Made by a program: the position numbers and the translations under genes. The notes under the pieces are model-generated. The model saw nothing but the letters and a program-made list of their open reading frames with translations, did no database searches and had not been told where the DNA came from. 64,000 nt of DNA from Rhodospirillales bacterium (GTDB taxonomy: Bacteria > Pseudomonadota > Gammaproteobacteria > Nevskiales > Nevskiaceae): the NCBI GenBank assembly GCA_903970615.1, contig CAJCJH010000015.1, positions 1-64,000 on the forward strand, given 5' to 3'. This document shows, in pieces, positions 1 through 64,000 of the stretch (the stretch's first letter is position 1; every line of letters starts with the position of its first letter).

Positions 1-424
1 CGATCCACTCGCGGGCGACAGCTTCAAACGAGTTCGCCGAAGCGGCAGCGGATTGCAAACGCGCCTGCTGCCGATGGTGCGCCGGGTTAATTCCTTCAGC
101 GACCAGCGCCCGTGCCGCATCCCTGTCTTTTCGCGCCTTGACCAGCGATACGTCCGGGTAAACGCCCAGCGAAAGCAGGCCGTCTTTTCCATTCAACTTG
201 TATCGGAGACGCCACCACTTCGATCCATCGGGGTTAACGAGCATAAAAAGGCCGCGAACGTCGTGCAGCTTCCACGGCTTTTCTCTCGGCTTGGCGTTGC
301 GGCACGCCGGGTCCGTCAGTTCCTTGCGCTTGCTGGTTTCCACAATTGTTATCCACTCTGCCTTTTTGTTATCCGCATTTCTATCCGCTTTTCGGTCGGA
401 TGTCACCGGACTTATACGGAACAT
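1..424 (-). CDS. P4-type tyrosine integrase, N-terminal part (cut by window start)
   Basis: Reading the minus strand from 424 down to base 1 gives an open frame containing ELTDPACRNAKP, LHDVRGLFMLVNPDGSKWWR and LSLGVYPDVSLVKARKDRD. These are hallmarks of the arm-binding N-terminal domain (DUF4102) of P4-like integrases, followed by FEAVAREWI at the start of the core-binding domain. Such enzymes recombine an element into a tRNA gene. Only about 140 codons lie in the window, and the catalytic domain is beyond the left edge. An ATG at 424 and a GTG at 343 are both possible starts; neither has a clear ribosome binding site, and most family members begin close to the LTD motif, which favours 343. 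It sits just downstream of a tRNA-Phe gene on the same strand, the usual arrangement for an integrated island. Confidence 0.88.
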   Translation of the reverse strand, partial: MFRISPVTSDRKADRNADNKKAEWITIVETSKRKELTDPACRNAKPREKPWKLHDVRGLFMLVNPDGSKWWRLRYKLNGKDGLLSLGVYPDVSLVKARKDRDAARALVAEGINPAHHRQQARLQSAAASANSFEAVAREWI

Positions 425-441
425 GCAGGACAGCAGATAGC

Positions 442-469
442 AAAAAACCCCAGATTTCTCGGGGGTTTT
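442..469 (-). terminator. Rho-independent terminator after tRNA-Phe
   Basis: AAAACCCC and GGGGTTTT form an 8-bp stem with a 10-nt loop, followed on the minus strand by a run of T (442-447). It lies 33 bases beyond the encoded CCA of tRNA-Phe. The A and T arms make it potentially bidirectional. Confidence 0.75.
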
Positions 470-501
470 CGGTATTCTTCGGAACTCTTTGAATGCTTAT
501 A

Positions 502-577
502 TGGTGGCCGGGGACGGAATCGAACCGCCGACACGGGGATTTTCAGTCCCCTGCTCTACCGACTGAGCTACCCGGCC
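502..577 (-). tRNA. tRNA-Phe (GAA anticodon)
   Basis: The minus strand starts GGCCGGGTAGCTCAGTCGGT and has the anticodon loop CTGAAAA (anticodon GAA), the T-loop GGTTCGATTCC and an acceptor stem closing with CCGGCCA-CCA. It is 76 nt long with the CCA encoded. The D-stem, anticodon stem and T-stem all pair. The integrase gene lies immediately beyond its 3' end, so this end is the likely attachment site of the neighbouring element. Confidence 0.97.
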
Positions 578-610
578 ATTTGGGAAATGTTTTCGCAGCC
601 TTGAACCGCA

Positions 611-616
611 ATTCTA
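611..616 (-). promoter_or_regulatory. Possible -10 box for tRNA-Phe
   Basis: TAGAAT on the minus strand (consensus TATAAT) would start transcription about 27 bases before the tRNA 5' end. No well-spaced -35 hexamer was found. Confidence 0.3.
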
Positions 617-677
617 GCAGCGGCGATGTGCGGCCTTTTGCAAGGCGCGCAATTAGACGCGAGCGATGCCGATGGCG

Positions 678-947
678 TCAAGGTTTCGGCGGAATGAATT
701 GCGTGCTGGCGAGTTCGCCGCCGAAGAAAAACTTGTCCATCTCTTCGGTGAGAAACGCGCGCGACTTCGCTTCCGCCAGGCTCAGACGATATTCGTTGAT
801 CAGCATGGTCTGGTGCGCAACCCATTTGCTCCAGGCTTGCTTGGAGACATTTTCAAAAATACGCTGACCGAGCGGCCCTGGAATCGGCGGCCGCTCCAGG
901 CCTTCGGCTTCCTGGCCAAGCTTTACGCAGTGAACGGTTCTGGACAC
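678..947 (-). CDS. yggX: Probable Fe(2+)-trafficking protein YggX
   Basis: This 89-residue protein matches YggX along its whole length: [10 protein letters not shown] at the start with the conserved Cys7, then [27 protein letters not shown] and MDKFFFG. YggX is a small cytosolic protein linked to iron handling and protection of iron-sulphur clusters. Its start overlaps the end of mutY by 25 bases, reproducing the mutY-yggX pair of enterobacteria and indicating translational coupling. MutY carries an Fe-S cluster, which makes the pairing functionally sensible. Confidence 0.95.
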
Positions 948-2014
948 GGTTGATCGGTGCTCATTTTGAGTTGCTGAAACAGCCTGGCTATCGGCGTGGG
1001 CAGCGCGGGCGGCGCGTCGCTGAGTTTAACCCAGCGCTGACTGCTTGCATCGCGCACGCTGTGGATTATGCCGACGAGCTGGATTCGTAGCGGTTGCAGT
1101 TGCAACTCGAAATGAGTGAAGGCGTGCCGCAGCGTTGGCAGTGTTTGCAATGCCGCTAGTTGCAGACCGTAGCGCTCGCGTAGCATCGTCGCGGCATCCG
1201 CGTTTTCTTCGAGCAAAGGTGGACACCACAGCCCGCCCCAGATGCCGGCCGGCGGTCTGCGCTCCAGCAGAATTTCGCCAGCCGCGTTTTCGATCAACAA
1301 GGCCGAGGCTAGTCGCAGCGGACGATCGCGCCTGGGTTTTGGCGCGGGATATTCGGCGACACGTTGCGCGATATGCGCCTGACAATCCGCGCTAACAGGA
1401 CAGCGCAGGCAGGCAGGCACGCGGCGCGTACATACGCTGGCGCCGAGATCCATGATTGCCTGCGTGTAATCGGCCAGCCTTTGCGGCGGCAGCAGGCTTT
1501 CGGAAATCTCCCAGAGTTGCAAACTCGCGCGCGGATGACCGGGCCATTCGCCGACCGCGGCATAGCGCGCAAGCACGCGCTTGACGTTGCCATCCAGAAT
1601 CGCATGCCGCGCGCCGTGCGCCTGCGCGAGAATGGCGCCGGCGGTGGAACGGCCGATGCCGGGCAATTGCAGCAGCGCCTCGAAATCCTGCGGCAATTCG
1701 CCGCCGTGCTGCGCCAGCATCTGCTGTGCCGCGCGATGCAGATTGCGCGCGCGTGCGTAATAGCCGAGCCCCGCCCATAGCAGCAGCACGTCGTCGAGCG
1801 CGGCCTTGGCGAGCGTAGTCACATCCGGGAATCGCGCGACGAATTTCTCGAAATACGGGATCACCGTTTTCACTTGCGTCTGTTGCAGCATCACTTCCGA
1901 AATCCACACGCGATAGGCCGAACGAGGATGCTGCCAAGGCAGGTCGTGACGGCCGTGCTGATCGAACCACGTCAGCAGGCGTTGCGCGAAGCTCGCTATC
2001 GGCACTGCGCTCAT
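923..2014 (-). CDS. mutY: A/G-specific adenine DNA glycosylase MutY
   Basis: MutY removes adenine mispaired with 8-oxoguanine or guanine in base excision repair. Counted from the ATG at 2014, the catalytic Glu40 is in [10 protein letters not shown], the helix-hairpin-helix is [13 protein letters not shown], the catalytic Asp141 is in ILDGNVKR, and the 4Fe-4S ligands are Cys195, 202, 205 and 211 (C-x6-C-x2-C-x5-C). A C-terminal NUDIX-like domain for 8-oxoG recognition follows ([14 protein letters not shown]). The frame is open to 2092, but the ATG at 2014 forms an ATGA overlap with the stop of the upstream gene and gives a normal 363-residue protein. Transcription continues into yggX. Confidence 0.97.
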
Positions 2015-2565
2015 CGAGTTGAATGCGCCAGATTTTCGATTCCGGACGAAGTGCGCTGCGCTTCCTCGCGCATGGAATTTTCGACGATCCACGGGCCGAG
2101 CAAGGGCGGAATCCAGAAAGACGGTTCGAGATCAGCATCGAATTGCAATTGCGTGCGCTCGCCCATCGCGCGGAATTCCCATTGCGCGGAACCGGAACGC
2201 AAATCGCTTTCCTGCGGTATCACCTGCGCCCAGATGTGGCCGCCATCGGCGCGCGGCGCGTAACGCATTTGCTGCTGCTGGCGCAGGGTTTTGCAGAAGA
2301 TTCCCGCGCAGACGCGCACTCGCGTGTACAGCTGATCGTCCGGCAATTGCTGCACTTCCTGCACCGCCGGATTGATGCGCTGGAGATTCAGCGGATCGGC
2401 GAACACGGCATAAGCGCGCGCTGCGGGTACGTCCAGCATCACGCGCATGCTCACCCGATAATGCGCATCCGCATGATCGACCTTGAGCGTTTCGATCTGC
2501 GCGGCTGCGAGCGGCGTGCAGCACAGCAGGGCCATTAGCACCGGCAGCGCGGCTTGCGTTCGCAC
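2011..2565 (-). CDS. Exported START/SRPBCC-fold protein
   Basis: This 184-residue protein begins with a signal peptide (MRTQAALPVLMALLCCTPLAAAQ). The rest resembles the polyketide cyclase/START-like ligand-binding fold: paired beta-strands around YRVSMRVMLDVPAARAYAVFADP and a C-terminal helix. Members bind hydrophobic ligands; the ligand here is unknown. It lies between asmA (3 bases after the asmA stop) and mutY (ATGA overlap), so it is probably co-transcribed with both. The GTG start at 2565 directly abuts a GGGAG, so the true start may be slightly downstream. The exported nature and the AsmA neighbour suggest an envelope or lipid role, which is inference. Confidence 0.75.
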   Translation of the reverse strand: MRTQAALPVLMALLCCTPLAAAQIETLKVDHADAHYRVSMRVMLDVPAARAYAVFADPLNLQRINPAVQEVQQLPDDQLYTRVRVCAGIFCKTLRQQQQMRYAPRADGGHIWAQVIPQESDLRSGSAQWEFRAMGERTQLQFDADLEPSFWIPPLLGPWIVENSMREEAQRTSSGIENLAHSTR

Positions 2566-2568
2566 TCC

Positions 2569-4764
2569 CTACGGACTGGGCTGCGCCGGCGGCGGGCTGG
2601 CTGAAGAATTAGCCGGCTGCTTTTTGCGGCCGAACAAACTGCCCAGGCCCTGCTTCAATTGATTACTCAAATCTGGATTGCTGGCGCCGAGCTTTTTATC
2701 GATCTGATCACTGAGTTTTTGCTGGATTTTTTCGGTGCCCTTCTGCTGCAGCGCCGATTTCACATCGATGCTGTAGCGCGGCTGCGCGAACGTGCCGGTC
2801 ACATGCACCGGAATCACCAGTCCGCTGAGATCAGCCAGCTGCTTGCCGCCTTGTCCGGTCGCGGTGTTGACGATCGTCGGCTTGGCGACGTAATCGATCG
2901 TCTGCGCGGCGATATCCACCTGGCCGGCACCGCCAACGCGGAACAAGGGACTGGCAGCGTTCAGATCATCCGAAGTCAGCACGCCATTCACCACTTTGCC
3001 GGAGGCCGAGAGCGTCGTGAAATCGGTTTCCTGCGGCGCTGAATCATCAAGCTGCGTACCGCTCATGAAAGCTTCGCCCTTGCGGATGATCTGGCCCAGA
3101 TTGAAGCCTTTCACCTTGCCATTCTTGAAGCTGAAGGAAACATTGCCATCGAGCGCGCGCTTGAGTTCGCCAACGGTGCGCCCGGCACCGCTCAGATTCA
3201 CTGCGATATCGCCGACGCCAGTGAGCGAATCCTTGCCATTCAGATCGATTAGCAGCGGCCCGACATTGATCGATGCCAGCTTGAAATTTTCCGCCAGCAG
3301 CGGCTTCGCCGCCGGCGTGATTTGCGTGCTGCTGGTGAGTGTGCCGCCGTAAAGTCTTGAATCCAGATCGATGCGCTTTTCATGGCCTTTGGGCGCGGTG
3401 ATTTTCAAATGCACGTCGCTCATGCTCAGGTTTTGCAGCTTGAATTTGCCGATATCGAGCGTGCCGTTCGCATTGAGTTTTTCCAGCGAATCGACCGGCA
3501 GCACGGTGGCATCCGCAGAGCCGCTGGGCGCGGCCGGACCACCCGCGGCCTTGCGCGCGGCGGGCGTGGCGGCGGCCTGCTGTTGCGGCGGCGGCAAATA
3601 ACGGTCCGCATCCAGCGTGTCGGCCTTCAAGGCGAAATCGAGCGCTTGAGTTGCAAAACTGCTGACGCCGATGCTGCCGCTGAGATGCGATTGATCCAGT
3701 TCGAACACCAGATTGCTGAGCCGCGCCGCACTCGCACTGCCTTCGATCTGCGCGCTGACGCTAGCGTTTTTCAAGGCATTCGGATCGGCGGTTTCAATCG
3801 ACATGCCGAACGTCTTCAACAGCTCGCGCGGATTGAACGGCTTGATGCTGAGCGGCCCGGAAAAATGCCCGGCACTGCCATTCAACCCGCTGCCCTGCAA
3901 GCTTGCGGTGGCGCTCAGGCCACCCGCATCGAGTCGGCCGTTGGCGAGGCTGAGCGTGCCTTTGCTGCCGTCGTAGCTGAGATCGGCATCGAATTCCGCG
4001 GTCTGCGTGCCGTTCGGAATTTGCGCGCCGCTCGCCTTCAATTTCACTTTCAGCTTGTTGGCCTGGTAGGTTTTTGCATTCAGATCGAACGCCAGCTTCG
4101 ATGAAATTTCGGTATCCGCGGTGATCGCCGGCTGCGTCAGCTGGGTGCTGAAGGCAAGATCGAAACTGAAGGCCTTGCCGGGTTCGATCGCGCCGGTTTC
4201 GAGCTTCAGCCTGGACAATTGATAACTCTGATGCGCCTGATCGTCGCGGTAATTGAGCGCCGCATTGTCGATGCTGATTCCGGCGATATCGATCGACTTG
4301 ATATTGGCGCTCGACGAGCCAGCCGCTTCGCCTGGCTTGGCCGAATTCGTCTGGCTGGTTTTCTCGACGAGATCGTCCCAGTTGGTTTTGCCGTCGGCAT
4401 GTCTGGCCAGATTGAGCTGCAGATTATCGACCGTCACCGAACTCACTTGAACTGCGCGTTCGCGGATCAAGGGCAGCAGCTTTACGCCGATTTCCGCCTG
4501 GCCGATGCCGGCAAAATAGGCGCTGCCGAAACCGGCGGCATTGCTCAACGTCACGTTCTGGATGCGCGCACCGAGGGTCGGAAAAATGCTCAGACGGATA
4601 TCGCCGATGATGATGTCGCGGCCGGTCGCATTCTTCACCTGCGCGGCGATCTGTCCGCGGAAATTGTTGGCATCGAAAAACATCGCAAACAACACCACCG
4701 CGAGCACCACCAGCAGCACGATTGCGAGCGCTAGCCCGAGTACGACTTTGACTATTTTTTTCAT
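2569..4764 (-). CDS. AsmA family protein
   Basis: This 731-residue protein has one N-terminal membrane anchor (residues 5-30) followed by AsmA motifs, including GRDIIIGDIRLSIFPTLGARIQNVTLSN. The C-terminal AsmA-like core carries LNGKDSLTGVGDIAVNLSGAGRTVGELKRALDG and NLGQIIRKG. AsmA-like proteins span the periplasm from the inner membrane and belong to the group thought to carry or influence phospholipid transport to the outer membrane. It is the first gene of the minus-strand run asmA, SRPBCC gene, mutY, yggX. The C-terminus is basic and then Pro/Ser-rich. Its start is divergent from rimO. Confidence 0.92.
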   Translation of the reverse strand: MKKIVKVVLGLALAIVLLVVLAVVLFAMFFDANNFRGQIAAQVKNATGRDIIIGDIRLSIFPTLGARIQNVTLSNAAGFGSAYFAGIGQAEIGVKLLPLIRERAVQVSSVTVDNLQLNLARHADGKTNWDDLVEKTSQTNSAKPGEAAGSSSANIKSIDIAGISIDNAALNYRDDQAHQSYQLSRLKLETGAIEPGKAFSFDLAFSTQLTQPAITADTEISSKLAFDLNAKTYQANKLKVKLKASGAQIPNGTQTAEFDADLSYDGSKGTLSLANGRLDAGGLSATASLQGSGLNGSAGHFSGPLSIKPFNPRELLKTFGMSIETADPNALKNASVSAQIEGSASAARLSNLVFELDQSHLSGSIGVSSFATQALDFALKADTLDADRYLPPPQQQAAATPAARKAAGGPAAPSGSADATVLPVDSLEKLNANGTLDIGKFKLQNLSMSDVHLKITAPKGHEKRIDLDSRLYGGTLTSSTQITPAAKPLLAENFKLASINVGPLLIDLNGKDSLTGVGDIAVNLSGAGRTVGELKRALDGNVSFSFKNGKVKGFNLGQIIRKGEAFMSGTQLDDSAPQETDFTTLSASGKVVNGVLTSDDLNAASPLFRVGGAGQVDIAAQTIDYVAKPTIVNTATGQGGKQLADLSGLVIPVHVTGTFAQPRYSIDVKSALQQKGTEKIQQKLSDQIDKKLGASNPDLSNQLKQGLGSLFGRKKQPANSSASPPPAQPSP

Positions 4765-4951
4765 GATGGCCTTGATTCAAGGGACATGGCGAGAATTTTA
4801 GTCTACGGCAGTCGCGGCGGGTTCAATCGTCGGCGCTTGATCCGCATCATTTCCGAATCCATCCTAAATAGTGGGCGATCGCACTCGCCAACTGCGGCGC
4901 ACGCGATAAACTGCGCGCCCTGAGCCTTAGGCTTCAACGCCGGTTTTCGAT

Positions 4952-6331
4952 ATGTCCACCGCGATTCGCAAGCGACCCAGCAAGGCGGCCAAGACTGCGC
5001 CGTCCGCGCCGCGTCGCATTGGTTTTGTCAGCCTCGGCTGCCCGAAGGCGCTGGTCGATTCCGAGCGCATCCTCACGCAACTGCGCGCCGAAGGCTACGA
5101 AACCGTGGGCAGCTACGCAGCGGCGGATGTGGTGGTGGTCAACACCTGCGGCTTCATCGATTCGGCGGTGGAAGAATCGCTCGACGCGATCGGCGATGCA
5201 ATGGCGGAAAACGGCCGCGTCATCGTCACCGGCTGTCTTGGCGCCAAAAGCAGTGTGATCCGCGACAAATTTCCCGATGTGCTTTCGATCACCGGCCCGC
5301 AGGATTACGCCGGCGTGATGCAAGCGGTGCATGCCGCCGCGCCGCCGCAGCACGATCCGTTCTTCGATCTGCTGCCGCCGCAAGGTGTGAAGCTGACACC
5401 GAAGCACTACGCCTACCTGAAAATCGCCGAAGGCTGCAATCACAAATGCAGCTTCTGCATCATTCCCTCGATGCGCGGCAAGCTCGCCTCGCGCGGCGTC
5501 GACGACGTGCTCAGCGAAGCCGAAAAACTGGTGCGCGCCGGCGTGCAGGAATTGCTGGTGATTTCGCAGGACACCAGCGCTTATGGCGCCGATCTGAAAT
5601 ACGCAAAACGCGAATGGCGCGGCGACACTTATGAAACGCGGATGCTGGATTTATGCCGCGGTTTGGGCTCGCTCGGCGGCGCGCAGCGGCCTTGGGTGCG
5701 ACTGCATTATGTTTATCCGTATCCGCATGTCGACCACATCATTCCGCTGATGGCGGAAGGCTTGCTGTTGCCTTATCTGGATATTCCCTTGCAGCACGCA
5801 GCACCGAGTGTGTTGAAACGGATGAAGCGTCCGGCAGCGGCGGAAAACACCTTGCAGCGCCTCGCCGCCTGGCGAAAAATCGCACCCGACATCAGCGTGC
5901 GCAGCACCTTCATCGTCGGTTTTCCCGGCGAGACGGAAGCCGAATTCCGGATGCTGCTGGACTGGCTCGACGAAGCACAGCTGGATCGCGTTGGCGCGTT
6001 CAAATATTCACCGGTCGAAGGTGCGACTGCCAATGCGCTGGCCGGCGCGGTGCCGGAAGCCTTGCAGGAAGAACGCCTCGCGCGCTTCATGCAAAAGCAG
6101 GCCGGCATCAGTGCCGCCAAACTGCAGGCGAAGATTGGCCGCGCCATCGAAGTGCTGGTGGATGAATCCACCGCCGATGGCGGCATCGCGCGTTCCTGGG
6201 CCGACGCGCCGGAAATCGATGGCAGCGTCATCATCAGCAGCGGAAAACCACTGCGCTCAGGCCAGCGTTTGCAGGTTCGCATCACCGGCGCCGATACGCA
6301 TGATCTCCGCGCCGTTGCGGTGCTGGCTTGA
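4952..6331 (+). CDS. rimO: Ribosomal protein S12 methylthiotransferase RimO
   Basis: RimO is a radical-SAM enzyme that methylthiolates an aspartate of ribosomal protein S12. The 459-residue sequence has the N-terminal UPF0004 domain with Cys30 ([12 protein letters not shown]), Cys66 (NTCGFID) and Cys95 (TGCLGAK) binding one 4Fe-4S cluster. The radical-SAM motif C162-x3-C166-x2-C169 (CNHKCSFC) binds the other, and a C-terminal TRAM domain follows. [12 protein letters not shown] and the GFID motif separate it from MiaB. It carries about 20 extra basic residues at the N-terminus. It is a single-gene unit divergent from asmA. Confidence 0.96.
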
Positions 6332-6677
6332 ACGGACGCCGCACTCGACGGCTCTGAAAATCGGCATCGGGCATCGAACCAGAGTTGCAAACTGCGCCCG
6401 TGCATGAATCCGCAGCGTAAACTTATTGTTGGGTTTAATGCCGGCCGTCGGATTCCGGCGACCGAAAACGCCGCACGGCAGACTCTTGGTGGCAACAACC
6501 GCTACAATTCACTTTCGTTCCGGATTCCGATGGGGAAAACGAACTTAATCATTCGAGTTTAAGCCCTCGTTCAGATAACGCAGTGTAGATTCCAGTAACG
6601 ATGGGTTACCGATCGTTAAGCATCCTTTACAATTCGCGGCCGGGCCTTTGTGTCCTTAATCTAGTGTTGATCGTCGA
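6332..6677 (+). other. Intergenic region upstream of the HAD/aminotransferase operon
   Basis: These 346 bases hold no convincing gene. Two TACAAT sequences (6503-6508 and 6628-6633) resemble -10 boxes, but neither has a good -35 partner. The second lies 50-60 bases before the first gene of the operon and is the better candidate. No terminator hairpin is visible after rimO. Confidence 0.4.
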
Positions 6678-7460
6678 GTGTCGTTGATGGCCGATTCCCG
6701 AGGTCTGTTGCCACGTCTGCCCCGATCGGCTTTGCCCGGCTGGCTGGTGGTCTGTGATTTCGACGGCACGATTGCCGATATCGATGTGACTGACGGCATT
6801 CTGAGCCGCTTTGCATTGCCCGAATGGGTGGATATCGAAGTCGAATGGAAGGCCGGCGCCATCGGTTCACGCGAATGCATGCGACGTCAGGTGGATCTGC
6901 TGCGCGTACCGCTCGCCGAGCTCGATGCCTACCTCGATACGGTTGAAATCGATCCGGATTTCGGCGCGTTCGTCGAAGCCTGCCATCTCATGCAACTGCC
7001 GCTGGTCATCATCAGCGACGGCATCGACTATGCCATCCGCCGCATCCTCAAACGGCATGGTCTCGACGATCTGCCGCTGGCAAGCAATCGTCTGGTGCAG
7101 ATCAGCAACAGCACTTACCGCCTCGAATTTCCGGATTCCGATCCCCAATGCCGCGCCGGCAGTGGCACCTGCAAATGCGCGGTCAGTTCCGCTCGCGCTC
7201 ATGGCAGCAAGCGGCTTTTGATCGGCGACGGCAGTTCGGATTTCTGTCTCGCCGGCGCCGCCGATCTGGTATTCGCCAAAACCAAATTGCTGCAGCATTG
7301 CCGCGAGGGATCGCTGCCGCATCACGCCTGCCCGGATTTCGCAACGGCGCGTCAATTGCTTAGAGAACTCGATGTTCCCGCGCGATCCCCGATCGCCGTC
7401 AAGCGGACCTGGAAAGCCGCTCTTCCGCCGGTGCCACCGGCCGCTGCCCTGGAGATTTAG
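6678..7460 (+). CDS. HAD-IB phosphatase, MtnX-like
   Basis: This HAD-superfamily phosphatase of about 260 residues carries motif I VVCDFDGTIADIDVTDG (nucleophile Asp27), motif II VIISDGIDY, and a late GDGSSDFCLAGAADLVFAKTKL that supplies the metal-binding acidic residues. The pattern is that of the MtnX/phosphoserine-phosphatase branch. MtnX acts in methionine salvage, but no other salvage gene lies nearby, so the substrate is probably different. The frame opens with GTG (6678), TTG (6684) and ATG (6687), and the ATG may be the real start. It is the first gene of a compact operon: the aminotransferase starts 2 bases after its stop. A Cys-rich stretch (QCRAGSGTCKCAVSS) is unusual. Confidence 0.8.
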   Translation: MSLMADSRGLLPRLPRSALPGWLVVCDFDGTIADIDVTDGILSRFALPEWVDIEVEWKAGAIGSRECMRRQVDLLRVPLAELDAYLDTVEIDPDFGAFVEACHLMQLPLVIISDGIDYAIRRILKRHGLDDLPLASNRLVQISNSTYRLEFPDSDPQCRAGSGTCKCAVSSARAHGSKRLLIGDGSSDFCLAGAADLVFAKTKLLQHCREGSLPHHACPDFATARQLLRELDVPARSPIAVKRTWKAALPPVPPAAALEI

Positions 7461-7462
7461 TT

Positions 7463-8863
7463 TTGACGCAAATGAACAAAGCCGGCCTCACCCGGGAAGC
7501 TGAATTGCTGCGCGACGAATCCAACTACTGCTCGTTCGGCGATACGGTTCATTATCTGAATCCGCCGAAATTCTTTGAACGCTGCGACGGCTCCTATCTG
7601 TTTGACAAGGACGGCACGCCTTATCTCGATCTACAAATGTGGTACTCGGCGGTGAATTTCGGTTACGCCAACCCGCGCTTGAACGATGTGCTGAAACGCC
7701 AGATCGACGTGCTGCCGCAGGTGGCGAGTCAATATCTGCACCCGACCAAGGTCGAACTGGCGAAGGTCATCGCGCAGGATGCCGAGAAGAAGTTCGGCCA
7801 CAAGGGTCGCATTCATTTCAACGTCGGCGGCTCGCAGTCGATCGAAGATTCGCTGAAAGTCGTGCGCAACGCCAGCCACGGTAAAAGCCTGATGTTCGCG
7901 TTCGAAGGCGGCTATCACGGCCGCACGCTGGGCGCTTCGGCGATCACTTCAAGCTATCGCTATCGGCGCCGCTATGGCCACTTCGGTGATCGCGCGCAGT
8001 TCATCGAATTCCCGTATCACTTCCGCGGGCCGAAGGGCATGAGCAAGGAAGAATATGGCGAAATGTGCGTGGCCAAGTTCGAGCGCCTGTTTGAAACCGA
8101 ATACAACGGCGTCTGGGATCCGAAGACCAACCAGTGCGAATACGCGGCGTTTTACGTCGAACCAATCCAGGGCACCGGCGGCTACGTGATCCCGCCGATG
8201 AACTTTTTCAAGGGCATCAAGCGCGTGCTCGACAAACACGGCATCCTGCTGGTGGTCGACGAAATCCAGATGGGTTTTTATCGCACCGGCAAGCTCTGGT
8301 CGATTGAGCATTTCGGCGTGCAGCCCGATGTGCTGGTATTCGGTAAGGCGCTGACCAACGGCCTTAATCCGCTGGCCGGCATCTGGGCGCGCGAGGAGCT
8401 CATCAACCCAACGATTTTCCCGCCCGGCTCTACGCATTCCACGTTCGCCTCGAATCCGCTGGGCACCGCCGTCGGCCTCGAAACGATGAAGATGCTGGCC
8501 GAAGGCGACTACGAAACTTCAGTCGCCGAAAAAGGCGCTTACTTCCTGGAAGGTCTGAAAAATCTGCAAAAGCAGTTCAAGCAGATCGGCGATGTCGATG
8601 GCTTGGGCCTCGCGCTGCGTGCCGAAATCTGCACCGGCGACGGCTTTACGCCGGACAAGGCCACGCTCGATAAAGTGGTCGACGAAGGCATGAAGGGCGA
8701 TCTCGTCGTCAACGGCAAGAAGCTCGGCTTGGTGCTCGATGTTGGCGGCTATTACAAAAACGTGATTACGTTTGCGCCGTCGCTGCATATCACCAAGCAG
8801 GAAATTGATCTCGGTCTGGAATTGCTGGCGCAGGCGCTGCATCGCGTCGTTGGCAAGCATTAA
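7463..8863 (+). CDS. PLP-dependent class III aminotransferase
   Basis: This 466-residue fold-type I aminotransferase belongs to the class III (ornithine/4-aminobutyrate transaminase) family. Visible motifs are FEGGYHGRTLGA, EPIQGTGGY, the PLP-binding Asp266 in VVDEIQMGF and the Schiff-base Lys295 in LVFGKALTNG. The TTG at 7463 is preferred because a GGAG lies 8 bases upstream; the next ATG (7472) would be too far from it. It is packed between the phosphatase (2-base gap) and the hydrolase (3-base gap). The amino acceptor is unknown. The partners suggest an aldehyde or keto intermediate of a lipid or amino-alcohol rather than arginine metabolism, which is inference. Confidence 0.88.
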   Translation: MTQMNKAGLTREAELLRDESNYCSFGDTVHYLNPPKFFERCDGSYLFDKDGTPYLDLQMWYSAVNFGYANPRLNDVLKRQIDVLPQVASQYLHPTKVELAKVIAQDAEKKFGHKGRIHFNVGGSQSIEDSLKVVRNASHGKSLMFAFEGGYHGRTLGASAITSSYRYRRRYGHFGDRAQFIEFPYHFRGPKGMSKEEYGEMCVAKFERLFETEYNGVWDPKTNQCEYAAFYVEPIQGTGGYVIPPMNFFKGIKRVLDKHGILLVVDEIQMGFYRTGKLWSIEHFGVQPDVLVFGKALTNGLNPLAGIWAREELINPTIFPPGSTHSTFASNPLGTAVGLETMKMLAEGDYETSVAEKGAYFLEGLKNLQKQFKQIGDVDGLGLALRAEICTGDGFTPDKATLDKVVDEGMKGDLVVNGKKLGLVLDVGGYYKNVITFAPSLHITKQEIDLGLELLAQALHRVVGKH

Positions 8864-8866
8864 GGC

Positions 8867-9739
8867 ATGGTCGCCGGCCGGCAGCCTGTCTGCAACGATG
8901 TCAAGGATCACAGCTTCTTTCTCGAAGGTGGCGATGTCGGCGTTCTGCTGATCCACGGCCTCACCGGCACGCCGGTGGAAATGCGCTATGTCGGCAAGGG
9001 TCTGCACAAGGCCGGCTTCACCGTTTATGGCGTGCAGCTGCCGGGGCATTGCGGCAGCGAAGCCGATCTCGCCGCCACCGGCTGGAAGGATTGGTATGCC
9101 GGCGTGGAACAAGCGCTGGCCGCGCTGCAAACGCGCGTCAAAACTGTGGTCGTCGGCGGTCTCTCGATGGGCGCGGTGATGTCGCTGCATCTGGCCGCAA
9201 AACACGGTGCAGAAATCAGCGGCCTGCTGCTCTACGGAACCACCCTCTGGTACGACGGCTGGACGATTCCGTGGTACAGCATTCTGTGGAAGCCGCTGAT
9301 CAATACGCCGCTGGGCCGCAATTACACGTTCATGGAAAAGTACCCTTACGGCATCAAGGACGAGCGCCTGCGCCGGCGCGTGGTGCAGAACATGTTATCC
9401 GGCAACAGCGCCGACGCTGGACTCGCCGGCATGCCGGCTTGCGGCGTGCGCGAGTTGTGGAAGCTGGTCGCCGAAGTCAAGAAAGAACTGCCTTCGATCT
9501 ACGCGCCCGCCCTGATTCTGCACGCGCGCGAAGACGACATGAGCAGCGTGCGCAACGCCTATTATGTGGCGCGGAATCTCGGCGGCCCGGCTGACGTAAG
9601 CCTGCTCGACGATTGCTATCACATGATTACCGTCGACCGGCAGCGCGACGAAGTGGTGGCGCGCAGCGTCGAATTCCTGCGGCGCATCGCGGCACAAACA
9701 GCGCCGCACAGCGGCCTGCGGGTCGCCGCGGTTTCCTGA
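8867..9739 (+). CDS. Alpha/beta hydrolase (carboxylesterase-like)
   Basis: This 290-residue soluble alpha/beta hydrolase has the oxyanion-hole motif LLIHGLTGTP, the nucleophile elbow GGLSMG (Ser100), a probable acid in LILHAREDD and a His in DDCYHMITVD. The fold and spacing resemble bacterial carboxylesterases and monoacylglycerol lipases. There is no signal peptide. It starts 3 bases after the aminotransferase stop and 22 bases before the methyltransferase, so it is the third gene of the operon. It could release or hydrolyse an acyl intermediate of this pathway. Confidence 0.82.
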   Translation: MVAGRQPVCNDVKDHSFFLEGGDVGVLLIHGLTGTPVEMRYVGKGLHKAGFTVYGVQLPGHCGSEADLAATGWKDWYAGVEQALAALQTRVKTVVVGGLSMGAVMSLHLAAKHGAEISGLLLYGTTLWYDGWTIPWYSILWKPLINTPLGRNYTFMEKYPYGIKDERLRRRVVQNMLSGNSADAGLAGMPACGVRELWKLVAEVKKELPSIYAPALILHAREDDMSSVRNAYYVARNLGGPADVSLLDDCYHMITVDRQRDEVVARSVEFLRRIAAQTAPHSGLRVAAVS

Positions 9740-9761
9740 AGGTTTTGAGAAGGTTCGGCGA

Positions 9762-11054
9762 GTGAACGACGGCGCGACGATCAGCCCGGGCAAACTGCGG
9801 CGGCGCTCGCTGGTGGATTGGGTGCTGAGCAAAGGCCTCGGCGATCTGATCAAATTCGGCCATCTCGAAGTCATCACCCCATCCGGCAACCGCTTGAATT
9901 TCGGCGACGGTGGCGGCGCGCCGGTAGTGGTTCGCTTCACCGACTCCGCCGCGCAATGGGCATTCCTGTTCGATCCGGAACTGCGCCTCGGCGAGATCTT
10001 TACCGACAGCCGACTGTTGATGGAACAAGGCAGCATCTACGATTTCCTGATCCTGGTACTGAGCAACATCCAGGCTTCGCCGAAGGAAAAACCGAATATC
10101 TTTGCGCGTATCGCAGCCCAAATACGCTTCGCCACGCGACGCCAGCGCCAGCGCAATACCTCGACTCGCGCGAAGCGCAATGTCGCGCGCCACTACGACC
10201 TCGGCGACGAACTTTATGCCTTGTTCCTGGATGCCGACTGGCAATATTCCTGCGCCTATTTCGAATCGCCGGATTTGACGCTGGAGCAGGCGCAACTGGC
10301 GAAGAAACGCCACATCGCCGCCAAGCTGATGGTCGATCGCGGCCATTCGGTGCTTGATATCGGCTGCGGCTGGGGCGGCTTGGCGTTGTATATGGCCGAG
10401 AGCGCGGAGGCGGGCGCCGTCACCGGCATCACTTTGTCCGAGGAACAACTCGCCCGCGCGCAACAACGCGCGGCGCAACGCGGCCTCGCTGATCGCGTGC
10501 AATTCCAGCTGCAGGATTATCGCAGTCTCAACGGCCAGTTCGATCGCATCGTCTCGGTCGGCATGTTCGAGCATGTCGGCCTTTCGTTCTACGACACCTA
10601 CTTTCAAAACTGCTTCCGCCTGCTGAAGCCGGACGGCGTGATGCTGCTGCACACGATCGGCTGCACCGGCGTGCCGACCCAAGCCAATCCCTGGCTCGAC
10701 CGTTACATTTTTCCCGGCGGCTACCTGCCGACCTTGTCCGAAATGATGCCGGCGATCGAACGCGCAGGTTTGGTCTTGAACGACATCGAAGTCTGGCGCC
10801 TGCATTACGCGCAGACCTTGCGAATCTGGCGCGAGCGCTTCATGGCGCGGCGCGGCGATGCCGAAAAACTCTACGACGATCGCTTCTGCCGCATGTGGGA
10901 ATTTTATCTGGCGTTCTGCGAAGCCGCGTTCCGGCACGAGGATGTCGTTGTGTTCCAGCTGCAACTTACCCGCCGCAACGATACCGTGCCGCTCAGCCGT
11001 GACTACATCGCGCAACGAGAAGCGCAATTGCGTCAGCGAGAACCTTCGGTCTGA
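9762..11054 (+). CDS. Cyclopropane-fatty-acyl-phospholipid synthase family methyltransferase
   Basis: This 430-residue SAM-dependent methyltransferase has the CFA-synthase layout. An N-terminal region of about 130 residues (an SCP2-like lipid-binding part with RFTDSAAQWAFLFDPELRLGE) is followed by NVARHYDLGDELYALFLD. The SAM site is VLDIGCGWGG (198-206), then SVGMFEHVG and HTIGCTGVP. The family adds a methylene or methyl group across acyl-chain double bonds of phospholipids; the group also contains enzymes with other lipid products. The GTG start at 9762 has GAGAAGG 8 bases upstream. It is the last gene of the operon, so its substrate may be the product of the preceding three genes rather than bulk membrane lipid. 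Confidence 0.88.
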   Translation: MNDGATISPGKLRRRSLVDWVLSKGLGDLIKFGHLEVITPSGNRLNFGDGGGAPVVVRFTDSAAQWAFLFDPELRLGEIFTDSRLLMEQGSIYDFLILVLSNIQASPKEKPNIFARIAAQIRFATRRQRQRNTSTRAKRNVARHYDLGDELYALFLDADWQYSCAYFESPDLTLEQAQLAKKRHIAAKLMVDRGHSVLDIGCGWGGLALYMAESAEAGAVTGITLSEEQLARAQQRAAQRGLADRVQFQLQDYRSLNGQFDRIVSVGMFEHVGLSFYDTYFQNCFRLLKPDGVMLLHTIGCTGVPTQANPWLDRYIFPGGYLPTLSEMMPAIERAGLVLNDIEVWRLHYAQTLRIWRERFMARRGDAEKLYDDRFCRMWEFYLAFCEAAFRHEDVVVFQLQLTRRNDTVPLSRDYIAQREAQLRQREPSV

Positions 11055-11097
11055 TCGGCTTTTCGTAACCCGCCAATCCGAGTAGTCGCTTTGCCGG

Positions 11098-11994
11098 CTA
11101 TAGGAAATGCGCCAGCAGCGGCACGCTGAGCAGAGACAACAGAATTCCGAGGCTGACCACCAGATTTGCCAGCGGTGGATCGAGATCGTGTTCCACTGCC
11201 AGAATGCCGGCAGTAATCATCGGCGCCATCGCGGTTTGCAGAATTCCGGCGGAAACAGCCACGCCGCGCACGCCTGAAATCAGCGCGATCGCCACGGCGA
11301 TCGCGGGCGAAAGCACGAGTTTCCAGCCTAATCCCGCGAACAATTTGCCGCGATTGCTGCCGATGTCGGCGAGCTTGAATTGCAGGCCCACCGAGAACAA
11401 GGCCAGCGGCGTCAGCGTATCACCCAGGCGCTTCAACACCGGCTCGAAAACTTCCGGCCAGCCGCCAAGCCAGCGTATGGCGAATGCCGCGATCAGCGCA
11501 AGAAATGGCGGGAATCGCAGAATGCGCCGACCGATTTCCGCCGGACGAAGTGTATCGCCGCTGTAGATCGCAGCCACTGAAACGCCGATCGTTGATAGCG
11601 ATAAAAATGTGCCGAGCTGGTCTGCGATCAAGGCCGGGCCGAGTGCTGCGTGGCCGAGCAGCGCTTCGACCATCGCCAGCCCCATGAACGCGGTGTTGCC
11701 CAGCCCGCAGGTGAGAATCAGGGCGCCGACGCTGCCGCGCGACCAGCCGAATGCGCGGCCCAGCAGCGGAAACAGCAGCAGCGCGCCGCCGATCGGAATC
11801 AGCGGCGCCAGCGCCGGAAATGCGAGCGTCGCATCAATGTGCAATTGCGGAATCTGATCCAGCACCAGAGCCGGCAGCGCGACATACAAAACCCAGAAGT
11901 TGATCGACGGCGCCAAGCCTTGCGGAAGCCGCAGCGTACGCGCCATCAGCGCGCCGAGTGCGAGGCACAACACCAGTAATAAAAAGGCTGTCAT
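11098..11994 (-). CDS. AEC family transporter
   Basis: This 298-residue integral membrane protein has about ten hydrophobic segments and the auxin-efflux-carrier family pattern: INFWVLYVALPALVLDQIP near the N-terminus, LILTCGLGNTAFMGLAMVEALLG in the middle and GILQTAMAPMITAGILA near the end. AEC proteins are secondary transporters; bacterial members often move dicarboxylates, but the substrate here cannot be told. It is convergent with the methyltransferase gene (43-base gap) and probably a single-gene unit. Confidence 0.88.
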   Translation of the reverse strand: MTAFLLLVLCLALGALMARTLRLPQGLAPSINFWVLYVALPALVLDQIPQLHIDATLAFPALAPLIPIGGALLLFPLLGRAFGWSRGSVGALILTCGLGNTAFMGLAMVEALLGHAALGPALIADQLGTFLSLSTIGVSVAAIYSGDTLRPAEIGRRILRFPPFLALIAAFAIRWLGGWPEVFEPVLKRLGDTLTPLALFSVGLQFKLADIGSNRGKLFAGLGWKLVLSPAIAVAIALISGVRGVAVSAGILQTAMAPMITAGILAVEHDLDPPLANLVVSLGILLSLLSVPLLAHFL

Positions 11995-12299
11995 CGAGCG
12001 TGCGCTCGGCTTTGTGCAGTGATTGCGGATTCTGGAACTTGCGGCTTCATCGCCAGTCGTAAATCGCAGCAGTAGCGGCGCGCGTGCATCTGAATCGCGG
12101 AATCATCAGAGGTTCACACGACCACACGCGCCACGCCAAACAGCATTCGGGGTCGACGAGACGAACGTCGAAGGTCAAAGGAGAGCAATGCCAGGGACGG
12201 CACCTGCTGCCTGCAAACGCTTGCGGTAAACAATGCCGGCGGCTCCAAGAAGCATGAGTATTTGCTGGCGTTCAGAAGCTTTCTGACAAAGTCCAGCTT
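11995..12299. other. Intergenic region, no feature recognised
   Basis: About 305 bases between the AEC transporter start and the end of the flavin oxidoreductase, both on the minus strand. A 68-codon open frame on the plus strand has no ribosome binding site or recognisable sequence. No tRNA, repeat or terminator was found. Confidence 0.4.
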
Positions 12300-13955
12300 T
12301 CAGTGCAGGCCAAAAGAATGGCGATTCAGAATGTGCAGTGGATCGCGTAGGCGCTTCGCCGCAGTCAAGCGGTTACGGATTTCGGCCGGCGCACGCTGCT
12401 GAAATTCCTGCGCCCACTTGGAGCCGACGCCATGTTCGGCGCTGAAGGTGCCGCCGAATTTTTCGGTGACATCGAACACGCAAGCCGTTAACGCCGCCGC
12501 ATGACTGGCAACCGGTTGTTCCTTCGTGCCGAGCAAATGCAGGTGCGCACCACCAACGCCGGCATGACCGAATGCGACGAATTCCAGCTGCGGCCATTGC
12601 GCCAGCAGCTCGCGTTGCAGCGCCGAGAGATAGTCTCCAAACACATGCACCGGCGCAGCCGTATCGAAGGCGAGCCGGCCGCCGCCGAGTTTGCGCATCC
12701 GCGCATTGCTGGATTCGGTGATCGAATGCCGCAGCTTCTTCAAAACCGGCAGCGGCGCATAGCCAATCTGCTGCGCCGGCCACTGCAAGGTTTCGCTGAC
12801 GAACTCATAAAGCTGGCTGGCGAGATCATCGCCATCGGCTGCATCGTGTTCCGCGCTGCGCTGCGATTTGATTTGCAGCAGCACGAAATAAGGCGAGGCC
12901 AAAGGCTCACCCTCGAACGGCCAGCGGAATGCAGCGCCCTGATGTTCGCGCACCAGCTCGATCGCCGGCCAGCCGATAAATTCGAACTCCTCGACATCGC
13001 CCGGAAAACGCTCGCGCGCGGCTTCGAATATTTTCATCGCCGCCGGCATGTCCGCCACCGGCAACAGCACCGCCTCGCGCTGCACTGGAACCGGATACGT
13101 GCGCAGCTGCACGCGCGTGATCACGCCAAGCACGCCTTGGCTGCCGACCAGTCCCCAAGCCGGCTGCACGCTGGCGGAATCGATCGCCAAAGTTTCCGGA
13201 TCGGGCCGATCCCAAGGCGGCGCAGCGCAGGGTCCAGCGGCAGCGCCGTTACCCCAGAAACCCCATGCCGCCGTGCATAAACGTGCCGCCGTGCCATAGC
13301 ACACTGCATTGGCGCCGGCCGATCCATTGGCGACGCAGGCACCGACACTTGCCGCGCTCGATGAGCCCATTTCCATTGGCCAGACCAGACCGATTGGCGC
13401 CAGCAGATCGTTGAGGACATCGACCGCCATGCCCGCTTCGACCGTGATGGTGGCACCCGCGAGTGCGGCGCTTTTATCGAGCTGTGATTCAGGCTGGCCG
13501 AGCCACCAGTTCAACAGTTGATCGCGGTGTTGATTGGCGTCGCCCGGGCGATCGAACTGCAAAGCACGACCATCCGCCAGTGTAAACTTCAACGGCTGCG
13601 TCAGCCGCTCCAGCGAAAGCACCACCTCGCCCTGCGGCCTTTGTGCTTCAACCAGACCGGTGCGCCCGGCGCTGATCACCAGCGGCTGCTGTAATTCGTT
13701 GCAGGCACGCAGCATGTCGCCCACTTCGGCTTCGCATTCCGGCACCAGCAGCGCCAGCGCCTTGCCGGGCGTTCCGCGCTCCGGAATTTCGTAGCGCTGC
13801 AATTTTTCCGGCGCATCGAAAAAGTGTTCGCGGAAAAGCTGACTCAGAGTGCTTGCGCTCAAAACGGTTTGCTCGTGATGTTGGGTTGCAGCGATCGCAA
13901 CGAATTTGCTGAAGGATTTTAAGCCACATCCAGCGTGGCGTTGGGGGCGACTCAA
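12300..13955 (-). CDS. FAD-binding oxidoreductase (glycolate oxidase/D-lactate dehydrogenase type)
   Basis: The protein has the FAD-binding PCMH fold: LALLVPECEAEVGDMLRACNELQQPLVISAGRTGL, then GSSSAASVGACVANGSAGANAVCYG and WGLVGSQGVLGVITRVQLRTYP. A C-terminal FAD-oxidase cap ends with FVAFGHAGVGGAHLHLLG and GTFSAEHGVGSKW. This matches the glycolate oxidase subunit D/D-lactate dehydrogenase family, which oxidises 2-hydroxy acids with electrons going to the respiratory chain. The substrate is not evident. The frame can begin with TTG at 13955, but family-like sequence begins near a TTG at 13862 (LSASTLSQLF), so the true protein is probably about 520 residues. It stands alone. Confidence 0.82.
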   Translation of the reverse strand: MSRPQRHAGCGLKSFSKFVAIAATQHHEQTVLSASTLSQLFREHFFDAPEKLQRYEIPERGTPGKALALLVPECEAEVGDMLRACNELQQPLVISAGRTGLVEAQRPQGEVVLSLERLTQPLKFTLADGRALQFDRPGDANQHRDQLLNWWLGQPESQLDKSAALAGATITVEAGMAVDVLNDLLAPIGLVWPMEMGSSSAASVGACVANGSAGANAVCYGTAARLCTAAWGFWGNGAAAGPCAAPPWDRPDPETLAIDSASVQPAWGLVGSQGVLGVITRVQLRTYPVPVQREAVLLPVADMPAAMKIFEAARERFPGDVEEFEFIGWPAIELVREHQGAAFRWPFEGEPLASPYFVLLQIKSQRSAEHDAADGDDLASQLYEFVSETLQWPAQQIGYAPLPVLKKLRHSITESSNARMRKLGGGRLAFDTAAPVHVFGDYLSALQRELLAQWPQLEFVAFGHAGVGGAHLHLLGTKEQPVASHAAALTACVFDVTEKFGGTFSAEHGVGSKWAQEFQQRAPAEIRNRLTAAKRLRDPLHILNRHSFGLH

Positions 13956-14189
13956 GGCGAAAAATCTGCTTGATTCTCACTGGCATCTGAGATCTTTCGA
14001 TCGGCCATTCAAAGAAATCATTCAGCGCAAAAGTATAGTCACTCCATCGTGGTAACGATTGGATGGCACCGCTTGAATCGCAGCACCGGCTTTCGCCAGC
14101 TTTGCACGCGCTGACGCGATGAACGCGCGCAAGCTACGCTTTGATCCAGCACGCCGGGCCCGCTGGCGCCATTCCGCAAGCACTGATCG

Positions 14190-15620
14190 ATGCCGCATAT
14201 TCTCAATCTCCGAAATCTGACGATCGCAGCGCACTTGCTGATCGCCACGCCGACGGCGCTGCATGCGCTGTTGACCAAGCGTGATCCGCGTGCGGCCTGG
14301 GGCTGGATCGCGGTGTGCTGGTTGTTTCCGCTGGCGGGCGCGGCACTGTATTTGATCTTCGGCATCAACCGCATTCACACACTGGCGCGGCGGCGGGTGG
14401 GCTTCGCGCCCTCGCTCACGCCAACCGCCTTGCGCGAGCTGCCGGCGCAACTGAAATCCGATTCAACCGATAACGAGCGCCTACTGGAACTGGTGCGCAT
14501 CGGCCAAGCCATGACCGGCCGCGAATTGACCTTCGGCAATGCCATTACGCCGCTGCACAATGGCGAAGCCGCCTATCCGGCGATGCTGGCCGCGATCGCC
14601 TCGGCAAAGCGGCGTATCGATCTGGCGACCTACATTTATCGTCGCGGAGAAATCGGCGAGCAGTTCGCCGCGGCGCTGGCGGCAGCACAGGCGCGCGGCG
14701 TTGAAGTGCATGTACTGCTGGATGGCGTGGCGGATATTTATTACCTGCCGCGCGCCAGCAGCCTGCTGCGCAAGCATGGCCTGCAGCCGCAATTGTTTCT
14801 GCCGCTGCGCTGGTTTCCGCCGATGCTGCATGCGAATCTGCGCAACCATCGCAAGCTGCTGTTGATCGATCAACAACTCGCGTTCACCGGCGGCATGAAT
14901 ATCGCGGATCATCATCTGATGCAGCGGCCCGAAGGCCCGCGCGTGCAGGACATTCATTTCCGCATCGAAGGCCCGGTAGTGGCGCAGATGGTCGAGGTGT
15001 TCAATCAGGATTGGCGCTTCGTCACCCGCGAAGAACTGCCGGCACCGGCTGAAATTGCCGCGACATCGGGCAATGTTGCAGCGCGCGTGATCACCGATGG
15101 TCCGAATGAAGATCTCGACAAATTGTTGATGGTGCTGCTCGGCGCGCTTGCGGCTGCGCATCATCGCGTCTGGATCATGACGCCCTATTTCATTCCGAAT
15201 CCGGCGCTGGTTGCAGCGCTGCAATCGGCTGCGCTGCGCGGTGTCGATGTGAGCATCGTGCTGCCGGCGCAAAGCGATCAGCCTTGGATCAACTGGGCTT
15301 CGCGCAATTATTTCATCGCCCTGCTGCAGCGGCATGTGCGGATTTTTTTTCGGCCGCCGCCCTTTGCGCACACCAAACTTTTTCTCATCGACGATCGCTA
15401 TCTGCAGCTTGGCTCGGCGAATCTCGATAATCGCAGCCTGCGGCTCAATTTCGAATTGGTGCTTGAATCGATCGATACCGATCTGGTCGCCCAGCTGGGC
15501 GAACATTTTGCCAGCGTGCGTGCGGCTTCCCGCGAAGTCGATCGCGCGCAGATCGAAAAACGCTCGTTCGCGGCACGCCTGCGCGATGCGCTTTGCTGGC
15601 TGTTTTCGCCTTATCTTTAA
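14190..15620 (+). CDS. cls: Cardiolipin synthase
   Basis: This 476-residue enzyme condenses two phosphatidylglycerols into cardiolipin at the inner membrane. Two N-terminal hydrophobic segments include RDPRAAWGWIAVCWLFPLAGAALYLIFGINR, typical of ClsA-like enzymes. Two phospholipase D HKD motifs follow, in HANLRNHRKLLLIDQQ...FTGGMNI and HTKLFLIDDRYLQLGSANLDNRS. The C-terminus LCWLFSPYL is the usual Cls ending. The ATG at 14190 gives the expected length. It is a single gene convergent with hup. Confidence 0.94.
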   Translation: MPHILNLRNLTIAAHLLIATPTALHALLTKRDPRAAWGWIAVCWLFPLAGAALYLIFGINRIHTLARRRVGFAPSLTPTALRELPAQLKSDSTDNERLLELVRIGQAMTGRELTFGNAITPLHNGEAAYPAMLAAIASAKRRIDLATYIYRRGEIGEQFAAALAAAQARGVEVHVLLDGVADIYYLPRASSLLRKHGLQPQLFLPLRWFPPMLHANLRNHRKLLLIDQQLAFTGGMNIADHHLMQRPEGPRVQDIHFRIEGPVVAQMVEVFNQDWRFVTREELPAPAEIAATSGNVAARVITDGPNEDLDKLLMVLLGALAAAHHRVWIMTPYFIPNPALVAALQSAALRGVDVSIVLPAQSDQPWINWASRNYFIALLQRHVRIFFRPPPFAHTKLFLIDDRYLQLGSANLDNRSLRLNFELVLESIDTDLVAQLGEHFASVRAASREVDRAQIEKRSFAARLRDALCWLFSPYL

Positions 15621-15653
15621 CTCGCCACGCAGCGAGAAAATTGCCTGGCCGCG

Positions 15654-15680
15654 TAAAAAAAACCGCCTCGATCGAGGCGG
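15654..15680 (-). terminator. Rho-independent terminator of the HU gene
   Basis: CCGCCTCGATCGAGGCGG (15663-15680) is a perfect self-complementary stem, followed on the minus strand by a run of nine T (15654-15662). It lies 36 bases after the HU stop. Confidence 0.88.
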
Positions 15681-15715
15681 CCTTATCAAGCGTTCAAAGC
15701 CGGCGGTCGATCCGC

Positions 15716-15991
15716 TTAGCTGTTGAGGCTGTCTTTCAGGGCTTTCGCCGGCACGAACTTGACCTTCTTCGCGGCGGCGATCTGAATCGTCGCGCCAGTG
15801 GAAGGATTGCGGCCGCTGCGAGCGGCGGTGTGGGCAACCTTGAACTTGCCAATTTCCGGCAGGGAAATTTCGCCGCCGGCGATCAGGTCCTTGCGAACCG
15901 CAACGGCCAGTTCGCTGAGCACGGCGTCGGCAACGGTGCCGGTGATATCGCAGGTATCTGCGAGGTGCTTGATGAGTTCTGCTTTGGTCAT
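15716..15991 (-). CDS. HU family DNA-binding protein
   Basis: This 91-residue nucleoid protein has the HU/IHF fold. The N-terminal helices (MTKAELIKHLADTCDITGTVADAVLSEL) are followed by ISLPEIGKFKV and the DNA-binding arm RSGRNPSTGATIQI, ending with KKVKFVPAKALKDSLNS. The arm sequence is HU-like and lacks features specific to IHF subunits. A good GGAGG lies 6 bases before the ATG. It is monocistronic with its own terminator. It binds and bends DNA, probably as a homodimer. Confidence 0.94.
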   Translation of the reverse strand: MTKAELIKHLADTCDITGTVADAVLSELAVAVRKDLIAGGEISLPEIGKFKVAHTAARSGRNPSTGATIQIAAAKKVKFVPAKALKDSLNS

Positions 15992-16355
15992 GTGCCCTCC
16001 AGGGCGGTTTGGAATTCAGATATTGATGGGGATGTCGATGCGCCTAACCACTGCGACACTGCGAGGCTCAACTTCAAAGCCCCGCCTCGTGCAATTTCCG
16101 CGGCTGCTTTTGCGAGACGCAAAAGATTTTTGAGCCGCTGAAGCTTGCGTTGAAGATTGCGGAAGATCAATCCTTTGGCATTGAAGCGAAGCTAAACTTT
16201 CATTCCGGCCGGTTCGATCATCTGCGAATCCCGCATCGCCGATTTTCGATCCGAAGCCGGAAATACAGCGCCAAACCGATACGCTATGTTAACCGACAAA
16301 CCCGCGGCGGCAAGCGCTCGCGTATTTTAACGCTTGGTCTGGAAGGTGGAAGTGT
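15992..16355. other. Divergent promoter region between HU and rmuC
   Basis: These 364 bases separate divergent genes and must hold both promoters, but no canonical -35/-10 pair stands out. Short open frames on both strands lack ribosome binding sites. A small inverted repeat (TTTTGCGAGACGCAAAA, 16108-16124) is present. Confidence 0.35.
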
Positions 16356-17741
16356 ATGGAGATCGTAGTCTTCGTGGTGGTGACACTGGCCGCGCTCGCG
16401 CTGCTGTATTTTGCGATCGCGCGGCTGCTGGCGAATCGTCCGGCTTATCCGGCGGAGATTGAAGCGTTTGGCCGCGAACACAACCGGCTGGTCGAGGATT
16501 TGAAGATCGAGCGCGCCGCCGCGCGAGGTCTCGGCACCGACAATGGCCGGTTGACCGCGCGCGTCGAAACGCTGGAACGGGAACTCGCGGCGAAAGAGCG
16601 GCAGCGGCGTGTCGCCGAAGATGCCTTGCAGTCTGAAGTCGTGCAATTACAGGGACAACTGCGCAGCAAGACCGAAGCGCTGGCGCAAGCCGCTGCGCAA
16701 TTGGAGCACGCCGAACGTGCCAATGCGGAGATGAAGCAATTCCTCGCCGAAGCGCAAAACCGGCTATCCGGATTGTTCACCGACATGGCCGGAAAAGTTT
16801 TCGACGAACGCACGCGCGCGCTCGAAGAAAAGCTGAATTTCACGACCGAGCAGTCGCGCGCCGACATCGAAAAGCTGTTGCAGCCGTATGCCGAAAAGCT
16901 GGGCGAATTCCGTCAGCGACTCGAACTTGTTCACGATGAGGAAACGCAGGAACGGGCCACGCTGTTCAGCGCCGTTAAGGAACTGAAAAATCTCAACCAG
17001 CACGTTGCCGATCGTGCCGCCGCGCTCACTGATGTGCTGAAAGGCGCGTCCAAGGTACGCAGCGATTGGGGCGATTTGATGCTGGAAAATGTTCTCAGCA
17101 GTTCTGGCCTGATCGAAGGGCAGCATTACCTGCGCAACCGCGTCGGCGAAAAAAATACCTTACCGGATGTGCTGATTACACTACCGGATGATCGCAAGAT
17201 CGTGATCGATTGCAGCCTCAGCCTCGACGCCTGGCAGCAGGCAATGAACGCCGGCACACCCGCCGTACACGAAGATGCCTTGCAACGTCATGCGCAGAGC
17301 GTGAAGCAGCACATCGTCCAGCTGGCGGCCAAAAATTATCCCAAACTCGCCGGTGAAAGCGCGCTGGAAATCACCATCGCTTTCGTGCCGATAGAAGCCG
17401 CGCTCTCCGCCGCACTCGGCACCGAACCTGGCTTGCAGGCCGAAGCCTTCGAGCACAAGGTGGCGCTGGCTTCGCCGAACACGTTGATCGCTTTGCTATC
17501 GGTCGTCGAACGGCTCTGGGCGCGCGATCTGGTGCGTCAGCAGGCAGCGGAAATCAGCGCAGCAGGCGATAAAGTTCTGGAAGCGCTAACGCCGTTATTG
17601 CAAGTATTTGAAAAAACCGGCAAGCAGTTGGGGTTGGCGCATGAAAGTTTCGCCGAGGCGAGCCGGCTGCTCACCGAATCCAGTCAATCGTTGATTCCGC
17701 ATGCGCAGCGGCTGGTAGCGCTGGGCAAAACGAAGCGTTGA
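16356..17741 (+). CDS. rmuC: DNA recombination protein RmuC
   Basis: This 461-residue protein has an N-terminal membrane segment (residues 2-27), a coiled-coil region (about 40-150, rich in E, R, A and L) and the RmuC nuclease-like domain. The domain contains ASKVRSDWGDLMLENVLSSSGL, LPDVLITLPDDRKIVIDCSLSLDAW and ALASPNTLIALLSVVERLW. The IDCSLSLDAW region replaces the usual DSK of the family (D-S-K/V-SL), so the active-site lysine position differs and deserves attention. RmuC limits inversions at short repeats. Single-gene unit. Confidence 0.93.
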   Translation: MEIVVFVVVTLAALALLYFAIARLLANRPAYPAEIEAFGREHNRLVEDLKIERAAARGLGTDNGRLTARVETLERELAAKERQRRVAEDALQSEVVQLQGQLRSKTEALAQAAAQLEHAERANAEMKQFLAEAQNRLSGLFTDMAGKVFDERTRALEEKLNFTTEQSRADIEKLLQPYAEKLGEFRQRLELVHDEETQERATLFSAVKELKNLNQHVADRAAALTDVLKGASKVRSDWGDLMLENVLSSSGLIEGQHYLRNRVGEKNTLPDVLITLPDDRKIVIDCSLSLDAWQQAMNAGTPAVHEDALQRHAQSVKQHIVQLAAKNYPKLAGESALEITIAFVPIEAALSAALGTEPGLQAEAFEHKVALASPNTLIALLSVVERLWARDLVRQQAAEISAAGDKVLEALTPLLQVFEKTGKQLGLAHESFAEASRLLTESSQSLIPHAQRLVALGKTKR

Positions 17742-17793
17742 AAAACTTCTGATTTTCGAGCGAAATTCGAATCAGGCCTTGATTGGAGTCGCG

Positions 17794-18627
17794 CTAGAAA
17801 AAGCCTTTGCTGGCCAGCTTGAAATTCACCGGCTGATAAATCGCGAAGCTTGAATCACCGGGCGCATATTCGCTCGGGAGCGGCGGGAATTTTCCGATGC
17901 GGAGAATCTCGGCAACGGCCGCGTCGTCCAGTATTTTGTAGCCACAACTTTGCCGCAGCGAAGCTCGGATCACCGTTCCATCGCGGCGCAGATAGATGTC
18001 GATCACCGGCGCGCCTTGCTGATGCGCATCCTTCGCACTCATCGGGTAGATGCGGTACATATCGATGGTCGTTGCGACTTCCATCAGATACTCGAAAGGA
18101 ATCGGCGACACATGACCCGAACTGGCGGTGACCGGTGGCGCGGCGGGTGTCGGCGGCGCGGCGGCAGCGGTCGGCAGCGGCGGCGTCAAAGGCTTGACCG
18201 GCGCGATTACAGGCTTCGGCGGTGCCGGCGGCGGGATCGTCGCAATCAATTTGTCGGAAGGATGCAGCAACGGCGGCGGTGTGATTCTCTTGGGCGCGGG
18301 TTTGTGGCTAGCGATCTGTTTCGGCGGCGGTGGCGGCGGCGATGGCAATAGCGCAGCGGCCGGCGCTTTCAATTGCGGCTGCAATTCGATGATGGTCAGC
18401 CTGCGCGGTTCGGCGCGCGGCGTGGGCGCGTGAGTCAGCTTCAGCATCAGCAAGGCGAACAGCAGCGCATGCAAAAGGACCGCCAGCAGCGTTCCGCTGA
18501 TGAGCGGCGGCGGCCGCCTTTTTGCCACGAGTCTTTTCATCGATAGGATCGACAACGGCAGCGTCCGCAGCAGCGAAGCTCTGTCGTAGAGCATCGGTTG
18601 CGCGGGCGTTTCGAAAGGGGTGGACAT
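17794..18627 (-). CDS. TonB-like energy-transducing protein
   Basis: This 277-residue protein has one transmembrane segment (about residues 43-63) and a long proline-rich periplasmic stretch (runs of PPPPPP, PAPKRITPPP and PPAPPKPVIAPVKP). It ends in a TonB-like C-terminal domain (YPMSAKDAHQQGAPVIDIYLRRDGTVIRASLRQSCGYKILDDAAVAEI). TonB proteins pass inner-membrane energy to outer-membrane receptors. No exbB, exbD or receptor gene is adjacent, so it is probably one of several TonB paralogues. About 40 cytoplasmic residues precede the membrane segment, more than in E. coli TonB. Confidence 0.82.
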   Translation of the reverse strand: MSTPFETPAQPMLYDRASLLRTLPLSILSMKRLVAKRRPPPLISGTLLAVLLHALLFALLMLKLTHAPTPRAEPRRLTIIELQPQLKAPAAALLPSPPPPPPKQIASHKPAPKRITPPPLLHPSDKLIATIPPPAPPKPVIAPVKPLTPPLPTAAAAPPTPAAPPVTASSGHVSPIPFEYLMEVATTIDMYRIYPMSAKDAHQQGAPVIDIYLRRDGTVIRASLRQSCGYKILDDAAVAEILRIGKFPPLPSEYAPGDSSFAIYQPVNFKLASKGFF

Positions 18628-18899
18628 TTACCGGGCCTTCGAGCTGAGGATGGTCTGATGAAGAACGGCCAGACTGAACGGGCGGATGCTCCCGCACGAG
18701 GCCGACTGAAGCTCTCTGACCTCGAAAGCAATGCCTGCAAAAATCGAACCGGATTGAGGCGCTGGTTTTGAAAATCGGCCTGAGCGCCGGACGAGGCTGC
18801 GATAACGCGGAGGCTTAATCAGTCCAAGCGTGATCGATTAGCGTGAGGAATCCTTCCACTGCCTTTTCACAATGCTGCAACGAAGCCTTCAGTTTAGGA
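18628..18899. other. Intergenic region, no gene recognised
   Basis: This is the left part of the 452-base gap between the tonB-like gene and lysR. No coding sequence or RNA gene is recognised. The 3' part of the gap is described separately as a candidate small RNA. Confidence 0.35.
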
Positions 18900-19051
18900 T
18901 TTTCAACTGGTTTTGTTTAGTTTTTCTAACTATATGGAGCAGAAAAAATCAATTGTTGCGCCGCAGCAAGCTCCCTAATCTATTCTCAATGTCTCCTCCA
19001 GATCCCGCACCGGGATCTTTCAGGCCGCTCCAAAAGAGTGGCCTTTTTTTT
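18900..19051 (+). ncRNA. Candidate small RNA ending in tandem hairpins (5' end unknown)
   Basis: The plus strand ends here in two consecutive hairpins. GATCCCG-CAC-CGGGATC (19001-19017) is followed by AGGCCGCTC/GAGTGGCCT with a loop of five (19022-19044) and a run of T. Just before them is TCTCCTCC (18992-18999), complementary to Shine-Dalgarno sequences, a feature seen in some regulatory RNAs. No plus-strand gene precedes this terminator for over 1.2 kb, and the flanking genes both run on the minus strand. The promoter and 5' end were not located, so the start given is arbitrary. Confidence 0.35.
19022..19051 (+). terminator. Rho-independent terminator on the plus strand
   Basis: AGGCCGCTC (19022-19030) pairs with GAGTGGCCT (19036-19044), nine pairs including one G-T, loop CAAAA, followed by T through 19051. 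The polarity is plus, so it does not serve the minus-strand lysR gene beside it. Confidence 0.75.
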
Positions 19052-19079
19052 GAGCGATAGCCTACGAGCCGGCAGCCTA

Positions 19080-20060
19080 TCAAGCCAACTGAGCTGGCGT
19101 TGGAGTAGCGCTGCTGACGCTTTGGCTGGCTTCTTCCAGCAACCACTGGCGGAATGCCGCAACTTCGGCGCGCTGCGCGGCGTTGTCGCCGATGATAATG
19201 TAATAAGCATTGTCCAGCGGCAGCGTCTGCGGAAACGCGATGACGACGCGGCCCGACGATAACTCCGCAGCCGCCAGCAGCGGCGAAGCCAGGGTTACGC
19301 CAAGTCCATCGGCCGCTGCTTCCAGCGCGTGGGTAGAGTGATCAAGCTGCAAGCCACGACGCGCATCGACACCGTTGACACCGGCGCGCCGCAGCCAGCG
19401 CGCCCAGGCGGACTGATTGCGGTCGGCAAAGCGGCCATCGCCGTGCAGCAGCGTTTGATACTTCAAATCGGCCGGCTCGCGCAAGGCTGGTGGCCCTTCG
19501 ATCAAGCGCGGGTGGCACATCGGCATGACATCCACCGTGAACAGGAGATCGACCGATTGGCCGGGCAGATGATCGCTGGTGAAACGGATGTCGATATCGG
19601 TATCCAGTTCATCGCTGCCGGCATCTTCCGATCGCATGGCGCGATGCGTGGTGTTGATGATCTGCCCGCTGGCGACGATCCTTACGTCGATGCCCGGATG
19701 CCGCGACATGAAGCGCTGCAAGCGCGGCATCAGCCAGCGCGAGACGAATGTCGGCGTTGCGCCCACCGTCAAACGCGGCACTTGCCCAAAGCTGCGCAGT
19801 TCCGAAACTCCTGCAGCCAGCGCTTCAAAACCCTGCTGGAACAAGGGCAGCGCCGCTTGGGCGGCGTTGGTCAATTCGATACGGCGACTGAGGCGCTCGA
19901 ACAGCGGCAGGCCCAGCTGTTTTTCCAGCGCTTTGATCTGATGCGTTACCGCGGCGGGCGTGACGAACAATTCCTCGGCCGCTTTGCGGAAACTGCGATG
20001 CCGCGCCACCGCCTCAAAGGCACGCAGCGCATTCAGTGGTGGCAGTCGGGAAAATCCCAT
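19080..20060 (-). CDS. LysR family transcriptional regulator (GcvA-like)
   Basis: This 326-residue regulator has the LysR N-terminal winged helix-turn-helix (PPLNALRAFEAVARHRSFRKAAEELFVTPAAVTHQIKALEKQLGLPLFERLSRR). A type 2 periplasmic-binding-like effector domain follows (RLTVGATPTFVSRWLMPRLQRF). The PPLNALRAFEA opening and the AAVTHQIKALE recognition helix are typical of the GcvA/AmpR group. It is divergent from the crotonase gene, with an AT-rich inverted repeat between them, so that gene is the likely target. The inducer is unknown. Confidence 0.92.
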   Translation of the reverse strand: MGFSRLPPLNALRAFEAVARHRSFRKAAEELFVTPAAVTHQIKALEKQLGLPLFERLSRRIELTNAAQAALPLFQQGFEALAAGVSELRSFGQVPRLTVGATPTFVSRWLMPRLQRFMSRHPGIDVRIVASGQIINTTHRAMRSEDAGSDELDTDIDIRFTSDHLPGQSVDLLFTVDVMPMCHPRLIEGPPALREPADLKYQTLLHGDGRFADRNQSAWARWLRRAGVNGVDARRGLQLDHSTHALEAAADGLGVTLASPLLAAAELSSGRVVIAFPQTLPLDNAYYIIIGDNAAQRAEVAAFRQWLLEEASQSVSSATPTPAQLA

Positions 20061-20162
20061 CGATGAACTTCAAGCAGGTTTGGAACAGATTGATAAGTGA
20101 ATTAGATCAGTTTTCGCGGCGCAAGTCGTAATCGAAAGGCCATTCGAGCGGTCAACCTCGAA

Positions 20163-20210
20163 GATTTTTCAAAAACCCTTTTCAACAAACCATCGACTTT
20201 TTGAAAAATC
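20163..20210. promoter_or_regulatory. Inverted repeat in the lysR-crotonase divergent region
   Basis: GATTTTTCAAAAA (20163-20175) and its exact reverse complement TTTTTGAAAAATC (20198-20210) are separated by 22 bases. Each arm is itself nearly palindromic. The position between a LysR gene and a divergent gene fits an operator for the regulator, although a bent A/T-rich tract is an alternative. Confidence 0.5.
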
Positions 20211-20344
20211 CTTGGGCAATCGCTCAATCGCCTCAACGCCAAAAAACAATCGTCTTCGATCTGCCAAGCGAACCGATTTCGCCTACGATTCGCACTCGAA
20301 AATTTCGTCTCGCTCCGCTTAAAAAATCCTTATCGCCCGATCCA

Positions 20345-21220
20345 ATGAACTACCAGACTCTCGACTGCAAAGTTGCCGATGGCGTGCTCACACTTACGCT
20401 GAATCGCCCCGAATTCCTCAATGCTTTCACGGTCACGATGGCGAATGAACTGATCGATGCGTTTGCCCGCGCCAGCGGCGACGATGCGGTGCGCGCGATC
20501 GTGGTGACCGGCGCCGGCCGCGCGTTTTGCGCGGGCATGGACCTGGCCGTCGAAGGCAATGTGTTTGGCCTCGACGAAAGCCAGCAACCGACGCTGCAGG
20601 ATCTGCACGAGCGCCTCGATGATCCGGAAATTTTTGCAGGCGTGCGCGACACCGGCGGCCGCGTCACGCTGGCGATCTACGATTGCACCAAGCCGGTGAT
20701 CGCGGCGATCAATGGTCCCGCAGTCGGCATCGGTGCGACGATGACTTTGGCGATGGATATCCGTCTGGCCTCCGAAAAAGCCAAGATCGGTTTTGTCTTC
20801 GGCCGGCTCGGAATCGTTCCAGAAGCTTGTTCCAGCTGGTTTCTACCGCGCATCGTCGGCATTCAGCAAGCGCTCGAATGGACTTATAGCGCGGACATTC
20901 TCAGCGCCGACGAGGCCAAGGCCGGCGGCTTGGTAAAAGCCGTCTACGCACCGGAAAAACTGCTCGAAGAAGCCTACCAACTGGCGCATAAATTCACCCG
21001 CAAACGCTCCGCCGTGGGCATCGCGCTGACCCGCCAGATGATGTATCGCAACAGCGCGCAGCCGCATCCGCTGGAAGCGCATCGGGTCGACACGCTGGCG
21101 ATGTTCTACACCAGCATCGGCGACGGCAAGGAAGGCGTGAAGGCCTTTCTCGAAAAACGCGATCCGCAATTCAGCGGGCAGGCCAGCGAAATGCCGGCAT
21201 TTTATCCGTGGTGGAAGTAA
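20345..21220 (+). CDS. Enoyl-CoA hydratase/isomerase (crotonase) family protein
   Basis: This 291-residue crotonase-fold enzyme has TLTLNRPEFLNAFTVTMANEL, the oxyanion-hole segments GRAFCAGMDL and INGPAVGIGATMTLAMD, and a catalytic Glu in GRLGIVPEACSSWFLPRIVG. A second Glu equivalent to that of true hydratases is not evident, so isomerase or other crotonase activity on a CoA thioester is possible. The frame is open back to 20201, but homology begins at the ATG at 20345 (MNYQTLDCKV). A LysR gene is divergent and probably controls it. No other beta-oxidation gene is adjacent. Confidence 0.88.
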   Translation: MNYQTLDCKVADGVLTLTLNRPEFLNAFTVTMANELIDAFARASGDDAVRAIVVTGAGRAFCAGMDLAVEGNVFGLDESQQPTLQDLHERLDDPEIFAGVRDTGGRVTLAIYDCTKPVIAAINGPAVGIGATMTLAMDIRLASEKAKIGFVFGRLGIVPEACSSWFLPRIVGIQQALEWTYSADILSADEAKAGGLVKAVYAPEKLLEEAYQLAHKFTRKRSAVGIALTRQMMYRNSAQPHPLEAHRVDTLAMFYTSIGDGKEGVKAFLEKRDPQFSGQASEMPAFYPWWK

Positions 21221-21258
21221 GCCGAAAAATCAACCACGAATTACGTTTCGGGTTTGAC

Positions 21259-21293
21259 GCGCAGCAAAACGCCGCTGTGGAAATTTGCTGCGC
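21259..21293. terminator. Hairpin between convergent genes, possible terminator
   Basis: GCGCAGCAAA (21259-21268) and TTTGCTGCGC (21284-21293) form a perfect 10-bp stem with a 15-base loop, between the stops of the crotonase gene and the large exported-protein gene. No strong T run follows on either strand, so intrinsic termination is uncertain. Confidence 0.35.
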
Positions 21294-21336
21294 GCTGGTT
21301 TCGACGCACGCTTCAGCAAAGAACAGAGGCGAAAGT

Positions 21337-23958
21337 TCAATGCGTTGAGGGATCGTTTTCAGCGGCAGGCGTAGCCGCTGTCGCTGGATTGGGTGACGAC
21401 AAAACCGGATGGGTACTTGCCGCAGGATCAGTCACTGTCGCTGGAGCGGGTGCGGGTGCCGGTGCCGGTTTCGGATCGTCCGGCTTGGCCGCAGCCGCCG
21501 CGGTTGCTCGCGCGATTTCATCCGGCGTTGGTGGTAACTGTTGCACCGTGAGCGAGACGGAATTCGCCACCGAGGGATCGTCGCGCAGCTTCACGTAAAG
21601 CTGGCCGTTCGCCGGTCTCGGCACCAATAGCGTATAGCCGGGGAAGCCGTCCGGAACCTGCGAAGGATGCGCGAACTGCGCATCGCTGGAAACCGAATCG
21701 AGCAGGAACAAGCCGGCACCGGAAAGCTTGCAGGCGAGATCCGGCGTGGCCGGACATTTGAGCTCCTTCAACACCGGCAGACGCACCAGCGAAGCCAGTG
21801 GCTGCCAGTCGCCCGTCACCTGATTTTCCACGGCGCGGAATTGCAGCGGGCCAAAGGCCGAAGTTCCGAACGCCTTGGCGGGGTCGAGCGTGGCGATGGC
21901 AACCTTCGCATCCGCTAGCGTGATGGCGCCATTGCTCAAGCTGAGCGTGGTCGAAAAAGCGCCGTCAACGGTGGCTACTTCCAGCGTTTCGTCGTGCGCG
22001 AAAGCTGCGGGCGACTGCGCGCGCACCGAGAATGTGAGCTTGGAGTCTTGCGGCAATTCGTCCTGATTCACTAGCTGGATATTGCTGTCGCCGCTGGCGC
22101 GCGAGGCTTGCACGCTTTTGCCGATCAGGCTTACGCGCGGGCGCGGCGCATCCACGGCGGTGGTGAATTTCAGTGCGCGTCCATCCTTCAAAGTTGCCTT
22201 CGCCGCCACCGAACGATCGGGCTTGAGTGCCATCGCCGCCTGCGCATCCTGCGCGACCATCAACAGTTCATCATTGCCATGCTGACTGGAAAGATCGGCG
22301 GGTACGAAGCTGGCATTGCCGATCGTCAGGTTGGCGACCAGATCGAGGCGGCTGCCTTTCAAGCTGCCCTGCAGATCGCCCGCGTGAATAGCGAAGCTGT
22401 CGATATGCGCGGCATCGGAAAATGCCTGCAACGGAATCGGCGAAGCCTGACTCGCACCGTACTGGGTGACCAGCAGCGTCATCGCGCCGGGCTGCGTTTC
22501 CTGCAGTGGCAGCTTCACTTCGACTTCGTCCGGTTTGACTTTTTTCCACTCGGCCTTGAGTTCCTTGCCGGCCGGATCTTTCAGCATGATGCTGTCGACG
22601 CAACTCACACTATCGGCCTGCAGATGCACCGTATCCTGCCGGCCGACGATCAAGGCATCTTCGTCGCCGGGCGCCAGTGACCAGCTTTTGGCATGCGCAT
22701 TCCTCAACTGAAAACCCGGGCCTTGATACGGCGCAAAACCCCAATGACCTTGCAGCGAGCCGCGTACCGTCTCGCCCAGATTGAGCGTTTTCAGACCGGT
22801 GGTATCGACCACATAACCGCCCTGCGCGGCATCGGGCTTGGCGGGCAGATCGATGGTCTTGCCATCGTTGCCGGTCAAGCTCAGGGTCAAGTCGTGCGCA
22901 TAGTCGGTGGCGAATACCAGCGGTGCGCCTTCGACCGGCAAGATCAGTGTCGATCGGCTTGCACAGTAGATTTCATTGGGGTCCACGGCGTGCATCGGCG
23001 GCAATTGCGGCTGCTCGACGGCGGGTAATGAGGCCACCAATACCGATTTTGGATCATGGAACGACGGCGGCGCATTCAGCTTCAACGCAAGCTTGTCGCC
23101 CTGCTGCGACGCGAGCGCGGGGATGTACTGATATTGCGCGGTGCGGAAGGAATCCAGAATGCGCGCGATATCTACCACCGATGCAATGTAAGGGCTGTAA
23201 TAGCCGAAGCCGAGCTGCGGCGTGGAACTGGCTTCCATCACCAGATCGGCACCCGGACCGGACGTGAGCGCCTGCACGATGGAGGTGCTGTGGCCATCGT
23301 TAAGGATCAACGATTCCTGACCTTGCATCAGGCAAGGCGCTTGCAGTTCGGGGAGACGATCCAGGCATTTTTCATCTACTTTGATCGCCAGGCTGCGCGC
23401 CAGCAGCGGTGCGACATCCTTGATCTTGTAAGGCTCGGTTTGATCGAGCTGATGGATCGTCGACAGATAACGATCCAGACGCGAGCGATCCAGCGCGGCC
23501 TGATTCAAATCCTGCGAGGTCCGCACGAACGCGCCGGGACGTCCGCGCACGGCGTCGACCAGCGTGCGGAAATCACCACTGGTTTCGGGCGCCAGAAACA
23601 CCAGCACCTGTTGCGCGCCGGGCGGCACGGTGACGGTGAGTCCGTCGCGCGCGCACTTGCCCGTCCAGGTTTTGCAGGGGAAAAACCAGTTTTCCGGCGG
23701 TGGATTGGTCGAGCCGCTGAGGAACGCGGCGACCATCAAATAATTCGCCGATTGCGTGGCCGGGAAATCGGCCTTGATCCACAATTGATCGCCGACGGCG
23801 AGATTCGGCACTTCGGAAGCCGGCAGGATTTGCGAGCCGCGGGTGACGACGACGCGCAGGTCCGGGCCGATCAGATCGAACGGCGCCGGGGCCGCATGCG
23901 CGGCGTCGAACAGAATCAGTGCCGCCCACAAGAACAGATGACGCCAGCGCAATACCAT
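21337..23958 (-). CDS. Large exported protein of unknown function
   Basis: From the ATG at 23958 this is an 873-residue protein with a signal peptide (MVLRWRHLFLWAALILFDAAHAAP). The frame is open to 24114, but that extension lacks export features. The mature part is mostly beta-type sequence with a few paired cysteines (CKTWTGKC, CLDRLPELQAPC, CPATPDLACK). It ends in a 90-residue Ala/Pro-rich tail (PAPAPAPAPATVTDP) that could cross or bind the cell wall. There is no recognisable catalytic motif, transmembrane segment or barrel signature. It follows a lipoprotein gene and a small exported-protein gene on the same strand, suggesting a common periplasmic or surface structure. Function not recognised. 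Confidence 0.72.
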   Translation of the reverse strand: MVLRWRHLFLWAALILFDAAHAAPAPFDLIGPDLRVVVTRGSQILPASEVPNLAVGDQLWIKADFPATQSANYLMVAAFLSGSTNPPPENWFFPCKTWTGKCARDGLTVTVPPGAQQVLVFLAPETSGDFRTLVDAVRGRPGAFVRTSQDLNQAALDRSRLDRYLSTIHQLDQTEPYKIKDVAPLLARSLAIKVDEKCLDRLPELQAPCLMQGQESLILNDGHSTSIVQALTSGPGADLVMEASSTPQLGFGYYSPYIASVVDIARILDSFRTAQYQYIPALASQQGDKLALKLNAPPSFHDPKSVLVASLPAVEQPQLPPMHAVDPNEIYCASRSTLILPVEGAPLVFATDYAHDLTLSLTGNDGKTIDLPAKPDAAQGGYVVDTTGLKTLNLGETVRGSLQGHWGFAPYQGPGFQLRNAHAKSWSLAPGDEDALIVGRQDTVHLQADSVSCVDSIMLKDPAGKELKAEWKKVKPDEVEVKLPLQETQPGAMTLLVTQYGASQASPIPLQAFSDAAHIDSFAIHAGDLQGSLKGSRLDLVANLTIGNASFVPADLSSQHGNDELLMVAQDAQAAMALKPDRSVAAKATLKDGRALKFTTAVDAPRPRVSLIGKSVQASRASGDSNIQLVNQDELPQDSKLTFSVRAQSPAAFAHDETLEVATVDGAFSTTLSLSNGAITLADAKVAIATLDPAKAFGTSAFGPLQFRAVENQVTGDWQPLASLVRLPVLKELKCPATPDLACKLSGAGLFLLDSVSSDAQFAHPSQVPDGFPGYTLLVPRPANGQLYVKLRDDPSVANSVSLTVQQLPPTPDEIARATAAAAAKPDDPKPAPAPAPAPATVTDPAASTHPVLSSPNPATAATPAAENDPSTH

Positions 23959-24177
23959 GAGGATGATCGAGGTTCTTTCAGGCAACTTTATGACCAGCTT
24001 TGATCGATATTTGCAGATTAAGTTCGTAGCGGATTGGATTCCCGGTGCGCTGGGTTCGCAGCAGACTCGCGGACTTTCGTCCTGTGGTCTGTCGCAAATC
24101 GGGCAGGCATTCACACAGCACTGACGTGGTCGATTCCCGAATCACCTCTGTGCCGCTCGCGGGCAGTTCGTGCGAAA

Positions 24178-24882
24178 TTATTGATACTGCTGCGCCAGCT
24201 CGGCCCAGATTTTTTCCGCCTTCATCGCCAGCTCGTTGAACGCCTGCTGCTCCGCCTCCAGCCGTTTTTTGTCGAGCGCCGCGCTGGAACCCCAAGCCGA
24301 CTGAAGATCGGAAACCTTGGCGGTGGCGTCCGAAGCGCCATAGGTGAAGCCGCTGCGAACATCAATGAATACGGCCGACGCGGTGGATTCGATATTCGCG
24401 CCCTGAGCCGGCGCGCCGCTCAGCGGAACCGAGGTCAGCGGCAGCACCGCTTTATTCTGGAGCTCCAGCGAAGTATCGAGGGTGTAGACCAGCAGAACAT
24501 CGGCTTGCAATTTCGCGGCGGTCAGACGCAGGTCATCCAGCGACACCAGCTTTGCCGGCAACAGCGAAATATCCAGCGGCACCGCGTCTGCCACCGAAGG
24601 CCAGTTTGCAAAGATTTTCAGCTGCGCGTTTTCAGCGGATTCCGACGGCGTGACAATGCTGAAACGGCCCTCGCCAAAACCCCTCGACGAGTAGGATTCG
24701 TAATGCGGCGCCTGCACCTGCACCAGGGCGATCGTGGCCGGAAAATGCGGTGAAGGCTTCAGCGTTCCAGCGCCTGCGCGTTCGGCGGGATTGATGTCCG
24801 CGAGCTGTGCCGGCCCGCCAGGTGTGCGGTAACTGGCGCATCCTGCGCAGCTCAACGCGATGACCCAGACTAAAAATCGCAA
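24178..24882 (-). CDS. Lipoprotein of unknown function
   Basis: This 234-residue protein has a lipoprotein signal (MRFLVWVIALSCAGCASYRTP, lipid-modified Cys at CAGC-A). The mature sequence contains YRTPGGPAQLADINPAER, then an alternating beta/alpha pattern with a conserved-looking LRLTAAKLQADVLLVYTLDTSLE and AVFIDVRSGFTYGASDATAKVSDL, and ends in a charged helix (DKKRLEAEQQAFNELAMKAEKIWAEL). The sorting residue after Cys is Ala, not Asp, so the outer membrane is the likely site. It lies between a small exported protein and the 873-residue protein, all on the minus strand. Function unknown. Confidence 0.75.
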   Translation of the reverse strand: MRFLVWVIALSCAGCASYRTPGGPAQLADINPAERAGAGTLKPSPHFPATIALVQVQAPHYESYSSRGFGEGRFSIVTPSESAENAQLKIFANWPSVADAVPLDISLLPAKLVSLDDLRLTAAKLQADVLLVYTLDTSLELQNKAVLPLTSVPLSGAPAQGANIESTASAVFIDVRSGFTYGASDATAKVSDLQSAWGSSAALDKKRLEAEQQAFNELAMKAEKIWAELAQQYQ

Positions 24883-25032
24883 CGGCTATCTCCTTGCCAA
24901 ATGGCTTCCGATTCAATCCTGATCGGCTACGACTTTATACAAAATTTCGTCGGCAAGCTGCAGCGAAAGACGCAGGCAAAAAAGCAAACGCGCATTCCTG
25001 ATCGATGGTTGATCGACGCCCGGTCGGCGCTT

Positions 25033-25515
25033 CTACTGTGCTTCGACCTTGATCGATTTGAGATCGCTGTCGCGGCAGCCTTCGGCGCCCACTTCAACCG
25101 GGCCGCACAAATGCTGGTCCAGACCGTAGCTGCTGACCGTTCCCACTTTCGGAAACACGCCCGCAGCGCCGCCGGGGAAACGAATCGAGAAACTCCGGCT
25201 GAAGTCGGTAACGTCCGGCCCGACACAGATGAACTGGTTGCCGTCCCAATGTCCCGTGCCGGAAATTTCCAGAATCCAGCGGCTGCCATAACGGATGGAA
25301 TGAACCTGGCAATGCAGATCCGGCTTGACGATTACCTCGTCCTCGGGCTGATCAACCAGGCGGTTGTAGGTCGTGAACGTCAACTTCAATGTGGTGCCCG
25401 GCGCTGCCGGCTGCGCTGCGGCTGCCGGCGGAGGCGCGGCTGGCGTGACCGCAAGGCTGTCGAAGCTGCTCGCAGCGAACACCAGGCAAAGCAGACTTTT
25501 CGTGGCTGTCGACAT
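25033..25515 (-). CDS. Small exported protein of unknown function
   Basis: This 160-residue protein has a signal peptide (MSTATKSLLCLVFAASSFDSLA), a short Ala/Pro linker and a compact domain with four cysteines (LHCQVHS, FICVGPD, HLCGPVEV, EGCRDSD), probably two disulphides. The pattern SRSFSIRFPGGAAGVFPKVGTV suggests a beta-rich fold. It is the first of three exported-protein genes on the minus strand; 150 bases separate it from the lipoprotein gene. Function unknown. Confidence 0.68.
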   Translation of the reverse strand: MSTATKSLLCLVFAASSFDSLAVTPAAPPPAAAAQPAAPGTTLKLTFTTYNRLVDQPEDEVIVKPDLHCQVHSIRYGSRWILEISGTGHWDGNQFICVGPDVTDFSRSFSIRFPGGAAGVFPKVGTVSSYGLDQHLCGPVEVGAEGCRDSDLKSIKVEAQ

Positions 25516-25703
25516 TTTTGAATCTCACAATTCCGGGTGTGCGAATGGGCGGCCACATCGGCGCTGATGGTCTGGCCCCATTCGCATGGACCAGCAAGGG
25601 CGATACGAAACTTCGGAGGATCAGGATGCCTGCGAAATTATAGTCGCCAGAATCGCGCCAGCGGTTTCCGCCGGCTTTCGACGCCGCTTTCAAGGCGCGT
25701 TTT

Positions 25704-26429
25704 TCAGGGTGCTGGAATCGTAAACCAGATTTCGCTACCGCGGCCGGGCGTGCTGCGCGCGCCGACCGTGCCGCCATTGATTTCGACGATTTCCTTGACG
25801 ATCGCCAAGCCCAGCCCAAGGCCACCGCTTTCGCCGGGCCGGGCCTGCCAGCAGCGCTCGAAGATTCGAGGCAGATGGTCCGGCGCAATTCCGGAACCCT
25901 GATCGAGCACCGCAAAATAAATGTTCGCGCGCTCGCGGGACGCAAGCAGTTTGACCTCGGAACCCACCGGCGAAAACTTGATGGCGTTATCAATCAGGTT
26001 GGAAAAAACCCTCATCAAGCCCATGTAGTCGACATCCAGGAAGCCCAGCAGCGACGCGCTTTCGGTGACGAGCCGGATGTCTTTGCTTTCAGCGATCGGG
26101 CGCATCATCGAGACTGCGTTATCGAGCAAGGCATCGACGGCAACCGCGCGCGGACGCGGCAGCGTCGGGCGCGTTTTTTTGCCGGAGGATTCGATTACTG
26201 CGTCGAGCATATCGACGATGCGATCCATCGCCCGGCGCATTCTGCTGAGGGCCAGCACCCCGCTGTCGGATAAACCGCTGGTGGTGGCAATCAGCTCGGT
26301 GCTCATCGCAATGATCTGCAGCGGCGTTCGGATGTCGTGCATCACGCCGGCGAGAATCTGCTCCTGCTCGGAATGATCGATTTCCGCGGTTTGAATGTCG
26401 GGTTTGATCTGCTGAACCGGACTAGACAT
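25704..26429 (-). CDS. Soluble sensor histidine kinase without an input domain
   Basis: This 241-residue protein is almost only the kinase core: a HisKA dimerisation domain with the phospho-acceptor His31 in HDIRTPLQII, then a HATPase domain with the N box RVFSNLIDNAIKF, the G1 box LDQGSGIA, the F box FERCWQA and the G2 box GGLGLGLAI. No membrane segment or PAS, GAF or receiver domain is present, and no response regulator gene is adjacent. Its start overlaps the stop of a small membrane-protein gene by 8 bases, so the small protein may serve as its membrane or sensing partner. Confidence 0.9.
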   Translation of the reverse strand: MSSPVQQIKPDIQTAEIDHSEQEQILAGVMHDIRTPLQIIAMSTELIATTSGLSDSGVLALSRMRRAMDRIVDMLDAVIESSGKKTRPTLPRPRAVAVDALLDNAVSMMRPIAESKDIRLVTESASLLGFLDVDYMGLMRVFSNLIDNAIKFSPVGSEVKLLASRERANIYFAVLDQGSGIAPDHLPRIFERCWQARPGESGGLGLGLAIVKEIVEINGGTVGARSTPGRGSEIWFTIPAP

Positions 26430-26697
26430 GGGTTGCGCCTGTGGTTTGCGAGCGGCGCCTGGGCGCGCGCTGCAGGAATGCGCGTATCGTCAAGAGCGTC
26501 GATACGGCGAATAACGTCCAAGGTAGTGCAATTGGATGCGGCGCATCGGAATCGGTGAGCGCCGCACCGGAAGCATTGGAGAAATCGATACCCGATTCGC
26601 TGGTTTGTATGAACGCCGTGCGCGGCGGCGTAATCAATAAGTATCCCGACGGCGTTGCCGTAACCGCGAATTCCCAATCCGCTTGAGGTTGAATCAC
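26422..26697 (-). CDS. Small membrane protein upstream of the histidine kinase
   Basis: This 91-residue protein starts at the GTG at 26697, chosen because AAGGAG lies 5 bases upstream (the frame itself opens at 26721). It has a hydrophobic segment near the C-terminus (IALPWTLFAVSTLLTIRAFL) followed by a basic tail (QRAPRRRSQ), which predicts a single membrane crossing with the N-terminus outside. The N-terminal part (ADWEFAVTATPSGYLLITPP) resembles no family I recognise. It overlaps the kinase gene by 8 bases, implying translational coupling. Confidence 0.6.
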   Translation of the reverse strand: MIQPQADWEFAVTATPSGYLLITPPRTAFIQTSESGIDFSNASGAALTDSDAPHPIALPWTLFAVSTLLTIRAFLQRAPRRRSQTTGATHV

Positions 26698-26863
26698 TGC
26701 TTCTCCTTGCAGCCGGCACATTCTCGAGAATGGTTGGGCGGACTGACCGCTAGAACTTAAAACGATCTCGCCGCACGATTCTGTTCGGTAACACGCTTAG
26801 GCTGGTTTTTTTGTCGCAAACCGGCACGACTTCTTCGTCAAAAGTTTTATCAACGGCATCATC
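26698..26863. other. Untranslated stretch before the small membrane protein gene
   Basis: These 166 bases lie between the terminator of RNA element B and the start of the membrane protein/kinase pair. If transcription of element B runs through its terminator, this would be part of a long leader. No separate promoter was found. Confidence 0.3.
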
Positions 26864-26896
26864 AAAAAACCCTCCCTCACAATCGAATGTGGGGAG
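26864..26896 (-). terminator. Rho-independent terminator of RNA element B
   Basis: On the minus strand CTCCC-CACA and TGTG-A-GGGAG form a nine-pair stem with one bulge and a six-base loop, followed by GG and six T (26864-26869). It is preceded directly by another stable hairpin. Confidence 0.75.
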
Positions 26897-27028
26897 AGCC
26901 ACGGTCTCGTCCGCGTGGCTTGGCAGGTCGGGACCCAGCCTTCAGTTTCGGGGATAACTGCGCGGATAAACCTTTATTCCCAGAATGGTAGGCAATGATG
27001 ATTCGGTTTTCTGTGCGGCATCACACAT
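26864..27028 (-). ncRNA. RNA element B: structured, terminated minus-strand unit (small RNA, or leader with short ORF)
   Basis: Starting from the motif ATGTGTGATGCCGCAC (27028 downwards) the minus strand runs 165 bases to a strong terminator. Potential hairpins in order: CAGTT/AACTG, GGTC/GACC, AGCCACG/CGTGGCT (26914-26920 with 26897-26903), and the terminator. A 28-codon frame (MCDAAQKTESSLPTILGIKV...) begins at the motif and stops before the third hairpin. The unit could be a small RNA, a small-protein mRNA, or an attenuating leader of the membrane protein/kinase genes 170 bases downstream. A sister element lies 239 bases upstream. Confidence 0.45.
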
Positions 27029-27105
27029 AGCTTGAGCCGCGTTACTAACCGCATTATTTGCATCATGCGTGCGGGCAGCCGCCGATAGCGCAGCCGGCCT
27101 TGAAT

Positions 27106-27129
27106 AAAAAAAAGCCCGCCGTAGCGGGC
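27106..27129 (-). terminator. Rho-independent terminator of RNA element A
   Basis: GCCCGC/GCGGGC stem with a four-base loop (27114-27129) followed on the minus strand by eight T (27106-27113). Confidence 0.85.
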
Positions 27130-27267
27130 CAAGGGGTTTCTTTTTGAACTAAGCGAGTGACGAAACTCGGTTGGTTCAACAGGATCGGGAGCCGCTTCCT
27201 GGTTCAGGGAGAAACCAGATGGCAGGTTAACCAAGCGGCATCTGCCATTCAGTGCGGTATCACACAT
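27106..27267 (-). ncRNA. RNA element A: structured, terminated minus-strand unit, sister of element B
   Basis: From ATGTGTGATACCGCAC (27267 downwards) the minus strand runs 162 bases to a terminator, almost the same length as element B. Potential hairpins: TGGCAG/CTGCCA overlapping CAGATG/CATCTG, CTGGTT/AACCAG, TTGAAC/GTTCAA enclosing CGAG/CTCG, then the terminator. The reading frame that begins at the motif (MCDTALNGRCRLVNLPSG...) stays open through the terminator, which argues against it being the main product. A perfect 14-base palindrome AAAAGCGCGCTTTT (27268-27281) sits immediately upstream. No known RNA family was recognised. Confidence 0.45.
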
Positions 27268-27477
27268 AAAAGCGCGCTTTTTTGAAGTGATTTTGGGTCG
27301 AATGGCGGGAATAGATTTGTGATCACCGCTGCCATTACCGCATCGACAATGAATGGATGTCAGAACTTCCGCAGATCCAGCCCAGCGCAGAAGCCTGGCG
27401 GGAATCGCAAGTATTTCGTCATAAGTGCGAAAGCGCACATACGCGGCGGGACGATCAGCGTATCGTTGCGCGAGAAT
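27268..27477. other. Divergent region between RNA element A and the Crp/Fnr genes
   Basis: About 210 bases containing the 14-base palindrome AAAAGCGCGCTTTT and a TGTGATCAC sequence (27317-27325) that resembles half of a Crp-type site. The regulator downstream could act here, but this cannot be decided from sequence. Confidence 0.35.
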
Positions 27478-28329
27478 ATGCTCGACGTCAGCCAGCTGGA
27501 CCAAAATCATTTATTCCGGGCGCTTCCCACAGACGTGCGTGATCGCGTATTCCCAAGCCTTGAACTGGTCGTCATGCCCTTGGGGCATGTGCTGTACGAA
27601 TCCGGCAATGTTTTGAAATACGTTTATTTTCCGACCGACTGTATCGTTTCCCTGCTGTATGTCATGGAAAACGGCGCCTCGGCGGAAATTGCCATCGTCG
27701 GCAATGAAGGCATGATCGGCATTGCGCTGTTCATGGGCGGCGAAACTACGCCGAGCCGCGCGGTGGTGCAAAGCGCGGGCGCCGCCTACCGGCTGGAGGG
27801 TTCGCTGCTGAAAACCGAATTCGCACGCTCCGGCTCGTTTCAAAACATCCTGTTGCGCTACACGCAGGCGCTACTGACGCAGATGTCGCAGACGGCCGTG
27901 TGCAATCGGCATCACACCGTCGAACAGCAGTTGTGCCGCTGGCTGCTGCTGAGCCTGGATCGCCTGGCTTCCAATCAATTGAACATGACGCAGGAACTGA
28001 TCGCCAACATGCTGGGCGTACGCCGCGAAGGCGTGACCGATGCCGCAGGCAAGCTGCAAGAGCGCGGCTTGATCCGCTACAGCCGCGGTCGCATCACCGT
28101 ATTGAACCGGCCAGCGCTGGAGGTAACCTGCTGCGAATGTTATGCGGTGGTGAAGCGCGAATTCGATCGGCTGTTGCCGCCTGTTTCTTTGCGCGCGGTG
28201 ATGGAGGGTCAGCCGGCGAGTATACGCAGTCCTGAATTGAATCAACCGAGACGAGGCGGCTTCAGCAATCGTCACGGCAGCATCCGACTTTGTGCCGATG
28301 AGTCGATGGATCTGCGATCACAAAAATGA
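27478..28329 (+). CDS. Crp/Fnr family transcriptional regulator, first of a tandem pair
   Basis: From the ATG at 27478 this is a 283-residue protein with a cyclic-nucleotide-binding-like beta-barrel (FPSLELVVMPLGHVLYESG, VYFPTDCIVSLLYVMENG, EIAIVGNEGMIGIALFMGG) and a C-terminal winged helix (LNMTQELIANMLGVRREGVTDAAGKLQERGLIRYSRGRITVLNR). CNRHHTVEQQLCRWLLLSLDRL is the dimer-helix signature of a Crp/Fnr subgroup lacking both the Fnr iron-sulphur cysteines and an obvious cAMP pocket. About 45 residues after the usual end (from LRAVMEGQ) are extra. It has the same architecture as the next gene, which starts 18 bases later. Confidence 0.88.
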   Translation: MLDVSQLDQNHLFRALPTDVRDRVFPSLELVVMPLGHVLYESGNVLKYVYFPTDCIVSLLYVMENGASAEIAIVGNEGMIGIALFMGGETTPSRAVVQSAGAAYRLEGSLLKTEFARSGSFQNILLRYTQALLTQMSQTAVCNRHHTVEQQLCRWLLLSLDRLASNQLNMTQELIANMLGVRREGVTDAAGKLQERGLIRYSRGRITVLNRPALEVTCCECYAVVKREFDRLLPPVSLRAVMEGQPASIRSPELNQPRRGGFSNRHGSIRLCADESMDLRSQK

Positions 28330-28347
28330 CAGCTCAGCGAGAACCTC

Positions 28348-29082
28348 ATGCCCGCACCGAAATCCCCCGAACGAAATGCCTTATTGGCTGCTCTGCGTGG
28401 CGAGGAGCGGGCCAGGGTTTTCGCACAGCTCGAAGCGGTGCCATTAACGCTGGGACAAATCCTGTGCGAAGCCGGTGAGCCGTTCAGGCATGCGTATTTC
28501 CCGGTGGAGGGAATCGTCTCGATTTTGTATGTGATGGAAAACCAGGCTTCCGCCGAGATCGCCGTGGTCGGCAGTGAAGGCATGATCGGCGTCGCGCTAT
28601 TCATGGGCGGACAATCCACCTTGAGCCGTTCGATCGTGCAGAACGCGGGCTATGCTTATCGGCTGAGCGCGCTGCAGATGCAGCAGGAGTTCGGTCGCAG
28701 CGGCCAGTTTCAACTGCTGCTGCTGCATTTTGCGCATGCGCTGATTACGCAGATGGTGCAAACCGCGGCGTGCAACCGGCATCACTCGGTCGATCAGCAA
28801 TTCTGCCGCTGGTTATTGATGAGCCTCGATCGACTGCCATCGAATCAGCTGCGCATGACGCAAAAGTTGATCGGCAACATGCTGGGCATCGATAGCGATG
28901 GCGTGATCACCGCGGCATCGGCGCTGGAACAAGCCGGCTTGATCGGCTTCCACAACGGCTACATCACTGTGGTGGATCGCGCAGGCGTGGAAGCTCGCTC
29001 GTGCGAGTGCTACAACGTCGTCAAGAAAGAATGCGATCGCCTGATGCTCTCGGCAGCGAGTGATGGCCTCGGCCTGGACTGA
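28348..29082 (+). CDS. Crp/Fnr family transcriptional regulator, second of a tandem pair
   Basis: This 244-residue paralogue of the preceding protein shares YVMENxASAEIA, VGxEGMIGxALFMGG, CNRHHSVDQQFCRWLLMSLDRLPSNQLRMTQKLIGNMLG and CECYxVVKxExDRL. The recognition helix differs: IDSDGVITAASALEQ replaces VRREGVTDAAGKLQE, including loss of the two arginines likely to touch DNA. The pair may therefore have different targets, or this copy may bind DNA poorly. It is 18 bases after the first gene, so co-transcribed. The ligand is unknown. Confidence 0.88.
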   Translation: MPAPKSPERNALLAALRGEERARVFAQLEAVPLTLGQILCEAGEPFRHAYFPVEGIVSILYVMENQASAEIAVVGSEGMIGVALFMGGQSTLSRSIVQNAGYAYRLSALQMQQEFGRSGQFQLLLLHFAHALITQMVQTAACNRHHSVDQQFCRWLLMSLDRLPSNQLRMTQKLIGNMLGIDSDGVITAASALEQAGLIGFHNGYITVVDRAGVEARSCECYNVVKKECDRLMLSAASDGLGLD

Positions 29083-29208
29083 GGCATCAGCAGGCTTTTG
29101 ATCTCACGTTCCATTGCATTCAAGTGGATTCAAGCAGCCGATACCAACGGGCCTTTGCCGTATGGCAATCGCCAGCATCCAATGCTGAGGTGCGCTGAGC
29201 GACGCGCC

Positions 29209-29676
29209 TTACGTTTGAGGCGCAGAATCCACCTGCCAGCCGGTCGGCGTCAGCTTGAACGTAGCTTTGGCCGGCTTGTAATTCTTGTCGACGCCGCCGC
29301 TGGACAGCCAGCCCTGCAGGTTCGATTTCAATTTTTTATACAGCAAGGAAAGCGGACCTTCCGCTTCCATCTTGGCGCAATCCTTCAGCCACGCAGCGGA
29401 AAGTGCGCTGTCGAAATAACGGTCGTGCGTGTAGTCCACACTCGCAGTGCCGCTGCCCATCGAAACCCGCGAAACCTTCGGCTTATAAGTGCAGATGTAC
29501 TTGTTGTCGAGGTCCGCGAATTCAGGATCGCCCTGCTCGGTGTAGTAAGCCCCGCAGTTCTTCAGCATCAACGGTTGCAGCAACTCCTCCGCCTTCGCCG
29601 GCGTAAGATCGTCCGCAAGGCAATTGCCGCTGATGACCACCGCGGCCAGCGCGATCGCTGCATAAAAAGATTTCAC
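29209..29676 (-). CDS. Small exported protein of unknown function
   Basis: This 155-residue protein has a signal peptide (MKSFYAAIALAAVVISGNCLA). The mature part has LTPAKAEELLQPLMLKNCGAYYTEQ at the start, two more cysteines (YICTYKP, LKDCAKM) and a basic middle (LYKKLKSNLQGWLSSGGVDKNYKPAKA). The sequence suggests a small alpha/beta periplasmic domain. No family recognised. It lies downstream of glmS on the same strand (159-base gap) and may be transcribed separately. Confidence 0.68.
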   Translation of the reverse strand: MKSFYAAIALAAVVISGNCLADDLTPAKAEELLQPLMLKNCGAYYTEQGDPEFADLDNKYICTYKPKVSRVSMGSGTASVDYTHDRYFDSALSAAWLKDCAKMEAEGPLSLLYKKLKSNLQGWLSSGGVDKNYKPAKATFKLTPTGWQVDSAPQT

Positions 29677-29835
29677 GGAAAGTCATCCTCATTTCATCGA
29701 TGGAAGAAACGGCGACATTCGCCGACTTGCGAATGTTCAGGCTTGCTGATTCAAGGCCAAAAGAGGCACTGCAAAGACCAAGCCAGATTTCACTTCGACG
29801 AAACTCGTCGTGCCGACTACTGGACTGAAATCGGG

Positions 29836-31680
29836 TTATTCCACCGTTACCGATTTCGCCAGGTTGCGTGGTTGATCGACATCGGTGCCTTTGAGCACGG
29901 CGACATGGTACGCCAGCAATTGCAGCGGCACGGTGTAGACGATCGGGGCGACGAAAGCTTCGGCGTGCGGCATGTCGATGATGACAGTGCCGGGTTCGGC
30001 GCGCAGACCAGTAGCCTGATCGGCGATGACGAACAGCTGGCCGCCGCGCGCGCGCACCACTTGAATGTTCGACTTCAGCTTGTCGAGCAATTCGTTGTTC
30101 GGCGCGACCACGATTACCGGCATGTTTTCGTCGATCAGCGCGAGCGGGCCATGCTTGAGTTCGCCAGCGGCATAACCTTCGGCATGCACATAGGAAATTT
30201 CCTTGAGCTTGAGCGCGCCTTCGAGCGCGATCGGATACATCGGTCCGCGGCCAAGGAACAGCGCGTGATGTTTTTCGACGAAAGCTTCGGCCAATTTGCG
30301 GATCACCGGCTCCATCGTCAGCGTGCGTTCCACTGCACCGGCGGCGGATTGAATCTGCCGCACGATTTCGCGTTCGCGCTCGGGCAGCAGGCCGGTATGC
30401 CGCGCCAACATCGTCGCAAACACCAGCAAAGCCAGCAGTTGAGTGGTGAAAGCCTTGGTGGAGGCGACACCAATCTCGGCGCCGGCCTGCGTCAACATCA
30501 CCAGATCCGATTCGCGCACCATTGAGCTTTGCGCGGAATTGCAAACCGTCAACAGCGCCAGATATCCCGCTGGTCGCGCGGAACGCAAGGCGGCCAGCGT
30601 GTCGGCGGTTTCGCCGGATTGCGAGAGCGTGACGAATAACGTGCCCGGCGGCACGACGACATCGCGGTACCGGTATTCGCTGGCGATTTCGACATGGCAA
30701 GGCAGTTTAGCGAGCGATTCGATCCAGTATTTCGCCACCAGCCCGGCGTGATAACTGGTGCCGCAGGCGACGATGTGTACGCGCTGCGTTTTCGCCAGCA
30801 GCTCTTCCGCGCGCGGACCGAGCGATTGCGGCAGCACATGATCGTCGGCGATGCGGCCCTGCAAGGTGGCGATCAGCGCGGCCGGCTGTTCGAAAATCTC
30901 CTTGACCATGAAATGCCGGTAGCCGCCTTTCTCGCTGGCATCGTCATGCAGGCTGATCTCATGCACGGTGCGTTGCAGCGTGTTGCCGGCGACATCGAAA
31001 ACCTGCACGTCATCCTGCGTGATCTCGGCGAAGTCGCCTTCTTCGAGATAGATGAAGCGGTTGGTCACCGGCAGCAGTGCGGCGACATCGGAGGCTGCGA
31101 ACATTTCGCCGATGCCTAAACCGATCACCAGCGGACTACCCACGCGCGCGAGCACCAGCCGCGCAGGATCGTCGACATCGAGCACCGCGACCGCATACGC
31201 GCCGGTGCAGCGGCGCAACACCGAGCGCACCGCTTCGCGCAGGTTTCCGCCCTGAATCAAGCTGTGGTGCATCAAATGCGCGATCACTTCCGTGTCGGTG
31301 GCCGACGAAAGTTCATAGCCCAGCGACAACACTTCGGCACGCAGGATTTCGTAGTTTTCGATCACACCGTTGTGAATCAGAGCAAGGCGGCCCTGCGCGA
31401 TCGACGGCGAAACATGCGGATGCGCATTGGCCTCGGTCACGCCGCCGTGCGTTGCCCAGCGCGTATGCGCAATGCCGCTGGTACCGACCGCGGGATGTAG
31501 CAACAGCTTGGCTTCGAGTTGCGCAACCTTGCCGACCGCACGTTCGAGATGCAGCTTGCCATCGGCAGAAACCACCGCAATGCCCGCGGAATCGTAGCCG
31601 CGATATTCGAGCCGGCGCAGGCCTTCCATCAGGATTGGCGTGACGTTGCGCTGTGCAACTGCGCCGACGATTCCACACAT
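29836..31680 (-). CDS. glmS: Glutamine-fructose-6-phosphate aminotransferase GlmS
   Basis: This 614-residue enzyme makes glucosamine-6-phosphate from fructose-6-phosphate and glutamine, the first step of UDP-GlcNAc synthesis. The N-terminal glutaminase begins MCGIVGAV with nucleophile Cys2, and has HTRWATHGG and VIENYEILR. Two SIS domains follow ([38 protein letters not shown]), ending [15 protein letters not shown] precedes the ATG. It follows glmU on the same strand (184-base gap), and the two act in sequence. No ribozyme-like leader is visible. Confidence 0.98.
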
Positions 31681-31864
31681 GGCAAGAGCTTCCTTTTGAG
31701 GCGCAACAATCCGCGCAGACGTGCATTATCGCGCGGTTGACTTACGCGGGCCTTAGTCGATGTTGGATTGGAATTTTGACTGAACATAGACGCAGTTCAG
31801 GCGCGATGATTTTGCATCATCCACTCTATATCGCTGCGAGACCTTCCTGGATTTTCTACGGGTC

Positions 31865-33274
31865 TTACTGGCGATCTTTTTTGTGATCTTTCTTGCGCGA
31901 ACGCCAGTCCGGCACGATTTTCTGCCCGCGCGCGCGGGCGATGGCCAGCGCATTTTGCGGCACGTCCTCAACGATGGTCGAACCGGCTGCAACGTAAGCG
32001 CCAGCGCCGATTGCAACCGGCGCGATCAGCTGTGAATCGCTGCCTATGAAGGCATCTGCGCCGATTGTGGTCTGATATTTATCGACGCCATCGTAGTTGC
32101 AGGTGATGACGCCGGCACCGATGTTGACGCGCTCGCCGATGCTGGCATCGCCGATATAAGCCAGATGCGCGGCCTTCGAGCCCTCGCCCAAATTGCTCTG
32201 TTTGATCTCGACAAAATTGCCGATCCAGACGCCATCCGCCAGCTGCGCGCCAGGTCGCAAACGCGCGAACGGGCCAATGCGGCAATCGATGCCAGCGGTG
32301 GCGCCATCAAGCACCGAATGCGCCTCAACCCGCGTGCCTTTGCCGAGGCGCACGTTACGCAGCAAGCAATACGGCCCGATGACCACACCATCGCCGAGTT
32401 CGATTGCGCCTTCGAGCACGCAGCCGATGTCGATATGCACATCGCGGCCGATCTTCAGATCACCGCGCAGATCGAAACGTGCCGGATCGGCCAGATAAAG
32501 CCCTTCGCGCTGCAATTGCACGGCCTGCTGTTTTTGCAGCGCCCGTTCTACGTGCGCGAGTTGCACGGGATCGTTGACGCCTTCGACTTCGCCGGCGGAA
32601 TCCGCAGCGACCACCGCGATCTCGACCGCATCGCTGGCGGCGAGTGCGACGACATCGGTCAGGTAATACTCCTGCTTGCGGTTGTCGTTGCGCACTTTCG
32701 ACAGCCAGCGCTTGAGCCGTTTCGCGCGCCCAGCCAGCAGGCCGGTGTTGACCTCACGGATCGCGCGCTGTTCGGAATTCGCTTCCTTTTCTTCGACGAT
32801 GCCGGTGACGCGGCCGCCGGCGTCGCGCAGGATGCGGCCATAACCCTGCGGCGCTTCCAGTTCGAGCGTGACCAGCGCAAGGCCGTTCTGGGCTGCGGCG
32901 ATCAGTTGCCGGATCGTCGCCGCAGACACCAGCGGTACATCGCCATACAGCACTACGACCAGCGCGTTGTCCGGAATCTCCGGCAAGGCCTGCAACACCG
33001 CGTGCGCGGTGCCGAGCTGCTGCGGCTGAGTGACGGTGCGAATGCCGCCGCTGGCAAAAACCGGCACGCCGGCCGCATCGTCGGCGAGCCAGGCGCGAAC
33101 CTGTTCGGCACTGTGCCCGAGTACCAGATGCGGCACATCGACACCGGCCTCGTGGGCGGCTGCGAGCACCCGACCGAGCATGGGCCTGCCGCCAACGCGA
33201 TGCAGCACTTTCGGCAGCGCGCTTTTCATGCGGGTGCCCTGGCCAGCGGCGAGGATGATGGCGTGGACCTTCAT
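31865..33274 (-). CDS. glmU: Bifunctional UDP-GlcNAc pyrophosphorylase/glucosamine-1-phosphate acetyltransferase GlmU
   Basis: This 469-residue enzyme acetylates glucosamine-1-phosphate and then forms UDP-GlcNAc. The N-terminal nucleotidyltransferase starts IILAAGQGTRMKSALPKVLH. The C-terminal left-handed beta-helix has hexapeptide repeats (IGPYCLLRNVRLGKGTRVEAHSVL) and the acetyltransferase residues around NFVEIKQSNLGEGSKAAHLAYIGDA and NIGAGVITCNYDG. The frame is open to 33421, but the ATG at 33274 (MKVHAIILAAG) matches the family start. It ends in a highly basic tail (RSRKKDHKKDRQ). It is upstream of glmS. Confidence 0.97.
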   Translation of the reverse strand: MKVHAIILAAGQGTRMKSALPKVLHRVGGRPMLGRVLAAAHEAGVDVPHLVLGHSAEQVRAWLADDAAGVPVFASGGIRTVTQPQQLGTAHAVLQALPEIPDNALVVVLYGDVPLVSAATIRQLIAAAQNGLALVTLELEAPQGYGRILRDAGGRVTGIVEEKEANSEQRAIREVNTGLLAGRAKRLKRWLSKVRNDNRKQEYYLTDVVALAASDAVEIAVVAADSAGEVEGVNDPVQLAHVERALQKQQAVQLQREGLYLADPARFDLRGDLKIGRDVHIDIGCVLEGAIELGDGVVIGPYCLLRNVRLGKGTRVEAHSVLDGATAGIDCRIGPFARLRPGAQLADGVWIGNFVEIKQSNLGEGSKAAHLAYIGDASIGERVNIGAGVITCNYDGVDKYQTTIGADAFIGSDSQLIAPVAIGAGAYVAAGSTIVEDVPQNALAIARARGQKIVPDWRSRKKDHKKDRQ

Positions 33275-33424
33275 CGATACGGCTCGTAAAAATTCTTCGG
33301 GGTTAATGCAGCATGATACGGCGCGCTGAGCACTTTGAAACCTTGCCGCTTTTTGTGGCGCTTGCGAAACTGCTGCGGAACGGATGAGCGCGTTGAATTG
33401 ATCGACATCAAACCGATTCATGTA

Positions 33425-33961
33425 ATGGGCTTCGTCGCCAGCGGCGCGAGCGACTTCGGCCAGCAGACGGCCGAGTGGAGCGGATATTTCAGCGCATTCG
33501 CGCAGGTCAGCGGCGGGCTGGTAGGGCTGGTGTTCGTCGCACTCACGTTCAACGGCAGGCTCGGCGCGGCCGGCAACCTTGCGCTGCGCGATCTGGCGCG
33601 GCAGACCTTTGCCGACTTTCTGAGTGTGCTGGTGATCTCGCTGGTGCTGCTGGCGCCACGCCTATCGCCGCTGAGTGCCGCGCCATTCATCTTCATCTCC
33701 GGCCTGCTCGGCGCACAGCGGATTTTGCGCAGCTTGCTATCGATGTTGCGGCGTGCCGCATGGCGCAACGCCAGCCGGCAGGTCGTATCGAGATTTTTAC
33801 TGTCGATGCTCGGCAACTCGGGCTTGCTGCTTGCCGGCGCGTTGCTGATTGTTCCGGATCACGACCCGGCGACGTTCTGGTCGACATTGTTCGGCAGCAT
33901 GATCGGCCTGCTGCTATCCGGCAGCCGCAGCGCCTGGATGCTGGTGACGCACGACGCCTGA
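33425..33961 (+). CDS. Small integral membrane protein of unknown function
   Basis: This 178-residue protein (from the ATG at 33425; the frame opens at 33335) has four to five hydrophobic segments, including WSGYFSAFAQVSGGLVGLVFVALTF, FADFLSVLVISLVLLAPRL, LSAAPFIFISGLLGAQRI and GNSGLLLAGALLIVP. The WSGYFSAFAQVSGGLVGLVFVAL opening occurs in uncharacterised small membrane proteins. No ribosome binding site is clear, so the start is uncertain. It is the only plus-strand gene between the glm and atp operons, convergent with atpC. Function unknown. Confidence 0.65.
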   Translation: MGFVASGASDFGQQTAEWSGYFSAFAQVSGGLVGLVFVALTFNGRLGAAGNLALRDLARQTFADFLSVLVISLVLLAPRLSPLSAAPFIFISGLLGAQRILRSLLSMLRRAAWRNASRQVVSRFLLSMLGNSGLLLAGALLIVPDHDPATFWSTLFGSMIGLLLSGSRSAWMLVTHDA

Positions 33962-33988
33962 GCAAGCGACGGCCAAGCAGCGCTCAGG

Positions 33989-34408
33989 TCAGGTATGGCC
34001 TTTCTTCGCCTTGTCGAGGAATTCGATCAGCGCCTCGGCCTGGATCATTTCGTTAGTGGCGCGCGCGATGTCTGTTTCGGTCTTGGCGTTCGCCATCATT
34101 TTTGCGGCGCGGTCTTTCGCCGCCGCGGCTTTGGCTTCATCCACATCCTTGGCGCGGATCGCGGTATCCGCCAGCACAGTGACCAGATGCGGCAGCACTT
34201 CCAGAATGCCGCCACCGACGAAGAACGAATGTTCGCTGCCATCGGCATCGCGCACACGCACCGCGCCCGGCTTCAGACGTGTCAACAAGGGCGCATGACG
34301 CGGCAGGATGCCGAGTTCGCCCATTTCGCCGTGCGCAAACACCATCGCTGCCTCACCCTGATGGATTTGGCCTTCGATCGAAACGATATCGACGTGCATG
34401 CTTGCCAT
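33989..34408 (-). CDS. atpC: ATP synthase epsilon subunit
   Basis: This 139-residue subunit of the F1 central stalk has the N-terminal beta-sandwich ([44 protein letters not shown]) and a C-terminal helical hairpin that can block ATP hydrolysis ([19 protein letters not shown]...). It is the last gene of the atpIBEFHAGDC operon, 32 bases after atpD. A GAGA precedes the ATG at 34408. Confidence 0.97.
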
Positions 34409-34440
34409 AAGTTTCTCGTGCGCCGTTGAGCCAATAAGCC

Positions 34441-35895
<1,455 letters not shown>

Positions 35896-35928
35896 CTAAA
35901 GTGCTGCCGCCCGAATGCCGGGCTATTG

Positions 35929-36789
35929 CTAAACCGCCGCTGCGCCGCCGACGATTTCCGCGAGTTCCTTGGTGATGTTGGCCTGCCGCGCCTTGTTGTA
36001 GGCGAGTTGCAAGCCGCCGATGATCTTGCCGGCGTTGTCGGTGGAAGCCTTCATCGCCACCATGCGCGCCGACTGCTCGGAAGCCGTAGTTTCGATCACC
36101 GCTTGATAAACCTGCGATTCGACATAGCGCGCCAGCAGCGTATCGAGCAGATCGACCGCTTCCGGCTCGTAGATGTAATCCCAATGCGTCGGCAGCTTGG
36201 CTGTCTCTAACGGCTCGACCGGCAGCAGCTGGCGCACCGAAGGCCGCTGCGTCATGGTGTTGACGAACTGCGGATAGGCCAGGAATACGCGATCGACTTC
36301 GCCTGCGCGATAGGCATCCGTGACGACCTTGATCGTGCCGAGTAATTGATCGACCGTTGGCCGCTCGCCCAGATGCGTAACCTGCGCCACCACCTTGCCG
36401 CCGACGCGCTTGAAGAATGTCGCCGCCTTGTTGCCGATCACGGCATATTCGGATTCCACGCCCTTGCTCTTCCAGTCCCGAATCGCACGCACGACGGCGC
36501 GGAACAGATTGGTGTTGAGTCCACCCGCCATGCCACGATCGGTGGAGACCACGATGAACGCGATGCGCTTGACCTCACGCGACGCCATGAACGGATGCCG
36601 GTATTCCGGATTCGCCTGCGACAGATGGCTGATCGTGCGCAGAATCTTTTCGGCATAAGGCCGCGCCGCGCGCATGCGGGCTTGCGCCTTCGGCATTTTC
36701 GACATGGCGACTTTTTCCATCGCCCGCGTGATCTTCTGAATGTTTTTAACACTCTTGATCTTGGTGCGAATTTCTTTTGCGCCGGCCAC
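35929..36789 (-). CDS. atpG: ATP synthase gamma subunit
   Basis: This 286-residue central stalk subunit has [36 protein letters not shown] at the N-terminus and the matching C-terminal helix ([41 protein letters not shown]), which form the rotating coiled coil. [17 protein letters not shown] is the usual middle motif. It sits between atpA (30-base gap) and atpD. Confidence 0.97.
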
Positions 36790-36819
36790 TGGTCTGTCTC
36801 GCTCGAAGGATCGCGCCGC

Positions 36820-38376
<1,557 letters not shown>

Positions 38377-38413
38377 TGAAGGCAATCCTCGAAATGTAGG
38401 TTCGGCTTGTAAG

Positions 38414-38950
38414 TTATGCGGTGAGTGCGTGCCGCAACTGCGTGAGTTCATCGACCACCGAATGATCGATCACCAGATCGCCGGCGCGGATCACCGCACC
38501 CGCGATCAGGCTGGCGTCGGTGTGCCAGGTGACTTCCACTTCGCGCGACAGGCGTTTGCCGATGGCGCCGGCGAGTGTTTGCTTCTGCGCAGCATCGATA
38601 TCGGTGGCGGTGGTGATGTCGACTTCAACGCGCTTTTCGGCCTCGGCTTTCAGCGCTTCAAATTCCGCGGCAATCGCCGGCAGCAGCGCGATGCGATTGT
38701 TTTCTGCGAGCAGCCGCACTAGATTCTGCGCCTGCAGATCGAGTCGCTCGCCGAGCGCTGAAATGATCAGCATCGCCGTATCACTGCGCGAGAAACGCGG
38801 GTTGCCGATCTCGGCGACGACTTGCGCATCGCTGGCCGTCATCGAAAGCGTTGCCAAGGTCTGCGACCAAACGGCCAAGGTTTTCGCGTCGCGCGCGAGT
38901 TCGAACACCGCCTTGGCGTAGGGACGCGCGAGTGAGCGCAGCTCGGCCAT
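38414..38950 (-). CDS. atpH: ATP synthase delta subunit
   Basis: This 178-residue peripheral stalk subunit joins F1 to the b dimer. It has [26 protein letters not shown] at the N-terminus and [56 protein letters not shown] near the end, the typical OSCP/delta signature. Its ATG overlaps the atpF stop by one base (TGATG), showing translational coupling. Confidence 0.97.
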
Positions 38951-39420
38951 CAGACCTGTGCCGCCAGTTCGCTGAGCACGTCGGCATGCGCCTTGGCGTC
39001 GATTTCGCGCTTGAGAATTTTCGATGCGCCGGCCACCGCCAGTTCGCCCACCTGCTTGCGCAACGCTTCCTTGGCCTGTGCGATTTCGCGCTCGGCTTCA
39101 GAGCGGCCCGCGGCGAGAATACGGGCTTTTTCGGCTTCCGCATCGGCCTTGGCTTTTTCGACCAATTGCGCCGACTGCTTGTTGGCGGCGCTGATGATTT
39201 CCTGCGCCTGCGCACGCGCGGCCTTGAGTTCGCCTTCGCTTTTGCTGGACGCCTCTTTCAGCGCTTTTTCGCCACGTTCGGCGGCGGAAAGCCCTTCAGC
39301 AATTTTCGCCTGACGGGCTTCCATCGCGCCGAGAATCTGCGGCCAGGCCAGGCGCCACATCAGCGCTACGAACACCAGAAAGGTGACGCTCTGGACGATC
39401 AGCGTTGCATTTGGATCCAT
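38950..39420 (-). CDS. atpF: ATP synthase b subunit
   Basis: This 156-residue subunit has one N-terminal membrane helix (LIVQSVTFLVFVALMWRLAWPQI) and a long charged coiled coil rich in A, E, K and Q. It forms the peripheral stalk as a dimer. The sequence begins MDPNATLIVQSVTFLVFVA, as in gamma- and betaproteobacterial b subunits. It sits between atpE and atpH. Confidence 0.96.
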   Translation of the reverse strand: MDPNATLIVQSVTFLVFVALMWRLAWPQILGAMEARQAKIAEGLSAAERGEKALKEASSKSEGELKAARAQAQEIISAANKQSAQLVEKAKADAEAEKARILAAGRSEAEREIAQAKEALRKQVGELAVAGASKILKREIDAKAHADVLSELAAQV

Positions 39421-39456
39421 CGCTAAAACTCCGTCGAAAGACGCGGCATTCGGTGA

Positions 39457-40730
<1,274 letters not shown>

Positions 40731-41126
40731 CTATCCAGTGGTACCGGAACCGCCGAAACCCACGCGCGCCATGACGATCCAATACGCCAGTAAGCAGGCC
40801 GTATAGGCAGCGAGCAGAGCCGGAAATTGTGCTGCAAAAACTTTCACGCCGATGGCGAACATCACAGCAGTCAGCGCGAACTTCCCAATCTCACCCCGAA
40901 ATATCGCTCCGACGACTTCGTTCGGAGTCTCACCCGCGCGGCGCCAGAAAACCCGCAGCGCGAAATACAGTGTTGGTACACAGGCCGCTGCGCCACCGTA
41001 CAGTGCCGCCGCCGCCTGCGCACGATTCCAGATCAAAGCAATCGTCAGTGCCACGATCCCCGCGATCGCCAGCTGCGCCAGACAAACCGATCGTGCCAGA
41101 CCGGCACCGTCCGAAAGCTTAGGCAT
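40731..41126 (-). CDS. atpI: ATP synthase assembly protein AtpI
   Basis: This 131-residue membrane protein has four hydrophobic segments (LAQLAIAGIVALTIALIWN, AAALYGGAAACVPTLYFAL, GKFALTAVMFAIGVKVF, LLAAYTACLLAYWIV). The pattern ALYGGAAACVPTLYFALRVF and the FRGEIGKFALTAVMF motif fit AtpI, a non-essential first gene of the operon implicated in c-ring assembly. The operon promoter is expected in the 170 bases upstream. Confidence 0.92.
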   Translation of the reverse strand: MPKLSDGAGLARSVCLAQLAIAGIVALTIALIWNRAQAAAALYGGAAACVPTLYFALRVFWRRAGETPNEVVGAIFRGEIGKFALTAVMFAIGVKVFAAQFPALLAAYTACLLAYWIVMARVGFGGSGTTG

Positions 41127-41296
41127 GTTGTCGATCCAGCGGCCGATTTCGCGGAAATCCGGAGACGACTTTCACGGGGCCGTATTTTAACGGGCGCGTC
41201 GAGACGAGGTCAATCGAAACCGCATCAAAAAAGTGCGCGCGCTCGACGATAGGGCGCTTCAGGTCAGCTTGGCCTGATTCAAGCCCAAGCTTGAGT

Positions 41297-42145
41297 TCAG
41301 GCTTGGCCCAGCCGCGCCAGCAGACGATCCAGCTCCGCCTGATTCCTGAAGCTGACGATGATGCGTCCGCGTCCGCGACTGTTTTTCTTCAACTGCACCG
41401 GCAAGCCTAAGCGTTCGCTTAATTCGGAATCCTGCGAGGCCGCACTCGCCGGTTTCGGTTTGGCGGCGTCTTTTTTCGGCTGCGTTTCCACCAGCCGCTC
41501 GGTTTCGCGCACCGAAAGCTGCTGCTCGATGATCTGCCGCGCTAGCGGCAATTGGCGCTCGGTGGCAACGGCGAGTAACACCTTGGCGTGACCTGGCGAG
41601 AGTTTATTATCGCGCAGCAAGGCCTGCACATCGGCGTGCAAATCCATCAGGCGCAACAGATTGCTGACAGCGGCGCGCGAGCGGCCCACGGCTTCCGCAG
41701 TCTGCTCGTGAGTCAGGCCGACTTCATCGATCAGCCGCTTCAAGGCTTCGGCTTCTTCCAGCGCATTCAGATCGGCGCGCTGAATGTTTTCGACCAGCGC
41801 AATCGCCATCGCGGCCTGATCCGGCATTTGCCGCACCACGGCCGGAATGGTGCTGAGGCCGGCCATGCGCGCGGCGCGCCAGCGGCGTTCGCCGGCAACG
41901 ATTTCATAGCGCCCGCCACCGGCTTCGCGCGCAACGATGGGCTGCACCACACCTTGCGCGCGGATCGAATCGGCCAGCGATTGCAGCGCTTCGGGATCGA
42001 AATTGCGGCGCGGCTGATGACGGCCCGGCGCGAGATTATCCAGCGCCAGTTCGCGCAATTCTTCCGGCGGCTCGTTGGCGGAATTCGACACGCTGCCCAG
42101 CAGCGCATCGAGCCCGCGGCCGAGTCCGCGCTTCTTTACGCTCAT
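41297..42145 (-). CDS. parB: Chromosome-partitioning protein ParB
   Basis: This 282-residue CTP-dependent clamp binds parS and spreads along DNA. It begins KKRGLGRGLDALLG. The N-terminal ParB/Srx domain contains HQPRRNFDPEALQSLADSIRAQGVVQPIVAR and the nucleotide-binding GERRWRAARMAG. The helix-turn-helix is around LTHEQTAEAVGRSRAAVSNLLRLMDL, and the dimerisation domain is at the C-terminus. No parS palindrome was seen near the gene. parA lies upstream, separated by a PH-domain gene. Confidence 0.97.
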   Translation of the reverse strand: MSVKKRGLGRGLDALLGSVSNSANEPPEELRELALDNLAPGRHQPRRNFDPEALQSLADSIRAQGVVQPIVAREAGGGRYEIVAGERRWRAARMAGLSTIPAVVRQMPDQAAMAIALVENIQRADLNALEEAEALKRLIDEVGLTHEQTAEAVGRSRAAVSNLLRLMDLHADVQALLRDNKLSPGHAKVLLAVATERQLPLARQIIEQQLSVRETERLVETQPKKDAAKPKPASAASQDSELSERLGLPVQLKKNSRGRGRIIVSFRNQAELDRLLARLGQA

Positions 42146-42304
42146 ACGCGAGCGCTCCGATGGTTGGTGTTCGTCGTCGTCACTCGGCCTTGCTTGAGCA
42201 ACTGCAACGGAGTTGAAATCATTTCCATCCCATTATTTCTATCGTTTGATCTTGTTTGATCGGCAGGCTTGGCGATGACATCGGGCGCTCGCAACGATGA
42301 CCGA

Positions 42305-42775
42305 CTAAGCCGCATCGGACTGCGCCATCGCCGCGTTGCGAAACGCGAGCGGATCGGCCACCGTGGGAATCGTTTCGAGACCGCCGCCGGTGCCATGCAA
42401 AACCAGCGTGCCATAACCCAGCAGACGGCCGCCGATGGTTTGATGCACGGCGATGCTTTCGACCCGGCGATGCAGCATCTCGAATGTATCGCGCCGGATG
42501 AGGCCGCGCTTAGCCACCACGCGGCGCGTCGTCACCGCCAGCTCGGTGGTGAATGCGCGTAGCGCAGCGGGGATGGCGATGATGACCGCGATCAGCAGCC
42601 CGACGGCTCCGAAGATCCATAGCTTCGACAGTGCTGCGTCGTCGCTCCAGCCAAACGTCAGCAGCAACAGGCCGATGACGATCAGGCTGATGCTCTTGCC
42701 GTAAATGATCCAATGCACGTGCCCCTTGTGAACGATGGCTTCGCCCGGCAGCAGATTATTTTCGACGTACGACAT
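42305..42775 (-). CDS. PH-domain membrane protein between parA and parB
   Basis: This 156-residue protein has an N-terminal MSYVENNLLPGEAIVHKGHVHWIIY, two membrane helices (ISLIVIGLLLLTFGW, LWIFGAVGLLIAVIIAIPAAL) and a bacterial PH-like domain with TTELAVTTRRVVAKRGLIRRDTFEMLHRRVESIAVHQTIGGRLLGYGTLVLHGTGG. This architecture is common in uncharacterised membrane proteins, but the place is odd: parA and parB are normally adjacent and the gene sits between them (92 and 160 bases away). Confidence 0.85.
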   Translation of the reverse strand: MSYVENNLLPGEAIVHKGHVHWIIYGKSISLIVIGLLLLTFGWSDDAALSKLWIFGAVGLLIAVIIAIPAALRAFTTELAVTTRRVVAKRGLIRRDTFEMLHRRVESIAVHQTIGGRLLGYGTLVLHGTGGGLETIPTVADPLAFRNAAMAQSDAA

Positions 42776-42866
42776 TTCGCTAGTTTAGTGCCTGCAAGTT
42801 TGGTGATTGCGTTCGCTGCGATCTGCGCGGGTGAACAACCTGACGGCTGCGTAGTTGACGCGCACG

Positions 42867-43655
42867 CTAATGTTCCAGTGAAATCTGGCCGCCATCGCGG
42901 CGCCGCAGCACTTCGCCGGCGAGCGCAAGATAGGCCTTTGCACCTGCCGATAAAGGATCGTAAGCGATCGCTGGCAAGCCATGACTCGGCGCTTCGGCAA
43001 GCCGCACATTGCGCGGCACGATGCTGCGATAAACCTTGTCGCCGAAATGCTGGATCAACTGCGCGGACACATCGTTGGACAGGTTGTTGCGCGGATCGAA
43101 CATGGTGCGCAGCAGGCCTTCGATCTCCAGTTTGGGATTGATCACGCGCTTGATTTTCTGGATGGTGTCGACCAGCGCGGTCAAGCCTTCGAGCGCGTAA
43201 TATTCGCATTGCATCGGGATCAGCACGCCATCGGCGGCGACGAAGGCATTCACCGTCAGTTTCGACAGCGCCGGCGGGCAATCCAGCAAGATGAATTCAA
43301 ACTGGCCGGCGACCTGTTCCAGCGCCAGCTTCAAGCCGAAATCACCGGCCGGCATTTCGCGCAGCTTGATCTCGGCTTCGGTCATGTCCGCGTTCGCCGG
43401 CAGCAGCGAAAAGCCCAGCGCCGGCAGAAATTGAATGCCGTCGACAGTCGGCGATTGCTCCAGCAGCACGTCGCGCGCAGTGACTTTAAGCGCGTATTTA
43501 TCGACGCCCACACCCATCGTCGCATTGCCCTGCGCATCGAGATCGACCAGCAGCACGCGCCGCCTGGTCGCCGCTAGCGAGGCCGCGAGATTCACCGCAG
43601 TAGTGGTTTTGCCGACACCGCCTTTCTGGTTGGCGACGGCGATGATGTGGGTCAT
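42867..43655 (-). CDS. parA: Chromosome-partitioning ATPase ParA (Soj)
   Basis: This 262-residue deviant Walker ATPase begins MTHIIAVANQKGGVGKTTTAVNLAASLA with the signature lysine in KGGVGKT (11-17). It has RVLLVDLDAQGNATMGVGVD and EFILLDCPPALSKLTVNAF (Walker B). It lacks an N-terminal helix-turn-helix, so it is the chromosomal Soj type. It follows rsmG by 15 bases. Confidence 0.97.
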   Translation of the reverse strand: MTHIIAVANQKGGVGKTTTAVNLAASLAATRRRVLLVDLDAQGNATMGVGVDKYALKVTARDVLLEQSPTVDGIQFLPALGFSLLPANADMTEAEIKLREMPAGDFGLKLALEQVAGQFEFILLDCPPALSKLTVNAFVAADGVLIPMQCEYYALEGLTALVDTIQKIKRVINPKLEIEGLLRTMFDPRNNLSNDVSAQLIQHFGDKVYRSIVPRNVRLAEAPSHGLPAIAYDPLSAGAKAYLALAGEVLRRRDGGQISLEH

Positions 43656-43670
43656 TTTCTGGATTCAAAA

Positions 43671-44363
43671 TTACGGATGGCGGCGAACGACAATCAGGCT
43701 GCGTGCTTCCTGCAAGCCCGGAACTTCCAAGGCATGAATCGTCTCGACGGTCCGGTTGGCCGGTAGTTCTGCGAGTTCCGAAGACGCCACTTTACCCTTC
43801 ATCGCCAGCCAGCGGCCATCCTCGATCAGAAGATGGTCGCTCAACTGAACGAATTCCGCGAGTGCGGCAAACGCGCGGCTGATGATGCGATCGAACAATT
43901 GCGGCGCGATCCAGGCCTCGACGCGCGACTCTGCGACCTGCACATTGCTGAGCGCGAGCGCGCGCACGACGTGGCGCAGGAAGCGCGCTTTTTTGCCATT
44001 GCCATCGAGCACGGTCACCTGCCATTGCGGCCGCACGATCGCCAGCAGAATTCCGGGCATGCCGCCGCCGCTGCCGACATCGAGCAGCCGCAGCGGCGCG
44101 TGCGCTGAATCGCTGGCGCGATCCGGCAAATGCGGCAGCACTGCCAGCGAATCGAGCAGATGGCGTGTGACCATCTCGGCAGGATCGCGGATCGCGGTGA
44201 GGTTGTAGGCACGATTCCATTTTTCGAGTTCTGCGAGATAGGTCGCCAGCAGCGCGATCGCATGATCGTCGATACCCAGACGCTTGATCTGCTGCCGCGC
44301 AGACGCTGAAAACGCGCTGTCGGCGTTCGATGAAGCAGCGGAGCGGTCGCGGCTGGAATGCAT
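43671..44363 (-). CDS. rsmG: 16S rRNA (guanine-N7) methyltransferase RsmG
   Basis: This protein of about 230 residues methylates G527 of 16S rRNA. It has ELEKWNRAYNLTAIRDPAEMVTRHLLDSLAVLPHL, the SAM site RLLDVGSGGGMPGILLAIVRPQWQVTVLDGNGKKARFL, and SRAFAALAEFVQLSDHLL. The frame is open to 44705, but that extension overlaps the divergent exported-protein gene and has no homology. Starts at 44363 and 44423 are both possible, neither with a clear ribosome binding site. The usual upstream neighbour mnmG is absent here. Confidence 0.92.
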   Translation of the reverse strand: MHSSRDRSAASSNADSAFSASARQQIKRLGIDDHAIALLATYLAELEKWNRAYNLTAIRDPAEMVTRHLLDSLAVLPHLPDRASDSAHAPLRLLDVGSGGGMPGILLAIVRPQWQVTVLDGNGKKARFLRHVVRALALSNVQVAESRVEAWIAPQLFDRIISRAFAALAEFVQLSDHLLIEDGRWLAMKGKVASSELAELPANRTVETIHALEVPGLQEARSLIVVRRHP

Positions 44364-44538
44364 ATCGGGAAGCGGGTCTGCGGACAGGCGCTCAATGTAA
44401 TCGTATTGAGTCGTAGCAGCCATCGAAGCCCACGCAGGCAGGCGGGATTGAAGGAACGCGGGGCTGCTGATCGTGGTCTGTGGAGTGCGCGAAGGATCGC
44501 GCCATGCGCAATCAAATGAAAGATTCCAGGAGGATGTG

Positions 44539-45129
44539 ATGAACAAGACCACTCGCAAAACATTCCATAAAACCGGCCTCGCCATGCTGCTGGCGGCGGC
44601 AAGTTTGCCGGCCTTGGCAATGCAGGTTTCCGGCGTGAACATGGCCGATAGCGCCAACGTCGGCGGCAAGCCGCTGGTGTTGAACGGCGCCGGCCTGCGC
44701 ACCAAATTCGGCCTTGCGGATGTCTACGTGATGGGCCTTTATCTGCCGGCGAAATCGAAGGATGCGAATTCGATCATCAACGAACAGGCGCCGCGGCGCG
44801 TAACCTTGGTGATGAAGCGCGACCTCGACACGGATACGTTGGAAAACGCTTTCCACGAAGGGCTGCAAGCGAATCTGTCGAAGCCGGAATTGCAAAAGCT
44901 GCAACCGAAAATCGCGCAGCTCGACCAGCGTTTTGTTGAAGTCGGCGCGGTCAAGGAAGGCGATATCCTGAATCTGGATTTCGGTGCCGACGGCAGTACG
45001 CAGATTACTTATAACGGTCAGCAGAAAGCGGCGGTGGCTGGCAGCGATCTCTCCAGCGCATTGTTGAAAATCTGGCTCGGCTCACACCCGGTGCAGAATA
45101 GTCTGAAGCAGGAAATCCTGACGGGTTAA
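44539..45129 (+). CDS. Exported chalcone-isomerase-like protein
   Basis: This 196-residue protein starts at the ATG at 44539 with AGGAGG (44529-44534) placed 4 bases upstream. It has a signal peptide (MNKTTRKTFHKTGLAMLLAAASLPALA) and then the bacterial chalcone-isomerase-like fold: VGGKPLVLNGAGLRTKFGLADVYVMGLYLP, RRVTLVMKRDLDTDTLENAFHEGL and ALLKIWLGSHPVQNSLKQEILG-type ending. Proteins of this family are periplasmic, without known chalcone activity. It is divergent from rsmG. Function unknown. Confidence 0.85.
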   Translation: MNKTTRKTFHKTGLAMLLAAASLPALAMQVSGVNMADSANVGGKPLVLNGAGLRTKFGLADVYVMGLYLPAKSKDANSIINEQAPRRVTLVMKRDLDTDTLENAFHEGLQANLSKPELQKLQPKIAQLDQRFVEVGAVKEGDILNLDFGADGSTQITYNGQQKAAVAGSDLSSALLKIWLGSHPVQNSLKQEILTG

Positions 45130-45160
45130 GCCGTTACGGGATCGCACTGACGATCCAGAC

Positions 45161-45194
45161 AATTCGCTTGGGACAACAACAGCCCAAGCGAATT
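45161..45194. terminator. 12-bp perfect hairpin between convergent genes
   Basis: AATTCGCTTGGG (45161-45172) pairs with CCCAAGCGAATT (45183-45194), loop of ten. Only short T runs follow on either strand. The position 31 bases after one stop and 14 before the other suggests a shared bidirectional terminator. Confidence 0.5.
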
Positions 45195-45208
45195 TATCGC
45201 CGATGTAA

Positions 45209-45604
45209 TTACGAATGCGGCGGTGGCGGCGGTGCCATTGGCGGCGATGGCGGTGCCGGTGGCATGCCTGCAGTAGCTGGCGGCATTCCCGGCGGTGGCG
45301 GTACGGAGGCCGGCGCCGAGAAATTAGAAACCTGATTGCCCTTCGAATACATGCACTGCTCATAGGTGAGGTTATAGCGATATTGCAGATATCCTTCAGA
45401 TTGGTAGCCGGTGTTGCCACCGCTATCCACGGAGACCTGATGCTGCGCATAGCCGCGGCAGGTAACATCGTCACCTTGGAAAACTTCCATCGGCTTGTAC
45501 GGTGCGGGCATCACCGCAACGGTGGGCTGAGACGGCAATTCAACGCAGGCAGACAACAGCCCGGCGCTGAGAACGCCACAGCAAATCACGAGAGATCGAT
45601 TCAT
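45209..45604 (-). CDS. Proline-rich lipoprotein of unknown function
   Basis: This 131-residue protein from the ATG at 45604 (GGAG 8 bases upstream) has a lipoprotein signal (MNRSLVICCGVLSAGLLSAC). The mature domain has VFQGDDVTCRGYAQHQV, GNTGYQSEGYLQYRYNLTYEQCMYSKGNQV, a glycine-zipper-like or YMGG-type small domain, and a Pro/Met/Ala-rich tail of about 35 residues (PPPPGMPPATAGMPPAPP). The tail may span peptidoglycan. The neighbour upstream is an OmpA-like protein. Confidence 0.72.
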   Translation of the reverse strand: MNRSLVICCGVLSAGLLSACVELPSQPTVAVMPAPYKPMEVFQGDDVTCRGYAQHQVSVDSGGNTGYQSEGYLQYRYNLTYEQCMYSKGNQVSNFSAPASVPPPPGMPPATAGMPPAPPSPPMAPPPPPHS

Positions 45605-45839
45605 TAAAAAACTCCGGTGGACGGTGAAGTCCGTTTCAGGGTTGATAAGACATGCCGATGGCGGCAACGGCTAAAGCACACTGCTCTGGCGATTGATTCA
45701 TCCTTGTCGAGGCGCACGGCTTATGCATGCCGACGCTGCAAGCATCGACGCAGATGATCGCATCAGCAAGAATTCTGGCGCGAATCGGAGAGGTCGTTAA
45801 AGTCATACCAGAACTTGATCGCGTTCCGCCGAGAGCTCT

Positions 45840-46586
45840 TCAGCTGACGACGATATCGACGCGGCGATTCTGCTGTCGGCCTTCGGCGGTGGCGTTGTCG
45901 GCAATCGCACCGGCGTCGCCTTTGCCGACCGCCGTCACACGGTCGGCCGGCACGCCATGCGCCACCAGATATTGCTTGACGGCCTCGGCACGGCGTTGCG
46001 ACAGGCTCAAGTTGTCCGCGCTTTTGCCGACAGTATCAGTATGCCCTTCGATCACGATATGCCGGTTCGGCTCTTTGTTTATCGAAGCCAGCAGCGAATC
46101 GAGCGTGCCGAGCGCAGCCGGTTGCAACTCCGAACGCCCGGTAGCGAACAGCACGTCGCCAAGCCGATACGTCACGCGGCCAGCGGGCGCTGGCGCGGGT
46201 GGACGCGCGCTGCTCGCAGCCTGCGCCTGCGCGGGCACCGCCTGCCATCCGGTCGGGCATTCGCGCACGTACGGGAAATAATTTTTCGCGGGCGGGCAGT
46301 AGTACCAGAACGCACCTGGCGCCTGTTCGACGACCACTGGCGGCGCTTCGTAAACCACTTGCGGCGGCGGGTAATAGTACGCCGGTCCGTCGTAGTAGTA
46401 TCCAGGATAGTAATAACCCGGATAGTAGCCGGGGCCGCCGTAATAGCCGGGGCCAACGCCGATACCAATACCGACGCCAACGTGTCCGCGCGCTTCGGCT
46501 GCCGCAGGGATCAGCAAAATCGCCGCGCCGAGCAGGGCGGCACTCAAAGCACCGAGGGTTGGCTGTGTGATCGATGAAAATTTCAT
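45840..46586 (-). CDS. OmpA family peptidoglycan-binding protein with Tyr/Gly/Pro-rich N-terminus
   Basis: This 248-residue protein has a signal peptide (MKFSSITQPTLGALSAALLGAAILLIPAAAEA), then GHVGVGIGIGVGPGYYGGPGYYPGYYYPGYYYDGP, a low-complexity Tyr/Gly/Pro region. A short Cys-containing segment (FWYYCPPAKNYFPYVRECPTGW) follows, then a C-terminal OmpA-like domain (HIVIEGHTDTVGKSADNLSLSQRRAEAVKQYL with the peptidoglycan-binding Asp and Arg). The ATG at 46586 follows AAAGGCGG; five further codons upstream are open. The two cysteines may pair. It probably anchors to the cell wall. Confidence 0.88.
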   Translation of the reverse strand: MKFSSITQPTLGALSAALLGAAILLIPAAAEARGHVGVGIGIGVGPGYYGGPGYYPGYYYPGYYYDGPAYYYPPPQVVYEAPPVVVEQAPGAFWYYCPPAKNYFPYVRECPTGWQAVPAQAQAASSARPPAPAPAGRVTYRLGDVLFATGRSELQPAALGTLDSLLASINKEPNRHIVIEGHTDTVGKSADNLSLSQRRAEAVKQYLVAHGVPADRVTAVGKGDAGAIADNATAEGRQQNRRVDIVVS

Positions 46587-46868
46587 GGGTTTGCCGCCTT
46601 TCAAGGAAATGGTGAGTGCGAGTCACTGATCCGACAAATGCCCGTCAGGTGCCGAACGGACTTTAGTCAATCAGTGGCGTCGCCGCTCTGAGCGCGAGGA
46701 TGTGGCCACAGACATTAACCCAGCCTGAATAATTCAGCGGTTAAAAATGCCTTAACACTTTTTCATGCTTCGCAGACATTTCGAGATCCCACTTTTCAAG
46801 CACAGCCGATAGGCCTTCCTTGGCCTTCAATCGCAATCTGAAAAGCCTTCCGCGACGGCAGGGGAAGA

Positions 46869-48857
46869 CTATTGCAGCAGACTGCTGCCGGCATATTGCC
46901 CCGGAATGAAAATCGGCAGTTCAAGCTGGGTGATGGTCACGGAATACGGATTCGGCAGCGCCAGCGATGACAGATTGATCGTCGACGTGATCGGCGGAAT
47001 GCTGGCCCCTTCGGCGTAGTCGACGGTGGCAATCACGCCCGGCGCCAGATTTGCGCTGATGATCGCGGCGTACTGCACATGCTGCTGATAGAACAGCAGG
47101 CCGACCACATCGCCCGGCTGCAATTGTTCGCCGATGCCCGGCAGTAGCACCGCGCTGTCGTCGGTACCGCGATTGTTGGTGTGATCGCCGGCGACGAACC
47201 CGCTGACCTGATCATCCACCAGGAAAGTGGAACCACCGCGCTGGATGCCGACACCGACATAAGCCACTGCCGTCTGCACCATCGGCATGCCTTGGCTGAC
47301 GGTCAAATCCGCGATCCGCGGCGAGCCGGCGATCACCGCACCGCTGACGGAGATCGTCGTCACCGGCACGAACACTGGCGCAGTCGCCGTCACCGGCACC
47401 GTCGCGCTGAGGCTCGCCGTCGTTGTTGGAATCGCGCCCGCGCCGCTGAGCGAACCGACCGGATACGCATTCAATCCCACGCCCACGGCCGTTCCTGAAT
47501 AGCTGGTCGCGGTGGCAGAAACCGTCGGCGTGGCCGCCACCGAAATGCAGACCTTCGGAATGGCATTGTAAAGTGCGGAAGGCTGGCCTTTGAGCTTGTC
47601 ATCGAACCAGGCCAGGATTGAATTCACGCCCGCCACCGAGCCGCAATTTGCTGGCCCTTCGAGCTGCCCGGCGAGCGGATTCATGTGACCGCCTTCGGTG
47701 CTCAGCATGCGCACGTCGGCGCCGGTGCTGCTGAAGTAGGCATCGTTGAAGTAAGCCTCGGTCAGATTGAACAGATTGTCCCGATTGCCTTGCAGAAACA
47801 GCGCCGGCACCGCTCGTAATTTCGCCTGCGACTCGCCGAAACCCCAAGGCTGTCCCGCTTGTTCCTGCTGCTGGAAATAGGCCGTGCTGTGCGTGAAGAA
47901 AAACGGATCGAGTTCAGACTCCGCCACGGTTCGCGGCAGCGCCGTCGGCGCGCCCATCGCGTTGACCAGATCGCTGCGCGTGCGCAGCGTCGAAGCCATC
48001 GGGCCTTGAAGACCCACGGCGTTGCACAAGGTCGCCACCAGTGGTGTGTTATGCACGCCGATCGGCGGCGTCGCCGAGGTTTGCGCAGTCGCCGCCAGCA
48101 GGCACAGCAAGCCGTCAAACGACAGCTTCACCGCATCGCCCGGCAGCAGGCTGTACAGCAGATCGTTCCAGGTACCGTTCGGCACGATCGTCTTGATCCG
48201 CGGATCGAGCGCCGCCAGCGGCATTTCAAAACCGCCGCCGTAGCTGTAGCCGATGGTGCCGACATTCAGATCCTTGGCAATGCCGGAATCCGGCAAGGTC
48301 TGGATGTTGTAGGTGGCCGCGTTGTCGTAAGCCCAATTCAGAATCTGGATCGCGTCCTGCACTTCGGCGCGCGGATCGATGATGCGCGCATTGGCATTGG
48401 TGGAATCGCCATGCCCGCGCTCGTCGTAGCTGATGACGACATAGCCGTGATACGGCAGCGCCTGCACCAGTTCGTCGATCGATTTGAAGTGTGGATCCTG
48501 CGGATGCAGCGTGCCATCCGCGGCCAGCGTCTTCAGCCGATTGCCGCCGTAACCGTGGCTTTGCAGAATCAGCGGAAACACATCGCCGGGACAGCGCGCC
48601 GGCAACAGGAGCGAAAAAGCAATGGTCGTGGTTGGCGCCGGATTCGCGCTGGCATCGAAATCCGAAGGAATGTTTTCGGTGAGGGTTTGATCGATCGCGC
48701 TGGCTGGCGTCGGGTCCGCACAACTGGCGGTGGCAGCGGCGCTCGTTCCAGATGAAGACGTGCCGCTGGCAGTGCCTGAATCCGCAGAATGCGAACTGCC
48801 GCAAGCGGCGATCAACAGCGCCATCAATCCGGCGCTGCCGGCTCGTAATACTTTCAT
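46869..48857 (-). CDS. Exported lipoprotein alpha/beta hydrolase (X-Pro dipeptidyl-peptidase S15/CocE-like)
   Basis: This 662-residue lipoprotein (MKVLRAGSAGLMALLIAACGSS) has a Ser/Thr/Ala linker and then an alpha/beta hydrolase domain with LILQSHGYGGNR, YDERGHGDS, the nucleophile elbow GYSYGGGFE, an acid in LQGNRDNLFN and a His in GGHMNPL. This resembles the S15 peptidase/CocE-like group. The last 200 residues are beta-rich, with IPTTTASLSATVPVTATAPVFVPVTT and LVDDQVSGFVAGDH, like the C-terminal jelly roll of that group. The substrate is unknown; polyester, peptide or ester hydrolysis is possible. Two stretches rich in Thr, Ala and Val suggest surface exposure. Single gene. Confidence 0.8.
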   Translation of the reverse strand: MKVLRAGSAGLMALLIAACGSSHSADSGTASGTSSSGTSAAATASCADPTPASAIDQTLTENIPSDFDASANPAPTTTIAFSLLLPARCPGDVFPLILQSHGYGGNRLKTLAADGTLHPQDPHFKSIDELVQALPYHGYVVISYDERGHGDSTNANARIIDPRAEVQDAIQILNWAYDNAATYNIQTLPDSGIAKDLNVGTIGYSYGGGFEMPLAALDPRIKTIVPNGTWNDLLYSLLPGDAVKLSFDGLLCLLAATAQTSATPPIGVHNTPLVATLCNAVGLQGPMASTLRTRSDLVNAMGAPTALPRTVAESELDPFFFTHSTAYFQQQEQAGQPWGFGESQAKLRAVPALFLQGNRDNLFNLTEAYFNDAYFSSTGADVRMLSTEGGHMNPLAGQLEGPANCGSVAGVNSILAWFDDKLKGQPSALYNAIPKVCISVAATPTVSATATSYSGTAVGVGLNAYPVGSLSGAGAIPTTTASLSATVPVTATAPVFVPVTTISVSGAVIAGSPRIADLTVSQGMPMVQTAVAYVGVGIQRGGSTFLVDDQVSGFVAGDHTNNRGTDDSAVLLPGIGEQLQPGDVVGLLFYQQHVQYAAIISANLAPGVIATVDYAEGASIPPITSTINLSSLALPNPYSVTITQLELPIFIPGQYAGSSLLQ

Positions 48858-48946
48858 CCGAATCTCCTCAAACCCGCAAGTTATGAATTTTTTGTGAAAC
48901 CTTGCGGATGATTATAGGAGCCGGCAGCGAGGCTGACTGACCAGTG

Positions 48947-49016
48947 AGTCAGGTGGTTGAATCAGGTGCGTGAATCAGGCCACGAATCAGATGGCTGAAT
49001 CAGCCTTGGCAATCAG
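48947..49016. repeat. Short tandem repeat of about 13 bases, six copies
   Basis: AGTCAG or AATCAG recurs at 48947, 48960, 48973, 48985, 48998 and 49011, spaced 13, 13, 12, 13 and 13 bases, with consensus TGAATCAGG plus four to five variable bases. A further AATCAG occurs at 49039. It lies upstream of the hydrolase gene (minus strand) and just after the MFS gene end. Confidence 0.7.
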
Positions 49017-49040
49017 CAGACCCGGCAATCGGATCGTTAA

Positions 49041-50288
49041 TCAGGACGGCTTCTCGATCCCCAAACCGACGCCGAGCGAGGAATCCTTCGCCTCGCGCCC
49101 GATCAGTGCAACCACCGCGAGCACCACGCCGACGACACCGATAGTCCACGCCAGAATCCAGGCGAAATCGCCGCCATGCGACTGCGCGATGTCGGCCTGG
49201 AACGGGCCCATTTTCGACATCGATAAATTGCCGAGTTGATAGGCGAAGCCAGGCAGGATCGCGCGCACGGCCGGCGGCGACAGTTCGTTCAGATGCGCCG
49301 GCACGATGCCCCAGGCACCCTGCACCATGAACTGCATCAGGAACGCGCCGAGCGCAAACATCAGCGGCGCGGTCGAGTAGGCCCACAGCGGGATCATCGG
49401 CAGCGCCAGAATCGCGGCGAGTGCAATGGCTTTCTTGCGGCCGATTTTTTCCGAGAGTCCGCCGAAGAAAATGCCACCGAACAGCGCGCCGAGGTTGTAG
49501 ACGATGGCGATGCTGCCGGTGGTGCGCGCATCGAAGCCATGCTGTTTTTGCAGGAAGGTGGGATACATATCCTGCGAGCCGTGCGAGAACGCATTGAAGC
49601 AGGCCATCAACAGCACCATGAATAAAAACGTCGGGAAAAATGCCTTGATGGCGATCCAGCTTTCGGCCGCAGTGATGCGCTTTTTGTGACGGCCTTCGAG
49701 CCAGGTCGGCGACTCTTCCACGGTCGAGCGCATGTACAGCACCAGCAAGGCCGGCGAGGCGCCGACGATGAACATGCCGCGCCAGCCGAGGTAATCGAAC
49801 GCAAACGCGAACAGCACCGAAGCCAGCAGATAGCCGATCACATAGCCTTCCTGCAGGATGCCGGAAAAAAGGCCGCGGCCTTTCGCCGGCAGCGATTCCA
49901 GCGCGAGCGCCGCACCGATGCCCCACTCGCCGCCCATTGCGAAACCGAACAGCGCGCGCATCACCAACAGCACTTCGAGCGACGGCGCGAACGCCGAGCC
50001 GAGTTCAAAAATCGAATAGCTGATGACGTTGATCATCAGGATCGGCTTGCGGCCATAGCGCTCCGCCAGCCAGCCGAAAAACAGCGCGCCGAGCGGACGC
50101 ATCGCCAGCGTCCAGAAAATGCCTTCGGCGACCGCTTTGACTTCGACATGAAAATCGCCGGCTATCGCTTTCAGCGCGAATACGAAGATGAAGAAATCGA
50201 AAGCGTCGAGCGACCAGCCTGCCACCGAGGCGATAAAGGTGTGGCGCTGCGAACGCGTGAGCTGCCGGAAATTGTCGCCGATGCTCAT
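49041..50288 (-). CDS. MFS transporter (sugar/carboxylate:H+ symporter type)
   Basis: This 415-residue protein has twelve predicted membrane helices. It has the MFS motif between helices 2 and 3 (GWLAERYGRKPILM) and its counterpart GLSEKIGRKKAIAL. AGWSLDAFDFFIFVFALKAIA and GFAMGGEWGIGAALALESLP are typical of the lactate/pyruvate, sialate and related carboxylate symporter group. No flanking metabolic gene names the substrate. Single gene. Confidence 0.9.
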   Translation of the reverse strand: MSIGDNFRQLTRSQRHTFIASVAGWSLDAFDFFIFVFALKAIAGDFHVEVKAVAEGIFWTLAMRPLGALFFGWLAERYGRKPILMINVISYSIFELGSAFAPSLEVLLVMRALFGFAMGGEWGIGAALALESLPAKGRGLFSGILQEGYVIGYLLASVLFAFAFDYLGWRGMFIVGASPALLVLYMRSTVEESPTWLEGRHKKRITAAESWIAIKAFFPTFLFMVLLMACFNAFSHGSQDMYPTFLQKQHGFDARTTGSIAIVYNLGALFGGIFFGGLSEKIGRKKAIALAAILALPMIPLWAYSTAPLMFALGAFLMQFMVQGAWGIVPAHLNELSPPAVRAILPGFAYQLGNLSMSKMGPFQADIAQSHGGDFAWILAWTIGVVGVVLAVVALIGREAKDSSLGVGLGIEKPS

Positions 50289-50417
50289 GAACTCCTCCGA
50301 ATTGCGCTGGGCTGGCTTGGACCGTAATGGCTCGGCCCTTATCCGCAGCCTAACCAGCGCGGTGCAGCGCGTCTACTTCGAGTCTTTGGAAGCTTGGAAT
50401 TGCCCAGGCTGAAAATT

Positions 50418-51731
50418 TTATCCGCGATCGCGCGCGCTCGCCGCGTGGGCCTGCAAGCCTTCCGCATCCGCGAGGCGGCCGGCGATCGGCGCGAGATTTT
50501 TGGCGCCTTCAACACTGCATTCGATCAGGCTGCTGCGCTTCTGGAATTCGTAAACGCCGAGCGGATTGGAAAAACGCGCGGCGCGTGAAGTCGGCAGTAC
50601 ATGATTCGGGCCGGCGCAGTAATCGCCGAACGCTTCGGGAGTGTGGCGGCCAAGAAAAATCGCACCAGCGTGGCGCACTTGCGGCAGCCAGGCGCGCGCA
50701 TCGGCAACCGACAATTCCAGATGTTCGGGCGCGATGCGATTAGACACGTCGATCGCCTGTTCGAGATCGCGCACGGCGATGAACGCGCCGCGATTGCCGA
50801 TCGAAGCCTGCACGATTTCCGCACGCGGCAATTCGGCGATGCGCTGATTCATCGCCGCCAGCACGCGATCGAGAAATTCCGCACCCGGCGAAATCAAGAT
50901 CGACTGCGCATCTTCATCGTGCTCGGCCTGCGAAAACAGATCCATCGCAATCCAGCGCGGATCGGTTTCACCATCGCAAACCACGACGATTTCCGACGGC
51001 CCGGCAATCGAATCGATACCGACGCGGCCGAACACCAGCCGTTTCGCCGCGGCGACATAGGCGTTACCGGGACCGACGATTTTATCGACGCCGGGCACCG
51101 TTGCCGTGCCATACGCCAGCGCTGCAATCGCCTGCGCGCCGCCGATGGTGAACACGCGATCGACACCCGCAAGATGCGCGGCTCCGAGCACCACCGGATT
51201 CAATTCACCGTTCGGCGCGGGCACCACCATGATGATTTCGGCCACACCCGCAACCTTGGCCGGGATCGCGTTCATCAACACACTCGACGGATACGCCGCC
51301 TTGCCACCCGGCACATAAAGGCCGACGCGATCCATCGCGGTGACGCGCTGGCCGAGGCGATTGCCGTGTGCATCGGCGAATTCCCAGTCTGCGAGTTTCT
51401 GCCGCTCGGCATAAGTGCGGATACGCGCCGCTGCGGCTTCGAGCGCAGCACGCAGATCGGCTGGCAGCGAAGCCCAGGCCGCGGCACGCTCGGCGGCCGG
51501 CACTTCGATTTGCTGCGCGGATTCAAGGCCGCGTTTGTCGAAGCGATTGGTGTACTCGATCAACGCGGCGTCGCCACGCGCGCGCACGTCCGCGATGATC
51601 GCAGCGACGCGCACATTCAGTTCGGCATCCGCTTCCGGCGCGCGATCAAGCAGGCGTTCGAGTTGCGCATCGAAATCCGCAGCGCGGCTATCGAGCCTCT
51701 GCGGCGCGAGCTTGGGCGAAGCGCTAGCCAT
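50418..51731 (-). CDS. hisD: Histidinol dehydrogenase
   Basis: This 437-residue zinc enzyme performs the last two oxidations of histidine synthesis. Visible motifs are [81 protein letters not shown] and the opening [30 protein letters not shown]. The frame opens at 51746; the ATG at 51731 is preferred and overlaps the hisG stop by 8 bases, so the genes are coupled. hisC and hisB, which commonly follow, are not downstream. Confidence 0.97.
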
Positions 51732-52371
51732 TGCCGATCGCAGCACGGAAACGATCGAGCAAAGCGCCGATCGCGGCGTGCTTCATCTTCATCGCTGCCT
51801 TGTTCACCACCAGCCGCGCGCTCGACTCGAAGATCGTCTGAATCTCGACCAGACCGTTCGCGCGCAAGGTGTTGCCGGTGGCGACGAGATCAACAATCAA
51901 ATCCGCCAGACCGACCAAGGGCGCGAGTTCCATCGAGCCGTAGAGCTTGATGATTTCAACCTGCTCGCCGCGCGCCGAAAAAAATCGCCGCGTGACTTCC
52001 GGATATTTGGTGGCGACGCGCAAGCGCCGGCCGCTGGCGCCATCGAGTCCTTTTACCAGCGGCGAATCCGCCTTCGTCGCCAACGACAAACGACAGCGCG
52101 CGATACCGATATCGAGCGGCTCGTACAGCGCTTCGCCGCCATGTTCGAGCAGGATGTCCTTGCCGACGATGCCGAGATCGGCCGCGCCGTATTCCACATA
52201 CGTCGGCACATCGGTCGGCCGGATCACCAGCAGTTCGACATTGGCATCCGCAGTCGGCAGCCGCAGCAAACGCTCGGCATCGCCCGCCGGCGCGATGCCG
52301 ACAGCAGCGAGCAGCGGCAGGCTGTCTTCGAGTATGCGGCCCTTCGACAGAGCCAGCGTCAATGCGGTCAT
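51724..52371 (-). CDS. hisG: ATP phosphoribosyltransferase, short form HisG
   Basis: This 215-residue enzyme catalyses the first step of histidine synthesis ([21 protein letters not shown], then [15 protein letters not shown] and [22 protein letters not shown]). It lacks the C-terminal regulatory ACT-like domain of the long form (about 290-300 residues), so a HisZ partner is expected elsewhere in the genome. It overlaps hisD. In many relatives murA lies directly upstream, but here eutBC and a VOC gene intervene. Confidence 0.96.
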
Positions 52372-52706
52372 GAAATTCGGGAGCGATGCTTGCGGATATG
52401 GCCCGTCGCAATCGACGAGACGCGGATTTTAGCGGGCGCCGCGCGGCCATGCTTGATTGAACCGACTTCGCAGCGCGCGAACGCAGGCTGGCGCATGCCT
52501 TGCGTGCCTGACGAGCGCATGGGACTCGATATGAAAATGCTCGGCAAACTCGTTAGTAGTGCGATCGGCAATCTGTTCGCTGCGCGCATCCGAAAACTGT
52601 GCAGCAAATTTTTGACCGGCCAATGTCTGCCTGGCTCGCGCTGCGATTTAATCGAGATTCGATCCGCTTCGCCGATCCGTGCGCTGCGCTTCACGCGCTG
52701 AAGACA
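52372..52706. other. Divergent region between hisG and eutB
   Basis: These 335 bases hold the start regions of two divergent units. A sigma-54-like element pointing at eutB is described separately. No terminator, cobalamin riboswitch box or other RNA element was recognised. Confidence 0.4.
52489..52503 (+). promoter_or_regulatory. Candidate sigma-54 promoter for eutBC
   Basis: TGGCGCATGCCTTGC matches the sigma-54 consensus TGGCAC-N5-TTGC at all but one position, with exactly ten bases between the GG and GC pairs. Transcription would start near 52515, about 190 bases before eutB. In Pseudomonas, ethanolamine genes are activated through sigma-54 (EatR system, from the literature), which makes this plausible, though the sequence is GC-rich enough for a chance match. 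Confidence 0.4.
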
Positions 52707-54104
52707 ATGCGCCTGCAACACGCCATCGGCGCACGCAGCTATGTCTTCCGCGATCTGCGCGACTTGATGGCGAAGGCCAGCCCGGCGCGTTCTGGTGACT
52801 CGCTCGCCGGTCTCGCGGCGAGTACCGATGAAGAACGCATGGCCGCCAAACTTGTACTGGCCGATCTGCCGCTGATGACATTTCTGGATCACGCGCTGAT
52901 TCCGTATGAAGCCGATGAAGTCACGCGGCTGATCGTCGATACGCACGACGTGCAAGCCTTCGCGCCGATCCGCAGCCTCACTGTCGGCGGCTTGCGTGAC
53001 TGGCTGTTGTCCGATCTCGCCAGCACCGAAACACTGGCCGCCACAGCGCGCGGCATCACGCCGGAAATGGCGGCGGCGGTAAGCAAGCTGATGCGCAATC
53101 AGGATTTGATTCTGGCTGCGCGCAAGTGTGAAGTCGTCACGCACTTCCGCAACACGCTCGGCCTGCGCGGACACCTCGCCGTGCGTTTGCAGCCGAATCA
53201 TCCGACCGATGATCCGCGCGGCATTGCCGCGAGCCTGCTCGATGGCCTGATGTACGGCGCCGGTGACGCCTGCATCGGCATCAATCCGGTCACCGACGAT
53301 CCCGCGAAACTGGCGGCGCTATGGCGTTTGCTCGACGAGCTCATCGCACGCTTCGAGATTCCCACACAATCCTGCGTGCTCGCGCATGTGACGCGGCAGA
53401 TCGATGCGATCAACGCAGGCGTGCCGCTCGATCTGGTGTTCCAATCGATCGGCGGAACGCAAGCGACGAACAGAAGTTTCGGCATCGATCTCGCACTGCT
53501 GCGCGAAGCGCGGGATGCTGCACTTTCATTGAAGCGCGGCACCCTCGGCAGCGATCTCATGTACTTTGAAACCGGCCAGGGCAGCGCGCTTTCGGCGAAC
53601 GCGAATCATGGTGTGGATCAACAAACCTGCGAAGCGCGCGCGTACGCCGTCGCGCGCGAATACCAGCCCTTACTGGTGAATACGGTGGTTGGCTTCATCG
53701 GCCCGGAGTATCTGTTCGATGGTCGCCAGATCATCCGCGCTGGGCTCGAAGATCATTTCTGCGGCAAGCTGCTCGGCCTGCCGATGGGTGTGGATGTCTG
53801 CTACACCAACCACGCCGAAGCCGATCAAAATGATATGGATACGCTGCTGACGTTGCTCGGCACGGCCGGTGTGAATTACGTGATGGGCGTGCCGGGCGCG
53901 GACGACATCATGCTCAGTTATCAATCGACTTCGTTCCACGATGCCTTGTACTTGCGCGAGCTGCTCGGCCTGAAACGCGCGCCGGAATTCGAGTCGTGGC
54001 TGCAAGCGATGGGTTTGATCGACGAAGCTGGCCGGCTCGGTACGACACGCGCAAACACCGTGCTGCCGAAACTCACCTCTTTCGCCGAAAACGCCAAGCT
54101 ATAG
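52707..54104 (+). CDS. eutB: Ethanolamine ammonia-lyase large subunit
   Basis: This 465-residue subunit of the adenosylcobalamin-dependent enzyme converts ethanolamine to acetaldehyde and ammonia. The whole sequence follows EutB: RSGDSLAGLAASTDEERMAAKLVLADLPL, the barrel with CIGINPVTDDPAKL, CVLAHVTRQIDAI, LMYFETGQGSALSANANHG, NTVVGFIGPEYLFDGRQIIRAGLEDHFCGKL and MGVDVCYTNHAEADQNDMD. The frame is open to 52599, but the ATG at 52707 aligns with the EutB start (MRLQHAIG...). It is followed by eutC 6 bases later. No microcompartment genes are present. Confidence 0.97.
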   Translation: MRLQHAIGARSYVFRDLRDLMAKASPARSGDSLAGLAASTDEERMAAKLVLADLPLMTFLDHALIPYEADEVTRLIVDTHDVQAFAPIRSLTVGGLRDWLLSDLASTETLAATARGITPEMAAAVSKLMRNQDLILAARKCEVVTHFRNTLGLRGHLAVRLQPNHPTDDPRGIAASLLDGLMYGAGDACIGINPVTDDPAKLAALWRLLDELIARFEIPTQSCVLAHVTRQIDAINAGVPLDLVFQSIGGTQATNRSFGIDLALLREARDAALSLKRGTLGSDLMYFETGQGSALSANANHGVDQQTCEARAYAVAREYQPLLVNTVVGFIGPEYLFDGRQIIRAGLEDHFCGKLLGLPMGVDVCYTNHAEADQNDMDTLLTLLGTAGVNYVMGVPGADDIMLSYQSTSFHDALYLRELLGLKRAPEFESWLQAMGLIDEAGRLGTTRANTVLPKLTSFAENAKL

Positions 54105-54110
54105 ATCGCC

Positions 54111-54926
54111 ATGAAAACGCTGCCGGACGAAGTTCGTGATACCCCTGTCATAAGGGACAGTTGGGGCGAACTGCGGCGCTTCACGGATGCGCGGCTGGCG
54201 CTTGGACGCAGCGGCGCGAGCCTGCCAACGCGCGAAGTGCTGGCCTTCGATCTCGCGCACGCGCAGGCGCGCGACGCGGTGCATCTGCCGCTGGATGCCG
54301 CCGCATTGATTGCGAGCCTGAACGCCGATGGATGGCCGGTTTTGCAGGCACACAGCCGTGCCAGCGAACGCAGCGCTTATCTCGCGCGACCGGATTGGGG
54401 CCGCCGGCTCGCGGCGGAATCGGCAGTGCTGCTCGCGGAGCTCGCAGATAAGTTTGCGCGCGAAATAAATGTAGGGATCGACATTGTCATCGTCATCGGC
54501 GATGGGCTTTCGTCGACCGCTGTGCAGCGGCATGCCGCGTCGCTGTTGGCGGAATTGAGTCCGCTGCTCGCGGCCTTCGCGCTCGCACCGATCGTTGTCG
54601 CAACGCAGGCGCGCGTGGCACTCGCGGACGAGATCGGCGAGTTGTTCGGCGCGCGTCTGACCATCTGCATCATCGGCGAACGACCCGGCTTATCCGCCGC
54701 AGACAGCCTCGGCGCTTATCTCACGCACGCGCCAAAAATCGGCCGCAACGACGGCGAACGCAACTGCATCTCCAACATCCGCCCGGCCGGGTTGCCACTA
54801 CGCACTGCTGCAATCGAAATCGCGGAGCTTGCGCACGCCATACTCGACAAAAAGCTCAGCGGCGTCGCGCTCAGATTTGATCCGAATGATCACTCGTTGA
54901 CGCAGTCGAGCGCGCCTGCTGGGTGA
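54111..54926 (+). CDS. eutC: Ethanolamine ammonia-lyase small subunit
   Basis: This 271-residue partner of EutB has the cobalamin-binding region DIVIVIGDGLSSTAVQRHAASLL and the C-terminal GRNDGERNCISNIRPAGLPLRTAA motif. TPVIRDSWGELRRFTDARLALGRSGASLPTREVLAFDLAHAQARDAVHL is the usual N-terminal part. It starts 6 bases after eutB, so the two subunits are made together. No permease or aldehyde dehydrogenase gene is adjacent. Confidence 0.96.
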   Translation: MKTLPDEVRDTPVIRDSWGELRRFTDARLALGRSGASLPTREVLAFDLAHAQARDAVHLPLDAAALIASLNADGWPVLQAHSRASERSAYLARPDWGRRLAAESAVLLAELADKFAREINVGIDIVIVIGDGLSSTAVQRHAASLLAELSPLLAAFALAPIVVATQARVALADEIGELFGARLTICIIGERPGLSAADSLGAYLTHAPKIGRNDGERNCISNIRPAGLPLRTAAIEIAELAHAILDKKLSGVALRFDPNDHSLTQSSAPAG

Positions 54927-54964
54927 TTTGCAATCCGCCGCCCGCATGACCGTCGGCACTTCGC

Positions 54965-55384
54965 TCAGGCCCAAGGATCGTACGTGCTGAAGTCCCAGTC
55001 ATTACCTTCCGGATCGCGCGCGTTGTAGCTGCGTCCTGGATAGCCTTCGTTGTCGTGCGGTGTGGTCACGATATCTGCACCCGCAGCTTTGGCGCGCATG
55101 AAATGGGTATCGGGATCGTCGATCACGCAGCAGACGCAAGCCGTGATGCCGCCAGCCTGACTAGGTGTTTTCCAGCGATAGCGCGCGCTGGCTTCACTAT
55201 CGCGCGCAGAGCTGAGCATCACCAGACAGTCACCCAACCGCAACTGCGCATGATGGATCAGCGTCCGGTCGGTATCGTCGGCATACACCGCGTGCCGCTC
55301 GAAGCCAAACGCCGTGCATAGAAATTCGATCGCGGCCGGCGCATCGACATAACGCAGACAGGGAATCAAGGATTGCTTCGGCAT
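54965..55384 (-). CDS. VOC family (glyoxalase/bleomycin-resistance-like) protein
   Basis: This 139-residue protein has the two-domain beta-alpha-beta-beta-beta pattern of PhnB-like VOC proteins: LIPCLRYVDAPAAIEFLCTAFGFERHAVY and DDPDTHFMRAKAAGADIVTTPHDNEGYPGRSYNARDPEGNDWDFSTYDPWA. A metal site is likely, but which ligands are used is not clear. It is convergent with eutC and may belong to the inserted segment between hisG and murA. Substrate unknown. Confidence 0.85.
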   Translation of the reverse strand: MPKQSLIPCLRYVDAPAAIEFLCTAFGFERHAVYADDTDRTLIHHAQLRLGDCLVMLSSARDSEASARYRWKTPSQAGGITACVCCVIDDPDTHFMRAKAAGADIVTTPHDNEGYPGRSYNARDPEGNDWDFSTYDPWA

Positions 55385-55476
55385 TTGCGGCTCCTTTATT
55401 TCAGCCTATCTATCAGCCCGTCGATTTGGGTACGTCAGCAGTCGAAGACAAGTTAATCGATTTCAGCGACTTCGAT

Positions 55477-57001
<1,525 letters not shown>

Positions 57002-57012
57002 GCACTAAAGCC

Positions 57013-57870
57013 TCATCTGCGAAGTTTGTAGCCGGTGAACAGCATCCACAGGCAGACGGTGGAAACGATCACGAAAAATGCCGCCGACCAAGTCAGGCTC
57101 TGCCAAACCGGCACGTCGGCCTTGCCGAAAAAGCCGTAGCGGAAGCCATCGATCATGTAGAAAAACGGATTCAGATGCGAGGCCTTGAACCACAGCGGCG
57201 GCAGCGCGTGTACCGAGTAAAACACACCGGATAAAAAGCTCAGCGGCGTGATGAAGAAATTGGTGAACGCGGCCAGATGGTCGAATTTGCTGGCAACGAT
57301 GCCGGCGATCAGCCCGAGCACGGCGAGGCTGCCGGCCGACAGCACGAACATTGTGGCCAGCACCAGCGGCGCTTGCAGCGGCAGATGCACGAACGGAATC
57401 GTCACTACCAGCATGACGACGGCAACCAGCAACGCACGGATCAGTGCCGCAATCACATACGCGCCGAACCACTCCAGCGGACCCAGCGGCGCCATCAACA
57501 GGAACACCAGATTGCCCATGATCTTCGACTGCGTGAGACTCGAAGAGGTGTTGGCGAAAGCGTTCTGGATCACCGTCATCATCACCAGTCCGGGGATCAG
57601 GAACTGGGTGTAGGAAACACCTTCATAGATCGGCGCGCGGCCGCTCATGGCCTGCGCAAACACCAGTAAATACAGGAGTGCAGTGATGACAGGCGCAGTG
57701 ACGGTCTGGCCGAGCACGCTCCAGAAGCGCATCACTTCCTTCTTTAGTAGCGTGTTGAAACCGATCGCGTCCTGCGCTTTTGGTTCGGCGGCGATCGTCA
57801 TTGCGGAATGGCGTGGCTGGTGATCCGGCTGCTGCCCCGGCCGTTCATTCAACTGGCTGGCTTCAGGCAT
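57013..57870 (-). CDS. ABC-2 type transporter permease
   Basis: From the ATG at 57870 (GGGAG 6 bases upstream, 8-base overlap with the ATPase gene) this is a 285-residue permease. It has six predicted membrane helices and the ABC-2 pattern: FNTLLKKEVMRFWSVLGQTVTAPVITALLYLLVF, FLIPGLVMMTVIQNAFANTSSSL, MAPLGPLEWFGAYVIAALIRALLVAVVM, FFITPLSFLSGVFYSV and PFFYMIDGFRYGFFG. It pairs with the upstream ATPase to form an exporter. This pair with bolA and murA is common in proteobacteria, but its substrate is not established. Confidence 0.93.
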   Translation of the reverse strand: MPEASQLNERPGQQPDHQPRHSAMTIAAEPKAQDAIGFNTLLKKEVMRFWSVLGQTVTAPVITALLYLLVFAQAMSGRAPIYEGVSYTQFLIPGLVMMTVIQNAFANTSSSLTQSKIMGNLVFLLMAPLGPLEWFGAYVIAALIRALLVAVVMLVVTIPFVHLPLQAPLVLATMFVLSAGSLAVLGLIAGIVASKFDHLAAFTNFFITPLSFLSGVFYSVHALPPLWFKASHLNPFFYMIDGFRYGFFGKADVPVWQSLTWSAAFFVIVSTVCLWMLFTGYKLRR

Positions 57871-58867
57871 GCAGAACTCCCGGCGCACGCGCGGTGAGCT
57901 CGACGAAAATATCTTCGAGATCCGGCTCGCGTGTATGCACGTCGTCGATGCCAACACCTGCTGCGCGCAGCGCGGCGAATACGCTGGCGATCGGCTGTTT
58001 TTCGAGTTCCAGCTTGAGTTCGATCACGCCAGCTTTTTCGCTGGTGACGAGTGCGCGCAAGCTTTCCGGCAGCGGCGCGTTGTCAGTCAGCCGCAGCTTC
58101 AAGAAACGATACGGATTGCGCGCCAGCAATTGCTCGGTGGTGGCGATGATTTTCACCTGGCCTTTGTCGACGATCGCAATGCGCTCGCACATTTCCTGCG
58201 CTTCTTCAAGGTAGTGCGTGGTCAGCACGACGGTGGTTCCTTTCGCATGCAGATCGCGCATGAAACTCCATAGCGTGCGGCGCAGTTCGACATCCACGCC
58301 CGCGGTAGGCTCGTCGAGAATCACCACCGGCGGCTTGTGTACCAGCGCCTGCGCGATCAGCACGCGGCGCTTCATGCCGCCGGATAGCGCACGCGTCGAA
58401 ACCTTGCGTTTATCGGCGAGATCGAGCCGCTCCAGCATTTCGTCGATCCACGGCCAGACTTCGCGGCCGGCGCCGTAATAACCGGCTTGAATACGCAGCA
58501 TGTCGACCACTTTGAAGAATGGATCGAACACCAATTCCTGCGGCACGATGCCGAGGCAGCGGCGCGCGCGGCGCCAGTCGGAAACGGTATCGTGACCGAG
58601 CACGCTGATGGCGCCGGCATCGCTGCGGATCAAGCCGGCGATGATGTTGATGAGGGTGGATTTGCCCGCGCCATTCGGGCCGAGCAAGCCGAAAAACTCG
58701 CCGCGACGAATGCTGAAATCGATGCCATTGAGCGCCTGCACCGCGCCGTAGCGCTTGCGCAGGCCGGCAATTTGAATGGCCGGAGTTTCGGCTGCGGCGC
58801 TGCCGGAAATGCCGCCTGTGCCGGCGCTGGGAATCTTGTCGGTGATTGGGGGGAGCGCGTGGTTCAT
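57863..58867 (-). CDS. ABC transporter ATP-binding protein
   Basis: From the ATG at 58867 (334 residues) this ATPase of an ABC-2 exporter has [20 protein letters not shown] (Walker A), ALSGGMKRRVLIAQALVHKPPVVILDEPTAGVD (signature and Walker B) and a C-terminal regulatory stretch typical of ABC-2 drug or polysaccharide exporters. A TATAAT box ends 11 bases before the start, so the leader is only a few bases long. A longer frame (to 59023) exists but overlaps the divergent photolyase gene. Confidence 0.95.
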   Translation of the reverse strand: MNHALPPITDKIPSAGTGGISGSAAAETPAIQIAGLRKRYGAVQALNGIDFSIRRGEFFGLLGPNGAGKSTLINIIAGLIRSDAGAISVLGHDTVSDWRRARRCLGIVPQELVFDPFFKVVDMLRIQAGYYGAGREVWPWIDEMLERLDLADKRKVSTRALSGGMKRRVLIAQALVHKPPVVILDEPTAGVDVELRRTLWSFMRDLHAKGTTVVLTTHYLEEAQEMCERIAIVDKGQVKIIATTEQLLARNPYRFLKLRLTDNAPLPESLRALVTSEKAGVIELKLELEKQPIASVFAALRAAGVGIDDVHTREPDLEDIFVELTARAPGVLHA

Positions 58868-58877
58868 CGGATAAAAC

Positions 58878-58883
58878 ATTATA
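58878..58883 (-). promoter_or_regulatory. TATAAT -10 box for the ABC exporter genes
   Basis: A perfect TATAAT on the minus strand; transcription would begin near 58871, four bases before the ATG at 58867, implying a nearly leaderless message. The -35 region (around 58901-58906) is weak. Confidence 0.5.
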
Positions 58884-58919
58884 CGCTGCACACCCGAATC
58901 GAAGACTTGTCCGACACTC

Positions 58920-60386
58920 ATGTCCATTGCCATCGTCTGGCTGCGGCGCGATCTGCGCCTTGCTGACAATCCCGCACTGCGCGCAGCGCTCGAAGCGCAT
59001 GAACAAGTGCTGCCGGTTTTCATCCATCATGCGCCGGATGAGGAACAGCCCTGGTCCAGCGGCGCGGCTACGAACTGGTGGCTGCATCATTCGCTGAAAG
59101 CGCTGGCTCAGTCGATCGCGCAAGCAGGCGGCAGCTTGATTCTTCGTGCAGGCGATACGCTGGCCGAATTGCGCAGCCTGGTGAAATCCACCGGCGCGAC
59201 TGCGGTGTACTGGAACCGGCTCTACGAACCTGCCGTGATCGCGCGCGACCGGCAGATCAAGCAAGCACTGCGCGAAGATGGACTGATTGCCGAAAGCCGC
59301 AACGCCGCGTTGTGGTTCGAGCCCTGGGAACTGCAAACCGGCGGCAAGGAACCTTATCGCGTATTCACGCCATTCTGGCGCAACGCGGAAGGCAGACTGC
59401 GCGAACAGCTAGCGCAAGGTCGCGCGCCGCTGGCCGCTGTTCGCAAGTTGAAATCGCTTGCCAAACCGGCGGAATCGCTCGCGCTGGAGGATCTGCAACT
59501 GCTGCCGAAAATCGGCTGGGATCAGCATTTCTATACCGCCTGGACGCCTGGCGAATCCGGTGCGCAGGCGCAGCTCGGGCGCTTCCTGAAAGCGCCGGTC
59601 GGAAGCTACTTGGCCCAACGCGATCTGCCCGCGGTCGATGCGGTTTCGCAGCTTTCGCCGCATCTGCATTTCGGCGAGATTTCGCCGATGCAGATTGCCG
59701 CCGCGATCGAACAGCTGCTCGCTGAAAATCACGCCGCCGGCGTACGCAAGAATGCCGAAGGTTTTCTGCGGCAGATTGCCTGGCGCGAGTTTGGGCATCA
59801 CCTGCTGTTCCATTTTCCCCAAACACCAACCGCACCTCTCAACCCGCGCTTCGCGGAATTTGAATGGCGCTCGAAAAACGCCTACGCCAGCGATCTGCGC
59901 GCTTGGCAACGCGGCGAAACCGGTATTCCGATCGTCGATGCCGGCATGCGCCAGCTTTGGCAAACCGGCTGGATGCACAACCGCGTGCGCATGCTCGTCG
60001 CCAGCGTATTGACCAAAAATCTGCTGATCCCGTGGACCGAAGGCGCAGCCTGGTTCTGGGATACGCTGGTCGATGCCGACCTCGCCAACAACACGCTCGG
60101 CTGGCAATGGGTCGCCGGCTGCGGCGCCGATGCCGCGCCCTACTTCCGCATCTTCAATCCGGTTCTGCAAGGTTTCAAATTCGATAGCGCGGGTGACTAC
60201 GTGCGGCGCTGGGTGCCGGAACTGGCGCAGCTACCGGCATCTGCCATCCACGCGCCCTGGGATGCCGAGCAGCAAGTGTTGCAGCACGCCGGCATCAAAC
60301 TCGGCAGCGACTACCCTAATCCCATCGTCGACCTGCGCGAAACACGGGCGCGCGCATTGGAAGCTTACGATCGCGTTAAGAAATGA
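58920..60386 (+). CDS. phr: Deoxyribodipyrimidine photolyase
   Basis: This 488-residue flavoprotein repairs cyclobutane pyrimidine dimers using blue light. The N-terminal photolyase domain is IVWLRRDLRLADNPALRAAL. The FAD-binding domain has FLRQIAWREFGHHLLFHFP, GIPIVDAGMRQLWQTGWMHNRVRMLVASVLTKNLLIPW, and DADLANNTLGWQWVAGCGADAAPYFRIFNP. The antenna pocket is of the CPD class I type. It is divergent from the ABC genes. Confidence 0.96.
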   Translation: MSIAIVWLRRDLRLADNPALRAALEAHEQVLPVFIHHAPDEEQPWSSGAATNWWLHHSLKALAQSIAQAGGSLILRAGDTLAELRSLVKSTGATAVYWNRLYEPAVIARDRQIKQALREDGLIAESRNAALWFEPWELQTGGKEPYRVFTPFWRNAEGRLREQLAQGRAPLAAVRKLKSLAKPAESLALEDLQLLPKIGWDQHFYTAWTPGESGAQAQLGRFLKAPVGSYLAQRDLPAVDAVSQLSPHLHFGEISPMQIAAAIEQLLAENHAAGVRKNAEGFLRQIAWREFGHHLLFHFPQTPTAPLNPRFAEFEWRSKNAYASDLRAWQRGETGIPIVDAGMRQLWQTGWMHNRVRMLVASVLTKNLLIPWTEGAAWFWDTLVDADLANNTLGWQWVAGCGADAAPYFRIFNPVLQGFKFDSAGDYVRRWVPELAQLPASAIHAPWDAEQQVLQHAGIKLGSDYPNPIVDLRETRARALEAYDRVKK

Positions 60387-60463
60387 TTTCGATTGATAAT
60401 GCCGCGAACAGCGCCCGTCACTCGATCCGCTAAAATCCTGAAGTTCCCATTGGCGATTCCACT

Positions 60464-61465
60464 TTGAACGACCTCCGCTCACCCGCAAAACCGCTCGATG
60501 CCGAAGCTCTGCAAGCTTTCGGCCGGCGCGTGCTGGAAACCGAGCGCGATGCGTTAAGCGCACTGCTGCCACGCGTTGACCACAGTTTCGTCGCCGCTTG
60601 CACGCTGATGTTCGGCTGCCGCGGCCGCGTGGTCGTTACCGGCATGGGCAAGAGCGGGCATGTCGGCGGCAAGATTGCGGCGACGCTCGCGTCGACCGGC
60701 ACGCCTGCATTTTTCGTTCATCCGGGCGAGGCCAGTCACGGCGATCTCGGCATGATCATGCGCGACGATGTGCTGCTGGCGCTGAGCAATTCCGGCGAAA
60801 CCGCTGAAGTGCTGGTGCTGCTGCCGCTGATCAAACGCATGGGCGTGCCGCTGATCGCAATGACCGGGCGGCCCGCTTCAACGCTGGCAAAAACCGCCGA
60901 GGTGCATATCGATGTTTCGGTCACGCAGGAAGCCTGCCCGCTGAATCTGGCGCCGACCGCGAGCACCACCGCAACGCTGGCAATGGGTGATGCGCTCGCG
61001 GTTGCCTTGCTCGAAGCGCGCGGCTTCACGCAGGACGATTTTGCGATGTCGCATCCTGGCGGCATGCTCGGCCGGCGGCTGCTGCTGCGGATCAAGGATG
61101 TGATGCAGGTCGGCGCGCGCATTCCGAAAGTCGCCGCCGATGCCGCGCTTTCAGCCGCGCTTCTGGAGATGACCCAGAAAGGTCTCGGCATGACCGCCGT
61201 AGTCGATGCCGAGGATCATGCGCTGGGCGTATTCACCGACGGCGATCTGCGTCGCGTGCTGGATGCCGGCGTGGATATCCGCCGCGCAAAAATCGCGGAA
61301 GTGATGACGCACGGCGGCAAGCATGTGGCGGCCGAACAGCTCGCCGCCGAGGCGGTGAACCTGATGGAGAAACACAAGATCACCGCGCTGATGGTGCTCG
61401 ATGAACACCAGCATTTGCAGGGCGTGATCCACATGCACGATCTGCTGCGCGCGGGTGTGGTGTGA
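60464..61465 (+). CDS. kdsD: D-arabinose-5-phosphate isomerase KdsD
   Basis: This 333-residue enzyme supplies arabinose-5-phosphate for KDO. It has an N-terminal SIS domain (VVVTGMGKSGHVGGKIAATLASTGTPAFFVHPGEASHGDLGMI and LALSNSGETAEVLVLLPLIKRMG) with the family-specific ECPLNLAPTASTT-like motif ACPLNLAPTASTT. Two C-terminal CBS domains follow (RVLDAGVDIRRAKIAEVMTHGG and TALMVLDEHQHLQGVIHMHDLLRAGVV). Start is TTG at 60464. It is coupled to kdsC. Confidence 0.96.
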   Translation: MNDLRSPAKPLDAEALQAFGRRVLETERDALSALLPRVDHSFVAACTLMFGCRGRVVVTGMGKSGHVGGKIAATLASTGTPAFFVHPGEASHGDLGMIMRDDVLLALSNSGETAEVLVLLPLIKRMGVPLIAMTGRPASTLAKTAEVHIDVSVTQEACPLNLAPTASTTATLAMGDALAVALLEARGFTQDDFAMSHPGGMLGRRLLLRIKDVMQVGARIPKVAADAALSAALLEMTQKGLGMTAVVDAEDHALGVFTDGDLRRVLDAGVDIRRAKIAEVMTHGGKHVAAEQLAAEAVNLMEKHKITALMVLDEHQHLQGVIHMHDLLRAGVV

Positions 61466-62016
61466 TGAGCGCGGGCCTGCACAAATCGCCGGCGGAACGT
61501 GCGCGCAATATCCGCTGTGTGGTGTTCGACATCGACGGCGTCATCACCGATTGCAAACTGTATCTCGGCCCGGATGGTCTGGAATTGAAAGCGGTGAATG
61601 TGCGCGATGGGCTGGGCATCAAGCTGCTGCTGAACGCCGGCATCGAAGTCGCCATCATTTCAGGACGGCCTTCGCCGGCGATGCAGGCGCGGTTTGAATA
61701 CCTCGGCGTCAAGCATGTCTGGCTCGATGTCGACGAAAAAATTCCGGCTTACGAAAAGCTGCTGGCGAAACTGAAGCTGGCCGATTCGCAAGTTGCCGTG
61801 ATGGGCGACGACGTGCCCGATCTGCCGCTGATGCAGCGCGCTGGTCTGGCACTGACGGTGGCCGATGCGCATCCGACAGCGCTAGCCGCTGCGCATTGGA
61901 TCAGTCACCTGAACGGCGGCAATGGCGCCGTGCGCGAGGCCTGCGATTTCATTCTCGCCACGCAAAATGAAGGCCGCAGCGCAGCTGCCGGATTGATGGT
62001 GGGAGCGCGCAGCTAG
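61465..62016 (+). CDS. kdsC: KDO 8-phosphate phosphatase KdsC
   Basis: This 183-residue HAD phosphatase releases phosphate from KDO-8-phosphate. Motif I is FDIDGVITDCKLY, with SGRPSPAMQARFEYLGVKHVW (motif II region) and VAVMGDDVPDLPLMQRAGL (motif IV). It lacks a cap domain, as in tetrameric KdsC. Its ATG overlaps the kdsD stop by one base (TGATG), and its stop overlaps the lptC GTG by one base. Confidence 0.96.
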   Translation: MSAGLHKSPAERARNIRCVVFDIDGVITDCKLYLGPDGLELKAVNVRDGLGIKLLLNAGIEVAIISGRPSPAMQARFEYLGVKHVWLDVDEKIPAYEKLLAKLKLADSQVAVMGDDVPDLPLMQRAGLALTVADAHPTALAAAHWISHLNGGNGAVREACDFILATQNEGRSAAAGLMVGARS

Positions 62017-62588
62017 TGAAGCGCAAGCTGATTTTGCCGCTGCTGTTGATCGCCGCTGCGATCGGCCTGTTCCTCACCTTGCAACATCTCGACGAAGGTA
62101 CTCTGGTGAAATCGGCAGCCGACACTGCTGCGCCGCGCTACACGCTGGTAGACGCCGAATGGACGCGTTACGACGCCGACGGCGAACCGGCGCTGCTCGG
62201 CCAGGCCAGCCAGATCGTGTATCTCGACGATCAATCCGGCACCGCGAGCGACTTGGTGGTGGATGTGCTCGGCATCGGCGGCGCGCCTTGGCGCTTGAGT
62301 TCGCCAACGGCCGTGCTACCGGCCGCGCAACGCAAATTCGAGTTGACTGGCGGCGTCGATATCGCCGGCAAATGGCCGGATAACGGCGAAGACGTGCGCG
62401 GCCGCACCGATCAGGTCTGGGTCGATCCGGATGCGCATCAGTTTTATACCGACGCGCCTTTCGAGTGGCATAGCGACACGCGCAACGGAACTTCACGCGG
62501 CATGCATGCAGATTGGCGTTACAAAACGCTGGATTTACTGCACGATGTGAACATGACTTACCTGATGAAAGCCACACCCAATAAATGA
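62016..62588 (+). CDS. lptC: LPS export system protein LptC
   Basis: This 190-residue bitopic protein has one N-terminal membrane helix (MKRKLILPLLLIAAAIGLFLTL) and a periplasmic beta-jellyroll (PRYTLVDAEWTRYDADGEPALLGQASQIVYLDDQSG, DQVWVDPDAHQFYTDAPFEWHSD). It passes LPS from LptBFG to LptA. The GTG start overlaps the kdsC stop by one base. It ends 10 bases before lptA. Confidence 0.93.
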   Translation: MKRKLILPLLLIAAAIGLFLTLQHLDEGTLVKSAADTAAPRYTLVDAEWTRYDADGEPALLGQASQIVYLDDQSGTASDLVVDVLGIGGAPWRLSSPTAVLPAAQRKFELTGGVDIAGKWPDNGEDVRGRTDQVWVDPDAHQFYTDAPFEWHSDTRNGTSRGMHADWRYKTLDLLHDVNMTYLMKATPNK

Positions 62589-62598
62589 CCCGATCGAA

Positions 62599-63327
62599 AT
62601 GACGCGGATTGAAACACCCAGGATCGTGATTCGGTGGCTCGTTCATGCGGCGAACACGCTCGCAAAAACGATTCGCCACACGAGCCGGTTCGCGCTTTAT
62701 CCATTGCTGCTGATGCCCTTGGCCCACGCGGCGAATGCGCAGACGACTGCCGCAACCAGCGAGCCTGCGCCGACACTGACGCCGCCGCCGCGAACCTCCG
62801 GATCGCAGATGCGCGACACCAAGGAGCAACTCGGTAAAACACCCAATGGCGCCGCCTTGCGGCCGAGTGGCGCGGTCAACATCACCTCGAAAACTTCGCA
62901 GATGGTGCAAGGCGCATCCACGGTATTCAGCGGCGATGTGAAAATGGATTCCGACACCTTGAAGATGGATGGTGAAAGGCTCGAACTGAAGCAATTCGTC
63001 GGCAGCCAGTACATCGCCACGCTGACCGGCACGCCGGCGCACATGTCGCATCCGAGCACCGGCGAAGACGATCCGCCGATGACCGCGCATGCGAAAACCA
63101 TCGTTTACGATTCGCGCAACGGCATTGCGGATCTGAGCGGCGATGCCTTTGTCACCAAGGGCGAGCAGACGATGGCGGCCGATACGATTCACTACAACGT
63201 CGCCGAGAAAAGCATTCTCGCCTCGGGCGGCGGCGATAGCGGGCGTGTGCATATCGTGATTCCGCCAGCCACCGAAATGGCGCCAACTTCGGGGTCGACG
63301 CCTGCGCCTGCGCAACCTCAGCAATGA
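62599..63327 (+). CDS. lptA: LPS transport periplasmic protein LptA
   Basis: This 242-residue exported protein has a signal sequence ending near AHAANAQ (about residue 47), a Thr/Pro-rich segment, then the OstA-like beta-jellyroll ([41 protein letters not shown] and [40 protein letters not shown]). It forms the periplasmic LPS bridge. Its longer N-terminal leader (over 40 residues before the cleavage site) is unusual. Its stop overlaps the lptB ATG (ATGA). Confidence 0.94.
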
Positions 63328-64000
63328 ACACGGCGACCCGCAGCAAGCCTGCGAAAATCGCACCGAGTGCGGTCGTGGCCACAACCGTAGTCGTGAACGC
63401 CGGCGATAGCGCGAAAGATGCAATAAAAGACGCCAAGAAATCGGTGCTGAGCGCACATGGCCTGATCAAGCGCTATCGCCGCCGTACCGTCGTCGCCGAT
63501 GTTTCGCTCACTGTTTCGGCCGGTGAAATCGTCGGCTTGCTTGGTCCCAATGGCGCGGGCAAAACCACATCTTTCTACATGGTGGTGGGTCTGGTCGGCA
63601 CCGACGGCGGCCGCATCGAACTCGATGGCGAAGACATCACGCGCCAGCCGATGCACGCGCGCGCGCGCATGGGCGTGGGCTATCTGCCGCAGGAAGCGAG
63701 TGTATTCCGCAAGCTTTCGGTGGCCGACAACATCATGGCGATTCTTGAACTGCGCGACGATCTCAATTCCGAAGGACGCCAGTCGGAACTCGAACGCCTG
63801 CTCGGCGAATTGCACATCAGCCACGTGCGCGAAGGCTTGGGCATGAGTCTTTCCGGCGGTGAACGGCGGCGTTGCGAAATCGCGCGCGCGCTGGCGGCGA
63901 ATCCGCGCTTCATCCTGCTCGACGAGCCGTTTGCCGGTGTTGATCCGATCGCCTTGATCGATATCCAGCAGATCGTGCGGCATCTGTCGCAACGCGGTAT
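63324..64000 (+). CDS. lptB: LPS export ABC transporter ATPase LptB, cut by window end
   Basis: The 225 codons in the window give Walker [10 protein letters not shown] (74-82), [38 protein letters not shown] (signature and Walker B) and [21 protein letters not shown], all typical of LptB. The start overlaps lptA by four bases (ATGA). About 42 residues precede the usual LptB start ([21 protein letters not shown]); these are rich in Ala, Val and Lys and lack a family match. Absent from the window: rpoN and hpf, which often follow. Confidence 0.95.

Follow-up and report, generated by a model that had tools for sequence, protein, structure and literature searches.

The four-gene operon and its predicted products

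The window, a stretch of DNA of 64,000 nucleotides, carries between rimO and a Mem_trans gene four open reading frames, all on the + strand and separated by intergenic gaps of only 2, 3 and 22 bp, as the initial annotation had described. Each of the encoded proteins has a Pfam match above cut-off (HAD, Aminotran_3, Hydrolase_4/Abhydrolase and CMAS, respectively).

6678–7460, + strand: HAD-IB phosphatase (HAD) of the MtnX/phosphoserine-phosphatase superfamily (PF12710, E = 2.6e-8; TIGR01489, 83.9 bits)
7463–8863, + strand: class-III PLP aminotransferase (AT) of a very conserved, uncharacterised subfamily (PF00202, E = 2.5e-78)
8867–9739, + strand: alpha/beta hydrolase (ABH) of the monoacylglycerol-lipase/carboxylesterase type (PF12146, E = 1.7e-20)
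9762–11054, + strand: cyclopropane fatty acid synthase (CFA), a lineage-specific fourth gene (NF053839, 626 bits; PF02353, E = 4.4e-96)

The translational starts of the first two genes are ambiguous (GTG 6678 or ATG 6687 for HAD, TTG 7463 or ATG 7472 for AT), and a consensus scan for a sigma-70 promoter or a terminator of the operon gave no convincing candidate. In two sister genomes (G017 and G006) the four genes are contiguous in the same order and at the same site.

The HAD protein shares with MtnX and SerB-type HAD-IB phosphatases the fold, a Cys-rich C-x-K-C segment and the catalytic motifs DFDGT, SDG, K and GDGxSD, all of which are intact, and the residues D27, D29, S113, K166, D184 and D188 are invariant in an alignment of 12 diverse orthologs. 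It passes the model of the MtnX-like HAD-IB subfamily (TIGR01489, cut-off 81.55 bits) but differs from these enzymes in always being paired with AT and in scoring about 200 bits under the curated equivalog cut-offs for mtnX (94.2 versus 292 bits, PRK09552; 84.4 versus 303.2 bits, TIGR03333). An identity as 2-hydroxy-3-keto-5-methylthiopentenyl-1-phosphate phosphatase was consequently rejected.

With class-III enzymes, namely the GABA and ornithine transaminases and the archaeal alanine/serine racemase, AT shares the PLP fold and lysine at 30–35% identity; no NCBIfam model reaches its cut-off. Among 89 aligned orthologs the Schiff-base lysine (K295) and an Arg-rich SxRYRRR-GHF segment are invariant, and about 200 of the 466 columns (~43%) are at least 97% identical. 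In all 89 sequences Thr436 replaces the usual arginine that, by analogy to R398 of GabT, would bind the substrate carboxylate; position 436 is arginine in those AT paralogs that have R154. The other genes show much weaker conservation than AT, which is 96% identical between the window and G017, compared to 88% for rimO of the same pair. The AlphaFold2 model has a mean pLDDT of 68, with values below 50 at the active site. Assignments as ornithine, acetylornithine or GABA transaminase were discarded on account of the absent substrate arginine and of scores far under the curated equivalog cut-offs (Orn_aminotrans 186.7 versus 378 bits, argD 212.6 versus 410, GABAtrnsam 205.5 versus 507). The warnings of the initial annotation against the labels MtnX and ornithine transaminase were thus justified.

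ABH contains a Ser-Asp-His triad within the motifs GLSMG, HAREDD and CYHM, and its best match in the PDB is a thermostable monoacylglycerol lipase (7e0n/5xks, E = 1.7e-33). In some alphaproteobacterial orthologs the nucleophile is cysteine rather than serine, as indicated by the alignment and a nucleophile census, an exchange that would fit acyl transfer. The fourth protein reaches 626.1 bits on the model of the Brucella-type cyclopropane fatty acid synthase (NF053839, cut-off 600) and possesses the catalytic Cys, Glu, His and Tyr residues; judged by its sequence, it is a genuine CFA synthase, for which the earlier designation as a merely CFA-like methyltransferase named the right kinship but was too cautious.

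A conserved triad with exchangeable partners

HAD, AT and ABH are kept together in Gamma-, Beta-, Alpha- and Deltaproteobacterial genomes. Sampling of 398 Pseudomonadota genomes gave AT orthologs, mostly 68–97% identical, in 26 of them (~6.5% of the sampled species), and wherever the contigs permitted a check HAD lies at most about 15 kb from AT, the exception being one divergent AT paralog; in Pigmentiphaga the seemingly absent HAD turned up within the cluster, at a distance of about 13 kb. The four genes are not a chance run of neighbours. Further genes join the triad, and neighbour genes, called by a codon-score method in this high-GC DNA with its many antisense ORFs, recurrently encode a FemAB-like N-acyltransferase, an arginase-fold protein, a pair of ArnE/ArnF-like SMR transporters, DegT, KAS/ACP, two-component regulators and a DevBCA/TolC-type exporter. 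KAS retains its active-site cysteine and, in one locus (L144), the KAS/ACP pair directly abuts HAD, although the pair is absent from many versions of the cluster. A fatty-acid desaturase is added in Rhizobium and Sinorhizobium, and MipA/OmpV adjoins the Rhizobiaceae versions. The cluster is plasmid-borne in Rhizobium, Agrobacterium, Bartonella and Xanthomonas, and in a disinfectant-resistant Serratia the same gene set is found in a genomic island next to eptC, where the published table includes the genes but does not treat them as belonging together (PMC9964261). Neither an oxoamine synthase nor a glycosyltransferase, nucleotide-sugar or undecaprenyl-linked enzyme was seen among the recurrent neighbours. 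An apparent HAD fusion (L140) and large ORFs beside AT (L131, L136) turned out to be antisense run-on ORFs or uvrA.

The CFA gene, in contrast, is missing from most cluster versions. It joins the cluster in Nevskiaceae and Rhizobium, and in Hyphomicrobium, Caulobacter OR37 and one other lineage it lies no more than 10 kb away. Within the Nevskiaceae, a CFA ortholog is present in 6 of 7 genomes with the triad versus 3 of 51 others (Fisher p = 1.4e-5, related genomes counted as independent) and coincides with a DevC-type exporter in 9 of 9 versus 2 of 49 genomes (p = 5e-9, with the same counting of related genomes). The suspected common pathway is supported by the conserved triad and by the tracking of triad and exporter by CFA. 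In this tracking the dedicated copy differs from the Brucella-type enzyme, and 5 of the 6 CFA-linked genomes have a second, more distant CFA paralog at another site. The Solimonas-type triad genome (G463) lacks both CFA and exporter, and in three Nevskiaceae without the triad the CFA ortholog is accompanied by the exporter and a thioester-reductase-like gene, so that CFA may be a member of the exporter module and not of the triad. A class-III aminotransferase near CFA and exporter in triad-negative genomes proved to be BioA. CFA is a lineage-specific recruit outside the widespread core, and the set of four represents a larger system in reduced form; of the genes first noted, HAD, AT and ABH are conserved together across Proteobacteria, CFA as a core member is not.

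The window's genome has the exporter on a contig other than that of the operon (G000:C42). The FemAB-like and arginase-fold genes were not found anywhere in this genome, and its version may therefore yield no more than a portion of the larger product.

An exported amine-bearing lipid as the favoured product

With middling confidence, we propose that HAD, AT and ABH of the operon form the core of a dedicated pathway directed to the envelope, into which CFA has been recruited and whose product would be an exported lipid with an amine. The proposal builds on the conserved linkage, the intact catalytic motifs, the identity of CFA and its co-occurrence with the exporter, from which we infer substrate, step order and product class. 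First, AT would aminate a keto or aldehyde precursor carrying a phosphate or attached to a phosphopantetheine carrier and bound by the Arg-rich segment. HAD would then strip off the phosphate, much as in the SerC/SerB pair, yielding a free amino-alcohol or long-chain amine, and the Ser/Cys nucleophile of ABH might move or release an acyl group by ester, thioester or amide chemistry, thereby joining or trimming the acyl part. Subsequently, the acyl chain would be tailored by CFA synthase, or elsewhere by the desaturase or KAS and ACP, and the lipid taken to the outer membrane by the DevBCA/MacAB-type ABC exporter with a TolC-like channel. In the larger versions the FemAB-like N-acyltransferase, the arginase-fold hydrolase, DegT and the SMR pair might add head-group steps and flipping. 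The lipid theme is supported by the independent recruitment of CFA, desaturase and KAS/ACP and by the DevBCA/TolC-type exporters; from the initial idea of an amino-containing or cyclopropanated lipid this theme persists, with the amine in the product and an action of CFA on it as putative features. Exporters of this class also carry drugs and peptides, so that export is no proof of a lipid product.

A possible, albeit doubtful, alternative is a diffusible natural product acting as an antibiotic, signal or metal ligand, in the form of an amine or amide derived from a fatty acid and secreted by a MacAB/DevBCA-TolC pump, with CFA tailoring its tail or being incidental. The KAS+ACP pair, the tripartite exporter, the patchy distribution and the plasmid carriage agree with such a product, and the FemAB-like N-acyltransferase and DegT aminotransferase resemble a biosynthetic cluster. 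However, the strict conservation of AT relative to the other genes and to rimO is atypical of enzymes of secondary metabolism, KAS/ACP is missing from many versions, and the SMR (ArnE-ArnF-like), MipA and EptC neighbours suggest a role at the envelope. These neighbours, together with the two-component regulators and the Serratia island, would suit an amine modification of an envelope polymer (lipid A, LPS core or peptidoglycan) conferring resistance to cationic antimicrobials or disinfectants. We regard this as unlikely, as no polymer-directed enzyme of the kinds listed above recurs in the cluster, the FemAB-like gene is absent from the window's version, and CFA, desaturase and KAS/ACP would be left unexplained. 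Chance adjacency of housekeeping genes (for a phosphatase of methionine salvage, a transaminase of general function, an esterase and the cellular CFA synthase) accords with the operon CFA being the sole CFA synthase match in the window's own genome but is largely refuted by the AT-HAD linkage conserved across classes, and is highly improbable also in view of the MtnX scores and the second CFA genes of related genomes.

Returning to the exported lipid, we tentatively suggest, with less confidence than for the operon itself, a widespread, undescribed proteobacterial pathway to outer-membrane lipids that bear an amine and form a class of their own, combining a class-III AT devoid of the canonical substrate arginine, a partner phosphatase, a Ser/Cys acyl-transferring hydrolase, interchangeable tailoring by cyclopropanation, desaturation or KAS/ACP, and a DevBCA-type lipid exporter. 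No published description of this gene combination was found in the literature searched. The gene set is present in roughly one of fifteen sampled Pseudomonadota species, and the annotations that its parts bear (MtnX, ornithine transaminase, multidrug efflux) mislead; an exported amino lipid would add a class to the known envelope lipids and might offer a means of tolerating cationic antimicrobials.

Relation to known lipid systems

In Anabaena, DevBCA-TolC(HgdD) exports glycolipids (PMC6161253). The cluster exporter likewise comprises an adaptor and a TolC-type channel, and the best NCBIfam matches of its permease and ATPase are DevC (101 versus 290 bits) and DevA (209 versus 296 bits); it differs in that both scores fall under the equivalog cut-offs and in acting in trans in the window's genome. 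The Caulobacter ceramide pathway (spt, acpR, aasR, cerR, cerS/bCerS), whose product reaches the outer membrane (PMC11324152, PMC11087976), similarly unites a PLP enzyme, a dedicated ACP and an N-acyltransferase in one envelope-lipid cluster. In contrast, the PLP enzyme of the present cluster belongs to class III (Aminotran_3) and not to the alpha-oxoamine synthases, and no oxoamine synthase is found among the recurrent neighbours, so that the operon with these neighbours lacks the serine palmitoyltransferase expected of a bacterial sphingolipid pathway. An acyl-ACP synthetase or CerR-type reductase does not recur, the window's version contains no acyltransferase, and HAD, ABH and SMR are additional to the ceramide set.

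Gene identities and active sites

Profile searches identified the four genes of the operon as follows:

6678-7460, + strand: HAD-IB phosphatase (HAD)
7463-8863, + strand: class-III PLP aminotransferase (AT)
8867-9739, + strand: monoacylglycerol-lipase-like alpha/beta hydrolase (ABH)
9762-11054, + strand: cyclopropane fatty acid synthase (CFA)

The ORFs are separated by 2, 3 and 22 bp, exactly the spacing given in the initial annotation. The CFA product scores 626 bits against the curated cut-off of 600 for NF053839. HAD exceeds the MtnX-like subfamily cut-off and falls ca. 200 bits short of both MtnX equivalog models, and none of the equivalog models scores AT above its cut-off. In GABA and ornithine transaminases an arginine binds the substrate carboxylate; this position is occupied by Thr436 in 89/89 AT orthologs, while nearby paralogs sharing R154 keep Arg at 436. 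Of the two labels rejected in the initial annotation, MtnX fails its cut-offs and ornithine transaminase is unsupported.

Roughly 200 of the 466 AT columns are at least 97% identical among the 89 aligned orthologs. The invariant residues R166, R168, R170 and R177 follow the GYHGRT motif and could bind phosphate or a phosphopantetheine arm. The HAD motifs are kept, together with an invariant C-x-K-C segment, as are Ser, Asp and His of ABH in most loci. In eight Caulobacter/Rhizobium-type loci and in a further one (L142), Cys (GICVG) takes the place of Ser as the ABH nucleophile, a change more in keeping with acyl transfer or thioester chemistry than with simple lipolysis.

Distribution and neighbourhood of the triad

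Among the first 61 relatives, AT orthologs are sharply split from paralogs, with at least 75% identity in nine genomes and at most 37% for all other matches. A scan of named genomes added 55 loci (71-96% identity) from Lysobacter, Pigmentiphaga, Caulobacter, Hyphomicrobium, Solimonas, Oxalobacter, Uliginosibacterium and deltaproteobacterial MAGs; AT also occurs on plasmid records of Rhizobium, Agrobacterium, Sinorhizobium, Phyllobacterium, Bartonella and Xanthomonas. In an evenly drawn Pseudomonadota sample, 26 of 398 genomes have the gene; in one of them it is a 55% paralog that has no HAD partner.

The window comes from a Nevskiaceae-type gammaproteobacterium, whose nearest named relatives are Nevskia and Sinobacteraceae MAGs. 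The arrangement rimO/four-gene block/Mem_trans is common to the window and its two closest genomes. Identity to the sister genome G017 is 96% for AT, 88% for rimO and 80-83% for the remaining operon genes. Six triad-negative relatives were examined, and in five of them Mem_trans adjoins the FAD-oxidase gene. The two genes are also neighbours in the window, which suggests that the block was inserted beside them. The oxidase (12300-13955, - strand; GlcD/D-2-hydroxyglutarate type), which adjoins Mem_trans in most relatives, lies under all curated cut-offs.

The initial annotation had suggested a common pathway for making or remodelling an amino-containing or a branched or cyclopropanated lipid. 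This idea is partly supported. The full block recurs in the two closest genomes, and HAD and ABH, which form the triad with AT, lie within ca. 10 kb of AT in 72 and 64 of 85 loci, a good number of them truncated at contig ends. One of the seven triad-bearing Nevskiaceae genomes lacks a CFA ortholog. HAD seemed to be missing from seven loci of Pigmentiphaga and close relatives; the four such genomes checked carry it ca. 13 kb away, still within the cluster, and the other genomes checked also possess it. Further recurrent neighbours in this census are a FemAB-like N-acyltransferase (PF04339, 46/85), an arginase-fold protein (PF00491, 41/85), the two small transporters of an SMR pair (38 and 34), a DevC-type permease (32), ACP (23), KAS (22) and DegT (17), as well as NtrC-type or OmpR-type two-component systems.

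The order in Rhizobium NZLR1 is RR-HK-HAD-AT-arginase-EamA-desaturase-ABH-FemAB-EamA-CFA-MipA. Large plasmids of Rhizobium, Agrobacterium and Sinorhizobium (L121, L123, L124) bear full-size versions; each has a MipA/OmpV gene as well as an adjacent two-component system, and in two of them the operon includes a fatty-acid desaturase. For a Serratia genomic island, the published gene table gives the order OEP-ABC-MFP-HAD-ABH-DMT-DMT-(arginase-like position)-FemAB-AT and places eptC close by, but does not present these genes as one system (PMC9964261); judged by position, its nameless gene would encode the arginase-fold protein. The arginase-fold proteins form a subfamily of their own, in which the motifs GSGD-x-HH, DNHPD, HCGSW, DKD and TNWDQG are invariant; it keeps the metal-ligand pattern and is unlike any curated ureohydrolase. 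In Pigmentiphaga and relatives (L044, L048-L052, L054), the AT-FemAB-arginase genes are followed immediately by two genes resembling cyanophycin synthetase. In L144, from a deep-branching genome, short and imperfect repeats are densely packed between HAD and AT (2985-3900).

CFA and the exporter

Within 58 Nevskiaceae genomes, seven contain the triad. CFA orthologs (at least 60% identity) occur in six of these seven vs three of 51 others (Fisher p=1.4e-5), and the DevC-type exporter is present in 9/9 genomes with a CFA ortholog vs 2/49 others (p=5e-9), both significances being overstated as related genomes were treated as independent. Five of six CFA-linked genomes hold a second CFA gene elsewhere (47-51% identity), so the operon-linked copy is an extra one; the window's own genome has no CFA match besides the linked gene. 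Hyphomicrobium, Caulobacter OR37, Rhizobium and one deeper lineage likewise have CFA of the same subfamily within ca. 10 kb of AT. Three genomes have a CFA ortholog and no triad; in these, CFA and the exporter are 5-10 kb apart, and a thioester-reductase-like SDR and a cupin_8 protein lie close to CFA. A second conserved cluster in triad-negative Nevskiaceae (L205, L232-L235) combines a DevBCA/TolC exporter and this type of SDR with an unknown protein of ca. 430 aa and with cupin_8 proteins, either one or two, and CFA synthase is nearby in three of five loci; the cluster resembles a further, likewise uncharacterised module for lipid export.

FemAB-like and arginase-fold genes were not found in the window's genome or its triad-bearing relatives beyond weak general-family matches, and the DevC-type permease (498 bits) is encoded on another contig (G000:C42:22481-23608), accompanied by ATPase, adaptor and TolC-like genes. 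The window's operon is therefore a reduced version of the cluster with the exporter in trans; in G003, G007 and G035 the permease is linked to the triad.

Proposed pathway and known systems

A lipid product is suggested by the fact that CFA, desaturase and KAS/ACP have repeatedly been recruited, by the Cys nucleophile of some ABH hydrolases, and by the resemblance of the exporter to DevBCA, which exports glycolipids (PMC6161253). Linkage of the genes, intact motifs, the assignment of CFA and its co-occurrence with the exporter are established. In the proposed pathway a putative substrate would be aminated, then dephosphorylated and finally subjected to acyl transfer, and the product, presumably a lipid, would be taken to the outer membrane. 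No account of this gene combination was found in the open literature, subscription journals being outside the scope. We rate the cluster as probably belonging to a known kind, that of envelope-lipid or lipid-like biosynthesis and export. In function, the Caulobacter ceramide cluster comes closest, as it likewise combines a PLP enzyme, a special ACP and an N-acyltransferase (PMC11324152, PMC11087976); here, however, the PLP enzyme has a different class of fold, and a phosphatase and a hydrolase are added.
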